The notes under the pieces: model-generated
Told to the model about the DNA's origin: nothing
Seen by the model: the letters and a program-made list of their open reading frames with translations, nothing else
Database searches by the model: none
Assembly (NCBI GenBank): GCA_013298945.1
Contig: JAAFJR010000002.1
Location: 1-64,000, forward strand
Reading direction: 5' to 3'
DNA: 64,000 nucleotides
From: Polaromonas sp.
GTDB taxonomy: Bacteria > Pseudomonadota > Gammaproteobacteria > Burkholderiales > Burkholderiaceae_C
Shown: piece by piece, positions 1 through 64,000 of the stretch
Position numbering within the stretch: position 1 is the stretch's first letter
Layout of the letters: each line of letters starts with the position of its first letter
Made by a program: the position numbers and the translations under genes

Positions 1-14
1 GCAATTAAAATCAT

Positions 15-58
15 AGCTACTAAAATTATAGCTGTTAAGGCAATAAATACGCCGGCTA
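15..58 (+). repeat. Dispersed 45-bp repeat, copy 1 (intergenic)
   Basis: Near-consensus copy of the repeat that recurs throughout this window: a GCTA-N-TATAGC hairpin half followed by the GGCAATAAATACGCCGGCTA half. It lies just downstream of the tRNA-Arg gene (which reads leftwards). There are no coding signs here. Confidence 0.85.
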
Positions 59-81
59 GAGGAATATTTGGCATGTAAAAT

Positions 82-156
82 TGGTCCCCTCGACAGGAAT
101 CGAACCTGTATCTAGCACTTAGGAGGCACTCGTTCTATCCATTGAACTACAAGGGG
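82..156 (-). tRNA. tRNA-Arg (anticodon CCT)
   Basis: On the minus strand a full cloverleaf folds: acceptor CCCCTTG/CGAGGGG, D stem GTTC/GAAC, anticodon stem AGTGC/GTGCT around the loop CTCCTAA (anticodon CCT), and T stem ACAGG/CCTGT with loop TTCGATT. The discriminator A and CCA end are encoded. It decodes the rare AGG arginine codon. The gene stands alone. Confidence 0.95.
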
Positions 157-221
157 ACGCTAAACAAAAGCAAAAGCAGGGGGGATTGTAGTGCCTGCAG
201 GTGGCTAATTTACTTCGATAC

Positions 222-1430
222 CTACTTACTAAGCAATCGCATCGCCTCTTCTAAGCCCTTAATCGTCAGTGGATACATGCGGTTGTTAACGATTTGCTGA
301 ATCACCGCGATGCTTTGCCTGTATTGCCACACACCTTGCGGCTCGGGGTTGATCCATGCGAACTTGGGGAAGGCGTTGGTCAGGCGCTGTAGCCATTCGG
401 CTCCCGCCTCGGCGTTGTTGTATTCCACACTACCACCAGGCTGCAAAATCTCATACGGGCTCATGGTGGCGTCGCCGATGAAGATGAGTTTGTAGTCTTT
501 GTTGTACTTGCGGATGATGTCCCAAGTATCGAACTTCTCCGCAAAGCGGCGGCGGTTGTTTTTCCACATGAAGTCATAGACGCAGTTGTGGAAATAGTAA
601 AACTCTAGGTGTTTGAACTCGGATTTAGAAGCTGAAAAAAGCTCTTCCACCCGCTGGATGTGGTCGTCCATCGTCCCGCCCACGTCCATCAGCAGCAAAA
701 TTTTGACGTTGTTGTGCTTCTCGGGCACCATTTTGATGTCCAAATAGCCCGCATTGGCGGCAGTTGAGTGGATGGTGTCGTCCAAATCCAGCTCTTCTTC
801 ATTGCCCAGCCGCGCAAACTTGCGCAGGCGGCGTAGCGCGACTTTGATGTTGCGCGTGCCCAGCTCTTGGTTGTCGTCGTAATCTTTGTACGCGCGTTGG
901 TCCCACACTTTCACGGCGCTGCGGTTACGGCTTTTGTCTTGCCCAATGCGTATACCCTGCGGGTTTTGGCCGTAAGCACCAAAAGGCGATGTGCCACCCG
1001 TGCCAATCCATTTGCTACCGCCTTCGTGGCGTTCTTTTTGCTCTTCAAAACGCTTTTTCAGCGTTTCCATCAGCTCGTCCCAACCCATTTTTTCAATCTT
1101 GGCGCGTTCTTCAGGTGAGAGATTGAGTTCTAGGTTTTTACGCAGCCAGTCCAATGGAATCTCTTTGGTGAAGTCAGCAATCGCCTCAACACCCTTGAAA
1201 TAGGCGGCAAAAGCGCGGTCAAACTTGTCGTAATGCTTTTCGTCTTTGACCAAAATCAGGCGGCTCAAGTAATAAAAGTCGTCAATTTTGTAGCTGCCGT
1301 CAGTGACATCATCTTCAGCCGTGTTGGGCCCCAAAACGCCAACTTTTAACGCACCCAGCAAGTCAAGATATTCCTTGACGGAAACGGGTAGTTTGGCGTC
1401 GCGCAGGGTGTAGAAGAAGTCAATCAGCAT
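222..1430 (-). CDS. VWA domain protein (CoxE-like), partner of MoxR ATPase
   Basis: A 402-residue soluble protein and the last gene of a minus-strand cluster that starts with a MoxR-type AAA ATPase. The C-terminal half is a von Willebrand A fold: a hydrophobic strand runs into D249-V-G-G-T253, a variant of the DxSxS metal-ion-dependent adhesion site with Gly replacing the first Ser. The N-terminal half is rich in charged helices, with a Gly-rich linker near residues 136-160. MoxR/VWA pairs act as chaperone-like systems that activate or insert cofactors into client complexes; the client here is unknown. It starts 8 bp after the acetyltransferase gene, so they are probably co-transcribed. The family is well supported, the function only by analogy. 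Confidence 0.85.
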   Translation of the reverse strand: MLIDFFYTLRDAKLPVSVKEYLDLLGALKVGVLGPNTAEDDVTDGSYKIDDFYYLSRLILVKDEKHYDKFDRAFAAYFKGVEAIADFTKEIPLDWLRKNLELNLSPEERAKIEKMGWDELMETLKKRFEEQKERHEGGSKWIGTGGTSPFGAYGQNPQGIRIGQDKSRNRSAVKVWDQRAYKDYDDNQELGTRNIKVALRRLRKFARLGNEEELDLDDTIHSTAANAGYLDIKMVPEKHNNVKILLLMDVGGTMDDHIQRVEELFSASKSEFKHLEFYYFHNCVYDFMWKNNRRRFAEKFDTWDIIRKYNKDYKLIFIGDATMSPYEILQPGGSVEYNNAEAGAEWLQRLTNAFPKFAWINPEPQGVWQYRQSIAVIQQIVNNRMYPLTIKGLEEAMRLLSK

Positions 1431-1438
1431 GATCGTTG

Positions 1439-2035
1439 TTAGGGGCGTGGCTTATTTAAAGAATACAGCAACTGCGCCTTCGCCTCTGGCCATTCGCCGC
1501 TGCGCATGCTGTACATCACGGTATCGCGAATGGTGCCGTCGCGGCGCATGAAATGGCCGCGAATGATGCCATCTTTTTTCGCACCTAAGCGCTCAATCGC
1601 AGCTTGGCTGGCAAAGTTGAAGTTATCTGTGCGCCAGCCCACCACGTTGCAGCCCAAAGTCTCAAACGCGTGCTGCATCATCAACAATTTGCAGGTGGAG
1701 TTGACGTGGCTGCGTTGGCTACTTTTGCTGTACCAGGTGTAGCCAATTTCGACGCGTTTTACCGAGGGCAGGATGTCGTGGTAACTGGTAGTGCCTAAAA
1801 CCTTGCCAGTTGACGCTTCAATGACAGCAAAAGCGAAACGGTTGCCCGCTTCGCGCATGGCGAGTGCGTCTTCTATGTATTTGCGGGTTTCTTCAGGTTT
1901 GGGTACAGAGGTCACGCGGATGTTCCACAGTTCACCATCAGCTGCTGCAGCGCGCAAACCGTCCTCATGAGACATCGCCAGCGGCTCTAAAACGAGCTGA
2001 TTCGCGCTGAGGGTGATTGGGTCTACAAAAGCCAT
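1439..2035 (-). CDS. GNAT family N-acetyltransferase (RimJ/RimL-like)
   Basis: 198 residues with the layout of RimJ/RimL-type GNAT enzymes: an N-terminal strand with an 'LEPLAMSHEDGL' type opening, a central beta-bulge region (residues about 88-105, 'GTTSYHDI', 'VEIGYTWY'), and the late segment 'NFASQAAIERLGAKKDG' typical of the acetyl-CoA-binding side. Such proteins acetylate N-termini or small amines with acetyl-CoA; the substrate cannot be read from sequence. It sits between the protease and VWA genes on the same strand with short gaps (26 and 8 bp), suggesting one transcript. Confidence 0.85.
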   Translation of the reverse strand: MAFVDPITLSANQLVLEPLAMSHEDGLRAAAADGELWNIRVTSVPKPEETRKYIEDALAMREAGNRFAFAVIEASTGKVLGTTSYHDILPSVKRVEIGYTWYSKSSQRSHVNSTCKLLMMQHAFETLGCNVVGWRTDNFNFASQAAIERLGAKKDGIIRGHFMRRDGTIRDTVMYSMRSGEWPEAKAQLLYSLNKPRP

Positions 2036-2061
2036 AAAGAGAAAATCCGAAATCCGTTTGA

Positions 2062-2844
2062 TTATTGATAACGCGCATCAGGCGCTACGCTGCGAATAAA
2101 GCTTTGCGTAGACGGTGATTGCAGATTAGAAAACCCCGAAAGTTCACCCACTGCACAGTTTGTTGAGGAGCCATAAGACGTTGTGCCCACGATGGCTTGT
2201 TGACCACCCACTTGCAAAAGCATAGGGCCACCAGAGTCGCCAGAGCAGGTGTTGCTGTAGCTGGCATCAAAGTAAGCGTAAATTTTGCCAGTGTCCACGC
2301 CCCCAATCGTCATGCTACCTGCACGAAGTTTGCCGTCAATTTCTGCTCCACCCGAGGTCGCGCCATAACCAAAAATACTGACTTTGTCGCCAATTTTCGG
2401 AGCGCTACTCGACAAAATCGGTAAGTTCGGTACAGGCAATGAAACAGGCGAGTGAACAATGCCCACGTCGTCTATGAAGCCAGCACGTGAGAAGGTGGGG
2501 TGAATATTCCAAGAACTGGCAGTCACATAGGCAAATTTATCGGCAGTGACGCCAAACAATATGTCTATGCTGGCAGCGCCATCTAAGCAATGGGCAGCAG
2601 TTAAAACTTTGTTGGGCGACAGCATGGTGCCTGTGCACAAGCCAGTTTTGCCATCAGGTGTGTTTTTAAGGATGGCGACTACGGGAGATTTGGTTAAGCC
2701 GCTGCAAGGCGTACCATTCACAATTTTTTCTGCGGGGGAGTCGGTCAACTCTAAAGCGCTGCACTTACCTGTGTTGTCAGAATCACCACCGCTGCCACAA
2801 GAAGAGAGCAGGACTAAGCAAAAAATGGCTAAAAATTTACGCAT
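2062..2844 (-). CDS. Trypsin-like serine protease, predicted lipoprotein
   Basis: 260 residues. The N-terminus is a lipoprotein signal peptide with lipobox LSSC (Cys16), followed by a Gly/Ser/Asp-rich linker, so the mature protein is probably anchored to a membrane outside the cytoplasm. The S1 chymotrypsin triad is complete: His85 in 'LTAAHC', Asp126 in 'DDVGIV' and Ser204 in 'GDSGGP'. Several Cys pairs could form disulfides. An 'IVNG'-like segment near residue 41 resembles the mature N-terminus of trypsins, so activation by cleavage is possible. It lies within the MoxR/VWA cluster; whether it acts with them is unknown. Confidence 0.88.
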   Translation of the reverse strand: MRKFLAIFCLVLLSSCGSGGDSDNTGKCSALELTDSPAEKIVNGTPCSGLTKSPVVAILKNTPDGKTGLCTGTMLSPNKVLTAAHCLDGAASIDILFGVTADKFAYVTASSWNIHPTFSRAGFIDDVGIVHSPVSLPVPNLPILSSSAPKIGDKVSIFGYGATSGGAEIDGKLRAGSMTIGGVDTGKIYAYFDASYSNTCSGDSGGPMLLQVGGQQAIVGTTSYGSSTNCAVGELSGFSNLQSPSTQSFIRSVAPDARYQ

Positions 2845-2880
2845 GGCAGGTGGGGAGGGTTTGTTAATAAGTTGTTAAGT

Positions 2881-3114
2881 TTAACGCAGCTGGCGTGCAA
2901 TTTTTAGACCCAAACCGCCAGCAATCAGCATCACAACAACGCCAACAATGCCCGCATTGCTGGTGTTACCCGCAACAGCCATGTCAAAACCTAGTAATGT
3001 GCCAAGCCAGTAGCACAAGAAAGCGCCGCCGGCAAAGCCGATAAAGTCGGTCAATCCTTCAAACAGCAATTGTTTGAGGGTCTTTTCGCTGCCATCTTTG
3101 TTTTTAGTTGCCAT
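2881..3114 (-). CDS. Small membrane protein of unknown function
   Basis: A 77-residue protein with a charged, Lys-rich N-terminus (about 20 residues) and two hydrophobic segments (roughly 21-43 and 53-72), ending in a basic tail. I do not recognise a named family. It directly follows the MoxR ATPase gene (26 bp gap) and precedes the lipoprotein protease gene (36 bp gap) on the same strand, so it is probably co-expressed with them in the envelope. Confidence 0.7.
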   Translation of the reverse strand: MATKNKDGSEKTLKQLLFEGLTDFIGFAGGAFLCYWLGTLLGFDMAVAGNTSNAGIVGVVVMLIAGGLGLKIARQLR

Positions 3115-3140
3115 AAATTAAAACGGATTAAAACGGCTTG

Positions 3141-3995
3141 TCAGCGGTTGCGGCTTTGCATGAACACCAGTTTTTCAAACAGCGTCACGTCCTGCTCGTT
3201 TTTCAGTAGCGCACCCACCAGTGGTGGAATCGACACTTTGTCGTCTTTGCTTTGCAACGCATCTAGGCTGATGTCTTCAGCGACCAGCAATTTTAGCCAG
3301 TCCAGCAGCTCACTGGTGGAAGGCTTTTTCTTCAAGCCTGGCAGGTTACGTACTTCATAAAACGTCTTCATCGCGGCATTCAGCAGCTCTTTTTTCAAGC
3401 CTGGGAAATGCACATCGACGATTTGCTGCATCGTTGTCGCATCTGGAAATTTGATGTAGTGGAAGAAGCAGCGGCGCAAGAACGCATCAGGCAGTTCTTT
3501 TTCGTTGTTGGAGGTGATGAACACCAGTGGCCTGTGCTTGGCTTTGATGAGTTGGCGCGTCTCGTAGACGTAGAACTCCATGCGGTCGATCTCGCGCAAC
3601 AAGTCGTTGGGGAACTCGATATCTGCTTTGTCGATTTCGTCGATCAAAAGGGCGACCGGCTGGTCGGCTGTGAACGCCTGCCAGAGCACGCCTTTGACGA
3701 TGTAGTTGTTGATATCTTTGACCTTCTCATTGCCTTCCACGCCAGAGAGTTGTGAATCTCGCAGACGGCTCACCGCGTCGTATTCGTACAAACCTTGTTG
3801 CGCTTTGGTGGTGGATTTGATGTGCCATTGCAATAGCGGAATCCCTAAAGATTTGGCAACCTCTTCCGCTAGCATGGTTTTGCCAGTGCCGGGCTCGCCT
3901 TTGAGCAAAAGCGGTTTTTGCAATGTAGAAGCTGCATTGACGGCGAGCATTAAGTCATCAGTGGCGACGTAGTTTTGGGAGCCTTGGAATTTCAT
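3141..3995 (-). CDS. MoxR-family AAA+ ATPase
   Basis: 284 residues, a compact AAA+ module: Walker A 'GEPGTGKT' at residues 33-40, Walker B 'ALLIDE' at 115-120, sensor-1 'FITSNNEKELPDAFLRRC' around residues 158-175 and an arginine-finger region after it. MoxR ATPases remodel or activate partner protein complexes, usually together with a VWA protein encoded nearby; that partner is the gene ending this cluster. It appears to be first in the transcription unit, divergent from the cytochrome c4 gene across a 116-bp gap. Confidence 0.92.
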   Translation of the reverse strand: MKFQGSQNYVATDDLMLAVNAASTLQKPLLLKGEPGTGKTMLAEEVAKSLGIPLLQWHIKSTTKAQQGLYEYDAVSRLRDSQLSGVEGNEKVKDINNYIVKGVLWQAFTADQPVALLIDEIDKADIEFPNDLLREIDRMEFYVYETRQLIKAKHRPLVFITSNNEKELPDAFLRRCFFHYIKFPDATTMQQIVDVHFPGLKKELLNAAMKTFYEVRNLPGLKKKPSTSELLDWLKLLVAEDISLDALQSKDDKVSIPPLVGALLKNEQDVTLFEKLVFMQSRNR

Positions 3996-4067
3996 ACGGT
4001 CAATTTCTTAAAAAAAAATGTAAAAAGGCTAAATTGTCATAGTCAGAAAAAAAGAAGAAGCCACGGA

Positions 4068-4073
4068 TATAAT
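4068..4073 (+). promoter_or_regulatory. Candidate -10 box upstream of cytochrome c4 gene
   Basis: A TATAAT hexamer stands 38 bp before the start codon in the gap between the divergent moxR-like and cytochrome genes. I see no convincing -35 hexamer at 16-18 bp, so this is weakly supported. Confidence 0.35.
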
Positions 4074-4111
4074 CGTTTTTTTAGATTATTTCACTAGATT
4101 GTGCTCGAAAA

Positions 4112-4777
4112 ATGAATAAGTTGTTGTTGACGCTATCCACATTTGCTGTCGCTTTCGTGACGTTTGCTGCGCAAGCTCAAGAAGTTAAGGGCGACGCCGC
4201 GGTTGGTAAAACCAAAGTAGCCATGTGTATTGGCTGCCACGGCATTCCTGGTTACCAAGCCAGTTTTCCTGAAATTCACAAAGTTCCCAAGATTTCTGGA
4301 CAAAACGCCAAATATATCGTTTCAGCACTGAACGCTTACAAAAAAGGTGAACGTAACCAAGCCAGCATGCGCGGTATCGCTGAAACTTTGAGCGACCAAG
4401 ATATGGCGGACATCGCTGCTTACTACAGCACACACGGCGTTGTTGCAGGTGCGACTTTGGCTGACAAACCTAGCAAGCAAGCTAGTGCCGCTGTCGATGC
4501 ATTGCTGAAAAAAGGCGGATGCGTCGCTTGCCACGGTGAAAACTTTGCCAAACCAATTGACCCAAGCTACCCAAAAATCGCAGGTCAACATGCTGACTAT
4601 CTGTATGTTGCTTTGAAAGCCTATAAAACCGAGAAAAACCCAAACATCGGCCGCTCTAACGGTGTGATGGCCGGTATGGCTAAGCAATTCTCAAACAGCG
4701 AACTCAAAGAAATCGCCAAATACATTGGTTCTTTGGACGGCGATTTGAAAACTGTTCCGCAAAAAAGTTTTCGCTAA
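4112..4777 (+). CDS. Dihaem cytochrome c4
   Basis: 221 residues with a Sec signal peptide (cleavage near 'AQAQE', residues 21-24) and two class I cytochrome c domains. Haem sites are C39-I-G-C-H43 and C137-V-A-C-H141; Met-containing segments in each half could supply the sixth ligands. The length and the two-domain symmetry fit cytochrome c4, a periplasmic electron carrier that feeds terminal oxidases. It is a single-gene unit closed by a clear terminator. Confidence 0.92.
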   Translation: MNKLLLTLSTFAVAFVTFAAQAQEVKGDAAVGKTKVAMCIGCHGIPGYQASFPEIHKVPKISGQNAKYIVSALNAYKKGERNQASMRGIAETLSDQDMADIAAYYSTHGVVAGATLADKPSKQASAAVDALLKKGGCVACHGENFAKPIDPSYPKIAGQHADYLYVALKAYKTEKNPNIGRSNGVMAGMAKQFSNSELKEIAKYIGSLDGDLKTVPQKSFR

Positions 4778-4795
4778 TTAAGCCTTACGTTTATC

Positions 4796-4832
4796 AAAAA
4801 GCCGCTAGAACTTAGTTTTAGCGGCTTTTTTC
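4796..4832 (+). terminator. Rho-independent terminator of cytochrome c4 gene
   Basis: Inverted repeat GCCGCTA...TAGCGGC followed by a run of six T. An A run precedes the stem, so it could also work for transcripts arriving from the IclR gene on the other strand. Confidence 0.85.
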
Positions 4833-4857
4833 ATGATTTTAATGCTAAATTCGTCTG

Positions 4858-4900
4858 TAGCCGGCGTATTTGTTGCCTTAGAAGCTATTAAAAATATAGC
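4858..4900 (-). repeat. Dispersed 45-bp repeat, copy 2 (intergenic)
   Basis: Near-consensus copy in reverse orientation (TAGCCGGCGTATTTGTTGCC then GCTATTAAAAATATAGC), between the cytochrome terminator and the 3' end of the IclR gene. Confidence 0.88.
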
Positions 4901-4931
4901 AATAGCAGGTAAAATTCAAGCTGACTAGGTC

Positions 4932-5756
4932 TTAAAATCGATATCCCAATCGTAGCGACAAGTCTTTGCCAAGCGCTTTCAAAGTCGTCGCAATACTGCC
5001 ATTCAAACCTGCATCAAACAAAGCACTGGGGCCGATCGCGGTCAGGCTCAAAACGATATTTCCTGATTCGTCAAACACAGGTGCAGCCAAAGCGCTGACA
5101 CCTGACACCGACAAATTCACCGCATCGCTGATGCCGTTTTGGCGAACTTTTTTAAGCAGCTTGCTGAAATCTGTATCTAAGCTAGGCTGCTGCGCAGTTG
5201 TGGTCGGTGCATGTCGTAGCTCATACGCATGCTCTTCTTGCAGCGCTGCCAGCACGGTGTCTTCAGGTAGATAAGCGGCAAACAAACGCCCTGAGGCGGT
5301 GTTGCGCAAGCTCATCACCGTGCCATGACGCATGGTGACATGGACAAGGTTGGGCGATTCCTCAATCCGCACAATCGTCGGCCCACGGTTGCCCCAAACA
5401 GCCAAAGCAACGGTGTGGCCAAGTTGTTTGGCGAGGTCGACCAGCATGGGGGAGGCGAGGCGTACAGGGTCAAACTGCTGCAAGCTGATGAGACCTAGCT
5501 GCATTGCTAAAGGGCCAAGCCCATAGTGACCGCTAACTTCATCTTGCACAATCAAGCCCAGTTTATTGAAGCTGACGAGGTAGGGGTGCGCCTTGGCAGG
5601 CACCATGCCGGCGTCTCGAGCCAAATCTTTCAGCGGCATGGGGCTGCCGTGTTGCGCCAAAGCCAGCAGCAGTTGGCCGCCGACCTCCATGCTTTGGATG
5701 CCGCGTTGCCCAGAGCTTGGTTTTGTCAGCTTGGATTTGATTTCGGTTTTTGCCAT
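4932..5756 (-). CDS. IclR family transcriptional regulator
   Basis: 274 residues. The N-terminal winged helix-turn-helix is at about residues 22-85 ('GGQLLLALAQHG', 'PLKDLARDAGM') and is followed by the IclR effector-binding domain, with 'GRLFAAYLPED' and the late 'SALAAPVFDESGNIVLSLTAIG' segment typical of the family. It is transcribed divergently from the MBL/FAD-monooxygenase/hmgA unit across 98 bp, so it most likely controls that unit in response to an aromatic intermediate. The effector is inferred from context only. Confidence 0.9.
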   Translation of the reverse strand: MAKTEIKSKLTKPSSGQRGIQSMEVGGQLLLALAQHGSPMPLKDLARDAGMVPAKAHPYLVSFNKLGLIVQDEVSGHYGLGPLAMQLGLISLQQFDPVRLASPMLVDLAKQLGHTVALAVWGNRGPTIVRIEESPNLVHVTMRHGTVMSLRNTASGRLFAAYLPEDTVLAALQEEHAYELRHAPTTTAQQPSLDTDFSKLLKKVRQNGISDAVNLSVSGVSALAAPVFDESGNIVLSLTAIGPSALFDAGLNGSIATTLKALGKDLSLRLGYRF

Positions 5757-5854
5757 TGTGTTTGATTTTTCTGAACTATACGATAAAAATTAGACATACA
5801 CAAATTAGTTAGTTAAAATAAAAAATCAATACTCAAAAATATGCAGGATCAAAC

Positions 5855-6823
5855 ATGAGCACGACAAAAACCAAAACCTTCGCCAGCCAAGCCGATTTAG
5901 AAGAGAAGAAAGTCAGTTTCGACAAACTGTCTGACAACGCCTATGCCTACACGGCTGAGGGCGACCCAAATACCGGCATCATCATTGGCGACGATTCGGT
6001 GATGGTGATAGACACGCAAGCCACCCCTGTCATGGCGCAAGATGTGATTCGCCGCATCCGCGAAGTGACCGATAAACCTATCAAATACGTGGTGCTGAGC
6101 CACTACCACGCCGTACGCGTGTTGGGTGCGAGTGCTTACAAACCCGAGCAAATTTTGGCCAGCCAAGACACTTACGACTTGATCGTCGAGCGTGGTGAAC
6201 AAGACAAAGCCAGCGAGATTGGCCGATTCCCGCGTTTGTTCAACGCCGTGGAATCCGTGCCCGATGGCATGACTTGGCCGACCATGACGTTCACCGGCAA
6301 GATGACTATCTGGTTGGGCAAGCTGGAAGTGCAACTCTTGCAGCTCGGCCGTGGTCACACCAAAGGCGACACGGTGGCTTGGTTGCCGCAACAAAAAATC
6401 TTGTTCAGCGGCGATTTGGTTGAGTTTGGCGCAACACCTTACGCGGGCGACGCTTACTTTAAAGATTGGCCGCAAACACTGGATGCGATTGCCGCGTTGA
6501 AGCCCGAAAAACTCGTCCCAGGCCGTGGTGCTGCGCTGCAAACGCCTGAGCAAGTGGCGCAAGGCTTGACTGAGACGCGCGCTTTTGTGTCAGACGTTTA
6601 CGCCAGCGTGCAAGCTGGTGCGAAGGCGGGCAAAGACCTGAACACTGTTTACAACGAAACCATGAACCGCCTGCGCCCGACCTACGGCCAATGGGTGATT
6701 TTTGACCATTGCATGCCGTTTGACGTGACCCGCGCCTACGACGAAGCAACCAAATACACAGACCCGCGCATCTGGACAGCCGAGCGCGATATTGAGATGT
6801 GGAAAGCTTTGGAAAATCAATAA
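5855..6823 (+). CDS. Metallo-beta-lactamase fold hydrolase with altered metal motif
   Basis: 322 residues with the MBL alpha-beta/beta-alpha fold. The usual HxHxDH motif reads H83-Y-H85-A-V-R88, so the Asp-His pair is missing. His168 ('GRGHTKGD') and Asp187 ('FSGDL') remain, so a single metal or an altered centre is likely. A ribosome binding site AGGA stands 6 bp before the ATG. It is first in a unit with an FAD monooxygenase, DUF2783 and homogentisate dioxygenase (15 bp to the next gene), so it probably hydrolyses an ester, lactone or thioester arising in aromatic breakdown. The reaction is not known to me. Confidence 0.85.
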   Translation: MSTTKTKTFASQADLEEKKVSFDKLSDNAYAYTAEGDPNTGIIIGDDSVMVIDTQATPVMAQDVIRRIREVTDKPIKYVVLSHYHAVRVLGASAYKPEQILASQDTYDLIVERGEQDKASEIGRFPRLFNAVESVPDGMTWPTMTFTGKMTIWLGKLEVQLLQLGRGHTKGDTVAWLPQQKILFSGDLVEFGATPYAGDAYFKDWPQTLDAIAALKPEKLVPGRGAALQTPEQVAQGLTETRAFVSDVYASVQAGAKAGKDLNTVYNETMNRLRPTYGQWVIFDHCMPFDVTRAYDEATKYTDPRIWTAERDIEMWKALENQ

Positions 6824-6838
6824 AAGAATCAATAAAAC

Positions 6839-8434
6839 ATGCATCCCGTTGTCATCATTGGTGCAGGGCCTGTTGGTTTGACTTTGGCGATTGATTTGGC
6901 GCAGCGTGGTCAAAACGTTGTGCTATTGAACAAAGGCAAACTCACGGCGAGTGGTTCAAAAGCTATTTGCTTTTCAAAACGCAGCCTAGAGATTTTTGAC
7001 CGCTTGGGCTGCGGCCAGCGCATGGTGGACAAAGGCGTTTCTTGGAACGTCGGCAAGGTCTTTTTGAAGGACAAGCCCTTATACGGCTTTGACCTGCTGC
7101 CCGAGCCAGGTCATGCCCGCCCAGCGTTTATCAATTTGCAGCAGTATTACGTGGAAGAGTATTTGGCAGAACGTGCGGCTGAATTGCCGAATTTGGATAT
7201 TCGCTGGCTCAATAAAGTTATCGCTATCAGCCAAACCGATGACGGTGCGACATTGACGGTTGAAACGCCTGAAGGCATCAATACCCTCCAAGCGCAGTAT
7301 GTGGTGGCTTGTGATGGCTCGCGTTCCACAGTGCGGCATTTGATGGGGCTGGAAACCACGGGTAGAGTGTTTCAGGATAGATTTTTGATAGCCGATATGA
7401 AGATGACTGCCGAGTTCCCTATCGAACGTTGGTTTTGGTTCGACCCGCCGTTTCACCCCAAGCAAAGCGTCTTACTCCACAGCCAGCCTGACAATGTTTG
7501 GCGTATCGACTTTCAATTGGGCTGGGATGCTGACCCTGAGGAAGAAAAGAAGCCAGAGAAAATCATTCCGCGTGTAAAAGCGCTGTTAGCTCATGGGGGC
7601 AAAAATAAAGGTATTTCACCCGAGTTTGAACTCGAATGGGCCAGTGTCTACACCTTTGCCTGCCAGCGCATGGCTAGCTTTAGACATGGTCGTGTGCTGT
7701 TTGCCGGCGACTCAGCGCATGGTGTTTCTCCATTTGGTGCGCGGGGAGCAAACTCAGGTATTCAAGACGCGGAAAATTTGGCTTGGAAGCTGGACGCCGT
7801 GTTGCGCGGTCAAGCGCCTGAAGCACTGTTGAACAGCTACGCTAGCGAGCGAGAATATGCCGCTGACGAAAACATCCGCAATTCCACTCGGGCGACCGAT
7901 TTCATCACTCCGAAAAGCGACAGCAGCCGTGTGTTCAGGGATGCCGTGCTGGACTTGGCTAAAGATTACCCGTTCGCGCGTACCTTGGTGAACAGTGGCA
8001 GGTTGTCTGTGCCGGCTACTTTGCACGGTTCTGTGCTGAATACGCCAGATGCGGATGTTTTTACAGGCGGCCTTGTGCCTGGTAGCGTGGCGAAGGATGC
8101 GCCCGTGCAGGTAGCGGGAGGCAGTGCGTCTTGGTTATTACCTCAGTTAGGACAGGGCTTCACGCTATTGGTTTATGACGCTGAGGATGACACTGACACT
8201 GACGCTGATATCTATGCTGACGTTTGTACAGTCGTTCGTATTCGAGCTCAAGGGGCACTGTCAGCGCCAGAAGCCATTGTGGATGCCGATGGTTTGATCG
8301 CCCAGCGCTATGACATGCAGCCTGGCACGGCATATCTGTTGCGCCCAGACCAGCACGTTTGCGCACGCTGGCGGCACATCACGCCAAAAAAATTGCAGAT
8401 TGCATTTGACCTAGCTTTGGGCAAAGTGAACTGA
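6839..8434 (+). CDS. FAD-dependent aromatic monooxygenase (MhpA/UbiH-like)
   Basis: 531 residues, class A flavoprotein hydroxylase. The dinucleotide fold 'GAGPVG' is at residues 8-13; the second FAD motif 'FAGDSAHGVSPFGARGAN' is about residues 286-303, followed by a C-terminal thioredoxin-like extension as in phenol hydroxylase and MhpA enzymes. It should hydroxylate an aromatic acid using NAD(P)H and O2. The gene lies directly upstream of DUF2783 and homogentisate dioxygenase, so the product may be homogentisate or a related para-diol, for example from a hydroxyphenylacetate. The substrate is inferred from context only. Confidence 0.87.
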   Translation: MHPVVIIGAGPVGLTLAIDLAQRGQNVVLLNKGKLTASGSKAICFSKRSLEIFDRLGCGQRMVDKGVSWNVGKVFLKDKPLYGFDLLPEPGHARPAFINLQQYYVEEYLAERAAELPNLDIRWLNKVIAISQTDDGATLTVETPEGINTLQAQYVVACDGSRSTVRHLMGLETTGRVFQDRFLIADMKMTAEFPIERWFWFDPPFHPKQSVLLHSQPDNVWRIDFQLGWDADPEEEKKPEKIIPRVKALLAHGGKNKGISPEFELEWASVYTFACQRMASFRHGRVLFAGDSAHGVSPFGARGANSGIQDAENLAWKLDAVLRGQAPEALLNSYASEREYAADENIRNSTRATDFITPKSDSSRVFRDAVLDLAKDYPFARTLVNSGRLSVPATLHGSVLNTPDADVFTGGLVPGSVAKDAPVQVAGGSASWLLPQLGQGFTLLVYDAEDDTDTDADIYADVCTVVRIRAQGALSAPEAIVDADGLIAQRYDMQPGTAYLLRPDQHVCARWRHITPKKLQIAFDLALGKVN

Positions 8435-8460
8435 ACATCAAAAGTACTGAAACCAAAAGT

Positions 8461-8658
8461 ATGTCACTCATCACAACCCCAAATTTGAGCGCACCCGATG
8501 ATTTTTACGAAGCCTTGATCAACGCGCATCAAGACTTGTCGATAGAAGAAAGCCAAGCTTTTAACGCACGCTTGGTGCTGTTGCTGGCGAATCACATTGG
8601 TGCTTTGCCTATTTTGCAAGAAGCTTTGCAAGCTGCTAGAAAAGTTGAAAGCAAGTAA
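8461..8658 (+). CDS. DUF2783 domain small protein
   Basis: A 65-residue acidic helical protein ('[16 protein letters not shown]', '[17 protein letters not shown]'). It matches what I know of DUF2783, a small family found next to FAD monooxygenase and MBL genes. It sits 26 bp after the monooxygenase and 2 bp before hmgA, so it is surely in the same operon. Function unknown; an accessory or subunit role for the monooxygenase is a reasonable guess. Confidence 0.8.
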
Positions 8659-8660
8659 AA

Positions 8661-9971
8661 ATGTCAACAATACAAACGACTCAATTGAACTATCAAACCG
8701 GCTTCGGTAATGAATTCGCAACCGAGGCTATTGCGGGTGCTTTACCCCTAGGCCGGAATAGCCCGCAACGCGTACCGCATGGTTTGTATGCCGAGCTGAT
8801 TTCTGGCACAGCCTTCACTGCCCCGCGTGCTGAAAATCGCCGCACTTGGATGTACCGCCGCCAGCCCTCTGTGGTAGTAGGTGGTTACAAGCCTTATGCG
8901 CAAGCTTTGTGGACAACTGGCGCAGCGCAGGGTGTGCAAGCCGCGCCTGATCCTATGCGGTGGCGTCCGGTTGCCATCCCTGTTGAGGCGGCAGATTTTG
9001 TCGATGGCCTGCGCACCATAGTTGCAAACGGCGATGCTGATGCGCAAACAGGCATGGCAGCACATGTCTACGTCGCGAATAAGTCCATGGAAAATCGTGC
9101 TTGCATCAATGCCGATGGAGAAATGCTCATCGTGCCGCAGCAGGGGCGTTTGCTAATCACCACCGAAATGGGTGTTTTAGATGTCAAACCCGGTGAAATC
9201 GCCTTGTTGCCGCGCGGCGTAGCGTTCAAAGTTGCTTTGCCGGATGCAGCAACCGATGGAGGTGCTCGCGGTTACGTTTGCGAAAACTACGGCGCGCACT
9301 TCAGGCTGCCAGAGCTGGGTCCGATTGGCTCTAATGGTTTGGCGAATACCAGAGATTTCAAAACGCCGGTTGCGGCGTTTGAAGATGCAAGCAGTGAAAT
9401 CGCTGTACCGTACGAGATCATCAAAAAATACGGCGGTAGCTTGTGGTCTGCGCACATGCCGCAATCACCCTTCAACGTAGTGGCTTGGCATGGCAATTTG
9501 GCACCGTTCAAATACGACACAGCGCGTTTTATGACGATTGGCTCTATCAGCTTTGACCACCCAGACCCGTCCATTTTCACGGTGCTGACCTCGCCCACGG
9601 ACACTGCAGGCACTGCAAATTGCGACTTTGTCATCTTCCCGCCGCGTTGGATGGTGGCTGAAGACACCTTTCGACCACCGTGGTACCACCGTAATGTGAT
9701 GAGTGAGTTCATGGGCTTAGTCAAAGGCCAGTACGATGCCAAAGAAGAGGGTTTTGTACCCGGTGGCGCATCTCTGCACAACTGCATGGTGCCACATGGG
9801 CCAGATTTAGACGCGTTTACCAAAGCCAGCAATGCAGATCTGAAACCACACAAACTCGACAATACTTTGGCTTTTATGTTTGAGAGTCGCTACCGGTTTG
9901 TACCGACGGCGTTTGCGCTCAACAGTGGGCTGTTGGACACCAATTATGCGAATTGTTGGTTGGGGTTGTAG
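8661..9971 (+). CDS. hmgA: Homogentisate 1,2-dioxygenase
   Basis: 436 residues, full length for the family. It opens with '[13 protein letters not shown]', the standard HmgA N-terminus, and carries the iron site '[12 protein letters not shown]' (His and Glu ligands) and the later '[12 protein letters not shown]' His. It opens the ring of homogentisate to 4-maleylacetoacetate in the cytosol, the central step of tyrosine and phenylacetate-type degradation. It is last in its operon. Fumarylacetoacetase and maleylacetoacetate isomerase genes are not in this window, so the pathway must be completed elsewhere. Confidence 0.97.
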
Positions 9972-9978
9972 TAAGTTT

Positions 9979-10021
9979 GCTCTATATTTAATAGCTGCTT
10001 AGGCAATAAATACAACGGCTA
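9979..10021 (+). repeat. Dispersed 45-bp repeat, copy 3 (intergenic)
   Basis: Copy in the convergent gap between hmgA and the IclR gene: TATATTTAATAGC half, then GGCAATAAATACAACGGCTA (two changes from the consensus CGCCGG). Confidence 0.85.
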
Positions 10022-10065
10022 TAGGTGTATTTACTGCACGAAAAACGGGTGCAAGGTTGTGATTT

Positions 10066-10857
10066 TTAAATCAACCCGCGCAAACTGCGTGCCGTCTCTT
10101 GCAAAACCGGTAAAACGCGTTTGACGGCATCAGCCGCCGCTTCGCCACCAATTGGCATGGTCACGTTGAGTGCACCTACCAAATCACCGTTGCGGTCTAT
10201 CAAGGGTACGGCGACGCCGCGCATGGTAAGTTCGAGTTGCTGCTCGCTGATCGCCCAGCCACGGCTTCGCACAATCGACAGTTCGCGTTTCAAAGCATCT
10301 GGGTCGGTGATGGTGAATGAGGTGTACGACTTCAAGTTGCGGTTCGCAAACCATTGCTCTAGCCGCTCTGCCTCCATCATCGCCAAAATGACCATACCAG
10401 CCGATGTAGCTTGCGCTTGCACGCGCGAGCCGAGCACAAAGCCGGTATTCATGTTGCGGTTTGAGCCGCTTCGGGCGACGTAAACAATCTCTTCATCATC
10501 CAAGACACTGACGTAGGCGATTTCTTGTGTACCCGCTGTCACGCGTTGCAAAAACGGCTGCACGATGCGCGGCAGCCGTGCGGACTCAATATATGCTTGC
10601 CCCAATCGCAGCATGCGTGGGGTGAGCCAAAACAACTTGCCATCGCTGGCAACGTAGCCCAAGTGCGCCAAGGTCAATAAATACCGTCTCGCAGCTGTTC
10701 GCGTCATGCCGCAGCGTTCGCCAGCTTTGCTGGCTGTCATGCGCGGGTGTGCATCGTCAAAAGCTTCGATCATTTGCAAGCCTTTTTCTAGACCCGCTAT
10801 CCAATCGCGTCTATCAAGTTCTGTTCTGGTGCTTACTATGTCGATTTGGGGTTTCAT
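10066..10857 (-). CDS. IclR family regulator (PcaR/PobR subgroup)
   Basis: 263 residues. The opening 'DRRDWIAGLEKGLQMIEAF' and helix-turn-helix 'TASKAGERCGMTRTAARRYL' (about residues 41-60) are characteristic of the PcaR/PcaU/PobR branch of IclR proteins, which regulate protocatechuate and 4-hydroxybenzoate genes. An effector domain follows ('RVQAQATSAGMVILAM'). It is divergent from the ABC transporter/dehydroshikimate dehydratase unit, whose expected product is protocatechuate, and so is the obvious regulator of that unit. The effector is inferred. Confidence 0.9.
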   Translation of the reverse strand: MKPQIDIVSTRTELDRRDWIAGLEKGLQMIEAFDDAHPRMTASKAGERCGMTRTAARRYLLTLAHLGYVASDGKLFWLTPRMLRLGQAYIESARLPRIVQPFLQRVTAGTQEIAYVSVLDDEEIVYVARSGSNRNMNTGFVLGSRVQAQATSAGMVILAMMEAERLEQWFANRNLKSYTSFTITDPDALKRELSIVRSRGWAISEQQLELTMRGVAVPLIDRNGDLVGALNVTMPIGGEAAADAVKRVLPVLQETARSLRGLI

Positions 10858-10870
10858 GCTTGTGTATCCC

Positions 10871-10926
10871 TTTGCGATTATTTTGTACGGACTGGTACAA
10901 ACCCTATATTCGTTCGTTTATCGCAC
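10871..10926. promoter_or_regulatory. Candidate IclR-type operator region
   Basis: In the 229-bp gap between the IclR gene and the binding-protein gene, TTGCGATTATTTTGTAC (10872-10888) and GTTCGTTTATCGCAC (10912-10926) form an imperfect inverted pair. They resemble the TTATCGCAC-like half sites known for PcaR/PobR regulators. Judged by eye only. Confidence 0.35.
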
Positions 10927-11086
10927 AAAAATGCGCGACTATCGATAATTATAGATATCAAACTCTTCGCTATGCGGTGCAGAAAAGCTACATTCGAGTG
11001 TCGGAAAGCTGCACTGGAGGAGACGACCCAGCAGTTCGGACTTTTTACTTGAGGTTTACCATTTTTAATTATCTGGAGATATAAAC

Positions 11087-12295
11087 GTGAACAAAAGATT
11101 TACTATTAAATTGATAGCTGCTTTGGCAATGATTACGACGACTACAGCCTTATTTGCTCAGCAATCTGTGAAATTTGCATCGATTGTAGAACTGTCGGGC
11201 GGCGGCGCTAGTGCGGGCACTCAGTTCAATAATGGTTTGCAAATGGCGATCAAAGAGATCAATGCTGACGGTGGTATTTTGGGACGCAAGATTGAAGTTT
11301 CTACTAACGACACGACCACACAGCCAGGCGTGGCATTGGCGCTGACGAAAAAAGCTGTTGATCAAGATGTTTTCGCCATTTTCGGCCCCGTTTTCTCAGG
11401 TTCTATCAATGTGAGCATGAAGGAAAGCCAAAAGGCTGAAATTCCTAACTTTACCGGTGGTGAGGCTGCCAATATCACCACGCAAGGCAATCAATACATC
11501 TTCCGCACCAGCTTCACGCAAGCGACAGCTATGCCAAAAGCGGCTGCGTACATCAACAAAGACGCCAAAATCAAAAACCTTGCCATCATTTTCGTGAACA
11601 ATGATTTCGGTAAGGGCGGTTTGGACATGATGAAAAAAGCTTTGGCTGGAACTGACACAAAAATTGTGGCAGAAATTTCGACAGACGGCGGCCAAGTTGA
11701 CTTTTCAGCACCCGTTATCAAAGCCAAGCAATCCAATGCAGATGCGGTTTTTGTGTATGTGAACGAAGATGAATCAGCTCGTGCTTTGCGTGAATTGCGC
11801 AAGCAAGGTTGGACCAAGCCCGTCATTGGTGAAACCACCTTGACAGGTCAAAAAGTGATTGATTTAGCTGGTGAAGCAGCCAACGGCGCTGTGGCGCACG
11901 TCGGTTTGACGGCAGATGCGCCTATTCCTGCTTTGTTGAACTACAAAGTTAAATACTACAAAGCCTATGGCCATGAGACGGATCACAACGGCATCAAAGG
12001 CTACACGGGCGTGTACGTACTCAAAGCTGCGATTGAAAAAGTCGGTAAATTTGACCGTAAAGCTGTTGCTGCTGCCTTGCACGGTATCAAAATCAGCGCT
12101 GTTAAAAACCCAGGCGTTCTTATGAATGTTGGTTTTGACGAAAAAGGTGATTTAGATCGTGAAAGCTTCTTGGTTGAAGTCAAAAACGGCAAGCAAGTGG
12201 TTGTTGCCGTGTTGCCTCCTTTGAATGCAGACAATGTGAATGAAAAAATTGGTGCGGCTAAGCCTGCAGCTGCTAAGCCAGTGGCTAAGAAATAA
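11087..12295 (+). CDS. ABC transporter periplasmic binding protein (LivK-like)
   Basis: 402 residues. GTG start with a good ribosome binding site (GGAG, 9 bp upstream). A Sec signal peptide (residues 1 to about 25, ending 'ALFAQ') is followed by a type I periplasmic binding fold ('GLQMAIKEINADGGILGRKIEV', then 'FAIFGPVFSGS'). The C-terminus is Ala/Lys/Pro-rich. It binds the substrate for the LivHMGF proteins encoded downstream. Context with a dehydroshikimate dehydratase suggests an aromatic or hydroaromatic acid rather than an amino acid. The signal-peptide core looks like a decayed copy of the dispersed repeat. Confidence 0.93.
   Translation: MNKRFTIKLIAALAMITTTTALFAQQSVKFASIVELSGGGASAGTQFNNGLQMAIKEINADGGILGRKIEVSTNDTTTQPGVALALTKKAVDQDVFAIFGPVFSGSINVSMKESQKAEIPNFTGGEAANITTQGNQYIFRTSFTQATAMPKAAAYINKDAKIKNLAIIFVNNDFGKGGLDMMKKALAGTDTKIVAEISTDGGQVDFSAPVIKAKQSNADAVFVYVNEDESARALRELRKQGWTKPVIGETTLTGQKVIDLAGEAANGAVAHVGLTADAPIPALLNYKVKYYKAYGHETDHNGIKGYTGVYVLKAAIEKVGKFDRKAVAAALHGIKISAVKNPGVLMNVGFDEKGDLDRESFLVEVKNGKQVVVAVLPPLNADNVNEKIGAAKPAAAKPVAKK
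11102..11146 (+). repeat. Decayed dispersed repeat inside livK-like signal peptide
   Basis: The stretch ACTATTAAATTGATAGCTGC plus TTGGCAATGATTACGACGAC aligns with the consensus repeat from end to end, with scattered changes, and is read in the same frame as in lolA, hemX and the tetR-like gene. It encodes FTIKLIAALAMITTTT, the hydrophobic core of the signal peptide. Confidence 0.55.
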
Positions 12296-12329
12296 GTTTC
12301 AAATAAGTAAATCCGTAAGACATCTTTCC

Positions 12330-12393
12330 GTCATTCTCGCGAAGGCGGGAATCCACACGCGTTAACATGGATTCCCGCCTTCGCGGGAATGAC
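12330..12393. repeat. REP-like long hairpin between livK and livH
   Basis: Two 26-bp arms (12330-12355 and 12368-12393) are complementary except for one position, with a 12-nt loop. The core CGCGAAGGCGGGAATCC is a palindromic element seen in many proteobacterial genomes. Placed between the binding-protein gene and the permease genes, it may protect the 3' end of the upstream message and give excess binding protein. No T run follows, so it is not a classic terminator. Confidence 0.9.
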
Positions 12394-12437
12394 AGAACTG
12401 GTAACGAAGATCACGGTATGTGACTAGGTAATTAAAA

Positions 12438-13313
12438 ATGACCGATTTTTTCCAACTTGTTTTCGGTGGTCTGGCTACCGGAAGTATCTATGCGCTAGCT
12501 GCGCTGGGCTTCACGCTCTTATGGCAAGCAGCAGGTACGATCAATTTCGCACAGGGTGAATTTGTGATGCTGCCAGCCTTCATCATGCTGGGCTTTTTGT
12601 CCTTTGGCGCACCTCTGCCACTAGCTTTTGTATTGACAGCCTTGGTGTCTACCGTTTTGCTAGGTTGGGCATTTAAAAAAGCGATTGTTGATCCGCTTTT
12701 CAAATACGGCATGATGCAAATTGTCGTTGCAACCATTGGTTTGTCCATTGTTTTGAAAAACTCAATGCGTGCCGGCTACAGCGCTGAAGCGCATCCTTTT
12801 CCTAGTCTGTTTTCAGATAAATTATTCAATGTCGCCGGAGTGAATATCTCCACAGGCGATGTAGGCACGGTTGTGTGTGCTTTGTTGGTGGTTTTTGCCA
12901 CGCAAGCTTTCTTGTCTAAAACAGTTACTGGACGCGCTATGCAGGCAGTAGCTCAAAACACAGAAAGTGCCTCGGTCTTAGGCATCAATGTGCCGCGTAT
13001 GATTTTTTATACCTTTGCTATTAATGCCGTTTTGGCATGCGTTGCAGCGCTGTTGGTGACGCCGGTTTACCTCGCCAAGTTTGACATGGGCGATTCACTG
13101 GGCACCAAGGCCTTCTTCGCTGCCATCATTGGCGGTTTTAATAATTCTCGCGGTGCTTTGTTAGGTGGTTTGATTGTGGGTGTTAGCGAAAATTTGGCTG
13201 CAGCATATATTTCTCCGTCGTACAAAGACGCCGTTGCACTAGTGGTTTTTATGGTTGTTATTTTGTTTAGACCTCAAGGCCTTCTCGGTAAAAAAGAGGA
13301 GCGCAAGGTATGA
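12438..13313 (+). CDS. ABC transporter permease (LivH-like)
   Basis: 291 residues, about eight membrane segments, opening 'GGLATGSIYALAALGFTLLWQAAGTINFAQGEF', a LivH hallmark, and ending 'RPQGLLGKK'. With the next gene it forms the inner-membrane channel of the importer. It overlaps the LivM-like gene by 4 bp (ATGA), showing translational coupling. Confidence 0.93.
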   Translation: MTDFFQLVFGGLATGSIYALAALGFTLLWQAAGTINFAQGEFVMLPAFIMLGFLSFGAPLPLAFVLTALVSTVLLGWAFKKAIVDPLFKYGMMQIVVATIGLSIVLKNSMRAGYSAEAHPFPSLFSDKLFNVAGVNISTGDVGTVVCALLVVFATQAFLSKTVTGRAMQAVAQNTESASVLGINVPRMIFYTFAINAVLACVAALLVTPVYLAKFDMGDSLGTKAFFAAIIGGFNNSRGALLGGLIVGVSENLAAAYISPSYKDAVALVVFMVVILFRPQGLLGKKEERKV

Positions 13314-14314
13314 AAAAGCATCTTTTAGCATTGATAGCGCTAGCGGTGATTTTGTTTTTACCGCCTTTTCTTAAAAACTACGGCATTTACATGTTCACCA
13401 CCTGGTTGATCTATGTGATTGCCACCATGGGGCTGAATTTAACGGTGGGCTTCGCGGGACAAAAATCACTAGGACATGCAGCCTTCTTTGGTATAGGCGC
13501 TTATACCGTGGCAATTGCGATGAAAGCTGGCATCAGTTGGTGGGTTGGCTTGCCTGCGGCTATGGCATTGTGTTTTGTCATTGGCTTGATTTTGGGCTTC
13601 CCTGCTTTGCGAGTGCAAACCATTTATTTGGCGTTTGCAACATTGGGTTTTAACACAGCCGTATGGTTGGTGATGCGTAACGAAGAGTGGCTCACAGGCG
13701 GTACGTTTGGTTTCAATGGCATTCCTAGACCAGAGATTTTTGGTTATTCATTGAAGGAAAGCTTGCCGTATTACTATTTTGTGCTTGTTGTGACGGCTGT
13801 GGCTATTGGCTTGTTGTGGTGTTTGTTACGTTCGCCGTGGGGTAAAGCCTTCCAAGCACTGCGTGATAACCCAATTCGGGCTGAAAGCTTGGGTATTGAT
13901 ACACGTAGCTACACCCTGTTGTCATTCGCCATTGGTGCGGTGTTTGCGGGTATTGCGGGCGTCTTGTTTGCCTCGCTCGTTGACTTTATTGAACCAGCGC
14001 CTTTTGCCGTTGGCGCATCCATCATGATGTACTTGATGGTTGTTGTCGGCGGTGCTGGCTATTTCTGGGGACCTTTGCTTGGTGCTTTGGTGGGTATGGT
14101 TGTGCCAGAGTGGATTCGTGATGTGTTTCCAACCCTTGCCAACTGGTATTTACCTATTTTTGGTACGGTTGTCATATTGATGATGGTTTGGTTGCCAGAC
14201 GGTTTGATGAGCATTCCTGACCGTATCAAAGCCAAGCGCCTAGCGCGTGAAGCGAGTACGGCACGTCAATTAGCGGGCAAGGCTGCTGGTGCAGCGTTGG
14301 AGGCCAAGTCATGA
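13310..14314 (+). CDS. ABC transporter permease (LivM-like)
   Basis: 334 residues with multiple membrane segments. It has the LivM signature 'GLNLTVGFAGQKSLGHAAFFGIGAY' (about residues 42-66) and the cytoplasmic coupling segment 'GKAFQALRDNPIRAESLGID' near residues 178-197. The C-terminal tail is Ala/Lys-rich. It pairs with the LivH-like permease and overlaps both neighbours by 4 bp. Confidence 0.93.
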   Translation: MKKHLLALIALAVILFLPPFLKNYGIYMFTTWLIYVIATMGLNLTVGFAGQKSLGHAAFFGIGAYTVAIAMKAGISWWVGLPAAMALCFVIGLILGFPALRVQTIYLAFATLGFNTAVWLVMRNEEWLTGGTFGFNGIPRPEIFGYSLKESLPYYYFVLVVTAVAIGLLWCLLRSPWGKAFQALRDNPIRAESLGIDTRSYTLLSFAIGAVFAGIAGVLFASLVDFIEPAPFAVGASIMMYLMVVVGGAGYFWGPLLGALVGMVVPEWIRDVFPTLANWYLPIFGTVVILMMVWLPDGLMSIPDRIKAKRLAREASTARQLAGKAAGAALEAKS

Positions 14315-15069
14315 GTACGACAACATTAAAACCCGTGTTAAAAGTCAGTAATCTCAAAAAAGCTTACGGTGCGATACAGGCCGTGGGTGGCGTGTCTTTT
14401 GAAGTCAAGCCAGGCGAGATTTTCGGCGTGATTGGACCGAACGGCTCTGGAAAAACGACGATGTTTAACAGCGTTTTGGGTCAAATCAAACCCGATGAAG
14501 GCTCGATTGAATTGAATGGCAAAGACGTGACGCAGGCAGGTCCGCTAGAGCTGAGTCGCTTGGGTGTTGGGCGAACTTTTCAAACGCTGCAAGTGTTTGG
14601 CAAGATGACCGTACGCGACAACTTGATTGTGGCCGGGCAAGAGCACCAAGGCAGCATGTTTGGGCGCATGTTTGCGCCGACCGATTCGGGCTTGGGTGCA
14701 AAAGCCGATGCCTTGATTGACCAATTTCGTATCCGCCATGTCGCGCATTTGCAAGCTGGTACGCTCAGCTATGGACAGCAAAAACTGGTCGATATCGCCA
14801 TGGCGTTCATGAGTGAGCCTGCTCTGGTATTGCTTGACGAGCCTTGTGCGGGCGTGAATCCGAGTTTGGTGGGCGGCATTTCTAGTTTGCTTAAAGAACT
14901 CAACCAAAAGCAAAAAGGCAGTTTTGTGGTCATTGAGCACAACATGGATTTTGTGATGGACTTGTGCCATCGCATCATGGTGATGGTTGAGGGTGAAGTG
15001 ATGGCTATTGGAACACCTGCAGAAATTCGCGCCAACAAACGGGTGCTTGACGCCTATTTAGGAAGCTAA
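14311..15069 (+). CDS. ABC transporter ATP-binding protein (LivG-like)
   Basis: 252 residues. Walker A 'GPNGSGKTT', signature 'LSYGQQKLVDIA' and Walker B 'ALVLLDEPCAGVNP' are all present; the C-terminus 'VLDAYLGS' is typical of LivG. It is one of the two ATPases energising this importer. It overlaps livM by 4 bp and is 2 bp from livF. Confidence 0.94.
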   Translation: MSTTTLKPVLKVSNLKKAYGAIQAVGGVSFEVKPGEIFGVIGPNGSGKTTMFNSVLGQIKPDEGSIELNGKDVTQAGPLELSRLGVGRTFQTLQVFGKMTVRDNLIVAGQEHQGSMFGRMFAPTDSGLGAKADALIDQFRIRHVAHLQAGTLSYGQQKLVDIAMAFMSEPALVLLDEPCAGVNPSLVGGISSLLKELNQKQKGSFVVIEHNMDFVMDLCHRIMVMVEGEVMAIGTPAEIRANKRVLDAYLGS

Positions 15070-15071
15070 AT

Positions 15072-15842
15072 ATGAGCAATACTTTAAATAACAGCACATG
15101 TGTTGAATTCAATGACGTGGTGGCGGGATACAAGGACTTCATGATCCTAAACAACCTGTCCTTCAAAGCCAAACGAGGCACGATCACTCTTTTGTTGGGA
15201 CCTAATGGAGCTGGTAAATCAACAGTTTTAAAAACCTTGTTTGGCTTGCTTAAGCCACGCCAAGGCAGCATCAAGTTAGACGGTGTTGATATTGGCGGTG
15301 CAACACAAAAGTCATTGCTCGCACAAGGCATCGCTTTCGTGCCGCAGGGGCGCAATTTGTTTGGGCAACTGTCGGTGTTTCAAAATCTTGAGTTGGGTGG
15401 TATCACCTTGGGCATGAAAACCACGCATGAGCGCATCCCTGAAGTGCTGGAGTTTTTTCCACGCGTGAAAGAACGTATCCATAGCCAAGCGTCTGCCCTG
15501 TCGGGTGGCGAGCAAAAGCAATTGGAAATTGGCCGTGCTTTGTTGTTGCGCCCTAAAGTCTTGCTGATTGATGAGCCTTCTATCGGCTTGTCGCCAATTT
15601 TGGTGCAAGATGTGTTTAAGCTGCTGCGAAAGCTTGCAGACCAAGGCACAACCGTATTGATGGTTGAGCAAAACGTGAAAAGCGCTTTGAAAATAGCCGA
15701 CGAAGCTATCGCTTTGGAGTCTGGGCGCTTGGTGCTGCACAAGCCGGCCTCTGATTTGTTGGCTGACCCGAATATTGAGCATTTGTTCTTGGGTGGTGCG
15801 CGACCTGTTGCTGCCACAGCTTTGACTGAAACGGTGGTTTAA
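15072..15842 (+). CDS. ABC transporter ATP-binding protein (LivF-like)
   Basis: 256 residues with Walker A 'GPNGAGKST', signature 'LSGGEQKQLEIG', Walker B 'VLLIDEPSIGLSP' and switch His region 'VLMVEQNVKSAL'. The tail after 'EHLFLGG' is a little longer than usual. It is the second ATPase of the importer. Its TAA stop overlaps the ATG of the next gene (TAATG), tying the transporter to the catabolic genes. Confidence 0.94.
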   Translation: MSNTLNNSTCVEFNDVVAGYKDFMILNNLSFKAKRGTITLLLGPNGAGKSTVLKTLFGLLKPRQGSIKLDGVDIGGATQKSLLAQGIAFVPQGRNLFGQLSVFQNLELGGITLGMKTTHERIPEVLEFFPRVKERIHSQASALSGGEQKQLEIGRALLLRPKVLLIDEPSIGLSPILVQDVFKLLRKLADQGTTVLMVEQNVKSALKIADEAIALESGRLVLHKPASDLLADPNIEHLFLGGARPVAATALTETVV

Positions 15843-16744
15843 TGCAGACTAAACAGCAACCCCAAAAGCATATGAACACATTGAATCGTGAAGCTATCCA
15901 AGAAGGTCCTAATCCACTGGGTATGGAGGGTATCGAGTTCATCGAATACGAAACATCGCAACCGCAGCAGCTCGGCCAAGTGTTAGAAAAAATGGGCTTT
16001 CGACCGATTGCACGGCATCGCTCTCGCGAAGTGCTGTTGTATCGCCAGGGCGATTTGAACGTTATCGTGAACGCGCATGAAAAGCTAAACGACAAACCCG
16101 TGATCGTTGCCATGGCATTGCGCGTGCGTGACGCGTCAGCCGCGTACAAGCGTGCCTTAGAGCGCGGTGCGTGGGCGATTCCCACCAATGTCGAAGTGAT
16201 GGAGCTGAATATTCCAGCCATCCACGGCGTAGGTTCTAGCCGCATTTACTTTGTTGACCGCTACAAAGAGTTCTCGATTTACGATGTTGATTTCACGCCG
16301 ATTCCAACCGTAAACCAGCATCCGCCTGCGGTTGCAGGTTTGCACTTTTTTGGCATCGTGCAATACATCGGCAACGACCGAACGGAAGATTGGACTGAGT
16401 TTTATCGTGAGTTGTTTGGGTTCTCTGAATTAAGCTCAGGGCAAAACTTCGGCATTTTGACCAAAGGCCGCATTTTGCGCAGCCCATGCGAAGCGCCTAA
16501 CCATTTCTATTTGCAGTTGATAGAGCCAGAGCTCGGCGTGTTAGATGTGAAAGACGACGAATGCTTGCAGCGTATGGGTTTGGGCACGCCGGATGTGGCT
16601 AAAACCGTTGAACAGCTTTTGAAAGCGGGCGTTGAATTTTTGGTGTCCAAAGACCCGCAAGACAACAACAAAGGCGCGCTGACCCGTACACAAATGGGCA
16701 GTGTGACGTTTGAACTGGTACATGATGACCGGTTGGGCGCATAA
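15842..16744 (+). CDS. VOC protein, HPPD-like (QuiC C-terminal domain homologue)
   Basis: 300 residues, two vicinal-oxygen-chelate halves. The N-terminal part ('NPLGMEGIEFIEYETSQPQQLG', 'RHRSREVLLYRQGDLNVIVN', 'SIYDVDF') closely follows 4-hydroxyphenylpyruvate dioxygenase, but the protein is about 50 residues short. The iron ligands His168 ('AGLHFFGI') and Glu291 ('VTFELVHD') can be placed, yet the segment where HPPD has 'QHVAF' reads 'QRMGL', with Arg244 in place of His. True HPPD activity is therefore doubtful. The next gene is a dehydroshikimate dehydratase-type TIM barrel. In fused QuiC/QsuB enzymes an HPPD-like domain follows the barrel, so this is probably the separate version of that domain. 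Confidence 0.8.
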   Translation: MQTKQQPQKHMNTLNREAIQEGPNPLGMEGIEFIEYETSQPQQLGQVLEKMGFRPIARHRSREVLLYRQGDLNVIVNAHEKLNDKPVIVAMALRVRDASAAYKRALERGAWAIPTNVEVMELNIPAIHGVGSSRIYFVDRYKEFSIYDVDFTPIPTVNQHPPAVAGLHFFGIVQYIGNDRTEDWTEFYRELFGFSELSSGQNFGILTKGRILRSPCEAPNHFYLQLIEPELGVLDVKDDECLQRMGLGTPDVAKTVEQLLKAGVEFLVSKDPQDNNKGALTRTQMGSVTFELVHDDRLGA

Positions 16745-17653
16745 GTGAATGACACGAACATGAGCCAATTTATTGGAAACATTGACGATTTTGGGATGGA
16801 CACCATCTCGTTTGCCGGCCCGCTAGAAGCCAAGCTAAAAGCCACGCGCGAAGCTGGCTTCAGCCAAATCATGCTGGCTGCGCGTGATTTGGTGGGGCAT
16901 ACGGATGGCTGGCAGGCGGCAGTAGCTGCCGTTAAAGCCAGCGGGCTGCGGGTGACTGGTTTTCAGGTGCTTCGCGATTTTGAAGGTTTGTCGGGCCACC
17001 TACACGAGTACAAAATCGATATCGCCAAGTCCATGCTGGAGATGTGCCACGCGCTAGATTGTGGTGTGATGCTCATGTGCTCTAGCACCTCCACGCATGC
17101 GACCTCAGACACCGAAGCATTGGTCAAAGACTTGCGCAAGCTGGCGATGCTGGCCATACCGATGAACATCAAAATCGCCTATGAAGCCTTGTCTTGGGGA
17201 CGAACCATCAACCAGTTCCCCCAAGCCTGGGACTTGGTTTGCCGTGCCGACATGCCCAATTTGGGCTTAGGTTTTGACTCCTTCCACATGTTTGCGACCA
17301 ACACCCCATTGGAAGATTTGGAAATGCTAGACCCTAGCAAGATCTTCTTGGTGCAACTGGCAGATTTCATGTGGAACGAAATCAAAACCGTAGAAGAACG
17401 CATCACCACTGCCCGCCATTTTCGCGTGTTCCCCGGTGAAGGCGTCCACAGCGAAGCCTTAGCCGCGTTGACCTTGAAACTGCACGAGCTGGGCTACCGT
17501 GGTGACTACAGCTTTGAAGTTTTCAACGACGACTACCAAGCCATGCCGCTGGAGAGTGTCGCAAAACGTGCAAGGCAATCGGCGCTGTGGCTGAGTGAAG
17601 GCGTGCTGCGTCGGTCTGTGCCTTTGCCGAATCAGATTAAATTGAAGCGGTAA
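16745..17653 (+). CDS. 3-dehydroshikimate dehydratase (TIM-barrel, QuiC/QsuB-like)
   Basis: 302 residues, sugar-phosphate isomerase/epimerase-type TIM barrel. Candidate metal ligands Glu147 ('AYEALSWGR'), Asp178 ('GFDSFHMF'), Gln204 ('LVQLADF') and Glu258 ('YSFEVFND') match the Glu-Asp-Gln-Glu set of QuiC1-type dehydratases in order and spacing, and 'ALSWGR' is typical of them. It would convert 3-dehydroshikimate to protocatechuate in the cytosol. The GTG start directly follows the stop of the VOC gene; an ATG 15 bp later (16760) is an alternative. Neighbouring dehydroquinase and AroE-like genes fit a quinate/shikimate route. Confidence 0.8.
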   Translation: MNDTNMSQFIGNIDDFGMDTISFAGPLEAKLKATREAGFSQIMLAARDLVGHTDGWQAAVAAVKASGLRVTGFQVLRDFEGLSGHLHEYKIDIAKSMLEMCHALDCGVMLMCSSTSTHATSDTEALVKDLRKLAMLAIPMNIKIAYEALSWGRTINQFPQAWDLVCRADMPNLGLGFDSFHMFATNTPLEDLEMLDPSKIFLVQLADFMWNEIKTVEERITTARHFRVFPGEGVHSEALAALTLKLHELGYRGDYSFEVFNDDYQAMPLESVAKRARQSALWLSEGVLRRSVPLPNQIKLKR

Positions 17654-17686
17654 ATCTAGGGTAAATCCTAGTCAAAAGCTGCAGCC

Positions 17687-17711
17687 GTTCATTTAAACTG
17701 AAAAAATGAAC
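17687..17711. promoter_or_regulatory. Inverted repeat over the start codon of the tetR-like gene
   Basis: GTTCATTT (17687-17694) and AAATGAAC (17704-17711) are perfect inverted arms, the right one containing the ATG at 17706. It could be an autoregulatory operator or an mRNA hairpin hiding the start codon. No clear Shine-Dalgarno sequence is visible. Confidence 0.4.
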
Positions 17712-18467
17712 GAACTAGTACATTCAGCAAAACCTGCAAAACCCACGACTAGATCGGCGGCTAAAAGTGCATCTAAAAGCGTGCTAAGAAACGCTATCAA
17801 TAATATAGCTATTCAGGTAGTAAATACGCCGGCTACAGCCGAAAAACCTAGCCGTACCAATGACCCTGCACGCACCATGGCTGGTATTTTGGAGGTGGCT
17901 ACTGCAGAGTTTGCTGCTAAGGGGTTGAGTGGAGCGCGGATTGATGAAATCGCGGCTACAACCAAAACCAGCAAGCGCATGATTTACTACTATTTTGAGA
18001 GTAAAGAAGGCTTGTATGTGGCGGTTTTGGAGGAGGCATACCGCCGTATTCGGCAGATTGAGCAGCAGCTGCATTTGGAAGATTTAGCGCCTGAAGAAGC
18101 GCTGCGCATGCTGGTGGGCTTTACCGTGGACTACCAGTGGAATAACCCAGATTTCGTGCGCTTGGTGATGAATGAAAACATCCACCGTGGTGAGTTTTTA
18201 GCTCAGAGTAAAACGATTCAGGGTTTGAATATTCCGGTTGTTCACGCAGTACAGCACGTTTATGAGCGTGGTGTGGAGCAGGGTGTTTTTAGGCCCAATT
18301 TAGACCCGCTGGATTTGCATATGACAATGTCTGCGCTGAGCTTTTTCAATGTGTCTAACCACCATACGTTTTCCTTGATTTTTAAGCACAGCTTGGAAGA
18401 CGAGGTGAATTTTCGAGCCAGACGCGAGAGCATCATCGAGACCATGGTGCGCTATGTACGCTTGTAG
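17706..18467 (+). CDS. TetR family transcriptional regulator
   Basis: 253 residues. A long Ala/Ser/Lys/Thr-rich N-terminal extension (about 55 residues) precedes the helix-turn-helix 'GARIDEIAATTKTSKRMIYYYFESKEGLY' (about residues 76-104), followed by a helical ligand domain. The extension contains a translated copy of the dispersed repeat. An alternative Met near 17877 would remove the extension. It lies between the dehydratase gene and the TRAP operon, all on the same strand, and is the likely regulator of the TRAP genes; the ligand is unknown. Confidence 0.88.
   Translation: MNELVHSAKPAKPTTRSAAKSASKSVLRNAINNIAIQVVNTPATAEKPSRTNDPARTMAGILEVATAEFAAKGLSGARIDEIAATTKTSKRMIYYYFESKEGLYVAVLEEAYRRIRQIEQQLHLEDLAPEEALRMLVGFTVDYQWNNPDFVRLVMNENIHRGEFLAQSKTIQGLNIPVVHAVQHVYERGVEQGVFRPNLDPLDLHMTMSALSFFNVSNHHTFSLIFKHSLEDEVNFRARRESIIETMVRYVRL
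17793..17837 (+). repeat. Dispersed 45-bp repeat inside tetR-like gene
   Basis: Near-consensus copy, GCTATCAATAATATAGC followed by TAAATACGCCGGCTACA, translated as NAINNIAIQVVNTPAT in the disordered N-terminal extension, upstream of the DNA-binding domain. Confidence 0.88.
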
Positions 18468-18512
18468 TGGCGAGCTGTGGTGCATATTTTCAGTTATGTG
18501 AATTTTTGATAC

Positions 18513-18551
18513 TAGCTATACAGGTATTCATTAAATAGATACGGGTTACTA
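18513..18551 (+). repeat. Possible decayed repeat upstream of TRAP operon
   Basis: ACTAGCTATACAGGTATTCA followed by TTAAATAGATACGGGTTACT resembles the repeat with many changes. Doubtful copy. Confidence 0.3.
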
Positions 18552-18564
18552 CCTATTTTATAAA

Positions 18565-18578
18565 ACTAACCAGTTAGT
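18565..18578. promoter_or_regulatory. Candidate operator before dctQ
   Basis: ACTAAC-CA-GTTAGT, a perfect 6-bp inverted repeat with a 2-bp centre, 38 bp upstream of the dctQ-like start. The adjoining TAGTACATT also occurs at the start of the tetR-like gene (17715-17723), which would fit control of both by that TetR protein. Judged by eye only. Confidence 0.35.
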
Positions 18579-18615
18579 ACATTAAAGTATCTGCCCATAA
18601 AACTAAGGAGACGAT

Positions 18616-19134
18616 ATGTTGAAAAAAGTGATTGATCATTATTGCCAATGGATCAGCTATTTGCTGGCGCTCATCATGGTGGTGATGGTGGTGCTGGTGT
18701 TTGGCAATGTTTTCATGCGCTATGCGCTGAATTCAGGCTTCACGATTTCTGAAGAATTATCACGCTGGTTGTTCGTTTGGATGACCTTTTTGGGCGCGGT
18801 GGTTGCGCTCAGAGACAACGGCCATTTGGGTACAGACATGTTGGTGGGGCGTTTAGGGCCCAAGGGTAAGCGCATATGCATGGGTTTGTCCTTGGTGCTG
18901 ATGTTGTTTTGTGATTGGCTGATTTTCAAAGGCTCATACGACCAAGCCAAGATCAATTTAGATTCGACCAGTGCCGTCATGGAAGTTTCTATGGCTTGGG
19001 TGTATGCGGCAGGCGTCGTTTTCGCAGTTTTGGCTGCGCCCATTTTGTTAGGTGATTTGTGGCGGCTGCTGAGTGGACAAATGCGCGATGACCAGCTCAT
19101 CATGATGCAAGAGTCTGAAGAGTCGCCGCATTAA
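18616..19134 (+). CDS. TRAP transporter small permease (DctQ-like)
   Basis: 172 residues with four membrane segments and the DctQ motif 'NVFMRYALNSGFTISEELSRWLFVWMTFLGAVVALR'-type segment near residues 31-66. It bridges the binding protein and the large permease in the inner membrane. A strong ribosome binding site (AAGGAG) precedes the ATG. It is first of a three-gene DctQMP-like unit. Confidence 0.92.
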   Translation: MLKKVIDHYCQWISYLLALIMVVMVVLVFGNVFMRYALNSGFTISEELSRWLFVWMTFLGAVVALRDNGHLGTDMLVGRLGPKGKRICMGLSLVLMLFCDWLIFKGSYDQAKINLDSTSAVMEVSMAWVYAAGVVFAVLAAPILLGDLWRLLSGQMRDDQLIMMQESEESPH

Positions 19135-19191
19135 ACACATTAAACAGACGAACAAACCACAAACTAAGAACGAACTAAATAAAGGCTTGTC

Positions 19192-20469
19192 ATGATTATT
19201 TCTATATTTTTAGGTTCTATGCTGGGTGCCATGGCATTGGGCATTCCGATTGCTTTTTCTTTGCTGTTATGCGGTGCTGCCTTGATGTGGCATATGAACA
19301 TGTTTGATGCGCAAATATTGGCGCAAAACTTGATTGAAGGCTCAAACAGCTTTCCTTTGTTGGCTGTCCCATTCTTTATGCTGGCGGGTGAGGTGATGAA
19401 TGCTGGCGGATTATCGCGCCGTATTGTTAACTTTGCCATGGCTTTGGTGGGGCATATCAAAGGTGGTTTAGGTTATGTCACTATTGTGGCAGCTGTGATC
19501 ATGGCATCGCTATCGGGTTCTGCGGTGGCAGATGCTGCGGCTTTAACAGCGCTGCTGCTGCCTATGATGGTGGCTGCTGGGCATGACAAAGCGCGTTCAG
19601 CCGGCTTGATTGCATCAGCAGGCATCATCGCTCCTATCATTCCACCAAGCATTGGTTTTGTAATTTTCGGTGTTGCGGGTGGTGTGTCTATCACCAAGCT
19701 CTTCATGGCTGGTATTTTTCCAGGCGTTTTACTGGCGATATCCTTGTGGTTTACATGGTGGTATTTGGTGCGCAAAGAGGTGGTCATGCCGCCACCGCGC
19801 AAAACTAAAACAGAGGTTTTAGTGGCACTTAAAGATGCAACTTGGGCTTTGGTACTACCGTTAATCATCATTTTCGGTTTGAAGTTTGGTGTTTTCACGC
19901 CAACTGAGGCAGCAGTTGTCGCCGCTGTCTACGCGATTTTTATCTCAGTATTTGTTTACAAAGAGCTGAATGTTAAAAAAATGATACCTTTGCTCATTTC
20001 GTCAGCAAAAACTTGCTCAGTAGTTATGTTTTTGGTAGCTGCAGCTATGGTTTCAGCTTGGTTAATCACCGTTGCAAACTTGCCTGCACAAGTGGTGTCA
20101 TTGCTTGAGCCTTTGCTGGGCAGCCCACGTTTGCTGATGTTAGCCATCATGGTGCTGACCATGGTGGTGGGGACGGCTTTGGATATGACGCCAACTATTT
20201 TGTTGCTGACGCCTGTACTGATGCCCGTTGTCAAAGCTGCAGGCATTGACCCCGTTTACTTTGGCGTGTTGTTCATCATCAACAATGCGATTGGTTTGAT
20301 CACCCCACCAGTAGGCACGGTGCTGAATGCGGTTGCTGGCGTGGGTAAGGTTAGCATGGATGAGGTAACCAAAGGCGTTATCCCGTTCATGATTGCGCAA
20401 TTCGCCATCATGTTCTTGATGGTGATGTTTCCGCAACTTGTGATGGTTCCAGCTCGCTGGTTTTATTAA
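19192..20469 (+). CDS. TRAP transporter large permease (DctM-like)
   Basis: 425 residues, about twelve membrane segments, with the DctM signatures 'NSFPLLAVPFFMLAGEVMNAGG', 'SGSAVADAAAL' and 'PPSIGFVIFGV'. It forms the sodium-coupled translocation channel for an organic acid. It follows dctQ by 57 bp and precedes dctP by 147 bp. Confidence 0.94.
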   Translation: MIISIFLGSMLGAMALGIPIAFSLLLCGAALMWHMNMFDAQILAQNLIEGSNSFPLLAVPFFMLAGEVMNAGGLSRRIVNFAMALVGHIKGGLGYVTIVAAVIMASLSGSAVADAAALTALLLPMMVAAGHDKARSAGLIASAGIIAPIIPPSIGFVIFGVAGGVSITKLFMAGIFPGVLLAISLWFTWWYLVRKEVVMPPPRKTKTEVLVALKDATWALVLPLIIIFGLKFGVFTPTEAAVVAAVYAIFISVFVYKELNVKKMIPLLISSAKTCSVVMFLVAAAMVSAWLITVANLPAQVVSLLEPLLGSPRLLMLAIMVLTMVVGTALDMTPTILLLTPVLMPVVKAAGIDPVYFGVLFIINNAIGLITPPVGTVLNAVAGVGKVSMDEVTKGVIPFMIAQFAIMFLMVMFPQLVMVPARWFY

Positions 20470-20616
20470 GATTTAAGCTGTAATTTGATTTATTTTTGTC
20501 GTCCTAGTGTGCCAAAAGTGCGTTAGGGTTTTAACAAAGCGAATGAGTTAGCGCGCCATTTGCTAAGTTTGTGTTGAAGCGTGCTGTGTTACTTTTTAAA
20601 ACTTGTGGAGACCCTT

Positions 20617-21615
20617 ATGAAGCGTTTTTTTATTAAGTCTTTGTTAGCTGTTGCAGCTGTTGCTGCTTTTGGTACAGCCATGGCGCAAGAGCGCGTGCTT
20701 AAATTTGGTTTGAGCGGCCCTGAAGGCCACCCAGCGGTCGCTGGTATGAAGGCTTTTGCTGCAGCTGTGGAAGCTAAATCTGGCGGCAAGATGAAGGTGC
20801 AATTGTTCCTCAACTCCACTTTGGGAACCGACCAAGCTGTTGTTTCGTCCATCAAGGGCGGCACTGTGGATATGGCGGTGTTGAACAGCGGTATCTTGGC
20901 TTCAGAAGCCAAAGAGCTCGCTATTTTTGACTTTCCATTCTTGTTTGCTAACGAAAAAGAGTCTGACGCGATTGTTGATGGCCCTGTCGGCAAGAAAATG
21001 CATGCTTTGCTTGAAGCCAAAGGTTTGATTGGTTTGTCTTACTGGGAATTGGGCTATCGCCACATCACCAACAGCAAGCGCGCTTTGAACAAAGTTGAAG
21101 ACATCGAAGGCTTGAAGCTGCGCGTGATTCCTAACCCTATTAACGTGGCTTGGGTGAAAGCATTAGGTGCAAACCCAACACCTATGCCTTTTGCTGAAGT
21201 TTATGCAGGTTTGGAGCAAAAAGCGATTGACGGTCAAGAGAACCCAGTTTCTGTCATCTCTTCTAACAAGTTCTGGGAAGTTCAAAAATACATGGCTTTG
21301 ACCAACCACCAGTACAACCCACAATCTGTGATTTTTAGCAAGAAAGTTTGGGACACTTTGACCCCAGCTGAGAAGAAAATCATCGATGATTCTTCTGACG
21401 AAGCAGCTAAAGGTCAACGTGCAGCATCGCGCGCAGCAGTTGCAGCAAACTTGGAATTGCTGAAGAAAAACGGCATGACAGTTACACAGTTTTCACCAGC
21501 TGAAGTTGCTAAATTGCGCGAAAAAATGAAGCCAGTGATTGCACAATTCAGTGCGAACGTTGGTGAAGCCACTGTCAATGAAATGATGGCTGAATTGGCT
21601 AAATTGCGTAAGTAA
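20617..21615 (+). CDS. TRAP transporter substrate-binding protein (DctP-like)
   Basis: About 332 residues from the ATG at 20617, which has GGAG 6 bp upstream; an in-frame GTG at 20581 lacks such a site and would spoil the signal peptide. Sec signal 'FFIKSLLAVAAVAAFGTAMAQ' is followed by a DctP fold: 'LRVIPNPINVAWVKALGANPTPMPFAEVYAGL' includes the Arg that usually clamps a substrate carboxylate. Among enzymes of dehydroquinate/shikimate type, an aromatic or hydroaromatic acid is the likely ligand. A terminator follows. Confidence 0.93.
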   Translation: MKRFFIKSLLAVAAVAAFGTAMAQERVLKFGLSGPEGHPAVAGMKAFAAAVEAKSGGKMKVQLFLNSTLGTDQAVVSSIKGGTVDMAVLNSGILASEAKELAIFDFPFLFANEKESDAIVDGPVGKKMHALLEAKGLIGLSYWELGYRHITNSKRALNKVEDIEGLKLRVIPNPINVAWVKALGANPTPMPFAEVYAGLEQKAIDGQENPVSVISSNKFWEVQKYMALTNHQYNPQSVIFSKKVWDTLTPAEKKIIDDSSDEAAKGQRAASRAAVAANLELLKKNGMTVTQFSPAEVAKLREKMKPVIAQFSANVGEATVNEMMAELAKLRK

Positions 21616-21638
21616 ATATTAGGCAATTTGTAGCTATC

Positions 21639-21677
21639 GCGCAGATGTTTTTTATTTGAAAGGTGTCTGCGCTTTTT
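21639..21677 (+). terminator. Rho-independent terminator after dctP
   Basis: Stem GCGCAGA / TCTGCGC (21639-21645 and 21666-21672) with a 20-nt loop, followed by TTTTT. It separates the TRAP unit from the dehydrogenase/dehydroquinase unit. Confidence 0.7.
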
Positions 21678-21729
21678 ATTTAGTAAATAAATTAGTAACT
21701 TCTAAGTTAGTAATTTTCGAAATTTTTAA

Positions 21730-22782
21730 ATGTCTAAGATTCGGATTGCCATTGCTGGTGCTGGTTTGATTGGCCAGGCGCACATCAAAGTTTTGGGGAA
21801 TTGCCCAAGCTGCAGGCTGTCGGCTATCGTAGATCCCTCGCCTGCAGCCATTGACGTTGCTGCAAAGGCTGGCGTACCACTTTATAAAACGATAGACGAC
21901 TTGCTGGTGACGAATCGCCCAGACGGCTTGATTTTGGCAACACCCAATCAATTACATGTATCGCAAGCCTTGCAATGCATGGAAGCAAACTTGCCTATTC
22001 TTTTGGAAAAACCTATCGCCACCACGGTGGCAGAAGGTGAAAAAATTGTTGCTATGGTGGCCGCAACGGGTGCAAAAGTGCTCATCGGGCACCACCGTGC
22101 GCATAGCCCCATCATGGCCAAAGCCAAAGAAGTGGTTGATTCTGGCATGCTAGGAAGGCTGGTCGCCTTCATGGGAAGCGCGACATTCTTCAAGCCTGAT
22201 CATTACTTCGTTGATGCACCGTGGCGCAAAGAATTAGGCGCAGGCCCGTTTTTGATTAATATGATTCATGAAGTTCATAACTTACGAATGTTGTGTGGCG
22301 ATATTGTTGCAGTGCAGGCCTTTGGTAGCCATACGATTCGTGGCTATGCTGTCGAAGATACGGTGGCTATCAATTTACGTTTTGCAAACGGTGCACTTGG
22401 CACATTTATGTTGTCGGATACAGCGGCCAGTGCCCGAAGCTGGGAGCAAACTTCGCAAGAGAATAAATCATATGCAAGTTGTGATGACGAAGATTGTTAT
22501 GTCATTACCGGTACGAACGGTACTCTGTCTGTACCAACCATGCGTTTAAAGACCTATCCGCGCTCAGAAGATCGATCTTGGTGGAAAGCATTTGATACTA
22601 GTGTTGTGAGCATGGTGCTAGATGATCCACTAAAACTACAGATCGAACATTTTGGTGCAGTGATTCGTGGTGAAGCGCAGCCGTTAGTCAGTGCTTTCGA
22701 CGGTTTGCAAAATTTGCACGTTACAGAAGCTATTATTGAATCTACAAAAACTGGCCAAATAGTAGCGTTAAACGCTACTTAA
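21730..22782 (+). CDS. Gfo/Idh/MocA family oxidoreductase
   Basis: 350 residues. The N-terminal NAD(P) Rossmann fold has 'AGAGLIGQAH' at about residues 8-17; 'LLEKPIA' near residue 95 supplies the conserved Lys, and 'INMIHEVHNLRML' near 177-189 the catalytic His region. The family oxidises or reduces a hydroxyl/keto pair on sugar-like or cyclitol-like substrates. Position 28 bp before a dehydroquinase gene suggests a quinate-, shikimate- or inositol-like cyclic polyol. The exact substrate is not known. Confidence 0.88.
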   Translation: MSKIRIAIAGAGLIGQAHIKVLGNCPSCRLSAIVDPSPAAIDVAAKAGVPLYKTIDDLLVTNRPDGLILATPNQLHVSQALQCMEANLPILLEKPIATTVAEGEKIVAMVAATGAKVLIGHHRAHSPIMAKAKEVVDSGMLGRLVAFMGSATFFKPDHYFVDAPWRKELGAGPFLINMIHEVHNLRMLCGDIVAVQAFGSHTIRGYAVEDTVAINLRFANGALGTFMLSDTAASARSWEQTSQENKSYASCDDEDCYVITGTNGTLSVPTMRLKTYPRSEDRSWWKAFDTSVVSMVLDDPLKLQIEHFGAVIRGEAQPLVSAFDGLQNLHVTEAIIESTKTGQIVALNAT

Positions 22783-22809
22783 TTTACATAAACTCAAAAG
22801 GAAAAAAAT

Positions 22810-23256
22810 ATGAAAATTCTCATGCTCCACGGTATCAATCACAACATGTTTGGCAAGCGCGATCCAAAGCAATACGGCACGATTACATTAGACGAAATCA
22901 ACGCAAATTTGACAACTTTGGGTAATGAGCTTGGCACAGAGCTAGAGTTCTTTCAAACCAACAGCGAAGGCGATATGTGCGATCGCATTCACCAAGGCTA
23001 CAAAGATGGTGTCGATGCAGTGCTCATCAATGCAGGCGCATGGACGCATTACAGCTATGGCATTCGAGATGCTTTGGCGATTTTGACTTGCCCGATTGTG
23101 GAGTTGCACATGTCCAACATACATGCGCGCGAGGCGTTTCGCCATGTGTCTGTGTTTGCAGAAATTGTCAAAGGCCAAATTTGCGGTTTTGGTGAAGATA
23201 GCTATTTGTTGGCGTTGCGTGCTGCTGTGACTGCTGCGCAGGCTGTCAAGCGATGA
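22810..23256 (+). CDS. Type II 3-dehydroquinate dehydratase
   Basis: 148 residues, the usual length. Family landmarks are present in divergent form: 'GKRDPKQYG' (catalytic Arg and Tyr), 'LINAGAWTHYS' (Asn and His), and 'VELHMSNIHAREAFRHVS' (His and Arg). The N-terminal 'LHGINHNMFGKRD' differs from the standard 'LNGPNLNLLGTRE', suggesting a catabolic paralogue rather than the biosynthetic AroQ. It should dehydrate 3-dehydroquinate to 3-dehydroshikimate, feeding the dehydratase encoded at 16.7 kb. It overlaps the next gene by 4 bp. Confidence 0.9.
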   Translation: MKILMLHGINHNMFGKRDPKQYGTITLDEINANLTTLGNELGTELEFFQTNSEGDMCDRIHQGYKDGVDAVLINAGAWTHYSYGIRDALAILTCPIVELHMSNIHAREAFRHVSVFAEIVKGQICGFGEDSYLLALRAAVTAAQAVKR

Positions 23257-24092
23257 TGATGATCACTGGCAACACAGAAATTATTGCGCATATAGGCTAC
23301 CCCACGCACGCCTTCAAAGCGCCCATGATTTACAACCCGTGGTTTGAAAAAGCGGGCGTCAATGCCATCGTCGTGCCTATGGGGTGCCAAGCGCAAGATT
23401 TTGAAGCTTTTTTGCAATCTGTTTTCAAGCTCACCAATGTTCGTGGCGCGTTGATCACCATGCCGCACAAGGTTACAACGGTTCGTTTGTTGGATGAAGT
23501 CTTACCAACAGCCGCGATTGCTGGCGCTTGCAATGCCGTAAGACGTACGGCAGACGGCAGGTTGCAAGGTGAAATGTTTGATGGCGAAGGCTTTGTGCGT
23601 GGTGTGTTGCGCAAAGGCATGAAGTTGCAAGGTGCCAGCGCATTAGTCGTTGGTGCTGGAGGTGTTGGGTGCGCGATAGCTGCGTCTTTGGCCGCTGCGG
23701 GCGTCGGAATCTTGGCTTTGCATGACGTCAATACTGCCTCTGCTGACGGTTTAGCAGTACGTTTACGCCAACATTACCCTGTATTGCATGTGGTAACGGG
23801 TTCTAACGATCCAGAAGGGTTTGACTTGGTGGTTAACGCCACCCCCATGGGCATGAACGCAGGTGATCCTATGCCAATGGATGTGTCTCGCATTACCTCA
23901 ACCACTTTTGTGGGTGAGGTTGTGATGAAAACTGAGATGACTGCATTTTTGGCTGCAGCGGCGCAGCGTGGCTGCCGTGTGCAAATTGGTACCGACATGC
24001 TGTTTGAGCAAATTCCAGCCTATCTTGAGTTTTTTGGCATGCCAAGTACTACGCCAGAAGAGTTGCGCTCTTTGGCAACGCTTCAGTATTAA
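23253..24092 (+). CDS. Shikimate/quinate dehydrogenase-like protein
   Basis: 279 residues, AroE architecture: an N-terminal substrate domain with the catalytic Lys in 'TMPHK', 'GACNAV' and Asp in 'EMFDGEGF', then the NAD(P) fold 'VVGAGGVGCAIAASLAAAG' and the family motif 'VNATPMGM'. The substrate-anchoring Ser-x-Ser of true AroE (HSLSP) is replaced by 'THAFKAP', so the substrate may not be shikimate itself. It is translationally coupled to the dehydroquinase. A role in oxidising quinate, shikimate or a derivative is likely. Confidence 0.85.
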   Translation: MMMITGNTEIIAHIGYPTHAFKAPMIYNPWFEKAGVNAIVVPMGCQAQDFEAFLQSVFKLTNVRGALITMPHKVTTVRLLDEVLPTAAIAGACNAVRRTADGRLQGEMFDGEGFVRGVLRKGMKLQGASALVVGAGGVGCAIAASLAAAGVGILALHDVNTASADGLAVRLRQHYPVLHVVTGSNDPEGFDLVVNATPMGMNAGDPMPMDVSRITSTTFVGEVVMKTEMTAFLAAAAQRGCRVQIGTDMLFEQIPAYLEFFGMPSTTPEELRSLATLQY

Positions 24093-24535
24093 TCTTTGGT
24101 TGCTCGGCGCTGAACGGCTTCAACATAAGCTTGCCCGTCAGGGGCTCGCTTATTTTGTTGAGCATCCCAAATCATTTGACCAAGGCATTCCATCACCACA
24201 TGGTGGGCATCATGCAAAGAATCGAGTCTGGCAGTCAGAAGTTCAACCGCTTGCCGAATGCCGCGCGGCTGGTCAATCGAGCATTGCTCAGTGATGGTTA
24301 AGTGCATGGAGAGATGCAAAAACGGGTTAGTTTTGCCATCGTCTGTGGTGACAATATGGTTCAAACTTTGCAGTGCAGCATCTACATCCTGTAAATCGGC
24401 ATGGTATTCTGGATGCTCATCAATCCACAAACTTGCTATGGTTTCAATAGCTTCTAAGGCAGAATTATTGCCGGCTTTGGTGTAAACAGAGCAAAAAAAA
24501 CGCCTGACATCAGCTTGTGTGGGTTGGTACAGCAT
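24089..24535 (-). CDS. DUF1841 family protein
   Basis: About 148 residues. 'PTQADVRRFFCSVYTKA', 'WIDEHPEYHADL', 'TNPFLHLSMHLTITEQCSIDQPRGIR' and 'DAHHVVMECLGQMIWDAQ' match DUF1841, a conserved cytosolic betaproteobacterial family of unknown function. I prefer the ATG at 24535, since family members start close to this position; a TTG at 24556 would add seven residues. It converges with the AroE-like gene (4 bp overlap at the ends) and diverges from the TauE gene. Confidence 0.85.
   Translation of the reverse strand: MLYQPTQADVRRFFCSVYTKAGNNSALEAIETIASLWIDEHPEYHADLQDVDAALQSLNHIVTTDDGKTNPFLHLSMHLTITEQCSIDQPRGIRQAVELLTARLDSLHDAHHVVMECLGQMIWDAQQNKRAPDGQAYVEAVQRRATKD
24435..24477 (+). repeat. Possible decayed repeat within DUF1841 gene
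   Basis: GCTATGGTTTCAATAGCTTC then TAAGGCAGAATTATTGCCGG aligns with the repeat over its whole length with about a quarter of bases changed. The gene reads it as KAGNNSALEAIETIAS, the same frame as other copies in this orientation. Part of this peptide also looks conserved in the family, so chance or convergence is possible. Confidence 0.4.
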
Positions 24536-24563
24536 GGCATAGATTTTAGGCGACAATCACAGT

Positions 24564-25319
24564 ATGGCTTTACCCTTGATCACAGACCCCTTTTTTTACG
24601 CCGTCGCCATTCCAGCCGTTTTGCTATTGGGCATCAGTAAAAGCGGCTTTGGCTCAGGCTTTGGTTCTCTGGCTGTGCCGATGATGGCGATGGCGGTCAC
24701 TGTGCCCCAAGCTGCTGCCATTTTGATGCCAGTTTTGTTGGTGATGGATTTGCTTGGCATATCCGCTTTTAGGCGAGATTTTGATAAGAAATTATTAAAA
24801 TTTTTGTTACCTTGGGCTTTAGTTGGTACTGTCGTCGGCACGCTGCTGTTCAAAGTATTGGATTCTTCAACTGTGGCGGGCATTGTTGGTATTTTCACCT
24901 TGCTCTTTTTGGCGCAACGACTCGTATTTCCACCAAAACCCGATTCTGCCCCACCGCCAAAATGGCTAGGTGCAATTTTGACAGCAACCGCAGGTTTCAC
25001 CAGTTTCATAGCGCATGCAGGTGGCCCGCCTATCAATGCTTATTTGATTCCTTTGAAACTCAAGCCCTTGGTGTTTGCAGCGACCATGTCTTACCTGTTC
25101 TTTTTCATCAATTTGTCGAAGTGGGTGCCGTATGCGTGGCTGGGTTTGCTTGATATGCGTAATTTTGCGACATCCTTGGTTTTGTTGCCTTTAGCGCCTA
25201 TAGGAGTTTGGATTGGCGTGCGCATTGCCAAACGCATCAATCCCGATCTGTTTTATAAACTGCTATACACAGGCATGTTTTTGACTGGGTGTAAACTCGT
25301 TTGGGATGGCTTCAAGTAA
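24564..25319 (+). CDS. TauE/SafE family sulfite/anion exporter
   Basis: 251 residues, seven to eight membrane segments, with the duplicated family pattern 'ISKSGFGSGFGSLAVPMMAM' near residues 20-39 and 'HAGGPPINAYLIPLKL' near 151-166. These inner-membrane proteins are thought to export sulfite, sulfonates or other small organic anions. It is a single gene followed closely by the convergent antiporter gene. Confidence 0.9.
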   Translation: MALPLITDPFFYAVAIPAVLLLGISKSGFGSGFGSLAVPMMAMAVTVPQAAAILMPVLLVMDLLGISAFRRDFDKKLLKFLLPWALVGTVVGTLLFKVLDSSTVAGIVGIFTLLFLAQRLVFPPKPDSAPPPKWLGAILTATAGFTSFIAHAGGPPINAYLIPLKLKPLVFAATMSYLFFFINLSKWVPYAWLGLLDMRNFATSLVLLPLAPIGVWIGVRIAKRINPDLFYKLLYTGMFLTGCKLVWDGFK

Positions 25320-25336
25320 TGCTTACATAAAACGGT

Positions 25337-27178
25337 TTAAGCAACGTTTTTTCCAGCCATCTCTCGCTCTTTTGCCATTTGCTCAGCAAGCTGTGCGCGT
25401 CCTTGTTTCACGGAACTGATGACTTTGCTTCGGTCTTGGTAGTGCGGGTGCATTTGCTCTAAAAGCTCATAGTTGTGTGTTCTGAATAGTTGCACAATGC
25501 GGCTTGCATCTGGTGCAGCGTAGCCCAGTAGTTCCAAAACGCTGCCAGCACTTTGTAAACTGCTTTCAAACAATTCCCGCTGAATCAGGGTGATATCGCG
25601 GTCACGTAGCTTGTTCCAGTGTGTTGCATCACGAGCGCGAACGACCAATTGCAGTTTTGGGAAGTGCTCTTTAGCTAAGTCAACAATGGCGAGTGATTGT
25701 TCCACATCATCGACAGCTACAACCAAAATTTGCGCGGTGGCCGCTCCCGCCGTTCGCAACAGGTCAAGCCGCGTGGCATTGCCATAAAAAACACGGTAGC
25801 CAAAGCTTCTGGCGGTTTCAATCATCTCGGCATCATGGTCAAGTACTGTGGTGGGAATGTCTTGCGCCAGTAGCAAGCGACCTACGATTTGCCCATAACG
25901 ACCAAAACCAGCGATGATGATAGGCGCGGCTTGCTGCTCTGAAATTTCATCAGGTAGCTCCACGCCGCAGTTGGCATAGCGCGGTAGCCAAAGTTTGTCG
26001 ATGGCAATCAAAATCAGCGGACTGATGAGCATGGATAGCGCCACCACGCCAATCAACAGTGATGCCGTCTCTGGCGCAAAAACTTTAGCACCAGCGGCGG
26101 CCTGAAACACCACAAAAGCAAACTCACCACCCTGTGCCAGCAGCAGGGTAAGCACGGGTCGCTCTTGAAAAGGCACCTTCATGAGACGTGTAATACCATA
26201 AATTACTGCAAATTTAATAGCAATAAAAGCAATCAATACGCCGGCTATAAGCCAAGGAGAATTGATAAGTACAGAAAAATCGATACTCATACCCACGGCG
26301 ATGAAAAACAAACCTAGCAGCAATCCTTTAAACGGTTCAATATCCGTTTCTAACTCGCGACGATATTCGCTTTCGGCTAAGAGTACTCCAGCTAGAAAAG
26401 CACCCAAAGCCATGCTCAAACCAACATACAGCATTAATGCCGCAATACCTACGACTAAAAGTAGTGATGCAGCTGTGAAGATTTCCGGCGTTTTGCTGCG
26501 CGCAATCCAGCGGAAGATCGGGCGCAGTAAGAGCCTACCACCAATCACAATGCCAGCTATTATTGCTATAATTTTAATAGCTGAATAAGCAATATCTACG
26601 CCGGATGATGCCTCATTTACCTCTGAACTTACGCCTAGAAGCGGAATCAAAGCCAAAATCGGTATCGCAGCCACGTCCTGAAACAATAAAATCGAAAATC
26701 CGGCTTGCCCACTGCTGGTGGGCAGCAAATTGCGCTCACCCATCACCTGCAGCGCAATCGCAGTTGACGACAGCGCCAAGCCCAACGCCGCGACCACTGC
26801 CGTTTTCCAACCCCCCAAAGCACTAGATACGGCTGGCATGAACAAGCTGGCACCCCACAAGGCGATGAACAAAACGGCGGCGCAACCTATCACTTGAGCG
26901 CTACCCCAACCAAAAATAGGGCGACGCAAACTCCACAGGCGCTTGGGCTCCAGCTCCAAACCCACCAAAAAGAGCATCAACACCACGCCAAACTCGGCAA
27001 AATGCAAAATATCTTGCACATTGGTGACCAAACCCAAGCCCCAAGGCCCAATCGCCATGCCAGCGGCTAAGTAGCCAATGATGCTACCCAGCCCTAGCGC
27101 TTTGGAGACAGGTACAGCGATAACGGCTGCGCCTAGGTAGATTAAACTGTTGATGAGCCAAGAAGGGGCGTGTTCCAT
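25337..27178 (-). CDS. CPA2 cation:proton antiporter with RCK domain (KefB/KefC-like)
   Basis: 613 residues. Residues 1 to about 395 are a twelve-to-thirteen-segment Na+/H+ exchanger-type membrane domain ('GYLAAGMAIGPWGLG', 'FLVGLELEPKRLW', 'ALSSTAIALQ', 'LLAQGGEFAFV'). A cytosolic TrkA-N domain with 'IIIAGFGRYGQIVGRLL' starts near residue 417. The family exchanges K+ or Na+ for H+, gated by ligands on the RCK domain. Unusually, two membrane or loop segments (about residues 192-205 and 311-326) are encoded by copies of the dispersed repeat. The C-terminus is Glu/Lys-rich. Confidence 0.92.
   Translation of the reverse strand: MEHAPSWLINSLIYLGAAVIAVPVSKALGLGSIIGYLAAGMAIGPWGLGLVTNVQDILHFAEFGVVLMLFLVGLELEPKRLWSLRRPIFGWGSAQVIGCAAVLFIALWGASLFMPAVSSALGGWKTAVVAALGLALSSTAIALQVMGERNLLPTSSGQAGFSILLFQDVAAIPILALIPLLGVSSEVNEASSGVDIAYSAIKIIAIIAGIVIGGRLLLRPIFRWIARSKTPEIFTAASLLLVVGIAALMLYVGLSMALGAFLAGVLLAESEYRRELETDIEPFKGLLLGLFFIAVGMSIDFSVLINSPWLIAGVLIAFIAIKFAVIYGITRLMKVPFQERPVLTLLLAQGGEFAFVVFQAAAGAKVFAPETASLLIGVVALSMLISPLILIAIDKLWLPRYANCGVELPDEISEQQAAPIIIAGFGRYGQIVGRLLLAQDIPTTVLDHDAEMIETARSFGYRVFYGNATRLDLLRTAGAATAQILVVAVDDVEQSLAIVDLAKEHFPKLQLVVRARDATHWNKLRDRDITLIQRELFESSLQSAGSVLELLGYAAPDASRIVQLFRTHNYELLEQMHPHYQDRSKVISSVKQGRAQLAEQMAKEREMAGKNVA
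26202..26248 (+). repeat. Dispersed repeat inside antiporter gene (copy a)
   Basis: AATTTAATAGC then GCAATCAATACGCCGGCTATA. On the coding (minus) strand it is read as IAGVLIAFIAIKFAVI and forms a membrane segment. Confidence 0.8.
26565..26606 (+). repeat. Dispersed repeat inside antiporter gene (copy b)
   Basis: GCTATAATTTTAATAGC then GCAATATCTACGCCGGATG. The gene reads it as SSGVDIAYSAIKIIAI, in the same frame as copy a, about 360 bp away in the same gene. Confidence 0.82.
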
Positions 27179-27275
27179 ACGTATATCTTTTGTTTTTATG
27201 TTTTTGTAGGCTTAAGTATAGAGACAGAGGGCACGACCGCAGCCATATTTATTCTCAACTTTAGGTAATTAATCG

Positions 27276-27731
27276 ATGAAAACATTTCAAACTTTGGCTG
27301 AACTAGCCGCTTGTGTAGGTCAAGACGTCGCCGTGAGTGACTGGCTGACCATCACCCAAGAACAAATTAACCAGTTTGCAGAAGCCACAGGTGACCGTCA
27401 GTGGATCCACATCGACCCTGAACGTGCCAAAGCTGGCCCATTTGGTGCGCCCATCGCCCATGGTTTTTTGACTTTATCGCTGCTACCGCAGTTTTTTGCT
27501 TCGGCTTTGCATGTCACCCAAACGCGCATGGGTGTGAATTACGGACTGAACAAAGTGCGCTTCATGTCGCCCGTACCCGTTGGTAGTGCTTTACGCGCTC
27601 GCTTGTTATTAGTGGCGGCAGAGCCGATTGACAATAATGGCATGCAAATGACTTGGGATGTGACGATTGAGCGCGAGGGCGTAGCCAAACCCGTTTGTGT
27701 GGCGCAGTCTATTTCGCGCAGCTATCCATAA
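27276..27731 (+). CDS. MaoC family dehydratase ((R)-specific enoyl-CoA hydratase-like)
   Basis: 151 residues, a single hot-dog domain. The hydratase motif is intact: 'FAEATGDRQWIHIDPERAKAGPFGAPIAHGFLTLSL' region (residues about 36-70) with catalytic Asp and His. It should add water to trans-2-enoyl-CoA, as PhaJ does, linking beta-oxidation to polyhydroxyalkanoate or other CoA metabolism. It stands alone and converges with trmL. Confidence 0.9.
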   Translation: MKTFQTLAELAACVGQDVAVSDWLTITQEQINQFAEATGDRQWIHIDPERAKAGPFGAPIAHGFLTLSLLPQFFASALHVTQTRMGVNYGLNKVRFMSPVPVGSALRARLLLVAAEPIDNNGMQMTWDVTIEREGVAKPVCVAQSISRSYP

Positions 27732-27757
27732 ACGTCGGGTTAAATAAACGTCGGGTT
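27728..27757 (+). repeat. 14-bp tandem duplication between converging genes
   Basis: ATAAACGTCGGGTT occurs at 27728-27741 and 27744-27757. The first copy holds the MaoC stop codon and the second ends at the stop codon of trmL. Confidence 0.85.
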
Positions 27758-28230
27758 CAGGCTGTGATTTGCGCAAACCCGTTTTGCCGCCAAGCCTCAT
27801 ACACGGTGACAGCGACAGCATTGGATAAATTTAAACTACGTTGATCAGGCAACATCGGCAATTTGATGCGCTGCTCGGGTAAAAAAGACTCACGCAACGC
27901 TGGTGCAAGTCCTTGTGTTTCAGAGCCAAAGACCAAATAATCACCCGCGAGAAATTGCGCCGTATGCACAATACGCGTGCCTTTGGTGGTCAGTGCAAAC
28001 ATTCGCTCTGGTGCTGGTTGCTGGTCATCAAGAAAAGCTTGCCAGCTGGCGTGTCGCTTCAATTCAGCATATTCGTGGTAATCCAAACCCGCACGCCGCA
28101 TGTGTTTGTCTTCCATGGAGAAGCCCAATGGCTCAATCAAATGCAAATTGCAGCCCGTGTTGGCGGCAAGGCGGATGATATTGCCCGTGTTGGGCGGAAT
28201 TTCGGGTTGGACTAAAACGATATTAAACAT
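27757..28230 (-). CDS. trmL: tRNA (cytidine(34)-2'-O)-methyltransferase TrmL
   Basis: 157 residues, the length of TrmL. SPOUT-class knot motifs: 'QPEIPPNTGNIIRLAANTG' at the N-terminus, 'YLVFGSETQGLA' in the middle and 'LNLSNAVAVTVYEAWRQ' at the end. It methylates the wobble ribose of tRNA-Leu isoacceptors using S-adenosylmethionine. The neighbouring comF on the same strand is a common Burkholderiales order. Confidence 0.94.
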   Translation of the reverse strand: MFNIVLVQPEIPPNTGNIIRLAANTGCNLHLIEPLGFSMEDKHMRRAGLDYHEYAELKRHASWQAFLDDQQPAPERMFALTTKGTRIVHTAQFLAGDYLVFGSETQGLAPALRESFLPEQRIKLPMLPDQRSLNLSNAVAVTVYEAWRQNGFAQITA

Positions 28231-28267
28231 GCGCTTATTGTCGTTTCAAAAATGCCTTATTCGGCAT

Positions 28268-28984
28268 TTAATCTGATTCTGTCCTTGCAAAAACTACCGC
28301 TGTGATGTTTGTAGCGCCGGCTTGGCGCAGTGCTGCTGCCGCTGCAAACAGCGTTGCACCGCTGGTCATAACGTCATCGACAAGCAAAACGCGTTTGCCT
28401 TGTAATTCTTTGGCTCGCAAGGGTTCAACGGCAAACGCAGCCTTCACATTTTTTAATCGCTCAGATTTGCTTAGCGAGCTTTGCGTTAACGTGTCTTTGA
28501 ATCGTAACAGCAAAGTCGCATCCGTTTTGCTGCGACTGAGGTGTTTGCAAATCTCCAATGCTTGGTTGTAGCCACGTTGTTGGAGTCTGGCTACGGACAA
28601 TGGCACAGGTACGATCAGGTCTGATTCGTCAACTGCAAACTCGACTGAGGGTGCGCTTTTCAGAAGTAATGCAAACATACCCGCCCATGCTGGGTTGTTG
28701 CCAAACTTGTAACTGGCAATGCAGTCACTCCACGGGTATTCATATGAAACGGCTGTCAAGCACTCGTCCAGCGGGGGCGGCTTCACGATGCAGGCGCCGC
28801 AGCGTTTGATATCAGCTGACTTGCCAACTTTCAGTGTCAGCGCGCAAGTAGCGCAGCGCCGTACTGGTTGGGCAAAGCGCGTGATACAAGCCTCACAAAC
28901 CATGCCGTTGCTTGGCCAAGCCTTACAAACGGCGCATTGGCTGGGAATGTTGTTTAAAAAACGGCTGAATATACTGCGTTGCAT
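28268..28984 (-). CDS. ComF family phosphoribosyltransferase-like protein
   Basis: 238 residues. An N-terminal zinc-ribbon region has four Cys pairs ('CAVC', 'CEAC', 'CATC', 'CGAC'); the C-terminal PRTase domain has the PRPP loop 'VLLVDDVMTSGATL' near residues 200-213. ComF proteins are associated with DNA uptake for natural transformation, though the chemistry is unclear. It is divergent from the methyltransferase gene by 33 bp. Confidence 0.92.
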   Translation of the reverse strand: MQRSIFSRFLNNIPSQCAVCKAWPSNGMVCEACITRFAQPVRRCATCALTLKVGKSADIKRCGACIVKPPPLDECLTAVSYEYPWSDCIASYKFGNNPAWAGMFALLLKSAPSVEFAVDESDLIVPVPLSVARLQQRGYNQALEICKHLSRSKTDATLLLRFKDTLTQSSLSKSERLKNVKAAFAVEPLRAKELQGKRVLLVDDVMTSGATLFAAAAALRQAGATNITAVVFARTESD

Positions 28985-29017
28985 AGACTGCCAATATACT
29001 CTGTGTATTCAAGCACC

Positions 29018-29947
29018 ATGTCAACACAACGCCCGCCCACCATCGACCCCAAAGCCGCCGCTCATTGGCAGCGCATTGCTCCTGCTTCCACGCCCTGGCT
29101 GCACGAAGAGGTCGCCAGTCGCATGGTTGAGCGTTTGCAGTGGATCAATTTACAACCCAAAGCTTGGACGCACTGGGGCGCTGTGCGTGGTGGGCAGCTG
29201 ACGCATGTGGCATTGATTGCGAAGTATCCTGATTCAGACTGTTTTATGCCAATAGCTGGCGAATTAATTGCCGATGCTGCTATAAAAAATATAGTAAATA
29301 CGGCAAGTTCCAGCAGCAAATGGCAGTTATCCAAATTATCAAACTTTTTTAAAAGTGGTCCCAAAGTCAATTACACAACGCCAACCGACGGCGCAGTAGA
29401 CATGCTCTGGGCAAATATGCATTTGCACAACGCGCTAGACCCACAAGCCCTGATAGCCCAATGGCACAAAGCCATAGCGACGGATGGTTTTTTGATGTTC
29501 TCTTGCCTAGGTCCAGACACCCTGCGCGAACTGCGTGGTATGTACGAAAAGCTGGGCTGGCCAGTACCCAGCCACCAATTCACCGATATGCACGACTGGG
29601 GCGACATGCTCATTCAAGCCGGCTTTGCCGAGCCAGTGATGGACATGGAGCGCATCGTCCTGACCTACGAAACACCGCAAAAACTGCTTCAGGATTTGCG
29701 TGAACTGGGACGAAACCTGCACCCAGACCGCTTCCCGGCTTTGCGTGGCAAAGCGTGGAAAGCCAAGCTAGAAGCCGCGCTGGTTGATCATTTGGCTGAC
29801 CCTGCTGAGGGTGGCCGATTAAAACTGACTTTTGAAGTGATTTATGGTCATGCTATGAAACCCAAACCACGCGTCAAACTCAGCGAGCACAGTGCGGTGT
29901 CTTTGCGGGATATGCGGGAGATGTTGCAGGGCACCCGAGGACGGTAG
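29018..29947 (+). CDS. Class I SAM methyltransferase, BioC-like
   Basis: About 309 residues from the ATG at 29018; an upstream TTG at 28979 would overlap comF and is unlikely. The segment 'DMLWANMHLHNALDPQALIAQWHKA' and 'FLMFSCLGPDTLRELR' is typical of betaproteobacterial BioC-like malonyl-ACP methyltransferases of early biotin synthesis. The classical Gly-rich motif I is replaced by 'WGAVRGGQLTHV'. A copy of the dispersed repeat is translated between motif I and the 'MLWANM' segment. It shares a terminator with the converging helicase gene. Confidence 0.82.
   Translation: MSTQRPPTIDPKAAAHWQRIAPASTPWLHEEVASRMVERLQWINLQPKAWTHWGAVRGGQLTHVALIAKYPDSDCFMPIAGELIADAAIKNIVNTASSSSKWQLSKLSNFFKSGPKVNYTTPTDGAVDMLWANMHLHNALDPQALIAQWHKAIATDGFLMFSCLGPDTLRELRGMYEKLGWPVPSHQFTDMHDWGDMLIQAGFAEPVMDMERIVLTYETPQKLLQDLRELGRNLHPDRFPALRGKAWKAKLEAALVDHLADPAEGGRLKLTFEVIYGHAMKPKPRVKLSEHSAVSLRDMREMLQGTRGR
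29253..29297 (-). repeat. Dispersed repeat inside bioC-like gene
   Basis: TAGCTGGCGAATTAATTGCC then GCTATAAAAAATATAGTAA, read in frame as IAGELIADAAIKNIVN. It lies in a poorly conserved connecting region of the methyltransferase. Confidence 0.82.
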
Positions 29948-29970
29948 TCGAATTTGTATAAATTTCAAAA

Positions 29971-30008
29971 AAGCCTGCAAGTCTTACAACTTTCAGGCTT
30001 TTTGTTTT
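29971..30008. terminator. Bidirectional terminator between bioC-like and helicase genes
   Basis: AAGCCTG...CAGGCTT with inner AAGT/ACTT pairing, T run on the right and A run on the left, so it can stop both converging transcripts. Confidence 0.85.
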
Positions 30009-30042
30009 GTACCGCCGTATTCAAGGCGGTCCAAGTTAGACA

Positions 30043-32139
30043 TTACTTAGCTTTAACGGTACGCGCTTTTGCCATATCACGTGGCACAAACACTTTGCCG
30101 CCATTGCCTGGCTTTGCAGCTGGCTTAGCAAACGTTGGCTTGGCAAAGCCAGGCTTTGCGAAAGCTGGTTTACGGTCTACAAAGTCGCCACGGGGCGCAA
30201 AGTCACCACGTGGAGCGAAATCTTTACGTGGCGCAAACTCACCGCGTTCTGCACGGTCGCCACGAGGGGCGAAATCACCACGTTCACCACGTGGAGCGAA
30301 GTCTTTACGAGGGGCGAAGTCACCGCGTGGGGCAAACTCTTTACGTGGGGCAAAATCGCCACGTGGAGCAAAGTCACCGCGAGGCGCTGAATCACCACGT
30401 GGAGGGAAGCCACCGCTGTTGCGGTCGTTGAAACCGCCTTTGCGGACGTAGGGGTTTGGCGCACCAAAACGATCACCTTGAGGGGCACGGTCAGCAAAGC
30501 CACCACGATCGCCGCCACCGAAACCACCACGATCACCACCACCAAAGCCACCTTGACGAGGTGCAAACTTACGGTCACGACCGCCGAAACCGCCACCGCC
30601 CCCGTGTCCACGATCACCACTAAAGCCGCCACGGTCTGGGCCACCAAAGTTGCTGCGTGATTCTGGGAAGCGTTGTTTTGGCTCTAAACCAGGAATCACT
30701 TCTGCTTTGAAAGGGGTACGTGTGTATTGCTCAATGTCCATGATACGGCGGCGGTCACGAATTTCAGCAAAGCTGACTGCGATACCGTCGCGACCCGCGC
30801 GGCCAGTACGACCAATGCGGTGGGTGTAGTCTTCAGCTTTCATCGGCAAGCCAAAGTTGAACACGTGGCTGATAGATGGCACGTCAATACCACGAGCTGC
30901 CACGTCGGTAGCGACCAAAATTTGTACATGGCCTTCGCGCAAAGCTTGCAAACGGCGGTTACGGATACCTTGGTTCAAAGCGCCGTGCAAAGCCACCGCG
31001 CTGAAACCTTCTTGTTGCAAGTCGTTGGCCAAACCATCGCACTCGATTTGTGTGCTGGCAAACACGATGGCTTGCTTAATGTTGGTGTCGCGCAACCAGT
31101 GGTCGAGCAATTTGCGTTTGTGCTGAGAGTTGTCAGCCCAGAACAACGATTGTTTGATGTTTTGGTGTTTGTCTTGTGGGCTGTCGATGGTGATGCGCTG
31201 TGGCTCACGCATCACACGGCCAGCGAGTTGCTGAATACGTGGTGCAAATGTCGCGCTGAACATCATGGTTTGATGGCGCTCAATGGTCAACTGGTTGACT
31301 TCAGCGAGATCGTCTGAGAAGCCTAAATCGAGCATACGGTCAGCTTCGTCAACGACCAAAAACTTCACTTTGTCAAGTTTCAACTGGTGTGAGCGTTGCA
31401 GGTCGAGCAAACGGCCTGGCGTTGCCACCACCAAGTTAGCGTTTTGCAACTTAGCCAATTGCAACTGGTAAGGCATGCCGCCCACCACGTTGGCAATGCG
31501 CAAGCCTTTGCAATATCGCACCAAATCAATCGCGTCGTTGGCTACTTGTTGTGCCAATTCACGGGTTGGGCACAGCACCAAAGCGCCCGGAGTAGCTGGT
31601 GTGAAGTTGCGGAAATTGGTTGGATCTTTGCGTTTAGCGCGCTTTGGAGGCGCTTCGCCACGTGCTTCGGCTTCAGCACAAGCGGCTTCAAACTCGGCTC
31701 GCTCAGCCGCAGCAGCTTGCTCTTGCTGTTTCAACAAAGTGTGAATTACTGGCAACAAAAAGGCGGCAGTTTTACCTGAACCCGTTTGGCTTGAAACCAT
31801 CAAATCGATAAATTTCTTAGGCGTGCCGTCGATTGAATCTGCTGGCAAAGCTAAAGGAATTGTTTTTTGCTGAACGATGGTGGGTTGTGTGAAACCCATT
31901 TCTTTCGTCGCTTGAATCAACTCATCTGCCAAGCCAAGGGCGATAAAACCGTTAGGCAGTTTGGCAGCTTCTTCAGCGGCCAAGGCTTTTGCAGTAGCTT
32001 CTACATCAATCTCATTTGCTACAGTATTAGTAGCTGCTGAGGCAATAAATTCGCCGGCTACAGAAGAATTTAGTGTTATTTCGGTATCAATTTGAGATTC
32101 AAATGCGTTAGTTGTCGTGTCAATCATAGAGTCAGTCAT
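30043..32139 (-). CDS. DEAD-box RNA helicase (RhlE-like)
   Basis: 698 residues. After an acidic N-terminal extension (about 65 residues, containing a translated dispersed repeat) come the Q motif 'FTQPTIVQQKTIPLAL', motif I 'SQTGSGKT', motif II 'DEAD', motif III 'SAT' and motif VI 'HRIGRTGRAGR'. From about residue 495 a Gly/Arg-rich tail passes into many FAPRGD/FAPRKD units, a likely RNA-binding disordered tail. RhlE-type helicases remodel RNA in ribosome assembly and decay, often in the cold. A 336-bp upstream region with structured elements suggests leader-based control. Confidence 0.93.
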   Translation of the reverse strand: MTDSMIDTTTNAFESQIDTEITLNSSVAGEFIASAATNTVANEIDVEATAKALAAEEAAKLPNGFIALGLADELIQATKEMGFTQPTIVQQKTIPLALPADSIDGTPKKFIDLMVSSQTGSGKTAAFLLPVIHTLLKQQEQAAAAERAEFEAACAEAEARGEAPPKRAKRKDPTNFRNFTPATPGALVLCPTRELAQQVANDAIDLVRYCKGLRIANVVGGMPYQLQLAKLQNANLVVATPGRLLDLQRSHQLKLDKVKFLVVDEADRMLDLGFSDDLAEVNQLTIERHQTMMFSATFAPRIQQLAGRVMREPQRITIDSPQDKHQNIKQSLFWADNSQHKRKLLDHWLRDTNIKQAIVFASTQIECDGLANDLQQEGFSAVALHGALNQGIRNRRLQALREGHVQILVATDVAARGIDVPSISHVFNFGLPMKAEDYTHRIGRTGRAGRDGIAVSFAEIRDRRRIMDIEQYTRTPFKAEVIPGLEPKQRFPESRSNFGGPDRGGFSGDRGHGGGGGFGGRDRKFAPRQGGFGGGDRGGFGGGDRGGFADRAPQGDRFGAPNPYVRKGGFNDRNSGGFPPRGDSAPRGDFAPRGDFAPRKEFAPRGDFAPRKDFAPRGERGDFAPRGDRAERGEFAPRKDFAPRGDFAPRGDFVDRKPAFAKPGFAKPTFAKPAAKPGNGGKVFVPRDMAKARTVKAK
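30170..30400 (-). repeat. Coding minisatellite: FAPRGD/FAPRKD units in helicase tail
   Basis: Short in-frame units of 18-24 bp encoding FAPR(G/K)(D/E) recur about a dozen times, with interspersed ERGD and RAERGE variants. Length is likely to vary between strains by slippage. Confidence 0.85.
32018..32062 (+). repeat. Dispersed repeat inside helicase gene
   Basis: GCTACAGTATTAGTAGC then GGCAATAAATTCGCCGGCTA. The gene (minus strand) reads it as VAGEFIASAATNTVAN within the acidic N-terminal extension, before the helicase core. Confidence 0.85.
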
Positions 32140-32475
32140 ACATAGCCGCTACCTGTTTCGGTGCGGTTCCATTCAATGGTTAAAAAACATCAACCATCAA
32201 ACGAAGTACAACGTCTATTTACTCGATTTTGTCTGCAGCCCACATCTAAAGATGTGTGATTGCAGTCGGTAGCGACGCGGTTGGCTTTTTTAAATCGTTG
32301 CTTTCAATTTAATGAAAATACAACAAGCCCAAAGTGTGTGGAAGATGTACGATGCAAGAAATTTATAAATTTCTATCCGTCAATTTCTGTGCAGTCTCCG
32401 ATTATGACATGACTACGGGTTTTTACCTAATTTTATTTTCAAAAGCGCAGGAGTTTATGGATTTAGTGATATTTC
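32140..32475 (-). other. 336-bp intergenic region: helicase leader with hairpin and palindrome
   Basis: No gene seen. Two structures stand out. At 32233-32265 a two-part hairpin forms (CTGCA/TGCAG outside, CACATCT/AGATGTG inside). At 32357-32374 there is a perfect 18-bp palindrome, AGAAATTTATAAATTTCT. A T-rich run (32287-32291) lies between them. The region probably carries the helicase promoter and a structured 5' leader, and the end of the orn transcript. Confidence 0.5.
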
Positions 32476-33090
32476 TCACTTCAAAAAATGCTCGCGGTAA
32501 TGCACCAGTTCGTCAATCGACTCATGCACATCCGCCAAGGCCGTGTGTTTTTGCTGCTTTTTGAAAGCTTTGTAAACGTCCGGTCTCCAGCGCTTGGCGA
32601 GCTCTTTGAAAGTGCTGACGTCGATATTTCGGTAATGAAAAAATGCGTCTAGCTTTGGCATGTATTTGACCAAAAATCGGCGGTCTTGGCTGATGGTGTT
32701 CCCGCACAGGGGGGAAGTCGCTTTGGGTACGTACTTCTTCAAAAACGTCAAAATCTCGGCTTCCGCATCTGCTTCTGAAATGGTGGAGGCTTTCACTTTG
32801 TCAATCAAACCGCTTTTGCCGTGTGTGCCTTTGTTCCATTTGTCCATCTTGTCGAGCAAAGCGTCGGATTGATGAATCACCAGTACTGGGCCTTCTATTC
32901 TTGGTTCTAAGTTGGGACCGGTGATAACGACTGCGATTTCGATCAAACGCTCGTTTTCAGGGTCTAAGCCAGTCATTTCGCAGTCTAGCCATATCAGGTT
33001 TTGGTCGTTTTTAGCGAGTAAAACCTGAGTTTCGGCAGTTTCTGCAGTGGTTTCTTTGTTGATTTTGGCGATATTGGGCTTATTTGGCAT
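32476..33090 (-). CDS. orn: Oligoribonuclease
   Basis: About 204 residues from the ATG at 33090; an ATG at 33126 would extend into the divergent protease gene's start region and adds nothing conserved. DEDDh exonuclease motifs: '[26 protein letters not shown]' (Asp, Glu), '[11 protein letters not shown]' (Asp) and '[14 protein letters not shown]' (His, Asp). It degrades 2-5-nt RNA fragments and pGpG to mononucleotides. The N-terminal extension of about 25 residues before the core is longer than usual. Divergent from the M48 protease by 41 bp, a usual pairing in this order. Confidence 0.94.
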
Positions 33091-33131
33091 AGATAAGATT
33101 GTCGCCCATTTCATCAGTAAACTCATACGCT

Positions 33132-34439
33132 ATGACAAACGCATCCACATCAATTATTTTTACATTAGTATTTGCAGCACTTTTAGTGGCTGGCTTGATG
33201 GTCAAGTATTGGCTGGCAACTCGTCAAATTCGCTATGTCGCGCAGCATCGTGATGCCGTGCCAGCAGCTTTCGCACAAAACATCACGCTGGCAGCGCATC
33301 AAAAAGCAGCAGATTACACACTGACGAAATCACGTTTTGGTTTGCTAGAGCTGGCTTTTGGCACGGCCGTGCTTGTCGGGTGGACGTTGCTCGGTGGGTT
33401 AGATGTGTTGAATACGTGGCTGCTGGGTTTGATCGGAAACGCTTATGCGGGCTTGGCGCAACAGTTGGCGCTGTTCGTCAGCTTTGCAGTAATTGGCAGC
33501 ATCATTGAGCTGCCGTTCACGCTGTATCAAACCTTTGTGATTGAGGAGCGCTTCGGCTTCAACAAAATGACGTTAAAGCTATGGCTGCTGGACGGTATCA
33601 AATCTATACTGATTGGTGCTTTGATTGGTTTGCCATTAGCTTTACTGATTCTGTGGCTCATGGGCGCGGCGGGCAACTTGTGGTGGCTGTGGACGTGGTG
33701 TGTTTGGATGGGTTTTAACTTGCTACTTTTGGTGCTTTACCCTACGGTGATTGCTCCTATGTTTAACAAATTCAAACCTTTAGAAGACGAATCACTAAAA
33801 GCCCGTGTGACGGCTTTGATGCAACGCTGTGGCTTCTCTGCTAAAGGTTTGTTCGTGATGGATGGCAGCAAGCGCAGCGGCCACGCGAATGCATATTTCA
33901 CTGGCTTTGGCGCTTCGAAACGGGTGGTTTTTTACGACACCTTGCTGGCTAAACTCTCGCCTGCAGAGGTGGACGCTGTGCTGGCGCATGAGCTGGGGCA
34001 TTTCAAGCACAAGCATGTGATCAAACGAATCGTTGCTATGTTTGCGATGAGCTTGGTTGGTTTTGCGCTTTTAGGATGGCTGTCAGACCAAGTGTGGTTT
34101 TACACAGGCTTAGGTGTGATGCCCAACTCTATGCCTGTGACAGGCGTGCCAAACAACGCTTTGGCTTTGTTGCTTTTGATGATGGCGATGCCTGCGTTCA
34201 CGTTTTTCATCTCTCCACTCTTTGCACAGTTGTCGCGCAAACATGAGTTTGAAGCGGATGCTTACGCCGTTCAACAAACGGCGGGAAACGACTTGGCTAG
34301 TGCCTTGCTTAAGCTGTACGAAGACAATGCGTCTACGCTGACGCCAGACCCATTGTTTGTGAAGTTTTATTACTCTCATCCGCCAGCTTCTGAGCGCTTG
34401 GCTCGCATGGGTTTTACACACAGTAGGGTTGCGGTTTGA
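33132..34439 (+). CDS. M48 family membrane metallopeptidase (Ste24-like)
   Basis: About 435 residues from the ATG at 33132. Several membrane segments flank a zinc-protease core with 'HELGHFKHKH' (HExxH, residues about 286-290) and a third ligand in 'KHEFEADAYAV'. The Ste24/HtpX-type fold cleaves membrane or CAAX-like substrates in the inner membrane; in bacteria the role is probably protein quality control. Its stop overlaps the start of rsgA, an order common in this group. Confidence 0.92.
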   Translation: MTNASTSIIFTLVFAALLVAGLMVKYWLATRQIRYVAQHRDAVPAAFAQNITLAAHQKAADYTLTKSRFGLLELAFGTAVLVGWTLLGGLDVLNTWLLGLIGNAYAGLAQQLALFVSFAVIGSIIELPFTLYQTFVIEERFGFNKMTLKLWLLDGIKSILIGALIGLPLALLILWLMGAAGNLWWLWTWCVWMGFNLLLLVLYPTVIAPMFNKFKPLEDESLKARVTALMQRCGFSAKGLFVMDGSKRSGHANAYFTGFGASKRVVFYDTLLAKLSPAEVDAVLAHELGHFKHKHVIKRIVAMFAMSLVGFALLGWLSDQVWFYTGLGVMPNSMPVTGVPNNALALLLLMMAMPAFTFFISPLFAQLSRKHEFEADAYAVQQTAGNDLASALLKLYEDNASTLTPDPLFVKFYYSHPPASERLARMGFTHSRVAV

Positions 34440-35431
34440 GAAAGTTACTGCAAAAAGGTCTACAAAACGGCTTGCAAAACGGCCTAATAGTGGCTGGTTT
34501 TGGCCGCCATGTGATGGTTGAAACCGATACTGGTGAACGTATCATTTGCCATCCCCGTGGTAAGAAAAACACGGCAGTCGTGGGCGACCGTATCAAGTGG
34601 TTGGCAACTCAGGATGAGGGTACGATTGAGAAGCTAGAGCCTAGGAAAAACTTGTTTTATCGGCAAGACGAAATCCGCACCAAGTCGTTCGCTGCCAATC
34701 TAGATCAAATATTAATTTTGATTGCTGCAGAGCCAGAGTTTTCTGAAAGTCAGCTCTCCCGCGCATTGATTGCCGCTGAAGCGGAGCACATCAAGCCCGT
34801 TATTGCGCTCAATAAAAGCGATTTGAAGATTCCGTTTGCCAAAGCTTGGGAGCGTTTGCAGCCCTACAAAGAGATGGGTTACGACCTTGTCTCGTTAAGT
34901 TTAAAACCTAAAAATGTCAGTATTGATAGCGATGCTGGAGACTTTGATATTGAACAAATTGAGCAACAAGCCGAGTTGCTGATGTCGCTGCTGCAGGCTA
35001 AAACCACGCTGGTTTTAGGTCCCTCAGGAGCAGGAAAAAGCACGCTGATCAATGCCGTTGTACCTAACGCCACGGTGTTTACACAAGAAATCTCACAAGC
35101 TTTAAATTCAGGCAAACACACCACAACCAGCACGACGTGGTATTGGGTAGATGAAGCCAAAACGACAGCTTTGATTGATTCGCCTGGTTTTCAAGAGTTT
35201 GGATTGAACCACATTGAAGCGGCGCACTTGGCCAGCTACATGCCGGACTTCAAAGTGCATGTTCCAAATTGCAAGTTTTACAATTGCAGCCATTTGCACG
35301 AGCCAGGATGCGGTGTTTTGGAGTCTATGAGGTTGGATGATAAAATCGACTCTAGCCGGCGTAAAATAAGCCTAGAGCGCTATAGAATTTATAGCAGTTT
35401 ATTTGCTGAGTTATCTGAAATTCGGTATTGA
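34436..35431 (+). CDS. rsgA: Ribosome small-subunit-dependent GTPase A
   Basis: 331 residues from a TTG start overlapping the protease stop (TTGA). OB-fold N-terminus ('VAGFGRHVMVE') and a circularly permuted GTPase: G4 'NKSD' near residue 126 comes before G1 'GPSGAGKST' near 195 and G3 'DSPG' near 247. Zinc knuckle Cys279-x4-Cys284-x-His286-x5-Cys292. It matures the 30S subunit. The last 25 residues coincide with a copy of the dispersed repeat, read in a different frame from the other copies yet giving a family-like 'RYRIYSSLFAEL' helix. Confidence 0.94.
   Translation: MRKLLQKGLQNGLQNGLIVAGFGRHVMVETDTGERIICHPRGKKNTAVVGDRIKWLATQDEGTIEKLEPRKNLFYRQDEIRTKSFAANLDQILILIAAEPEFSESQLSRALIAAEAEHIKPVIALNKSDLKIPFAKAWERLQPYKEMGYDLVSLSLKPKNVSIDSDAGDFDIEQIEQQAELLMSLLQAKTTLVLGPSGAGKSTLINAVVPNATVFTQEISQALNSGKHTTTSTTWYWVDEAKTTALIDSPGFQEFGLNHIEAAHLASYMPDFKVHVPNCKFYNCSHLHEPGCGVLESMRLDDKIDSSRRKISLERYRIYSSLFAELSEIRY
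35353..35396 (-). repeat. Dispersed repeat in the 3' end of rsgA
   Basis: TAGCCGGCGTAAAATAAGCC then GCTATAGAATTTATAGC. Read as SSRRKISLERYRIYSS. Confidence 0.75.
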
Positions 35432-35464
35432 ATATTACGTTTGAAGTGCAATGGTAAGCAATAG

Positions 35465-36511
35465 TTAGCCGAGTAAATTAGACAAAGTTAGCAACGCTAA
35501 TAGCAACATCCACAGCACCACATAACGCCACACAAGGCCAACGACGCTGCGCAGATGCGCAGGCTCAGCCTCTCGGCCTGGCGTGCTGATGGTGGCTTTT
35601 GGTGCGGCCGTTGTGCTGTCCAAGTCGCCAAATGAGGAGTTAGTAGATTCTGCATGGGCTGCGGGCTTGAGCAACTCACCACCCAAACGTACATGCATGG
35701 CGCCCGATGTGGCAGCCAAAATCACGCCATCGTTCGAGTTATCTAAGGTGGGTAGCTGCTGCGCATAGTTACGCCAGCAGTCAATCGCATCTTCAAAATT
35801 ACCCACAACAGCAAACCCCATGGCGGTGAAGCGGGCAGGCAACCAATCGACCAAATACCACGCTTTTGCTGTTGTGTCGCGCAAGGGGTCGCTCACTACA
35901 GAGTTTTCGTAATGGATGTTGCCCGTGTTAGACGCGTTGAGTTTGGGTTTAAACCGTGGTTTCCAAAACCGCACGGTAAATTCGGACATACGGTAAAACA
36001 CTGCGCCAAAAGGCCCCATGCCGATGGCTGCCAAGATGACATACCAAGTCAGTACACCAAACACATGGCGATGCGACGCTAAAACCGAATACTCTATAAC
36101 GTGTCGCACAATATCGCTGCGCGGAATATTACTGGCATCAACATTTTGCCAATCTGCCAAGAGCTGGCGCGCTAGATCTTCGTCACCAGCGTCTAGTGCA
36201 TCGCGAATGTCGGTGAAGTGGTAGCTGAATTGCCTAAACCCAAGGGTGACATAAAGCACCATCACATTCCACACTACGGCTGCTGGCCAGCCGATAGCGT
36301 ATATCAGCAACCAATGCACGGCGAGTACTGCTAAGGCTGGCAGAGCTGCTGTGATGAGCCAAACCACCCAGCTATGGTCTGATTTGCCGGCATCAAAATT
36401 GCTGCTCACCGCGTTCGCCCAGTGGCGCAAACCGTGGTGAATGGGGTTGCTACGGGTAAGGGGTTTGACTTGCTCAATCAAGAGCGCACAAAGAATGGCA
36501 AAAAAGCTCAT
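35465..36511 (-). CDS. CobD/CbiB (AmpE-like) family membrane protein
   Basis: About 348 residues with four to five membrane segments. 'FFAILCALLIEQVKPL' at the N-terminus and 'HVIEYSVLASHRHVFGVLTWYVILAAIGMGPFGAVFYR' region match the CobD/CbiB-AmpE superfamily. CbiB attaches aminopropanol in cobalamin synthesis, but no other cobalamin gene is near and this branch is usually only named by family, so a cobalamin role is doubtful. ATG at 36511 preferred over GTG at 36517. A Thr/Ser-rich linker precedes the last membrane segment. Confidence 0.8.
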   Translation of the reverse strand: MSFFAILCALLIEQVKPLTRSNPIHHGLRHWANAVSSNFDAGKSDHSWVVWLITAALPALAVLAVHWLLIYAIGWPAAVVWNVMVLYVTLGFRQFSYHFTDIRDALDAGDEDLARQLLADWQNVDASNIPRSDIVRHVIEYSVLASHRHVFGVLTWYVILAAIGMGPFGAVFYRMSEFTVRFWKPRFKPKLNASNTGNIHYENSVVSDPLRDTTAKAWYLVDWLPARFTAMGFAVVGNFEDAIDCWRNYAQQLPTLDNSNDGVILAATSGAMHVRLGGELLKPAAHAESTNSSFGDLDSTTAAPKATISTPGREAEPAHLRSVVGLVWRYVVLWMLLLALLTLSNLLG

Positions 36512-36550
36512 AACCACATCATAAAGGATGGAAGTCTGAGTACCGTAGCT

Positions 36551-37252
36551 TTAAGCGTGCAAAAAGCGATAAAAATTACGCAACATGCCAGCCGTAGCAC
36601 CCCAAATGAAATGCTCTTTGCCGTTGGGCGCGCTGGCATCAGGGTAGGGCATAGAAAACCACTTGCGCCGTGCGCCTTGCCATTCAAACACATGCTCGTG
36701 GTGGTTGGCAGGGTTCATCAGGAAGGACAGCGGGACTTCAAACGCATGCGCCACTTCATCGGTGTTGAGCTGTAGCTCAAAATCTGGCTGCAACAACGCC
36801 ACCACGGGCGTGATGACAAATTGCGTGCCTGTCAAATACGTTGGCATGCTGCCTATGACTTCAATGTGTGACTTAGCTATGCCCACTTCTTCAAAAGTTT
36901 CGCGCAGCGCGGTAGCTACGGCGTCGGCATCGTCCTCATCCGCCTTGCCACCAGGAAAAGCGATTTGCCCACCGTGTGTGGACATATGCAAGGTGCGCTG
37001 TGTTAGCAGTACATGCAGCTCTTCGCGCATCACCAAGGGAAAAAGCACCGAAGCATTGGCTATTTGTCGTTGGCTGAAGCTGCTTTCACGCAGAATTTCA
37101 GGTGACCAGGTTGGCTGGTTCGCAAATCGCTCACGCAAAGCTTGTGGCAGCATAACTTCAGCTGAAATGGCTGGCATGCCCGCGCCCGTGCGAGTAACAG
37201 GCACTTTGCGTGGATCAAAAATCGGTGGTGCGATGTAATCTGGTGCAGACAT
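36551..37252 (-). CDS. Nudix hydrolase, CoA pyrophosphatase type (NudL-like)
   Basis: 233 residues. Nudix box with 'GGKADEDD' and 'RETFEEVGI' at about residues 99-123, preceded by 'LLTQRTLHMSTHGGQIAFPGG', which carries the UPF0035 signature of CoA diphosphatases. It would split CoA or acyl-CoA into phosphopantetheine and 3',5'-ADP. It lies between the CbiB-like gene and the rplS terminator. Confidence 0.9.
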   Translation of the reverse strand: MSAPDYIAPPIFDPRKVPVTRTGAGMPAISAEVMLPQALRERFANQPTWSPEILRESSFSQRQIANASVLFPLVMREELHVLLTQRTLHMSTHGGQIAFPGGKADEDDADAVATALRETFEEVGIAKSHIEVIGSMPTYLTGTQFVITPVVALLQPDFELQLNTDEVAHAFEVPLSFLMNPANHHEHVFEWQGARRKWFSMPYPDASAPNGKEHFIWGATAGMLRNFYRFLHA

Positions 37253-37264
37253 GATCTTTAGAGA

Positions 37265-37323
37265 ATAAAAAAACCGCTAAAAGTAACTCAAAGAAATAAC
37301 TCAATGAGTGACTGGTAGCGGTT
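37265..37323 (-). terminator. Rho-independent terminator of rplS
   Basis: On the minus strand: AACCGCTA/TAGCGGTT outer stem (37272-37279 and 37316-37323) with inner AGTNACTCA/TGAGTNACT pairing, followed by a T run (A run at 37267-37273 on the plus strand). Confidence 0.85.
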
Positions 37324-37363
37324 GTTTTCAGAGCCAGTGGGGTCTGACTCTTTTACTTTGGCT

Positions 37364-37753
37364 TTAAGCTGCGGTAACTGCAGCAGCCTTGATCTTTTTA
37401 GGCGCCAATTTTTCTTTGATACGTGCAGACTTGCCGCTACGATCACGCAAGTAGTACAACTTAGCGCGGCGAACATCACCACGACGTTTCACTTCAATCG
37501 CTGCGATCAATGGGCTGTAAGTTTGGAACGTACGCTCAACGCCTTCACCGCTGGAGATTTTACGAACGGTAAAACCGCTGTTCAAACCACGGTTACGCTT
37601 GGCGATAACAACGCCTTCAAACGCTTGTAAACGCTTGCGAGTTCCCTCGACCACGTTAACGCTAACGATAACGGTGTCGCCAGGCGCAAACTCAGGAATG
37701 GTTTTGTTCAAACGAGCAATTTCTTCTTGCTCTAGTGTTTCGATTAAGTTCAT
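37364..37753 (-). CDS. rplS: 50S ribosomal protein L19
   Basis: 129 residues. '[47 protein letters not shown]' region is diagnostic of L19, with a Lys/Ala-rich tail. It sits at the 30S-50S interface. It is normally directly after trmD; here an islet of about 2.4 kb intervenes and rplS has its own promoter-like -10. Confidence 0.97.
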
Positions 37754-37865
37754 AGTTTCCTCTTGTGATCATGGCCGCACCAACGTCGGGATTGACATAT
37801 GCTCAATAGATTTACAGAAGAAATCTGCAAAAAGAGCGGTCGGCCAGAGGATCGAAAAGCCTTTG

Positions 37866-37871
37866 ATTATA
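37866..37871 (-). promoter_or_regulatory. -10 box of rplS
   Basis: TATAAT on the minus strand, inside GCTATAATCAAAGGCTTTTC, a sequence shared with the rpsP promoter. No good -35 hexamer is visible. An own promoter makes sense because the gene is cut off from trmD. Confidence 0.6.
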
Positions 37872-38013
37872 GCAGTTTGTGGGGCAGCAGCCTAGAGAGT
37901 TATCACAAGCCGCCATTTTCGTAGACCGAGTGACATAAAACGGGTATAAATGCATTCAATCATAATTTGACCCTAATTATTCCTTAATTAAAGCAGGGGT
38001 TTTTCCAGACTAA

Positions 38014-38559
38014 ATGAAAACACTTTATAAAATTCAAGCAGCTAATTCTTATCAATCGCTTCTAATTGATAATTTTCATGAATGGATACCATTTAGTTCA
38101 ATTATTCATAAATCCACGTATGAAAATAAAATGCCAGTATGTTTTCATTTTGAAACGATAGATAAAAAAAATAAAAATACACCAAACATTTGCACAGTTT
38201 ATTCTTCGGGAGTTGTGGCTTTTAGCTCAGAATTAAAAGATATAGTTTTACCAACTTCGAAAACTGAAGTTGAATTAATTCCAATTCAGGTTGATAATAA
38301 ACAATGGTTTATTATCAATTGCATGCAAACTGTCACTGATATTGACTTTAATCATTCAAATGTTATGCGAGGTTTAAATGGTGAAATTTTTATGATTATG
38401 AAAATACGAGTTATTGACTCTAGGGCGAAAAATTGGGAGATGTTTACAATAAACGGCTCGAACCGGACAATGCTAATAGTGACTGAATCTTTTCGCGATC
38501 GCATTGAAAAAAATAAATTAAAAGGAATTACTTTTAAAAAAATAGGTGAAATGCTTTAG
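38014..38559 (+). CDS. AT-rich orphan protein, possibly Imm43/DUF1629-like
   Basis: 181 residues, no signal peptide or membrane segment. The gene is visibly much richer in A/T than its neighbours and uses AAA, AAT and ATT codons heavily, a sign of transfer. I do not firmly recognise it. The C-terminal segment 'VTESFRDRIEKNKLKGITFKK' type ending resembles the pattern of Imm43/DUF1629 immunity-like proteins, but this is from memory only. No toxin partner is adjacent. It lies in the islet that separates rplS from trmD, opposite in strand to the Fic gene. Confidence 0.6.
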   Translation: MKTLYKIQAANSYQSLLIDNFHEWIPFSSIIHKSTYENKMPVCFHFETIDKKNKNTPNICTVYSSGVVAFSSELKDIVLPTSKTEVELIPIQVDNKQWFIINCMQTVTDIDFNHSNVMRGLNGEIFMIMKIRVIDSRAKNWEMFTINGSNRTMLIVTESFRDRIEKNKLKGITFKKIGEML

Positions 38560-38645
38560 CTATTAGTTGTGTGAGATGGGTTAGGCTGAGTAGACGCGAG
38601 TTAGATAACCGTGCGATTTACTGTCTTAAGAGTGGAAAATAGCTG

Positions 38646-38690
38646 TAGACGGCGTATTTGTTGCCTGAGTAGCTATAAAAAATATAGTAA
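38646..38690 (-). repeat. Dispersed repeat, islet left copy (intergenic)
   Basis: TAGACGGCGTATTTGTTGCC then GCTATAAAAAATATAGTAA. It is part of a longer segment (38646-38765) that matches 40068-40188. Confidence 0.88.
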
Positions 38691-38765
38691 ATAATTGCAC
38701 AATAAGGGCGGCTAAACACCTCTATTTAAATCTAGAATCAACGCTTTTTGTTCGAGTTGGTCTCA
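38646..38765. repeat. Left member of ~110-bp direct repeat flanking fic, with trmD remnant
   Basis: Aligns with 40068-40188 beyond the dispersed repeat itself: TAAGGGCGGCTAAACACCTC (38703-38722) against TGAGGGAGTCTAAATGCCTC (40124-40143), 15 of 20 equal; ATCTAGAATCAACGCTTTTT (38730-38749) against ATCTAAAATCATCGCTTTTT (40151-40170), 18 of 20 equal. In the right copy the second block is the stop and last codons of trmD; here it reads ...KKR-stop on the minus strand, a decayed trmD tail. Confidence 0.75.
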
Positions 38766-38769
38766 GCGG

Positions 38770-39927
38770 TCATCGCGTTAAAAGATCAATGTAGTTGGCA
38801 TAGCTGTAACTGCGGTTTTTTTTCTGGCCTGTCAACTCTGCCACTATGCCCAGACTTTCTAAAACTTTGATAGCCGCAGTCGCTGTGGGCGTGGTGGTTT
38901 GCAGCTTTTGCCGCACTTGCTCGATCGTAAAGCGCGGCATCATGGGCAATAGTTCAAACAAACGGTAGCTGGCTGGGCTGGCATGGGTGGCTGCGACCAA
39001 ACGGCGACGATCTTGCCCCACCAAGCTGGCAATGGCCACAATGTTGCGTTCAGCCTCTGCTGCTGCCTCGGCTACGCCTTCCAAAAAGAAAGTCACCCAG
39101 CTTTCCCAGTCGCCCTCTAGCCGCACGTTTGACAAGCGGCGGTAATACTCGGATTGGTGCATCTTGAGATAGCCGCTCAAATACAACAACGGCTCGGGTA
39201 ACAACTGCCAAAACTCCATCAAAGCCGCGATCAGCAAACGGCCAATCCGGCCATTGCCATCTAAAAAGGGGTGAATGGTTTCAAACTGCACATGTATCAA
39301 CGCAATTTTGACTAAGGCTGGCAAACTAGTTGGTTCGTCAGAGGCCGTGTGGTGGATAAAGCGCTCTAAGTCTGCTAATAGCTGCGGCACCTGCTGCGCA
39401 GGGGGTGGGACAAAAACCGCATTGCCCGGGCGCGTGCCGCCAATCCAATTTTGCGATTGCCGCAGCGCTCCCGGCTGCTTGCCTGTGCCCCGTGCGCCAT
39501 CTAGCAGCAGTCGATGCGCCTCACACAGCAAGCGCACGCTTAGCGGCAAACCAGCGGGGTCGCGCAAGTTGTCTTGCACCAGTCGAAAGGCACGCAGATA
39601 GTTGCTTACCTCTTGCACGTCGTCCGTATTGCTGACGGCAAACCCAGCCTCGTTGTTTAACAGGTCAACCAGCGTGGCCTGCGTCCCTTCAATCTGCGAA
39701 GTCAGCAAAGCCTCTTTACGCACCGCGCTGTATAGCAGCCAATCGATAGACGGCACCAAACCCGACACGGCCGCCAGCCGCGCCAGCGCCAACTCAGCGC
39801 GGGCGTTGCTTTGTGCAAAAAAGTCAGGCTGCAAAGCTGGCTCGCTCGGTGGCAAAGCGTGCGGCACAAAGGTGCGTACAGGCTCACCCAAGGTGGTGGA
39901 TGTGAGGTAAGTGCCCGTGGTACGCAT
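38770..39927 (-). CDS. Fic domain protein (AMP transferase type, class II)
   Basis: 385 residues. The Fic motif 'HPFLDGNGRIGR' starts at His219. An inhibitory helix motif T76-S-Q-I-E-G81 fits (S/T)xxxE(G/N) placed N-terminal, i.e. class II, where the Glu blocks ATP. The C-terminus is a winged-helix domain ('FTIEQVRQKLQTTTPTATAAIKVLESLGI'). Such proteins AMPylate targets and are often self-regulating. It is richer in G/C than the adjacent orphan gene and is bracketed by diverged direct repeats, so it was probably acquired. Confidence 0.92.
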   Translation of the reverse strand: MRTTGTYLTSTTLGEPVRTFVPHALPPSEPALQPDFFAQSNARAELALARLAAVSGLVPSIDWLLYSAVRKEALLTSQIEGTQATLVDLLNNEAGFAVSNTDDVQEVSNYLRAFRLVQDNLRDPAGLPLSVRLLCEAHRLLLDGARGTGKQPGALRQSQNWIGGTRPGNAVFVPPPAQQVPQLLADLERFIHHTASDEPTSLPALVKIALIHVQFETIHPFLDGNGRIGRLLIAALMEFWQLLPEPLLYLSGYLKMHQSEYYRRLSNVRLEGDWESWVTFFLEGVAEAAAEAERNIVAIASLVGQDRRRLVAATHASPASYRLFELLPMMPRFTIEQVRQKLQTTTPTATAAIKVLESLGIVAELTGQKKNRSYSYANYIDLLTR

Positions 39928-40067
39928 GGTTTTAAAGTTTGCTTGAATGAAGTGATTGCATATTAAAGTAAAATTTACTACGAGTCAAGGCGATGAAAGC
40001 TTGCTTTAATTAGCCAAAAAAGTGCTTATCACAAGGAAATCCTGTTTTTGTGGATAATATTGGCCTA

Positions 40068-40111
40068 TAGCCGGCGTATTTATTGCCTAGATTGCTATAA
40101 AAAATGTAGTA
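40068..40111 (-). repeat. Dispersed repeat, islet right copy (intergenic)
   Basis: TAGCCGGCGTATTTATTGCC then GCTATAAAAAATGTAGTAA, immediately downstream of trmD. It is part of the longer segment 40068-40188 duplicated at 38646-38765. Confidence 0.88.
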
Positions 40112-40158
40112 AAAATTGCGCATTGAGGGAGTCTAAATGCCTCAAGTTCAATCTAAAA

Positions 40159-40881
40159 TCATCGCTTTTTCAACAAATCAGGTCGCAGTTCAGTCGTCAG
40201 CTTCAGTCGCTGCTCCTGCCGCCATTGCTCAATATTCACATGATGCCCAGACAATAAAACCTCGGGGACGGGTTTTTTGACACCTTGATCTTCCCAAATC
40301 TCAGGGCGGGTGTAGTGTGGGCAGTCTAGCAAGCCGTTCAAGGCGGGGTTGAAGCTGTCTAAATGGTGGCTGTCTTGGTCGCTTAAAACGCCGGGTTGCA
40401 GACGAGCGACGGCATCTAAGAGCGCCATTGCGGCAATTTCGCCGCCTGAAAGGACAAAGTCGCCCAAGCTGATTTGAATATCGACGTAGGCTTCAATAAA
40501 CCGTTGGTCAATGCCTTCGTAGCGGCCGCAAATGAGTACCGCGCCGTCACTTTTTGACCATTTTTCCACGCTCGGGTGATCCAGTTTTTGGCCGATGGGT
40601 GAAAAAAGTACCACGGGTGCTTGGTTTGCATGGTTTCTGTCGGTTTGAATCGCTTCTAAACACAAACGCAGTGGTTCAGCCATCATCACCATGCCAGGGC
40701 CGCCGCCAAAGGGGCGGTCGTCGATTCGGCGGTAGGTGCCTAGCGCAAAGTCGCGCGGGTTCCACAGGCGCACATCCACCAATGGGGCATTGTCTTTGGT
40801 TTCAAACGCACGGCGGTTGATGCCTATGCTTAAAAACGGCGCGAAAAGTTCAGGGAAAAGGGTGATGACATCGAAGCGCAT
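40159..40881 (-). CDS. trmD: tRNA (guanine(37)-N1)-methyltransferase
   Basis: 240 residues. Typical 'MRFDVITLFPELFAPFL' start, trefoil-knot region 'YEGIDQRFIEAYVDIQISLGDFVLSGGE' and 'PHYTRPE'. It makes m1G37 in tRNA, preventing frameshifts. Third gene of the rpsP-rimM-trmD operon, 26 bp after rimM. Its last codons lie in the right-hand direct repeat of the Fic islet. Confidence 0.97.
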   Translation of the reverse strand: MRFDVITLFPELFAPFLSIGINRRAFETKDNAPLVDVRLWNPRDFALGTYRRIDDRPFGGGPGMVMMAEPLRLCLEAIQTDRNHANQAPVVLFSPIGQKLDHPSVEKWSKSDGAVLICGRYEGIDQRFIEAYVDIQISLGDFVLSGGEIAAMALLDAVARLQPGVLSDQDSHHLDSFNPALNGLLDCPHYTRPEIWEDQGVKKPVPEVLLSGHHVNIEQWRQEQRLKLTTELRPDLLKKR

Positions 40882-40907
40882 GGCATTGGCTAAGGCTATG
40901 GGCTGTC

Positions 40908-41483
40908 TTAGTAATCTGGCTGCCAGTCAACGGTGATGCGTTTTTCGGTCAAGTTCACGTCGTCCACAAAGTGCGAGACGAAAGGAATCATGCGTTCTTG
41001 CACTTTTTCGCCATCGCCTAAATTTTCCGTGTACTCAATCACCAAAACAGTCTGCGGGCCGGTGGCGAGTAAGTCTTTCACGATGCCAAGAGCAATGCCT
41101 TCGCGGTTGATGACGTTTAGTCCCATCAAATCGACCCAATAGTACGAATCAAGCTCAGGCGTCGGAAAGCTAGAACGTGGAACGAAGATGCGTGAACCTT
41201 TGAGTGCTTGGGCAAGGTCTCTGTCTTCCATGTCGTGCGCGACGGCAACGATGGTGTCGGAGTGAACTTTCGCCTCACGAATGCGCATCAGCTGCGTGCC
41301 AGCAAAGGCGGTTTTACCACGTTCGGTGGGTTGCAAATACCAGCGTTTGGATGAAAAAAGCGCCTCGGGGTCGGCGCTGTGAGGTAAAACTTTGAACCAG
41401 CCTTTGAGCCCCCAAGCATCGGCTATGCGCCCTACTTGGATGGCATCTGCTGGCAAATCTACCGGTTCAAGGCCTTGCAACAT
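40908..41483 (-). CDS. rimM: 16S rRNA processing protein RimM
   Basis: 191 residues. N-terminal RimM beta-barrel ('VGRIADAWGLKGWFKVLPHSADPEALF' region) and C-terminal PRC barrel ('YYWVDLMGLNVINREGIALGIVKDLLATG' region). It helps assemble the head of the 30S subunit through S19. Between rpsP and trmD in the usual operon order. Confidence 0.96.
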   Translation of the reverse strand: MLQGLEPVDLPADAIQVGRIADAWGLKGWFKVLPHSADPEALFSSKRWYLQPTERGKTAFAGTQLMRIREAKVHSDTIVAVAHDMEDRDLAQALKGSRIFVPRSSFPTPELDSYYWVDLMGLNVINREGIALGIVKDLLATGPQTVLVIEYTENLGDGEKVQERMIPFVSHFVDDVNLTEKRITVDWQPDY

Positions 41484-41556
41484 ACGATTTAAAAATAAAT
41501 TTCAAAAGATGCTTTTAGCTAGTGCCTTGAACTGAAATCAACAACAAAGTTGTTGA

Positions 41557-41823
41557 TTAAGCAGCGGTGGTTATGGCTGCTTTTTTAGCTGCTTGAGCAA
41601 ACAAACGCTCAACGGTTGGAGACGCTTGTGCGCCAACGCTTTTCCAGTAAGTCACGCGGTCGATAGCAACGCGGATGCTCTCTTCGCCACCGGTAGCGCT
41701 AGGGTTGTAAAAACCAACGCGCTCGATGAAGCGACCATCACGACGTGTGCGCTTGTCAGCAACGACGATGTTGAAGAAGGGACGCGCTTTAGCGCCGCCG
41801 CGAGAAAGTCGAATGACGACCAT
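41557..41823 (-). CDS. rpsP: 30S ribosomal protein S16
   Basis: 88 residues: '[20 protein letters not shown]' start and '[14 protein letters not shown]', diagnostic for S16. First gene of its operon with a clear upstream promoter. Confidence 0.97.
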
Positions 41824-41956
41824 AGTATTTCCTTTGAAAAGTATAAAAGTTTTGCTAGAAAGCCCAGAAAACCTAAATACCTATTAATTTCATGTAATCT
41901 CAGCGTTGAGACACGTTACATAACCACCCGGCTAGAAACACGCTGAAAAGCCTTTG

Positions 41957-41986
41957 ATTATAGCTTTTTAGCAGAGCTGTTGTCAT
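41957..41986 (-). promoter_or_regulatory. Promoter of the rpsP operon
   Basis: Minus strand: -35 ATGACA (41981-41986), 18-bp spacer, -10 TATAAT (41957-41962), followed by CAAAGGCTTTTC, which is also found downstream of the rplS -10. Confidence 0.7.
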
Positions 41987-42032
41987 TTTTATTCTCTGAT
42001 TATTCTTTTATAAGCCAACTATTGAGCCATTT

Positions 42033-42578
42033 ATGTTGATTATTCGCCCAAGCACAGACGCAGATTTACCCGCCATCACCGCGATTTACGCGCACCACGT
42101 TCTCACCGGAACGGGTACTTTTGAGGTTGATCCACCCAGTTTGGAGGATATGCGCGGTCGTCGTGCGGATGTGCTGTCCAAGGGATTGCCTTGGCTGGTC
42201 GCGGTGCAAAACGATGTTGCTATTGAAAAAGGCATTGAAAATGTAGTGGGTTATGCCTACTGCAACTGGTTCAAACCACGTCCAGCGTATCGATTTTCAG
42301 CCGAGGATTCGATTTATTTAAGCCCAGAAGCAGCCGGCAAAGGCATTGGTCGCACCTTGCTCGCTGAATTGATGGCGCAGGCTCAGCGGGCTGGAGTTCG
42401 AAAATTGATCGCGGTGATTGGCGATTCGGCCAATGCGGGCTCTATTGCGCTGCATGAGTCAGCAGGATTTCAAAGTGTGGGTGTGCTGAAATCGTGCGGC
42501 TGGAAGTTCGACAAGTGGTTGGATGTTGTGCTGATGGATAAGGCCTTGGGTGAGGCGGATATAACTGCACCTTTATAG
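42033..42578 (+). CDS. GNAT N-acetyltransferase (Pat/MddA-like)
   Basis: 181 residues. 'IRPSTDADLPAITAIYAHHVLTGTGTFE' and 'EDSIYLSPEAAGKGIGRTLLAELM' (acetyl-CoA pyrophosphate loop 'GKGIGR') followed by 'HESAGFQSVGVLKSCGWKFDKWLDVVLM' are typical of the phosphinothricin/methionine-sulfoximine acetyltransferase-like branch. The natural substrate is uncertain. Followed by a TM2-like gene 19 bp on. Confidence 0.9.
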   Translation: MLIIRPSTDADLPAITAIYAHHVLTGTGTFEVDPPSLEDMRGRRADVLSKGLPWLVAVQNDVAIEKGIENVVGYAYCNWFKPRPAYRFSAEDSIYLSPEAAGKGIGRTLLAELMAQAQRAGVRKLIAVIGDSANAGSIALHESAGFQSVGVLKSCGWKFDKWLDVVLMDKALGEADITAPL

Positions 42579-42597
42579 ATATTTGGAATAAAACGAA

Positions 42598-43044
42598 ATG
42601 AAAAACAAAACCATCGCCGCTTGGCTATCTTTTCTAGGCGGCCCAATTGGCTTGCACCGGTTCTACCTCTTTGGTAAGCAAGATTGGTTGGGTTGGCTGC
42701 TGCCTTTGCCCACGATTTTGGGGTTTTACGGCGTGCAAAGGGTGCGCACTTACGGCATTGATGACACCATCAGTTGGGTATTGCTGCCGGTTTTGGGTTT
42801 TGTCATTGCGGGCTGTGCACTCACTGCGATTGTTTACGGTTTGATGTCGGCAGAGCAATGGAATGCGAGATTTAACCCCAAATCTAAACCGGACGCCGCT
42901 GCGGGTCAAACCAGCTGGCTCACGATTGGTGCAGTGGTTTTCTCGTTATTGATTGGTTGCACGGCGCTGATTTTCGGCACCGTTCAAGTATTTCAGCACT
43001 ATTTTGAGTACCAAATACTTGAAGGTCAAAAGTTGTCGCAATAG
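42598..43044 (+). CDS. TM2/NINE-domain-like membrane protein
   Basis: 148 residues. The start 'AAWLSFLGGPIGLHRFYLFGKQDWLGWL' is the TM2-domain pattern (membrane segment, short turn with GxHRFY, membrane segment); two more hydrophobic stretches follow (about residues 55-82 and 103-130). Function unknown. Ends just before a dispersed repeat. Confidence 0.8.
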   Translation: MKNKTIAAWLSFLGGPIGLHRFYLFGKQDWLGWLLPLPTILGFYGVQRVRTYGIDDTISWVLLPVLGFVIAGCALTAIVYGLMSAEQWNARFNPKSKPDAAAGQTSWLTIGAVVFSLLIGCTALIFGTVQVFQHYFEYQILEGQKLSQ

Positions 43045-43068
43045 TTTGAAAAGACTAAAATATGGCTC

Positions 43069-43113
43069 TAGTCGGCGTATTTATTGCCTAAGTTGCTATT
43101 AAAAGTATAGCAA
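43069..43113 (-). repeat. Dispersed repeat (intergenic, next to pit stop codon)
   Basis: TAGTCGGCGTATTTATTGCC then GCTATTAAAAGTATAGC, between the converging TM2-like and phosphate transporter genes. It abuts the transporter stop codon. Confidence 0.88.
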
Positions 43114-44121
43114 TTAAAACAACTGCAAGCTGACCCAATACGCCACAGCAGCGACAAACGCACTAGCAGGAATCGTAAAAACCCATGCCCACACGATGTT
43201 GCCAGCTACGCCCCAACGTACCGCACTAGCGCGTTGAACCGAACCAACGCCTACGATAGAGCCCGTAATCGTGTGTGTTGTGGAGACAGGGACACCCATA
43301 AATGTGTTTAAAAACAAAGTGATAGCGCCTGCACCTTCAGCACAAAAACCACCGACGGGTTTCAGTTTAGTGATCTTTTGTCCCATGGTTTTCACGATGC
43401 GCCAGCCGCCAAACATGGTTCCTGCGCCAATCGCGCAGTAAGCAGAAATCGCAACCCACATGGGCGGTGATTTGTCGCCCGCCGCAGAATAGCCAGTCGC
43501 AATCAACAGCATCCAAATGATTCCGATGGTCTTTTGCGCATCATTGCCACCGTGCCCCAAGCTGAACGCTGCTGCAGAAGCCAATTGCAGACGTCTAAAA
43601 ATACGGTCAACTTTAGAAGGCGCTGTTTTACGGCATAGCCACGCCACTAAAACCATCAGCAATGACCCGAGGACGAATCCTAAAATCGGTGAAATAAAAA
43701 TAAATGCAACGATTTTGAGGATGCCGCTAGAGATGATGGCGCTTACGCCAGCTTTAGTTACTGCTGCGCCAATGATGCCGCCTGCTAGAGCGTGAGATGA
43801 ACTGCTAGGGATACCATAGTACCAAGTAATGGTGTTCCAAGTGATCCCACCTATCAGCGCACCAAACACGACATGAATATCAACAATAGCTGGGTTGACC
43901 AATCCTTTGCCCATGGTTGCTGCAACCGCAAAACCGAATACAAAAATGGCAACAGCATTAAAAAATGCAGCAAAAACAACGGCTTGGCCAGGTTTTAGAA
44001 CACCAGTGGAGACGACGGTTGCAATCGAATTGGCCGCATCATGAAAGCCATTCATAAAGTCGAAAGCCAATGCCAGCAACACCAGCATGGCGACTATCCA
44101 AAACGCGGTTTGGGCTTGCAT
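43114..44121 (-). CDS. Inorganic phosphate transporter, PiT family
   Basis: 335 residues, about ten membrane segments with the two PHO4 signature regions: 'ALAFDFMNGFHDAANSIATVVSTG' at the N-terminus and 'SLGHGGNDAQKTIGIIWM' in the middle. It imports phosphate (usually as a metal-phosphate complex) with protons. Its start overlaps the stop of the DUF47 gene by one base, so the two are translationally coupled. Confidence 0.95.
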   Translation of the reverse strand: MQAQTAFWIVAMLVLLALAFDFMNGFHDAANSIATVVSTGVLKPGQAVVFAAFFNAVAIFVFGFAVAATMGKGLVNPAIVDIHVVFGALIGGITWNTITWYYGIPSSSSHALAGGIIGAAVTKAGVSAIISSGILKIVAFIFISPILGFVLGSLLMVLVAWLCRKTAPSKVDRIFRRLQLASAAAFSLGHGGNDAQKTIGIIWMLLIATGYSAAGDKSPPMWVAISAYCAIGAGTMFGGWRIVKTMGQKITKLKPVGGFCAEGAGAITLFLNTFMGVPVSTTHTITGSIVGVGSVQRASAVRWGVAGNIVWAWVFTIPASAFVAAVAYWVSLQLF

Positions 44122-44768
44122 TAAGAATTCTCCAGAATGATGCCTTCAATCAAGTTCGCCACGTCTTCGCATTTGTCGGTGATAGTTTCAAGCAGCTCAT
44201 AAATGGCTTTGAGTTTGATGACTTCGCGAACATCAGGCTCTTCACGGAACAGCTTGCTCATGGCGCTGCGCATCACGCGGTCCGCATCAGATTCGAGTTT
44301 GTCAATTTCTTCGCAGGTTTTTAGCGCGGTCTCCGCTGTTGCTGGGTCGGCAATGCTGCCTAGCAAATAAACGGCATCTTTGAGACGGTCAATACATTTG
44401 ACGCTGATGTCCGTGAGGCGTTTGATGTCTGTCGTCATCTCGCGCACGTCATACAAAGCCATGGTCTCGGCGGAATCTTGTAGCAAATCTGCCACATCAT
44501 CCATTGTATTGATAAGTTTGTGGATATGCTCGCGGTCAATCGGTGTGATAAATGTTTTGTGCAACATTTGGTTGACATCGCGGGTCACGCGGTCAGCCGC
44601 ACGCTCGGCATTGTCAACATCTCGGTTGTATTGCTCACGCAGATGCACATCGCTGTAATTCTCAACCAACTGCGAGAAGGCGCGCGCGGCTTCTACCGTG
44701 CGGTCTGCGTGCTGGTTAAACATTTCAAAAAAATTGCCTTCGCGGGGAAGTAATTTACCGAAGAACAT
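44121..44768 (-). CDS. DUF47 family PhoU-like protein (Pit accessory)
   Basis: 215 residues, all-helical, 'FFEMFNQHADRTVEAARAFSQL' start and paired 'DxxxxAxxExxxD'-type helices as in PhoU ('VDNAERAADRVTRDVNQML', 'IDKLESDADRVMRSAMSKLF'). DUF47 proteins are regulators or partners of Pit transporters. GGAGG stands 5 bp before the ATG; a Pho-box-like array lies just upstream. Confidence 0.92.
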   Translation of the reverse strand: MFFGKLLPREGNFFEMFNQHADRTVEAARAFSQLVENYSDVHLREQYNRDVDNAERAADRVTRDVNQMLHKTFITPIDREHIHKLINTMDDVADLLQDSAETMALYDVREMTTDIKRLTDISVKCIDRLKDAVYLLGSIADPATAETALKTCEEIDKLESDADRVMRSAMSKLFREEPDVREVIKLKAIYELLETITDKCEDVANLIEGIILENS

Positions 44769-44799
44769 GGAAGCCTCCCTGTGGGGTATATTTCAATTT

Positions 44800-44828
44800 C
44801 ATGTCAAATAAGTGACATTTATGTGACT
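44800..44828 (-). promoter_or_regulatory. Pho-box-like triple direct repeat
   Basis: Minus strand AGTCACA-TAAA-TGTCACT-TATT-TGACATG: three 7-bp units at an exact 11-bp period, the geometry of PhoB sites. It sits 32-60 bp before the DUF47 start codon, where it could replace a -35 box. Suggests phosphate-starvation control of the DUF47-Pit pair. Confidence 0.6.
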
Positions 44829-44883
44829 TTTAGGAGTTTAACCGCGAGTTAAACCAAGCGAATAGATTTAAATTTAAAAAGGC

Positions 44884-44920
44884 AAAAAAAAAACCGCACA
44901 ACAATTTGTTGTACGGTTTT
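44884..44920 (-). terminator. Terminator after tRNA-Leu
   Basis: Minus strand: AAACCGT-ACAACAA / TTGTTGT-GCGGTTT hairpin followed by a long T run (A run at 44884-44893 on the plus strand). Confidence 0.85.
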
Positions 44921-44923
44921 TAA

Positions 44924-45010
44924 TGGTGCCGGAGGCCGGAATCGAACCGGCACGGGTCTTACCCCGCGGGATTTTGAGTCCCGTGCGTCTACCAATTTCA
45001 CCACTCCGGC
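44924..45010 (-). tRNA. tRNA-Leu (anticodon CAA)
   Basis: 87-nt class II tRNA on the minus strand: acceptor GCCGGAG pairs with CTCCGGC, anticodon loop CTCAAAA (anticodon CAA, reads UUG), a long variable arm, T arm GCCGG-TTCGATT-CCGGC, encoded ACCA end. A terminator follows directly. Confidence 0.96.
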
Positions 45011-45064
45011 AATTGGAACCTGTGAAGCCTCGAATTATGACACATTTTATGGCACATTATTGGG

Positions 45065-45967
45065 ATGAACTATTTAACTATTGAAGATGTGATCGGAAAA
45101 ACGCCTTTGGTGGCTCTACAACGCATTGGCGCAGCTGGTAATAAGCTCAAAAACAATGTTGTTTTAGGTAAATTAGAGGGTAACAACCCCGCTGGCTCGG
45201 TGAAAGACAGAGCTGCCATGTCGATGATCAAGCGCGCGGAAGAGCGCGGACAGATAAAACTTGGCGATAAATTGATCGAGGCAACCTCAGGTAACACTGG
45301 AATAGCTTTGGCAATGGCTGCTGCCATCAGAGGCTACAGCATGGTGCTTATCATGCCAGAAGACCTGTCTATTGAGCGCGTGCAAACCATGAAAGCCTTC
45401 GGGGCTGAGCTGATTTTGACGCCCAAAAGCGGTGGCATGGAGTACGCACGCGATTTGGCAGAGCAAATGCAAGCAGAGGGCAAAGGTTTGGTATTGGATC
45501 AGTTTGCAAACCAAGACAATCCACACGCACATTATGAAACCACGGGGCCAGAGCTTTGGGCAGATACGCAAGGACAGATTACTCATTTTGTGAGTGCCAT
45601 GGGTACAACTGGAACAATTACTGGCGTGTCTAAGTATTTGAAAGAAAAAAATCCAGCCATCAAAATCATTGGTGCACAACCTTCTGAGGGTTCACGCATT
45701 CCGGGCATTCGCAAATGGCCAACTGAATATTTGCCCAAAATTTACGATCCTACTTATGTGGATGAATTGGTTTTTGTCAGTCAAGCGGATGCGGAAAATA
45801 TGTGCCGACAGTTGGCAAAAGACGAGGGTATTTTTTGCGGCATTTCAGCAGCTGGCGCATGTTGGGTTGCGCAGCAGATTGCAAAAACGGTGGATAACGC
45901 GACGATCGCTTTTATTGTTTGCGATAGGGGTGATAGATACCTTTCAACGGGTGTTTTTCCTGCTTGA
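45065..45967 (+). CDS. cysM: Cysteine synthase B (O-acetylserine sulfhydrylase)
   Basis: 300 residues, the CysM length. PLP Lys47 in 'NPAGSVKDRA'; phosphate loop 'SGNTGIALA'; the C-terminal 'GISAAGACWVA' and 'DRGDRYLSTGVF' segments are standard. It makes cysteine from O-acetylserine with sulfide or thiosulfate. A single gene, upstream of a P450. Confidence 0.95.
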   Translation: MNYLTIEDVIGKTPLVALQRIGAAGNKLKNNVVLGKLEGNNPAGSVKDRAAMSMIKRAEERGQIKLGDKLIEATSGNTGIALAMAAAIRGYSMVLIMPEDLSIERVQTMKAFGAELILTPKSGGMEYARDLAEQMQAEGKGLVLDQFANQDNPHAHYETTGPELWADTQGQITHFVSAMGTTGTITGVSKYLKEKNPAIKIIGAQPSEGSRIPGIRKWPTEYLPKIYDPTYVDELVFVSQADAENMCRQLAKDEGIFCGISAAGACWVAQQIAKTVDNATIAFIVCDRGDRYLSTGVFPA

Positions 45968-46004
45968 TTGAATGTAACTATTAAAGTACTGATTAAAAAT
46001 AATC

Positions 46005-47309
46005 ATGTCGACTTCGAATTTTCTTGCCGATATTACGCCTCATATCTCTGTGGATGAGGCCAAAAAAATCGCTGCAACGTTAGATTTACGCAATCCGCCA
46101 GCAGTTTTCTATAGCAATCCTTACCCCGTTTATGCGGCACTTAGAGAGCATGAGCCCGTGAGGCGTATGCCAGATGGTTCGGTGTTGATCACGCGTTATA
46201 AAGATCTGATTCAAGTTTATAAAGATGCGCACACTTTTAGTTCAGATAAGAAAATTGAGTTCACGCCTAAATTCGGTGATGCACCGCATTTGTTGGAGCA
46301 CCACACCACAAGTTTGATTTTTAACGATCCTCCCTTGCACACGCAGGTGCGGCAAATCATGATGGGTGCTTTAACGAGACGCGCCATTGATCAAATGGAA
46401 AGCAGTTTGACGGAGCTGGTGTCTAAGCTGGCAGACCGTATTCAAGCGCAGGGTGGTGGTGATTTGATTGAGGATTTCGCAGCCGCTATTCCCATTGAAG
46501 TGATTGGTAATTTGCTGAACATTCCGCATGAAGAACGAGACCCACTCAGAGACTGGTCTCTGGCCATTTTGGGTGCGTTGGAGCCAAAAATATCAGCTGA
46601 GCAGGCGCAGCGAGGTAATAAAGCTGTGGTGGAATTTTTAACGTATTTGAAGCTGTTGGTGGCTGATAGAAGAGCACGTCCTGGCAACCCTGAAAGTGAT
46701 GTGTTGACGCGTTTGATTCAAGGTGAGCGCAGCGATAATGGACAACGTTTGAGTGAAAACGAACTGCTCCACAACTGTATTTTTATTTTGAATGCAGGCC
46801 ATGAAACCACGACGAACTTAATTGGAAATGCGCTGGTCGCCTTGCAAGAATGGCCTGTACAAAAAGAGCTGCTGGTTCAACGTATATCGGCATCCGAGCA
46901 TGACAAAACAGTTTTAGACGATGTGCTCAATACTGCGGTAGATGAATTTTTGCGGTTTGAGTCTTCAAATCAACTGGGAAATAGAAGAGCGACTGTGGAT
47001 TGTGTTGTAGGTGATGTGCCTCTTTCTAAAGGTACGTTGATAACTTTGTGTATTGGTTCAGTAAACCGTGACCCTGCACAGTTTGAAAATGCCGAAATCA
47101 TGGACATCACGCGGCCAAACTGCAAGCATTTGTCGTTTGCCTTTGGCATTCACCAATGTGCGGGTCTTCATTTGGCACGCTTGGAGGGCAGAGTTGCGCT
47201 ACAAATATTTCTGCAAAGATTCCCAAATTACAAGTTGACTGCTGCTCCTACACGCGGTGGTCGTGCGCGCTTCAGAGGTTTTCTGAATGCGCCATTTTCG
47301 ATTGCTTAA
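46005..47309 (+). CDS. Cytochrome P450
   Basis: 434 residues, soluble bacterial type. I-helix 'NAGHETTTNLIGNAL', K-helix 'EFLRFES' (ExxR), and haem loop 'FAFGIHQCAGLHLAR' with Cys385 as haem ligand, all intact. It should hydroxylate a small hydrophobic substrate with O2. No ferredoxin or ferredoxin reductase gene is adjacent, so electrons must come from elsewhere. The substrate is not evident; neighbours are cysM and a Nudix gene. Confidence 0.94.
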   Translation: MSTSNFLADITPHISVDEAKKIAATLDLRNPPAVFYSNPYPVYAALREHEPVRRMPDGSVLITRYKDLIQVYKDAHTFSSDKKIEFTPKFGDAPHLLEHHTTSLIFNDPPLHTQVRQIMMGALTRRAIDQMESSLTELVSKLADRIQAQGGGDLIEDFAAAIPIEVIGNLLNIPHEERDPLRDWSLAILGALEPKISAEQAQRGNKAVVEFLTYLKLLVADRRARPGNPESDVLTRLIQGERSDNGQRLSENELLHNCIFILNAGHETTTNLIGNALVALQEWPVQKELLVQRISASEHDKTVLDDVLNTAVDEFLRFESSNQLGNRRATVDCVVGDVPLSKGTLITLCIGSVNRDPAQFENAEIMDITRPNCKHLSFAFGIHQCAGLHLARLEGRVALQIFLQRFPNYKLTAAPTRGGRARFRGFLNAPFSIA

Positions 47310-47344
47310 CAACATCCCACATCTAAATCTATACCTAGATATTT

Positions 47345-47869
47345 ATGCAAACTTATAAATACTGTCCTTCATGCGCCGCACCTTTGGCTTTCGTCGCTTT
47401 GCTGGAAGATGGCGGGATGAGGGAGAGATTGCGTTGTCAGTCTTGTGATTTCACACATTGGAACAATCCAACACCAGTGCTCGCAGCGGTCATTGAATAT
47501 GAAGGGCGCATTTTGCTGGCTCAAAATGCCGCATGGCCTGGCAAGATGTTCGCGTTGATTACGGGCTTTATGGAAGCTGGCGAGACGCCCAAAGAGGGTA
47601 TAGCACGCGAAATCAAAGAGGAAACCAACCTAGATGTCAGTGAACTTAATTTGATTGGCGTGTATGACTTTCAGCGCATGAATCAAATTATCATCGCTTA
47701 CCACGCGGTTGCATCAGGAGATGTGGTTTTGTCGCCTGAGTTGGTTGATTTCAGACTGTTCTCACCACAAACAGTGAAATGCTGGCCTTCAAGCACGGGT
47801 TATGCTTTGGCAGATTGGCTCAAATCACGCGGACATGAGCCGCAGTTTGTGGAGTGGCCAAAGTCGTAA
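47345..47869 (+). CDS. Zinc-ribbon Nudix hydrolase (NudC-like)
   Basis: 174 residues. N-terminal zinc ribbon (CPSC at residues 7-10, CQSC near 31-34) followed by 'FTHWNNPTPV' and a Nudix box with 'GFMEAGETPKEG' and 'REIKEETNL'. Domain order resembles NudC NADH/NAD-RNA pyrophosphatase without its N-terminal domain; the NudC 'SQPWPFPxS' motif is not evident, so the substrate may be another dinucleotide or nucleoside diphosphate. Ends at a bidirectional terminator. Confidence 0.88.
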   Translation: MQTYKYCPSCAAPLAFVALLEDGGMRERLRCQSCDFTHWNNPTPVLAAVIEYEGRILLAQNAAWPGKMFALITGFMEAGETPKEGIAREIKEETNLDVSELNLIGVYDFQRMNQIIIAYHAVASGDVVLSPELVDFRLFSPQTVKCWPSSTGYALADWLKSRGHEPQFVEWPKS

Positions 47870-47902
47870 CTTTATAAAGTCTTTATAAAACGGCACAAGT
47901 TA

Positions 47903-47939
47903 AAAAGCCCGTTAAGTACGAAACTTATCGGGCTTTTTT
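47903..47939. terminator. Bidirectional terminator (Nudix gene / rpmG)
   Basis: AAAAAGCCCG...CGGGCTTTTTT: GC-rich stem with T run on one side and A run on the other, between the converging Nudix and rpmB-rpmG transcripts. Confidence 0.88.
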
Positions 47940-47955
47940 AGTAAGAAAAACTGAA

Positions 47956-48123
47956 TTACTTCAATTTAACTTCTTTGTAATCAACATGCTTACGTGCTTT
48001 AGGATCAAATTTCTTGATCAGCATTTTGTCAGGTGTGGTTTTTTTGTTTTTGTCAGTCGTGTAGAAATGACCTGTACCAGCTGTTGATTCCAGCTTGATT
48101 TTTTCGCGTCCGCCTTTTGCCAT
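47956..48123 (-). CDS. rpmG: 50S ribosomal protein L33
   Basis: 55 residues on the minus strand, start '[20 protein letters not shown]' and ending 'DYKEVKLK', diagnostic for L33. The zinc-binding Cys residues are absent, i.e. the zinc-independent form. It follows rpmB by 38 bp, the usual rpmB-rpmG order. Confidence 0.96.
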
Positions 48124-48161
48124 GATGGTTCTCTCAATTCTTGGTTAGTAGGGTGGATGGA

Positions 48162-48395
48162 TTATGCTTGACCACGAGCGCGCATGTCTGCAAGCACGGA
48201 CTCGATGCCATTTTTGTCAATCAAACGGATAGCTGCAGCGGAAACGCGCAGGCGAACCCAGCGGTTTTCGGCTTCAATCCAGAAGCGACGATATTGCAAA
48301 TTCGGCAAAAACCGACGTTTGGTGTGGTTGTTGGCGTGGGAAACGTTGTTTCCCGTCATTGGGCCTTTGCCCGTTACTTCACATACGCGTGCCAT
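48162..48395 (-). CDS. rpmB: 50S ribosomal protein L28
   Basis: 77 residues: '[20 protein letters not shown]', '[10 protein letters not shown]' and '[16 protein letters not shown]', diagnostic for L28. First gene of the rpmB-rpmG operon. Confidence 0.97.
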
Positions 48396-48541
48396 GTGGA
48401 CACTCCTAATAAAAACGCAAATTATTGGATGTTGAATAAATAAAATTGCGCGTTAACGGCTTTCGCCGCACCTCGCTATCAAATGTAGATAGCGGTAAAT
48501 AATCACTGCTTGTAAGGTTATCCAAAGCAGCAAAGCCTTAG

Positions 48542-48570
48542 ATTATAGCGTTTTTTGGTTGCAGCTTCAA
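48542..48570 (-). promoter_or_regulatory. Promoter of rpmB-rpmG
   Basis: Minus strand: -35 TTGAAG (48565-48570), 17-bp spacer, -10 TATAAT (48542-48547), then CTAAGGCTTTG, matching the start regions of the rpsP and rplS promoters. The gap 48396-48541 that follows is the leader and holds no gene. Confidence 0.65.
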
Positions 48571-48582
48571 TTTATCTAATAT

Positions 48583-49614
<1,032 letters not shown>

Positions 49615-49750
49615 TTATAGCCTGATTTCGGGTTATAACTAAGGGTATGAATTGATTTTAGACTATCGTAAATAAGCGCGCTTAGGCATGCCTTAAATAT
49701 GAATAGAAGATGTAACTACGCGTAATGACTTTAAATACTAGGGCTTCAGC

Positions 49751-50425
49751 ATGACTATTTTGTCAAATTTAGATTTAATTCGTAGAGTACCTTTGTTTGC
49801 GATGCTGTCGGATGCGCAAGCACAAACGATTGCTGAGTCTGTTACAAAGCAACGCTTTAGACGTGGCGAAGCTATCGTTGAAGGCGGTAAAAAAGCCAAT
49901 GCACTCTACATTATTTTGAATGGACGAGCGCATGTTGTAGCGACAGACACCCGAGGGCGCGAAGCCATCTTGGCAAACTTAAAACAGGGTGACTACGTCG
50001 GTGAGATGAGCCTTATTGACAACCAGCCTCATTCAGCCACTGTGCGTGCTGAGGTGCAAACTGATGTGCTGATATTGGGGCGCCCACAGTTTGCGCGTAT
50101 CTTGCCAGAAAACGCGGCTATGACATACGCCATCATGAAAGTTCTGGTGCAACGCTTGCGCCAAGCTGATCGAAAAATTGAGTCACTCGCGTTGATGGAT
50201 GTTTATGGTCGGGTAGCCAATGCACTTTTAGATTTGTCTGTTCTGACAAGCGATGGTCATTCTTTCATCAAAGACAAAGTATCGCGCCAAAATATTGCCA
50301 AAACAGTTGGTGCTTCGCGCGAAATGGTCAGCCGTGTGATGAAAGATCTAGAGGACAAAGGTTATATTGAAAGTCAAGAAGATGGCTCGATATTGATTCG
50401 TAATAGCAGCCATACATTGTTGTAA
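49751..50425 (+). CDS. Crp/Fnr family transcriptional regulator
   Basis: 224 residues. Cyclic-nucleotide-binding barrel (residues 15 to about 125, 'GDYVGEMSLIDNQPHSATVRA'), dimer helix, and C-terminal winged helix with 'VSRQNIAKTVGASREMVSRVMKDLEDKGYI'. No N-terminal Cys cluster, so it is not an FNR oxygen sensor; the Arg/Ser pattern of the phosphate cassette resembles but does not prove cAMP binding. It is 15 bp upstream of ftsK and may share its transcript. Confidence 0.9.
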   Translation: MTILSNLDLIRRVPLFAMLSDAQAQTIAESVTKQRFRRGEAIVEGGKKANALYIILNGRAHVVATDTRGREAILANLKQGDYVGEMSLIDNQPHSATVRAEVQTDVLILGRPQFARILPENAAMTYAIMKVLVQRLRQADRKIESLALMDVYGRVANALLDLSVLTSDGHSFIKDKVSRQNIAKTVGASREMVSRVMKDLEDKGYIESQEDGSILIRNSSHTLL

Positions 50426-50440
50426 ATTTCATACCTATAG

Positions 50441-52780
50441 ATGACCTACTCTTTAAATACCTTAAACAATACACAATCAAGCTCAGAGCCTTCAGCAACA
50501 GAGCGGTTTACGCAAGAAGTTGCCTTGGTTGTAGGATTGTTGATACTTGTTTTTTGGGTGCTATCGCTGGTCAGCTATACAAGTAATGATGCGGCATGGT
50601 CAACTACTGGCTTGAGTGAAGTCACTCGAAACTGGGGTGGTCGCGTTGGTGCGAATGTGGCCGATTTAAGCTATTACTTTTTTGGGTTTTCAGTTTGGTG
50701 GTGCATCGTTGCGTTAGCTAGCGCATGGCTGGCATGGTTGGCGACTTGGATGCGACACGAAAAGATGTCTCATGCACTTCTGCAAGATCAACCAAAATTC
50801 TATTTGTCAGTACGTGTTCGATTTTGGCTTGGTTTAGTACTTTTGTTATGCGTCAGCACCGCCATAGAATGGGCACGTTTGTATCGATTTGAGCCACATC
50901 TGCCTGGACATGCTGGAGGTGTTTTGGGATACATCTTGGGCCGATTTAGTGTGGCATCGCTAGGCTTTACAGGCGCTGCGTTGGCTTGCATTGGGGTCGG
51001 TGTGATGGCTGCATCCATGGTGTTTAATTTTTCTTGGAGCAAAACCTCCTCAAAACTCGGTGAGTGGCTAGAAGCATTCATTGCGGCTCGGAGACAAAAA
51101 AGCGAAGTGGCGCAAGATATGGCGCTTGGCAAAGCTGCAGCCCGTGAGCGCGAGGTCGAATTGCAAGATGAGCGTGTGGAAATTGCCGATCATCACCCCA
51201 CACCTGTCCGTATTGAGCCAGTGCTGGCGGAAGCGCCACCTAGTTTACGCGTCGCAAAAGAACGCCAAAAGCCATTGTTCGTTGATATGTTGGACAGCAA
51301 ATTGCCGCAGGTTGATTTGTTAGATGGGCAAGTCGCACGACAAGAAACCGTATCTCCTGAAACCTTAGAGATGACTTCTCGTTTGATTGAGAAAAAACTC
51401 AAAGACTTCGGCGTTGAAGTTCGCGTAGTGTTGGCATCTCCTGGCCCTGTCATTACGCGGTATGAAATTGAACCTGCAGTTGGCGTGAAGGGTTCACAAA
51501 TTGTCGGTTTGGCCAAAGATCTAGCGCGTTCTCTCAGCTTGGTGTCGATTCGGGTGGTTGAGACGATTCCAGGCAAAAATTACATGGCCTTGGAACTACC
51601 CAATGCACGCAGGCAATCTATCAAACTCAGTGAGATTTTGGGTTCTGATGTTTACAACGAAGCCAAATCACTTCTAACCATGGGTTTGGGCAAAGACATC
51701 ATTGGCAACGCCGTGGTAGCTGATTTGGCCAAAATGCCGCATGTGTTGGTGGCGGGTACGACTGGCTCTGGTAAGTCTGTCGGTATCAACGCCATGATTT
51801 TGTCGCTGCTTTACAAAGCCGAAGCACGCGATGTGCGCTTGTTGATGATTGACCCCAAAATGCTTGAAATGAGCGTGTACGAGGGCATTCCGCACCTTTT
51901 AGCGCCAGTGGTCACAGATATGCGCCAAGCCGCGCACGGCCTGAACTGGTGTGTGGCTGAGATGGAGCGCCGTTATAAGCTGCTGAGCAAAATGGGTGTG
52001 CGCAATTTGGCGGGCTATAACGCCAAAATTGACGAGGCCAAAGCGCGTGAAGAGTTCATTTACAACCCGTTTAGTTTGACACCTGAGTCACCTGAGCCCC
52101 TAGGACGTGAGCCGCACATCGTTGTGGTGATAGACGAGTTGGCCGATTTGATGATGGTGGTGGGTAAAAAGATCGAAGAATTGATAGCACGCTTGGCACA
52201 AAAAGCTAGGGCTGCAGGCATACATTTGATTTTGGCGACGCAACGCCCCAGTGTCGATGTGATTACGGGTTTGATCAAAGCCAATATTCCCACGCGTATT
52301 TCCTTCCAAGTCAGCAGCAAAATCGACAGCCGCACGATTTTGGATCAAATGGGTGCGGAAGCACTCTTGGGTATGGGCGACATGCTGTACATGGCCAGCG
52401 GCACGGGCTTGCCAATCCGTGTGCATGGTGCCTATGTCAGCGACGAAGAGGTTCACCGCGTTGTATCGTATCTAAAGAGCCAAGGCGAGCCAGATTACAT
52501 TGAAGGCGTGCTGGAAGGCGGAACGACTGATGGCGACGGAGATTTACTTGGCGATGGCAGCAGTGGCGGTAGTAGCGGTGAAAAAGATCCGATGTATGAC
52601 CAAGCTGTCGAAGTGGTTTTGAAAAACCGCAAAGCCAGTATTTCACTGGTTCAACGGCATTTGAAAATTGGCTACAACCGAGCAGCAAGATTGGTGGAAG
52701 ACATGGAAAAAGCAGGTATGGTGAGTGCGATGAGCAGCAATGGACAGCGCGAGATTTTAGTGCCGCAGCGCGTGGAGTAA
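50441..52780 (+). CDS. ftsK: DNA translocase FtsK
   Basis: 779 residues. Four membrane segments in the first 200 residues, a linker of modest length, then the motor: Walker A 'GTTGSGKS' near residue 440, Walker B '[12 protein letters not shown]' near 565. The C-terminal winged-helix gamma domain ('[36 protein letters not shown]') recognises KOPS sites. It pumps chromosome ends during division and activates XerCD. A Gly/Asp/Ser-rich spacer precedes gamma. It is 7 bp from lolA. Confidence 0.96.
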
Positions 52781-52787
52781 ATTCTTA

Positions 52788-53447
52788 ATGTTTAAATATT
52801 TTGCTATTTTATTTATAGCTATTCAGTCAATAAATACGCCGGCTGCAGGCCTAAATTCACTTGAAAGCTTCTTAAAATCAACAAATTCTGGCAAGGCAGA
52901 GTTTAGCCAAGTTGTGACCAGTCCAGCTAAGACTGACACAGCTGAAAAAGCCGCGCCAAAGGTGAAAACATCAAGCGGTACGTTCGAGTTTTCACGACCA
53001 AATAAATTCAAGTTCCTCTACAAAAAGCCGTTCGAGCAAACCATCGTGGCTGATGGCACAACGCTGTGGCTCTTTGATGTAGATTTGAACCAAGTCACGG
53101 CTAGAAAGCAATCCCAAGCTTTAGGCTCAACACCCGCAGCCTTGATAGCCACGGCTGCTAATTTGAAAGCTTTAGAAGCCGAGTTCAAACTGCAAGACGC
53201 ACCTGATGCCAACGGCATGCAGTGGGTCATAGCCATGCCAAAAGCCAAAGACGGGCAGATTCAAAGCATTAAAGTTGGTTTGAAAGGCACCGCGGAGACG
53301 GGTGTTTCCCTCTCAGTTTTAGAGATTTTGGACAGCTTTGGTCAACGCTCAGTCATTAATTTCGCCAATGTGGAGCGGAATTTGAGCTTTGGCGCAGACA
53401 ACTTCCGCTTTAAGCCGCCTGTGGGGGCGGATGTGATTCGGCAGTGA
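52788..53447 (+). CDS. lolA: Outer-membrane lipoprotein carrier protein LolA
   Basis: 219 residues. Half-barrel fold with 'GTFEFSRPNKFKFLYKKPFEQTIVADGTTLWLFDVDLNQVTAR' region, diagnostic for LolA. It carries lipoproteins across the periplasm. The hydrophobic core of its signal peptide (residues about 5-20) is encoded by a near-perfect copy of the dispersed repeat. Between ftsK and rarA, the usual order. Confidence 0.95.
   Translation: MFKYFAILFIAIQSINTPAAGLNSLESFLKSTNSGKAEFSQVVTSPAKTDTAEKAAPKVKTSSGTFEFSRPNKFKFLYKKPFEQTIVADGTTLWLFDVDLNQVTARKQSQALGSTPAALIATAANLKALEAEFKLQDAPDANGMQWVIAMPKAKDGQIQSIKVGLKGTAETGVSLSVLEILDSFGQRSVINFANVERNLSFGADNFRFKPPVGADVIRQ
52803..52847 (+). repeat. Dispersed repeat forming the lolA signal peptide
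   Basis: GCTATTTTATTTATAGC then TCAATAAATACGCCGGCTGC, read as AILFIAIQSINTPAA. One of the best-preserved coding copies. Confidence 0.88.
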
Positions 53448-53472
53448 AACCGTATTCAAGTAGTTCAATACC

Positions 53473-54750
53473 ATGTTAAATAATCCGCCGCTGGCAGAGC
53501 GGATGCGCCCAAAAACGCTTTCCGAAGTCATAGGTCAACAGCATGTTTTGGGCGAGGGCATGGCGCTGCGGATTGCTTTTGAGTCTGGGCAGCCACACAG
53601 CTGCATTCTTTGGGGACCGCCTGGGGTGGGGAAGACGACGATTGCGAGGTTGATGGCGAATGCGTTTGATGCGCAGTTCATCACCATCAGTGCGACATTG
53701 GGTGGGGTGAAGGATATTCGTGAAGCAGTGGAGCAGGCGCAGATTTGGCAGGGGCAGGGCAGGCGGACGATTGTGTTTGTGGACGAGGTGCATCGGTTCA
53801 ATAAATCGCAGCAAGATGCATTTTTACCCCATGTTGAGAGCGGTTTGTTGACCTTTATCGGTGCGACGACTGAGAACCCTTCGTTTGAAGTTAACTCCGC
53901 TTTGTTATCCCGCGCAGCCGTTTATGTGTTGCAACCTTTGTCATCTGCTAATTTGGAGAAAATTATTGCTCTAGCCGGCGTATTTGTTGCCTCAATAGCT
54001 ATAGATAAAATAGCAATTGATAAGCTGGTAGCGTATGCGGATGGCGATGCACGGCGTTTGCTGAATACGCTTGAAAACCTGTACATCGCCGCTGAGAAAG
54101 AGAAGATTACAACGATTACCGACGCTTGGCTTACCCAAGTGTTAGGCGAGCGCATGCGCCGTTACGACAAAGGTGGAGAGCAGTTTTACGACACCATCAG
54201 TGCTTTGCACAAAAGCGTGCGCGGCTCAGACCCAGATGCATCGCTTTACTGGTTTGTTCGGATGTTGGACGGTGGGGCAGACCCGCGCTATATGGCGCGT
54301 CGGCTAGTGCGCATGGCCAGCGAAGATATTGGCTTGGCAGACCCGCGAGCGCTGTCCATGGCTTTGGATGCGGCGAATACGTATGAACGATTGGGTTCGC
54401 CGGAGGGAGAGCTGGCCTTGGCGCAATGCGTTATTTATTTGGCGGTTGCGCCCAAATCAAACGCGGTCTACAAAGCTTTCAACGCTGTTAAAGCGCATAT
54501 CAAAAAAGACGGCACGCGCCCGGTGCCTATGCATCTGCGTAACGCGCCTACCAAGCTGATGAAAGAGCTGGACTACGGCAAAGGCTACCGCTACGCGCAT
54601 GATGAAGCTGATGGATTTGCCGCTGGAGAGCAATATATGCCAGATGGCATGAAAGATGCTTTGTTCTATGAACCTGTAGAGCGCGGTTTGGAAATTAAGA
54701 TTGCTGAAAAATTGAGAAAATTAAGAGATTTAAACAATAAGCAAATCTAA
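53473..54750 (+). CDS. rarA: Replication-associated recombination protein A
   Basis: 425 residues. AAA+ clamp-loader-like: Walker A 'GPPGVGKTTIARLM', Walker B 'VFVDEVHRFNKSQQD', then the MgsA-type C-terminal tetramerisation domain ('SALHKSVRGSDPDASLYWFVRMLDGGADPRYMARRLVRMASEDIG'-type segment). It acts at stalled forks. A repeat copy is translated in the lid region, between 'PLSSANLEKI' and 'KLVAYADGDARRLLN'. Confidence 0.95.
   Translation: MLNNPPLAERMRPKTLSEVIGQQHVLGEGMALRIAFESGQPHSCILWGPPGVGKTTIARLMANAFDAQFITISATLGGVKDIREAVEQAQIWQGQGRRTIVFVDEVHRFNKSQQDAFLPHVESGLLTFIGATTENPSFEVNSALLSRAAVYVLQPLSSANLEKIIALAGVFVASIAIDKIAIDKLVAYADGDARRLLNTLENLYIAAEKEKITTITDAWLTQVLGERMRRYDKGGEQFYDTISALHKSVRGSDPDASLYWFVRMLDGGADPRYMARRLVRMASEDIGLADPRALSMALDAANTYERLGSPEGELALAQCVIYLAVAPKSNAVYKAFNAVKAHIKKDGTRPVPMHLRNAPTKLMKELDYGKGYRYAHDEADGFAAGEQYMPDGMKDALFYEPVERGLEIKIAEKLRKLRDLNNKQI
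53972..54016 (-). repeat. Dispersed repeat inside rarA
   Basis: TAGCCGGCGTATTTGTTGCC then GCTATAGATAAAATAGCAA, read as LAGVFVASIAIDKIAI in the AAA+ lid. Confidence 0.88.
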
Positions 54751-54918
54751 TCATGCATTAATTGCATAGGGCTATTTGTTAATAGCAACGAATACGAGCA
54801 AAACCCGAGGGTAAACCCACCCGTTTTCATGCAGCAAATCGGCAATCGATGGCTACAATTGCGCACAGTTCGCGGAACGCCCTTTTTTGGGTCATATTTG
54901 ACATATTGGAGTAATTAA

Positions 54919-55848
54919 ATGGAAGTCTTGCTACAACAGATCATCAACGGTCTGGTGCTGGGCAGCATGTATGCTTTAGTCGCCTTGGGTTACACCATGG
55001 TTTACGGCATTATTGGCCTGATCAACTTTGCGCATGGTGAGGTGCTGATGGTTGGCGCTATGACCAGCTGGTCCATCATCACCATGATGAAAGAGGCTAG
55101 TCCTGATTCGCCAGGTTGGTTGATATTGCTAATGGCAACGCTGATTGCCTGCGTGGTTGCAGCTGTTCTCAATTATGTGATTGAAAAAGCAGCCTATCGC
55201 CCGCTGCGCAATAGCCCAAAGCTTGCGCCCTTAATTACCGCAATGGGTATGTCGTTGTTGTTACAAACGCTAGCGCGTATTGTCTGGACACCAAATCCCA
55301 AGCCTTTCCCATCGCTATTGCCGTCAGACCCTATCGAGTTTGCTGGCGCAGTGATTACAGTTACGCAGATTTTGATTTTGGCGGTAACAGCTATTTCATT
55401 AGCTGTGCTGATGTACACCGTCAACCACACGCGTCTAGGTCGTGCGATGCGTGCCACGGCTGAGAACCCACGAGTTGCAGGTTTGATGGGCGTTCGCCCT
55501 GATACTGTGATTTCTGCCACCTTCATCATTGGTGCGATTTTGGCCGCGATTGCTGGTGTCATGTGGGCTGCCAACTACGGCACAGTGCAATACACCATGG
55601 GCTTTATGCCGGGTCTGAAGGCTTTTGTGGCTGCTGTGTTTGGCGGTATTGGTAACTTGGGTGGCGCGGTTGTTGGCGGCCTGTTATTGGGACTGATTGA
55701 GTCAATTGGCGCTGGCTATTTGGGTGATTTAACAGGTGGCGTTTTAGGTAGCCACTACACCGATATTTTCGCTTTCGTCGTGCTTATCTTGGTGCTGACT
55801 TTGCGTCCTTCTGGCTTGCTTGGAGAAAGGGTGGCTGATCGAGCGTAG
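54919..55848 (+). CDS. livH: Branched-chain amino acid ABC permease LivH
   Basis: 309 residues, eight membrane segments, opening 'QQIINGLVLGSMYALVALGYTMVYGIIGLINFAHGEVLM' region, the standard LivH start. Ends 'RPSGLLGERVADRA'. Closer to canonical LivH than the 12.4-kb paralogue. First gene of a four-gene unit that lacks a binding-protein gene in this window. Confidence 0.94.
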   Translation: MEVLLQQIINGLVLGSMYALVALGYTMVYGIIGLINFAHGEVLMVGAMTSWSIITMMKEASPDSPGWLILLMATLIACVVAAVLNYVIEKAAYRPLRNSPKLAPLITAMGMSLLLQTLARIVWTPNPKPFPSLLPSDPIEFAGAVITVTQILILAVTAISLAVLMYTVNHTRLGRAMRATAENPRVAGLMGVRPDTVISATFIIGAILAAIAGVMWAANYGTVQYTMGFMPGLKAFVAAVFGGIGNLGGAVVGGLLLGLIESIGAGYLGDLTGGVLGSHYTDIFAFVVLILVLTLRPSGLLGERVADRA

Positions 55849-55899
55849 GTGTTTTCAAAACAACTGCATTGCACGACAACTTACATTGAGTGAAAAATC

Positions 55900-56976
55900 A
55901 TGACAAAAAATAAACTACCCATGTACCTCGCTGGAGGCCTATTTTTAATAGTGCTCCCGTTTATCCTTCAAATGTTTGGTAATGCCTGGGTTCGCATTGC
56001 AGACGTTGCCTTGCTTTATGTTTTATTAGCCGTAGGCTTGAACATTGTGGTCGGCTACGCCGGATTGCTAGATTTAGGCTATGTGGCATTCTTTGCGCTT
56101 GGCGCGTACATATTTGCCTTGCTTGCATCGCCGCATTTGACTGAAAATATACCAGCACTGGCTGAAATGTTTCCCAACGGCATTCATTTGTCGTTTTGGG
56201 TGATAGCGCCCATAGCCGCTGTGTGTGCAGGCCTATTGGGCATGCTGCTAGGTGCGCCCACTTTGAAGTTGCGTGGTGACTATTTGGCAATTGTCACTTT
56301 GGGCTTTGGTGAAATCATTCGCGTGTTTTTGAATAATCTAGAAAGTCCAGTCAACATCACGAATGGCCCTAGAGGTATTTCAGGCATCGACTCTGTGAGT
56401 CTTTTTGGTCATGATTTTGCTAAGACGCTTAATGTTGCGGGTTTTGAAATTAATTCTGTGACTTTGTATTACTTCCTGATTTTGCTCATGGTGATTTTCA
56501 CCATCATCATCAGCCACCGCATCGAGTTGTCACGTATTGGTCGCGCTTGGATGGCTATTCGTGAAGACGAAATTGCCGCCAAAGCGATGGGCGTCAATAC
56601 CCGTAATTTGAAACTATTGGCATTCGGCATGGGTGCAACCTTTGGTGGTTTGTCAGGCGCTATTTTTGCGGCATTTCAAGGTTTTGTTTCTCCAGAATCG
56701 TTTGGTTTGATGGAGTCTGTGATGATAGTCGCTATGGTGGTTTTGGGCGGCATGGGGCATTTGCCAGGTGTTGTCTTAGGTGCTGTGCTGTTGGCTGCTT
56801 TGCCAGAAGTTTTGCGCTACGTCGCAGGTCCCCTGCAAGATATCAGCGGTGGTCGTTTAGATGCGTCCATCTTGCGCCAGCTCTTGATTGCATTGGCGAT
56901 GATTGGCGTGATGCTAATGCGCCCTCGCGGCTTGTGGCCTTCGCCAGAGCATGGCAAATCATTACAAACTAAATAA
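55900..56976 (+). CDS. livM: Branched-chain amino acid ABC permease LivM
   Basis: 358 residues, 'GLNIVVGYAGLLDLGYVAFFALGAYIFALL' and 'GRAWMAIREDEIAAKAMGVNTRNLKLLAFGMGA' type segments, both LivM signatures. With LivH it forms the membrane channel. 51 bp after livH. Confidence 0.94.
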   Translation: MTKNKLPMYLAGGLFLIVLPFILQMFGNAWVRIADVALLYVLLAVGLNIVVGYAGLLDLGYVAFFALGAYIFALLASPHLTENIPALAEMFPNGIHLSFWVIAPIAAVCAGLLGMLLGAPTLKLRGDYLAIVTLGFGEIIRVFLNNLESPVNITNGPRGISGIDSVSLFGHDFAKTLNVAGFEINSVTLYYFLILLMVIFTIIISHRIELSRIGRAWMAIREDEIAAKAMGVNTRNLKLLAFGMGATFGGLSGAIFAAFQGFVSPESFGLMESVMIVAMVVLGGMGHLPGVVLGAVLLAALPEVLRYVAGPLQDISGGRLDASILRQLLIALAMIGVMLMRPRGLWPSPEHGKSLQTK

Positions 56977-56991
56977 ATAGGAGAACATCAC

Positions 56992-57762
56992 ATGAGCGAT
57001 ATTGTTCTCAAAGTAGCAGGTATTTCAAAGCGTTTTGGCGGTTTACAAGCCTTGAGCGACGTCGGTATCACCATCGAGCGTGGCATGGTTTACGGTTTGA
57101 TTGGCCCTAATGGCGCAGGTAAAACCACGTTTTTCAACGTCATCACAGGCTTGTACACGCCAGACAGCGGCACGTTTGAACTGGCAGGTAAACCTTACAC
57201 ACCTACCGCAGTTCACGAAGTTGCTAAGGCAGGTATTGCACGTACTTTTCAAAACATCCGGTTGTTTTCTGAAATGACGGCGCTAGAAAATGTCATGGTC
57301 GGTCGCCACATCCGCACACATTCAGGTTTGTTCGGCGCTATTTTCAGAACCAGCAGCTTCAAGTCAGAAGAAAAAGCCATTGCTAAGCGTGCGCACGAGT
57401 TGCTGGATTACGTTGGCATTGGCCAGTTGGCTGATTACAAAGCACGCACCTTGAGCTACGGCGACCAACGCCGCTTAGAAATTGCGCGTGCTTTGGCGAC
57501 TGACCCACAATTGATCGCCTTGGATGAGCCTGCAGCGGGTATGAATGCCACTGAAAAAGTGCAACTTCGTGCTTTGATCGACAAAATTCGCAATGACAAC
57601 CGCACGATTTTGCTGATTGAGCATGACGTGAAATTGGTCATGGGCTTGTGCGACCGTTTGACGGTTTTGGACTATGGTAAGCAAATTGCCGAAGGTACGG
57701 CCCAAGAAGTGCGGACCAACGAAAAAGTGATTTCTGCCTATTTGGGCACAGGTGGGCACTAA
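56992..57762 (+). CDS. livG: Branched-chain amino acid ABC ATP-binding protein LivG
   Basis: 256 residues. Walker A 'GPNGAGKTTFFN', signature 'LSYGDQRRLEIARAL', Walker B 'LIALDEPAAGMN', C-terminus 'VISAYLG'. GGAG ribosome binding site before the ATG. 15 bp after livM. Confidence 0.95.
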   Translation: MSDIVLKVAGISKRFGGLQALSDVGITIERGMVYGLIGPNGAGKTTFFNVITGLYTPDSGTFELAGKPYTPTAVHEVAKAGIARTFQNIRLFSEMTALENVMVGRHIRTHSGLFGAIFRTSSFKSEEKAIAKRAHELLDYVGIGQLADYKARTLSYGDQRRLEIARALATDPQLIALDEPAAGMNATEKVQLRALIDKIRNDNRTILLIEHDVKLVMGLCDRLTVLDYGKQIAEGTAQEVRTNEKVISAYLGTGGH

Positions 57763-57785
57763 ATAAAAACATGGGAAATTCCAAC

Positions 57786-58502
57786 ATGGCAAATATTCTT
57801 CTTAAAGTAAGCGGACTCAAAGTCGGTTACGGTGGTATTCAGGCGGTCAAAGGGGTTGATTTTGAAGTGCGCGAAGGCGAACTGGTCACCTTGATTGGCT
57901 CAAACGGCGCAGGCAAAACCACCACCATGAAAGCCATCACCGGCGGTTTGCCGTTTACCGAGGGCGACATTCAGTACTTGGGGAAAAGCATCAAAGGCCA
58001 AGGCTCGTGGGATTTGGTTCACCAAGGTTTAGCTATGGTGCCCGAAGGACGAGGCGTTTTCACCCGCATGACCATCTTGGAAAACTTGGCCATGGGTGCA
58101 TACATACGTAACGACAAAGCCGATATAGCCAAAGACGTAGAGATGGTTTTTGAAACCTTCCCTCGCCTGAAAGAGCGTAAAGACCAACTGGCCGGCACCA
58201 TGAGCGGTGGCGAACAGCAAATGCTCGCCATGGGCCGCGCCTTGATGAGCCGCCCGAAAGTACTGTTGCTCGACGAGCCGTCTATGGGTTTATCCCCCAT
58301 CATGGTCGACAAAATCTTTGAAGTCGTCAAAGACGTGTCATCCAAAGGCGTCACTGTTTTACTCGTCGAGCAAAACGCTAGTCGCGCCCTAGGCATTGCC
58401 GACCGTGGCTATGTGATGGACTCAGGCTTGATAACGATGAGTGGCGACGCAAAGATCATGTTGAACGATCCGAAGGTGCGTGAAGCGTATTTGGGTGAGT
58501 AA
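57786..58502 (+). CDS. livF: Branched-chain amino acid ABC ATP-binding protein LivF
   Basis: About 238 residues from the ATG at 57786, which has GGGAA at a usable distance; an ATG at 57771 would add five residues without a ribosome binding site. Walker A 'GSNGAGKTTTMKAI', signature 'MSGGEQQMLAMGRAL', Walker B 'VLLLDEPSMGLSP'. Last gene of the unit, with a strong terminator partly built from a dispersed repeat. Confidence 0.94.
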   Translation: MANILLKVSGLKVGYGGIQAVKGVDFEVREGELVTLIGSNGAGKTTTMKAITGGLPFTEGDIQYLGKSIKGQGSWDLVHQGLAMVPEGRGVFTRMTILENLAMGAYIRNDKADIAKDVEMVFETFPRLKERKDQLAGTMSGGEQQMLAMGRALMSRPKVLLLDEPSMGLSPIMVDKIFEVVKDVSSKGVTVLLVEQNASRALGIADRGYVMDSGLITMSGDAKIMLNDPKVREAYLGE

Positions 58503-58529
58503 AAGTCATTATATTTATCGCTGATTTTT

Positions 58530-58574
58530 GCTATAAATATTATAGCTTGACAGACAATGAATACGCCGGCTACA
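58530..58574 (+). repeat. Dispersed repeat merging into the livF terminator
   Basis: GCTATAAATATTATAGC then CAATGAATACGCCGGCTACA; its right end forms the left arm of the following terminator stem. Confidence 0.88.
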
Positions 58575-58605
58575 GAGTATTTTATGCTCTGTAGCCGGTT
58601 TTTTT
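58566..58605 (+). terminator. Rho-independent terminator of livHMGF, repeat-derived
   Basis: Perfect 12-bp stem CCGGCTACAGAG / CTCTGTAGCCGG with a 9-nt loop, then seven T. The left arm is the end of the dispersed repeat. Confidence 0.92.
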
Positions 58606-58610
58606 ATCGT

Positions 58611-61490
58611 TTAGCCAGTATTTCGTAATCCTGCCGCGATGCCGTTGATGGAAATGTGAATACCGCGTTGTACCCGCTCGTCTGACTGGCCGGCACGGTA
58701 TCGGCGTACCAATTCCACTTGCAAATGGTGCAGTGGGTCGATGTAGGGGAAGCGGTGGCGGATAGAGCGTTGCAGAGCTGCATTATTCGTCAGACGTTGC
58801 TTCTCGCCCGTGATCAACTGTAGCGCCGTGACTGTTAAATGCCATTCGGTTTCAATGCGGTTGAAAATCTTTTTGCGCAAGGCGGCGTCAGTCACCAATT
58901 CTGCATAACGCGAAGCCAAAGCCAAGTCACTTTTCGCCAAAACCATGTCGATATTGCTCAGCAGCGTGCGGAAAAACGGCCAGTCTTTGACCATTTTTTG
59001 TAGCAAAGCAAGTTGCTTTTTAGAATCTGCAGGTGATTGCTTTCCGTTCGTGTTTTCGTGCAAAAAAGTGTGAACTGCCGATCCAAAACCATACCACCCT
59101 GGCAAAGTTAAGCGGCATTGTCCCCAGCTGAAACCCCAAGGAATAGCACGTAAATCTTCAATTTTTTGCGATGGTTTTCGAGAAGCTGGGCGCGAGCCGA
59201 GGTTCAGCTCGGCAATCTCACGTAACGGGGTAGATTGAAAAAAATAATCCGTAAAACCGGGTGTTTCATAGACCAAAGCGCGATAAGCCGCCATGCTGGA
59301 TAGCGACAAGCTCGATGCTGTTTCTAAAAACTTGGTACTGGCAGACTTGGTCGGTTGCAGCAAAGTAGCTTCCAAAGTAGCTGCTACCAAGGTTTCTAAA
59401 TTGCGTCGGCCAATTTCTGGGTTGGCGTATTTGGAGCCAATCACTTCGCCTTGCTCGGTCAGTCGAATCTGGCCACGAACCGTACCTGGTGGTTGCGCCA
59501 AAATCGCTTGGTAGCTTGGGCCACCGCCACGCCCCACCGTGCCGCCACGGCCGTGGAACATGCGCAAGGTGATGCCGTGCGAGGCGGCGAGTTCGTCAAA
59601 TAATTCAACCAGTGCAATCTCCGCACGGTACAGCTCCCAGTTGCTGGTGAAAATACCGCCATCTTTGTTACTGTCTGAGTAGCCCAGCATGATGTCTTGC
59701 TCGCCACCGCTGCGCTGCACTTGTTGCACCATGCCCGTCAACGCGTAAAACTCGCGCATGATAGGCGCGGCGTTACGCAGGTCTTCGATGGTTTCAAATA
59801 ATGGGACGACGATCAAATCGTGGCGAGCTTGTTTGTCCAGCGTGCCCCGCATCAAACCGACTTCTTTTTGCAGCAACAGCACCTCTAGCAAGTCGCTGAC
59901 GGTTTCTGTGTGGCTGATGATGTAGTGGCGAATGGCGTGGTGGCCATAGCGCTGGCGCATGGCTTTGGCGGCTTCAAAAATAGCCAATTCACCTAGGGTG
60001 TGGTCTGAATAAGTCGCATCCAGCACGCGTAATGGCCGCGCATCGCTGAGCAATTTAACCAGCAAGCTGCGTTTGGCGTGCTCGTCCAAATTTGAATAAT
60101 TGGCCTCTAAACGAGCAACTGCTAGTAGTTCGGCAACCACTTCTTCGTGCTTGTCAGAGCTTTGGCGCAAATCGACGGTTGCCAAGTGAAAGCCAAATAC
60201 TTCTACTGCGCGAATCAAAGGGTGTAAACGCTGGTTCACCAACGCTTCGCCATGGTTGTCTTGCAGCGAGGCTTGAATGGTTCGCAAGTCAGCTAAAAAA
60301 TCTTCAGCTTGCTTGTAGGGGTTTTGCGGTGCTACGGCGTGTCTTGCAGCATCGCCGCCCGTCATGTCTTTCAAGTTCGCTGCCAAACGGGCGTAGATGC
60401 CCGTCAAAGCGCGGCGATACGGCTCGTCTTTTCGGTGTTCGTTGGTGTCTGGCGATTGTTCAGCCAAGGCTTTCATCGGTTCAGACAGTGGCACCAAAAT
60501 TGACGACATGGACAATTCAGAGCCTAAGAAATGCACCTCTGTCAAATAAAACCGCAGCGCCATCTCGGCTTGGCGTTTGAGCGCATATTGCAGGGTTTGG
60601 GCGCTGACGTTGGGGTTGCCGTCTCGGTCGCCGCCAATCCATTGCCCCATGCGCAAAAAGCTGTGTACGGGTTGGTTTCCCAAGGACTGTTCAAGTTCTG
60701 CATACAGCTTCGGAATTTCTCGCAAAAATGTCGATTCGTAATAGCTCAACGAGTTTTCAATCTCGTCCATCACAGTGAGCTTGGAGTAGCGCAGCAAACG
60801 CGTTTGCCACAGCTGCATCACTCGTGAGCGCAGTTGCAACTCGTTAGCGCTTAGTTCCTTAGGCGATAACTTGTCTTTAAGAGCATCTTTGCCGCCAGTT
60901 GCTGCAGAGCTGCGCATTTTGATGTCATCACGTGCTGTCAGGAGCTGCGCAATGTCACGCTCAGCATCCAAAATACTTTTACGCTGCACTTCGGTCGGGT
61001 GTGCGGTCAAAACGGGGGAAACATGGCTTTTTGCCAAGGTTTGGGAGATGGTTTTGGGTGTGATGCCTGCCCAACGCAGACGCGCCAAAGCTACCTCGAT
61101 GCTGCCTTCTTGCGTATCACCCACACGCTCATGCACTTCGCGGCGGCGGATGTGGTGCCTGTCTTCCGCCAAATTGGCCAAATGGCTGAAATAGGTGAAA
61201 GCGCGAATCACGCTGACCGTTTGGTCGCCAGTCAGGCCTTTGAGCAGCTTTTTCAGCGCTTTGTCGGCGGTATGGTCTTCGTCGCGTCTGAAAGCTACTG
61301 ACAGTTTGCGAATTTGCTCAATCAGATCATAAGCGGCAGCGCCTTCTTGTTCACGAATCACATCGCCTAAAATTCGTCCTAACAATCGAATATCTTCTAC
61401 CAATGGCCGCTCGTTCAGCTTTTGTTTGGAAAGTGATGGCGATTTAGCAGATTCAGAAAGTTCAGATTTTTTAAGAGTTTGTGTTTTCAT
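58611..61490 (-). CDS. ppc: Phosphoenolpyruvate carboxylase
   Basis: About 959 residues, full length. Catalytic His region '[15 protein letters not shown]' and '[12 protein letters not shown]', plus the Gly-rich '[14 protein letters not shown]', are intact; the C-terminus ends 'AGLRNTG' as expected. It fixes bicarbonate on PEP to give oxaloacetate. The start is uncertain: ATG codons at 61490, 61502 and 61523 are in frame and none has a clear ribosome binding site. Divergent from hemC, the usual order in this group. Confidence 0.96.
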
Positions 61491-61581
61491 GGTAGTTGTC
61501 ATATCTTTTATGAATGCTAGCATCAAAATTAGCGTGTATTTACCTGTAGATTACCAATGAGTTCCCAATATAAAAACTAGT

Positions 61582-62565
61582 ATGCAAGATACAAGCCAAC
61601 TACCTATCAGCAAACAGCTAATTAAACCGTTATTGAATATCACCATCGCCACCCGCGAAAGTCGTCTTGCCTTGTGGCAGGCCGAGCATGTTAAAACCTT
61701 GCTCGAAGCGCATGGCCACACTGTTAAATTGCTGGGTATGACAACCATGGGTGACCAAATTTTGGACCGCTCTCTGAGTAAAGTAGGCGGCAAAGGGCTG
61801 TTCGTCAAAGAACTGGAAACCGCCCTGCAAGATGGCTCGGCAGACATCGCCGTGCATTCGCTTAAAGATGTGCCTATGGACTTACCTGAGGGTTTCGCCT
61901 TGGCCTGCGTGATGGAGCGCGAAGACCCGCGTGACGCTTTTGTCTCTAACAACTACGCCAATTTAGCCGCTTTGCCACAGGGCGCAACAGTAGGCACATC
62001 CAGCTTGCGCCGTGTCGTTTTACTCAAAGCGCTGCGACCAGACGTGAAGATTGTCCCTTTGCGTGGCAATTTAGATACCCGCTTGCGAAAACTCGACGAA
62101 GGCCAGTTTGATGCCATTATTTTGGCGGCAGCTGGATTAAAACGCTTGGGTTTGGCGCAGCGCATTCGTGCGGTGTTTGAGACGACAGAGATGCTTCCCG
62201 CTGCGGGGCAGGGTGCTTTGGGTATTGAAATCAAGGCAAATAGGGCTGATTTGGCGGCAGCCTTAGCGCCTTTGGCACATTTGCAGACATGGATGGCCGT
62301 TTCGGCTGAGCGGGCGGTCAGCCGTGCCATGGGCGGCAGTTGCTCTATGCCCTTGGCAGCGCACGCTGTTTGGGACGGTCAGCAATTGCGGTTGAACGCG
62401 GCTTGGGGTGAGCCAGAGGATGAGAAACTATCAGCCTCAAACGACTTGGTCACTGCAAATGCTAGCCTTGCTGCAAACAACATTGAAACCGCCACAGCGA
62501 TGGGCGAACAGGTCGCCGCAAAGCTTTTAGCTGGCGGTGCGCGTAAGTACACAAAAGTTGAGTAA
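61582..62565 (+). CDS. hemC: Hydroxymethylbilane synthase (porphobilinogen deaminase)
   Basis: 327 residues. '[16 protein letters not shown]', '[29 protein letters not shown]' and the cofactor Cys in '[12 protein letters not shown]' are standard. It links four porphobilinogens to hydroxymethylbilane for haem. First gene of hemC-hemD-hemX. Confidence 0.97.
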
Positions 62566-62577
62566 ATAGCCTTCACT

Positions 62578-63411
62578 ATGAAAATCATCGTGACCCGCCC
62601 TCGCCTAGAGGCTGATGTTTGGGTCAAGCAATTGCGAGCTTTGAACTTTGATGCCGTTGCGTTACCGTTGATTCACATTGGCGCACCAGCGGATAACGGC
62701 GATGTTGCGAAAGCTTGGGAGAGCTTGGATCAATACAGTGCTGTGATGTTTGTGAGTAGTAATGCAGTTCGCTATTTTTACCCTTCAAATATGCCTTTAG
62801 CCGGCGTATTTATTGACTCTACAGCTATTAAAAACATAGTAAATTATGGTGAGTCGAGAGCTATGCCTAGAATGTGGGCGACTGGCCCGGGTACACGTGA
62901 AGCTTTGTTGGCGCAGGGTGTGCCTAGCGCTTTGATTGTTTCACCTGCTTCAGATGCGGCGCAGTTTGACTCAGAAACGCTTTGGGATATGGTGAAAAGC
63001 CAAGTCAAACTGACTGACAAAGTGCTGATTGTTCGGGGACGCTCGCAAGGTTTGATGCAAGGTTTGATGAACGGTCGCCCTTGGTTGGCTGATCAGTTGA
63101 CGGCAGCGGATGTGCAGGTGGATACTGTGATCAGCTACGAGCGCAGCGCACCTGTGTTTGACGCGGCAGAATTAGCTTTGGTGCGTCAAGCCAGTACAAA
63201 TCAATCCATATGGCTGCTCAGCAGTTCTGAAGCCGTTGCCAATTTGTGCAAGGTGGCGGGCATAGATTCAGGCTTGAACTGGTCAAATGCCAAAGCCATC
63301 GCCACCCACCCGCGCATTGCACAGGCTGCCAGAGAAGCTGGATTTGGTGTTGTTTACGAGTCACGTCCGCTTCTGGCAGATGTGGTGGCTTCTATAGAAT
63401 CTATGCCATGA
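62578..63411 (+). CDS. hemD: Uroporphyrinogen-III synthase
   Basis: 277 residues, a fast-evolving family: 'IIVTRPRLEADVWVKQLRALNFDAVALPLIHI' start, 'ATGPGTREALLAQGV' and 'IWLLSSSEAVANL' fit HemD. It closes and inverts ring D. A dispersed repeat is translated between 'SNAVRYFYPSN' and 'RMWATGPGT', lengthening a loop just before the conserved glycine motif. Overlaps hemX by 4 bp (ATGA). Confidence 0.92.
   Translation: MKIIVTRPRLEADVWVKQLRALNFDAVALPLIHIGAPADNGDVAKAWESLDQYSAVMFVSSNAVRYFYPSNMPLAGVFIDSTAIKNIVNYGESRAMPRMWATGPGTREALLAQGVPSALIVSPASDAAQFDSETLWDMVKSQVKLTDKVLIVRGRSQGLMQGLMNGRPWLADQLTAADVQVDTVISYERSAPVFDAAELALVRQASTNQSIWLLSSSEAVANLCKVAGIDSGLNWSNAKAIATHPRIAQAAREAGFGVVYESRPLLADVVASIESMP
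62798..62842 (-). repeat. Dispersed repeat inside hemD
   Basis: TAGCCGGCGTATTTATTGAC then GCTATTAAAAACATAGTAA, read as LAGVFIDSTAIKNIVN. Confidence 0.88.
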
Positions 63412-64000
63412 GCGACATTTCAATGCAAGAAAAACCCAGCAGCCCGGAGGTCGTGGCCCCAGCTGTCCCTGCCGCAGTCCCCATGGCTGCCCAAGATGTA
63501 AGCGTTTCGGGTGGATTTTCTAAGTTTTTTACTATATTTATAATAGCAGCTCTGTCAATATCTATGCTGGCTAGCTTCTATCTATGGCGTAAACTGACGA
63601 ATATGCAAGAGCATTTGGCCAGACAAAGCGCCGACGCCACCAATTTAAGCGTTGAAGCGCGCAGTTTGGCTAAAAATGCACAAGATGTGGCGCGGGAGGC
63701 ATCTGCCAGATCGTCGTTGAACGAAACTAAGTTAAGCGAAGTTGCCCTGCAGCGCAGCCAGTTGGACGAATTAATGCAAAGTTTGTCCCGCTCGCGCGAT
63801 GAAAACTTGGTGGTGGATGTGGAGTCTGCCCTGCGATTGGCGCAGCAGCAAGCGCAGTTAACTGGTAGTGTCGAGCCGCTCTTGGCGGCTTTAAAAACAG
63901 CAGACCAAAGGCTGGCCAGAGCGGCGCAACCCCGGTTAAACGGTGTTCGCAGAGCCTTGGCCAGCGATACCGACAAAATCAAAGCGGCAGCGGTGACGGA
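63408..64000 (+). CDS. hemX: HemX-like uroporphyrinogen-III C-methyltransferase family protein (partial)
   Basis: At least 197 residues; the gene runs off the window. A Pro/Ala-rich cytosolic N-terminus, one membrane segment (about residues 41-60), then a long coiled-coil periplasmic region ('LARQSADATNLSVEARSLAKN', 'SALRLAQQQAQLTG') as in HemX. Despite the family name no methyltransferase domain is present; it is thought to organise haem synthesis at the membrane. The membrane segment is encoded by a repeat copy. Coupled to hemD by an ATGA overlap. Confidence 0.9.
   Translation, partial: MSDISMQEKPSSPEVVAPAVPAAVPMAAQDVSVSGGFSKFFTIFIIAALSISMLASFYLWRKLTNMQEHLARQSADATNLSVEARSLAKNAQDVAREASARSSLNETKLSEVALQRSQLDELMQSLSRSRDENLVVDVESALRLAQQQAQLTGSVEPLLAALKTADQRLARAAQPRLNGVRRALASDTDKIKAAAVT
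63531..63572 (+). repeat. Dispersed repeat forming the hemX membrane segment
   Basis: ACTATATTTATAATAGC then GTCAATATCTATGCTGGCT, read as TIFIIAALSISMLA, in the same frame as the lolA copy. Partly decayed. Confidence 0.7.

Follow-up and report, generated by a model that had tools for sequence, protein, structure and literature searches.

The lolA gene of this Polaromonas genome (3.07 Mb) raises the question of how a piece of repeated DNA comes to encode the export signal of a conserved carrier protein. The gene lies at 52788–53447 on the forward strand of the window, the whole 64-kb stretch of DNA that was analysed, in the order ftsK–lolA–rarA. Its product matches PF03548 (E 1.8e-36) and TIGR00547 (E 2.5e-58), the latter with 196.9 bits against a cut-off of 112, and the LolA domain covers the mature protein. 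The nearest named LolA relatives found belong to a Polaromonas MAG and a Comamonadaceae MAG, followed by Rhodoferax and Comamonas. The N-terminus satisfies a rough, sequence-based heuristic for signal peptides (n-, h- and c-region and cleavage site). Within the 5' sequence of the gene (MFKYFAILFIAIQSINTPAAGLNSLESF), codons 5–20, the h- and c-region of the predicted signal peptide, are spanned by a copy of a 48-nt dispersed motif at 52801–52848 (+), read in the frame AILFIAIQSINTPAAG; the n-region (MFKY, 52788–52800) lies outside the repeat. It is therefore confirmed that the predicted LolA signal peptide is encoded by a copy of the motif. A sequence-only reading of the locus had placed the repeat under the hydrophobic core at 52803–52847, and both the coincidence and, to within a few bases, the coordinates are borne out by nhmmer (46.8 bits, rank 61 of 208). 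Its description of the copy as almost perfect goes too far: the match is far beyond chance, but only 38 of 48 letters are identical to the consensus of the genome, five of the ten mismatches being in a variable A/T spacer. From what is known of LolA and of Sec signals, the Sec machinery and signal peptidase would use the peptide as drawn.

The motif has 38% G+C and the consensus TTGCTATAAATTTAATAGCTGCTTAGGCAATAAATACGCCGGCTACAG in this genome. An HMM built from the window copies finds 19 of them in the window and, once retrained, 197 at E<1e-4 and 208 at E<1e-2 in 41 stretches totalling 864 kb (28% of the genome), which by extrapolation from the 197 gives about 700 copies per genome. The same 864 kb reversed yielded 0 matches with the same HMM. 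Searched as the strict pattern TTGCTA-N8-ATAGC, the motif has 213 matches in this genome; the pattern read backwards has 4. The 202 copies at E<1e-3 comprise 101 intergenic, 65 internal coding and 24 N-terminal copies (within the first 45 codons; 801 genes from a hexamer-scored ORF picker) and 12 at other gene ends. The two strands carry 81 and 116 copies (p 0.015).

All window copies were located by nhmmer. Besides that of lolA, three are intergenic, at 43066–43113 (−), 58528–58575 (+) and 63529–63573 (+), and others lie at 16–61 (+), 4855–4902 (−; 53.9 bits, the highest score in the window), 9977–10024 (+), 35350–35396 (−), 38643–38690 (−) and 40065–40112 (−). By position and frame, the copy at 11100–11147 (+) forms the predicted signal peptide of a periplasmic binding protein (ORF 11087–12295, PF13458), that at 17793–17838 (+) the N-terminal part of ORF 17706–18467, and that at 32016–32063 (+) is close to the N-terminus of ORF 30043–32139 (−), while a weak copy of 21 bits at 24433–24476 (+) is coding. 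ORF 25337–27178 (−), which resembles a membrane protein, contains two copies, at 26203–26248 (+) and 26563–26604 (+). Single copies are found in ORF 28979–29947 (+), at 29253–29297 (−), in ORF 62578–63411 (+), at 62795–62842 (−), and as coding sequence inside rarA/mgsA, at 53969–54016 (−), in the orientation opposite to the lolA copy. ORF 30043–32139 also holds 18-bp tandem repeats (30180–30418) unrelated to the dispersed motif. An Rfam scan of the window returned two tRNAs and no other match at gathering score.

LolA has company in its use of the motif. Signal peptides built from it seem, as judged from sequence, to be present in about 10 further exported proteins (LolB, an MltB-type protein, DsbD, TctC, RseB and others). 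Seventeen of the 24 N-terminal copies are sense in the signal-peptide frame, which reads A-I-x-x-I-A-x-x-A-I-N-T-P-A-T-[A/G]. In this manner the motif makes the N-termini of an SLT_2 transglycosylase (MQQRLIFAILFIAIQAMNMPATAQN), DsbD (LFTIIFIAIQAINTPATAQ), LolB (LSLFFAINLIAGCAINTPANG, where the copy takes in a lipobox-like LIAGC) and the binding protein at window position 11087 (VNKRFTIKLIAALAMITTTTALFAQ), and the opposite orientation forms those of RseB, a TctC protein and a PBP_like_2 protein. A domain scan covered 20 of the 28 proteins with an N-terminal or start-overlapping copy, lolA being scanned separately; 12 of these carriers we take to belong to exported or envelope families (DUF547 being the least sure), five to be cytosolic and three to be undecided. 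In 10 of the 12 exported or envelope carriers the hydrophobic core lies within the copy; in MlaA and PCuAC the copy precedes the main hydrophobic stretch, and in the cytosolic carriers (CysN-like and Era-like GTPases and others) it forms an N-terminal stretch. The rough heuristic flags signal-peptide-like N-termini in 16 of 27 genes with a copy against 157 of 743 others (p 2.8e-5), a count that includes three genes in which the copy does no more than overlap the start, and that leaves out two carriers taken for exported (PCuAC and the TctC of locus L051). With the four start-overlap genes removed the figure is 13 of 23 (p 3e-4). The spacer is richer in T in signal-peptide copies than in other sense coding copies (p 0.035) but no richer than in intergenic copies (p 0.27), and this difference was set aside as evidence. 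The earlier suggestion that the forward frame is predisposed to make signal peptides agrees with these results, since AIxFIAxxAINTPAT[A/G] combines a hydrophobic stretch with a plausible cleavage site and underlies predicted signal peptides in several unrelated exported proteins.

The association extends across the GTDB family. Among 200 of its genomes the strict pattern occurs at least 10 times in 58, 4–9 times in 8 and 0–3 times in 134, and the motif-rich genomes span 45 of 141 genera (counted by hand). A lolA match was present in 196 of the genomes, and the start of the gene was read in 90 of them: 56 of the 57 motif-rich genomes and 34 of the 139 motif-poor ones, the latter drawn mostly from the better LolA matches (loci L002 and L005 to L009, which come without a motif count, are outside these figures). 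The sequence-only reading had named relatives free of the repeat but with the same signal peptide as the finding that would count against it; of the 56 motif-rich genomes 38 have the in-frame ATA-GC core in lolA, and of the 34 motif-poor ones 2 do (p 3e-9, kinship ignored). Of the ATAGC occurrences in lolA of motif-rich genomes, 38 keep the ATA frame and one lies in a different frame. Many of the loci with an in-frame core have 60–70% G+C, a composition at which ATA is expected to be a rare codon. Similarly, the core is present in the signal peptide of the MltB-type protein in 10 of 14 motif-rich and 0 of 8 motif-poor genomes and in that of DsbD in 8 of 14 and 0 of 5 (kinship ignored in both). 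These counts come from 30 of 30 MltB and 22 of 30 DsbD loci read and leave aside genome G003 and genomes outside the family, in which the core was found in 0 of 7 MltB and 0 of 2 DsbD loci. Within motif-rich genomes it is absent from 18 of 56 lolA, 4 of 14 MltB and 6 of 14 DsbD genes. On a LolA tree with six supported independent pairs, too few to be decisive, the trait goes with motif richness in 2.6 pairs on average and against it in 0.0 (p 0.25). The two motif-poor carriers of the lolA core, L111 (genome G156) and L128 (G199), have five and four strict copies, respectively, and at L131 (G121), with 0 strict copies, the start of lolA resembles the repeat with GTAGC. Such motif-like starts in motif-poor genomes may be remnants left in lineages from which the motif has disappeared.

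The repeats differ between genera. The left half of the motif is common to the genomes examined, whereas the right half varies, being GCGCAGG..CTGCGC in Rhodoferax, GCGCTT..AAGCGC in genome G089 and GGCAATAAATACGCC in the present genus. Dialect profiles were made from copies found by pattern, with the lolA copies excluded (67 from the present genome, 10 each from G004 and G103, 9 from G017 and 20 from G089). In all five genomes the right half of lolA scores highest on the repeats of its own genome, an outcome given by 1 of 120 permutations; the margin for G017 is small (14.2 against 12.0 bits). As each lolA copy best fits its own dialect, the sequences indicate that it is either re-seeded or kept matched to its genome's repeats. 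Nor did the lolA copy first arise in this genus, other genera showing their own dialect in lolA.

Whether copies arrive by insertion or by change in place was approached through 800 kb of the motif-free genome G084, where 32 of 89 proteins had a homologue, giving 26 comparable coding copies, some of them in poor alignments (proteins 22–33% identical). Twelve of the 26 are length-neutral (within 2 residues) and eight are insertions of at least 8 residues, compared with 82% and 1.5% (15) of 1004 control windows (p 2e-8 for insertions). Restricting the set by hand to proteins of at least 40% identity leaves 9 of 17 neutral and 4 of 17 inserted. Conservation of the repeat windows in G084 is poor, at 28% identity against 55%. 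The length-neutral copies are weaker on average (33 vs 40 bits, p 0.10), with four under 28 bits, and some of them may be chance or decayed matches. Compared with the best PDB homologues, WaaF and FolP are gap-free over the copy, FabD, MoaC and PgeF are 4 to 8 residues longer, and MoeA and PurL longer by 14 or more. The copy region of RarA is length-neutral with respect to Rhodoferax, the motif-free G084 and E. coli RarA.

Within the genus, 26 comparisons (16 of the 24 copies of an 84-kb stretch against G001 and/or G003) gave no clear empty site, the mark by which a MITE would be recognized in relatives. An HMM copy is found at the same site in 24, and the other two have in its place sequence of about equal length that the HMM does not match, 87% and 74% identical to the present copy. 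Copies are more alike than their 80-nt flanks, with 85% vs 75% identity in genes (19 comparisons) and 78% vs 70% in intergenic DNA (6); 21 of 25 comparisons agree, with one tie and three against, in a test slightly biased by the choice of copies on consensus match and made of rows from two species with shared sites. For lolA the identity is 90–92% inside the copy and 77–80% in the flanks. The proposal that a mobile repeat had replaced an export signal is not upheld in that form, as the copy is present in 24 of 26 comparisons within the genus, the copies are evenly spaced and the lolA copy is shared, in their own dialects, by other genera.

The spacing was measured in 40 stretches of 20 kb of this genome only, where the dispersion index of copies is 0.39 (Poisson 1; p 2e-4). 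Spacings below 500 bp make up 3.8% against 12% under random placement, a value as low being seen in 1 of 2000 simulations. Spacing more even than random is a trait of DNA uptake sequences, and insertion elements are expected at random or clustered positions. ComEC is present in the genome; it was also matched in 10 of 14 control genomes and so is not specific. No uptake receptor was identified, and PF11012 (DUF2850) matched nowhere, an uninformative result.

A structured RNA was rejected for this genus, as the copies (n=196) have no covariation beyond shuffles and the consensus fold has a z of 0. In two other genera the consensus forms strong hairpins (z −3.9 and −3.6), and in pooled copies of four other genomes 3 of 10 pairs exceed the pairing seen in shuffled sequences. 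A RAYT-type gene (PF01797) is found in 29 of 32 motif-rich and 45 of 68 motif-poor genomes (p 0.013, kinship ignored). Thirty RAYT loci were scanned, nine of them from motif-rich genomes, and the strict motif is within about 1.5 kb at one of the nine. RAYT as the mover of the motif was set aside, the association being weak and the linkage little. The single RAYT-like gene of the present genome (L010, 1462–2225; G000:C1, about 192.2 kb) seems by eye to have inverted ends of its own, of the type GGGTCAGATTCCAATTAAAA, and a repeat copy begins 17 nt past its stop codon, within these apparent ends.

What was observed directly, namely the copy, its frame, its recurrence in several exported genes, the family-wide association and the dialect match in five genomes, could be accounted for as follows. 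An old genome-wide 48-nt motif with genus-specific dialects would be maintained and propagated by a process at the DNA level, and one of its copies would encode the LolA signal peptide. In one frame its fixed letters would give a hydrophobic core and then small residues fit for cleavage. As export signals accept nearly any such sequence, copies at the 5' ends of exported genes would be retained and become the signal peptide. We put the probability that the LolA signal peptide is a copy of such a DNA-driven, dialect-bearing motif, retained as an export signal, at roughly 0.55. The driving process looks somewhat more like the drive on DNA uptake sequences than like transposition because of the even spacing, the sharing by descent and the conservation. 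The eight net insertions among 26 coding copies are what insertion would give and count against a driven motif, as do its length beside known uptake sequences, the strong hairpins of two other genera and the unequal strands. The five cytosolic carriers and the motif-rich genomes without the core also weigh against the explanation as a whole. Confidence in it, and in the more far-reaching version given below, is lowered a little because the length-neutral copies are weaker than the inserted ones.

The principal competitor is a non-autonomous mobile element, MITE- or REP-like, that inserted in or beside exported genes, its hydrophobic frame being exapted as a signal peptide and its old copies now fixed. 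The insertions relative to the motif-free genome, which tend to be the stronger copies, the dialect-specific hairpins of other genera and a RAYT-type gene that is present here and commoner in motif-rich genomes would all suit such an element, which we regard as a possible but less probable source. It fits poorly with the lack of a clear empty site in the comparisons with G001 and G003, the under-dispersed spacing, the 12 length-neutral coding copies, the strict motif at only one of nine RAYT loci from motif-rich genomes and the separate ends apparent for the RAYT gene here. A single insertion into lolA in the family ancestor, followed only by drift, would explain why the frame and a 26-residue length up to SLE are shared by this genus, two Rhodoferax and a Comamonas (by eye; no repeat was found at that Comamonas lolA locus, and its genome is outside the motif counts). 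The dialect match would then be coincidence or shared ancestry, and with the variable half fitting its own dialect in five of five genomes and the core absent from lolA in 32 of 34 motif-poor ones, this is improbable. Convergence alone, in which a common composition and A/T-rich rare codons would make signal peptides look like the repeat by accident, can draw on that likeness of composition, on the 157 of 743 other genes flagged by the heuristic and on the lolA core in two motif-poor genomes. The right half TCAATAAATACGCCGGCTGCAG retained in lolA, the empty reversed control, the 213 strict matches against 4 backwards and the way in which the lolA core tracks motif abundance make it very improbable indeed.

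The driven motif shares features with several known systems. Uptake sequences of Neisseria and Pasteurellaceae, as described by van Passel (2008, PMC2346458) and Treangen (2008, PMC2397512), similarly number hundreds, on either strand and inside as well as outside genes, with a second version of the motif in a subclade and a frame preference. In Neisseria the distances between copies reportedly correspond to conversion fragments (PMC2397512), and opposite new copies relatives often have gaps or unrelated sequence (PMC2346458, PMC2397512). The present motif agrees with uptake sequences in its hundreds of copies on both strands, in genes and between them, in its dialects in relatives and, in this genome, in its spacing, but is conserved over about 48 nt where theirs are short cores of 10–12 nt. 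The enterobacterial RU (ERIC-type) mobile sequences with ORFs described by Delihas (2007, PMC2759123) concern mainly one putative exported protein and are 103–168 bp long, whereas the 48-nt motif concerns a conserved carrier and about 10 other proteins, is family-wide and has dialects. Rickettsia palindromic elements are likewise small repeats read in frame inside genes, but are inserted and about 150 bp long (PMC10969869), compared with 48 nt, 12 of 26 length-neutral copies and 8 of 26 insertions here. BRE is also a small repeat of Comamonadaceae, including Polaromonas and Rhodoferax, with some copies in coding sequence. As described in PMC3110155, it is 75–91 bp long, with 69% G+C in Bordetella, at most 29 copies and sometimes a tandem arrangement; the motif, with 48 nt, 38% G+C and about 700 copies, is set apart by that description. 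REP/RAYT systems, for which see PMC2817692, share the high copy number, the presence of a RAYT-type gene and, in other genera, the palindromic form, and are unlike the motif in that here RAYT linkage is little and the fold of the genome's own consensus is not beyond chance. Among the literature matches listed there is no report of the motif or of its family-wide use in signal peptides, and none names an uptake sequence for this GTDB family.

The usual view of signal peptides is that each gene evolves its own, under loose constraint. In the present case one dispersed DNA motif supplies the same kind of predicted signal peptide to LolA, LolB, the MltB-type protein, DsbD, TctC and others, and that of lolA has the dialect of its genome's repeats; protein addressing in this bacterium and many relatives thus seems to be shaped by a genome-wide DNA motif. 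The origin of export signals becomes open to test, as does the question whether a DNA-level drive is able to rewrite conserved genes. Should the motif prove to steer DNA uptake, Neisseriaceae and Pasteurellaceae would not be the only families with an uptake sequence. The fullest version, which we advance only tentatively and hold to be rather doubtful, is that an undescribed, long, dialect-bearing, uptake-like motif of this family can overwrite genes in place and has come to encode many signal peptides, with unrelated export signals evolving in concert with it instead of separately.

Some minor features of individual copies may be added. Consensus positions 24–26 are a TAG stop in the signal-peptide frame, and lolA and the other copies shown have CAG. 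The copies in the two GTPases, at L064 4265–4309 (CysN-like) and L045 17771–17817 (Era-like), both identified by Pfam domains, use the signal-peptide frame. LolB (L071, 16320–16364), MlaA (L043, 1727–1773) and LolA form an outer-membrane lipid and lipoprotein transport trio, each member of which has an N-terminal repeat.
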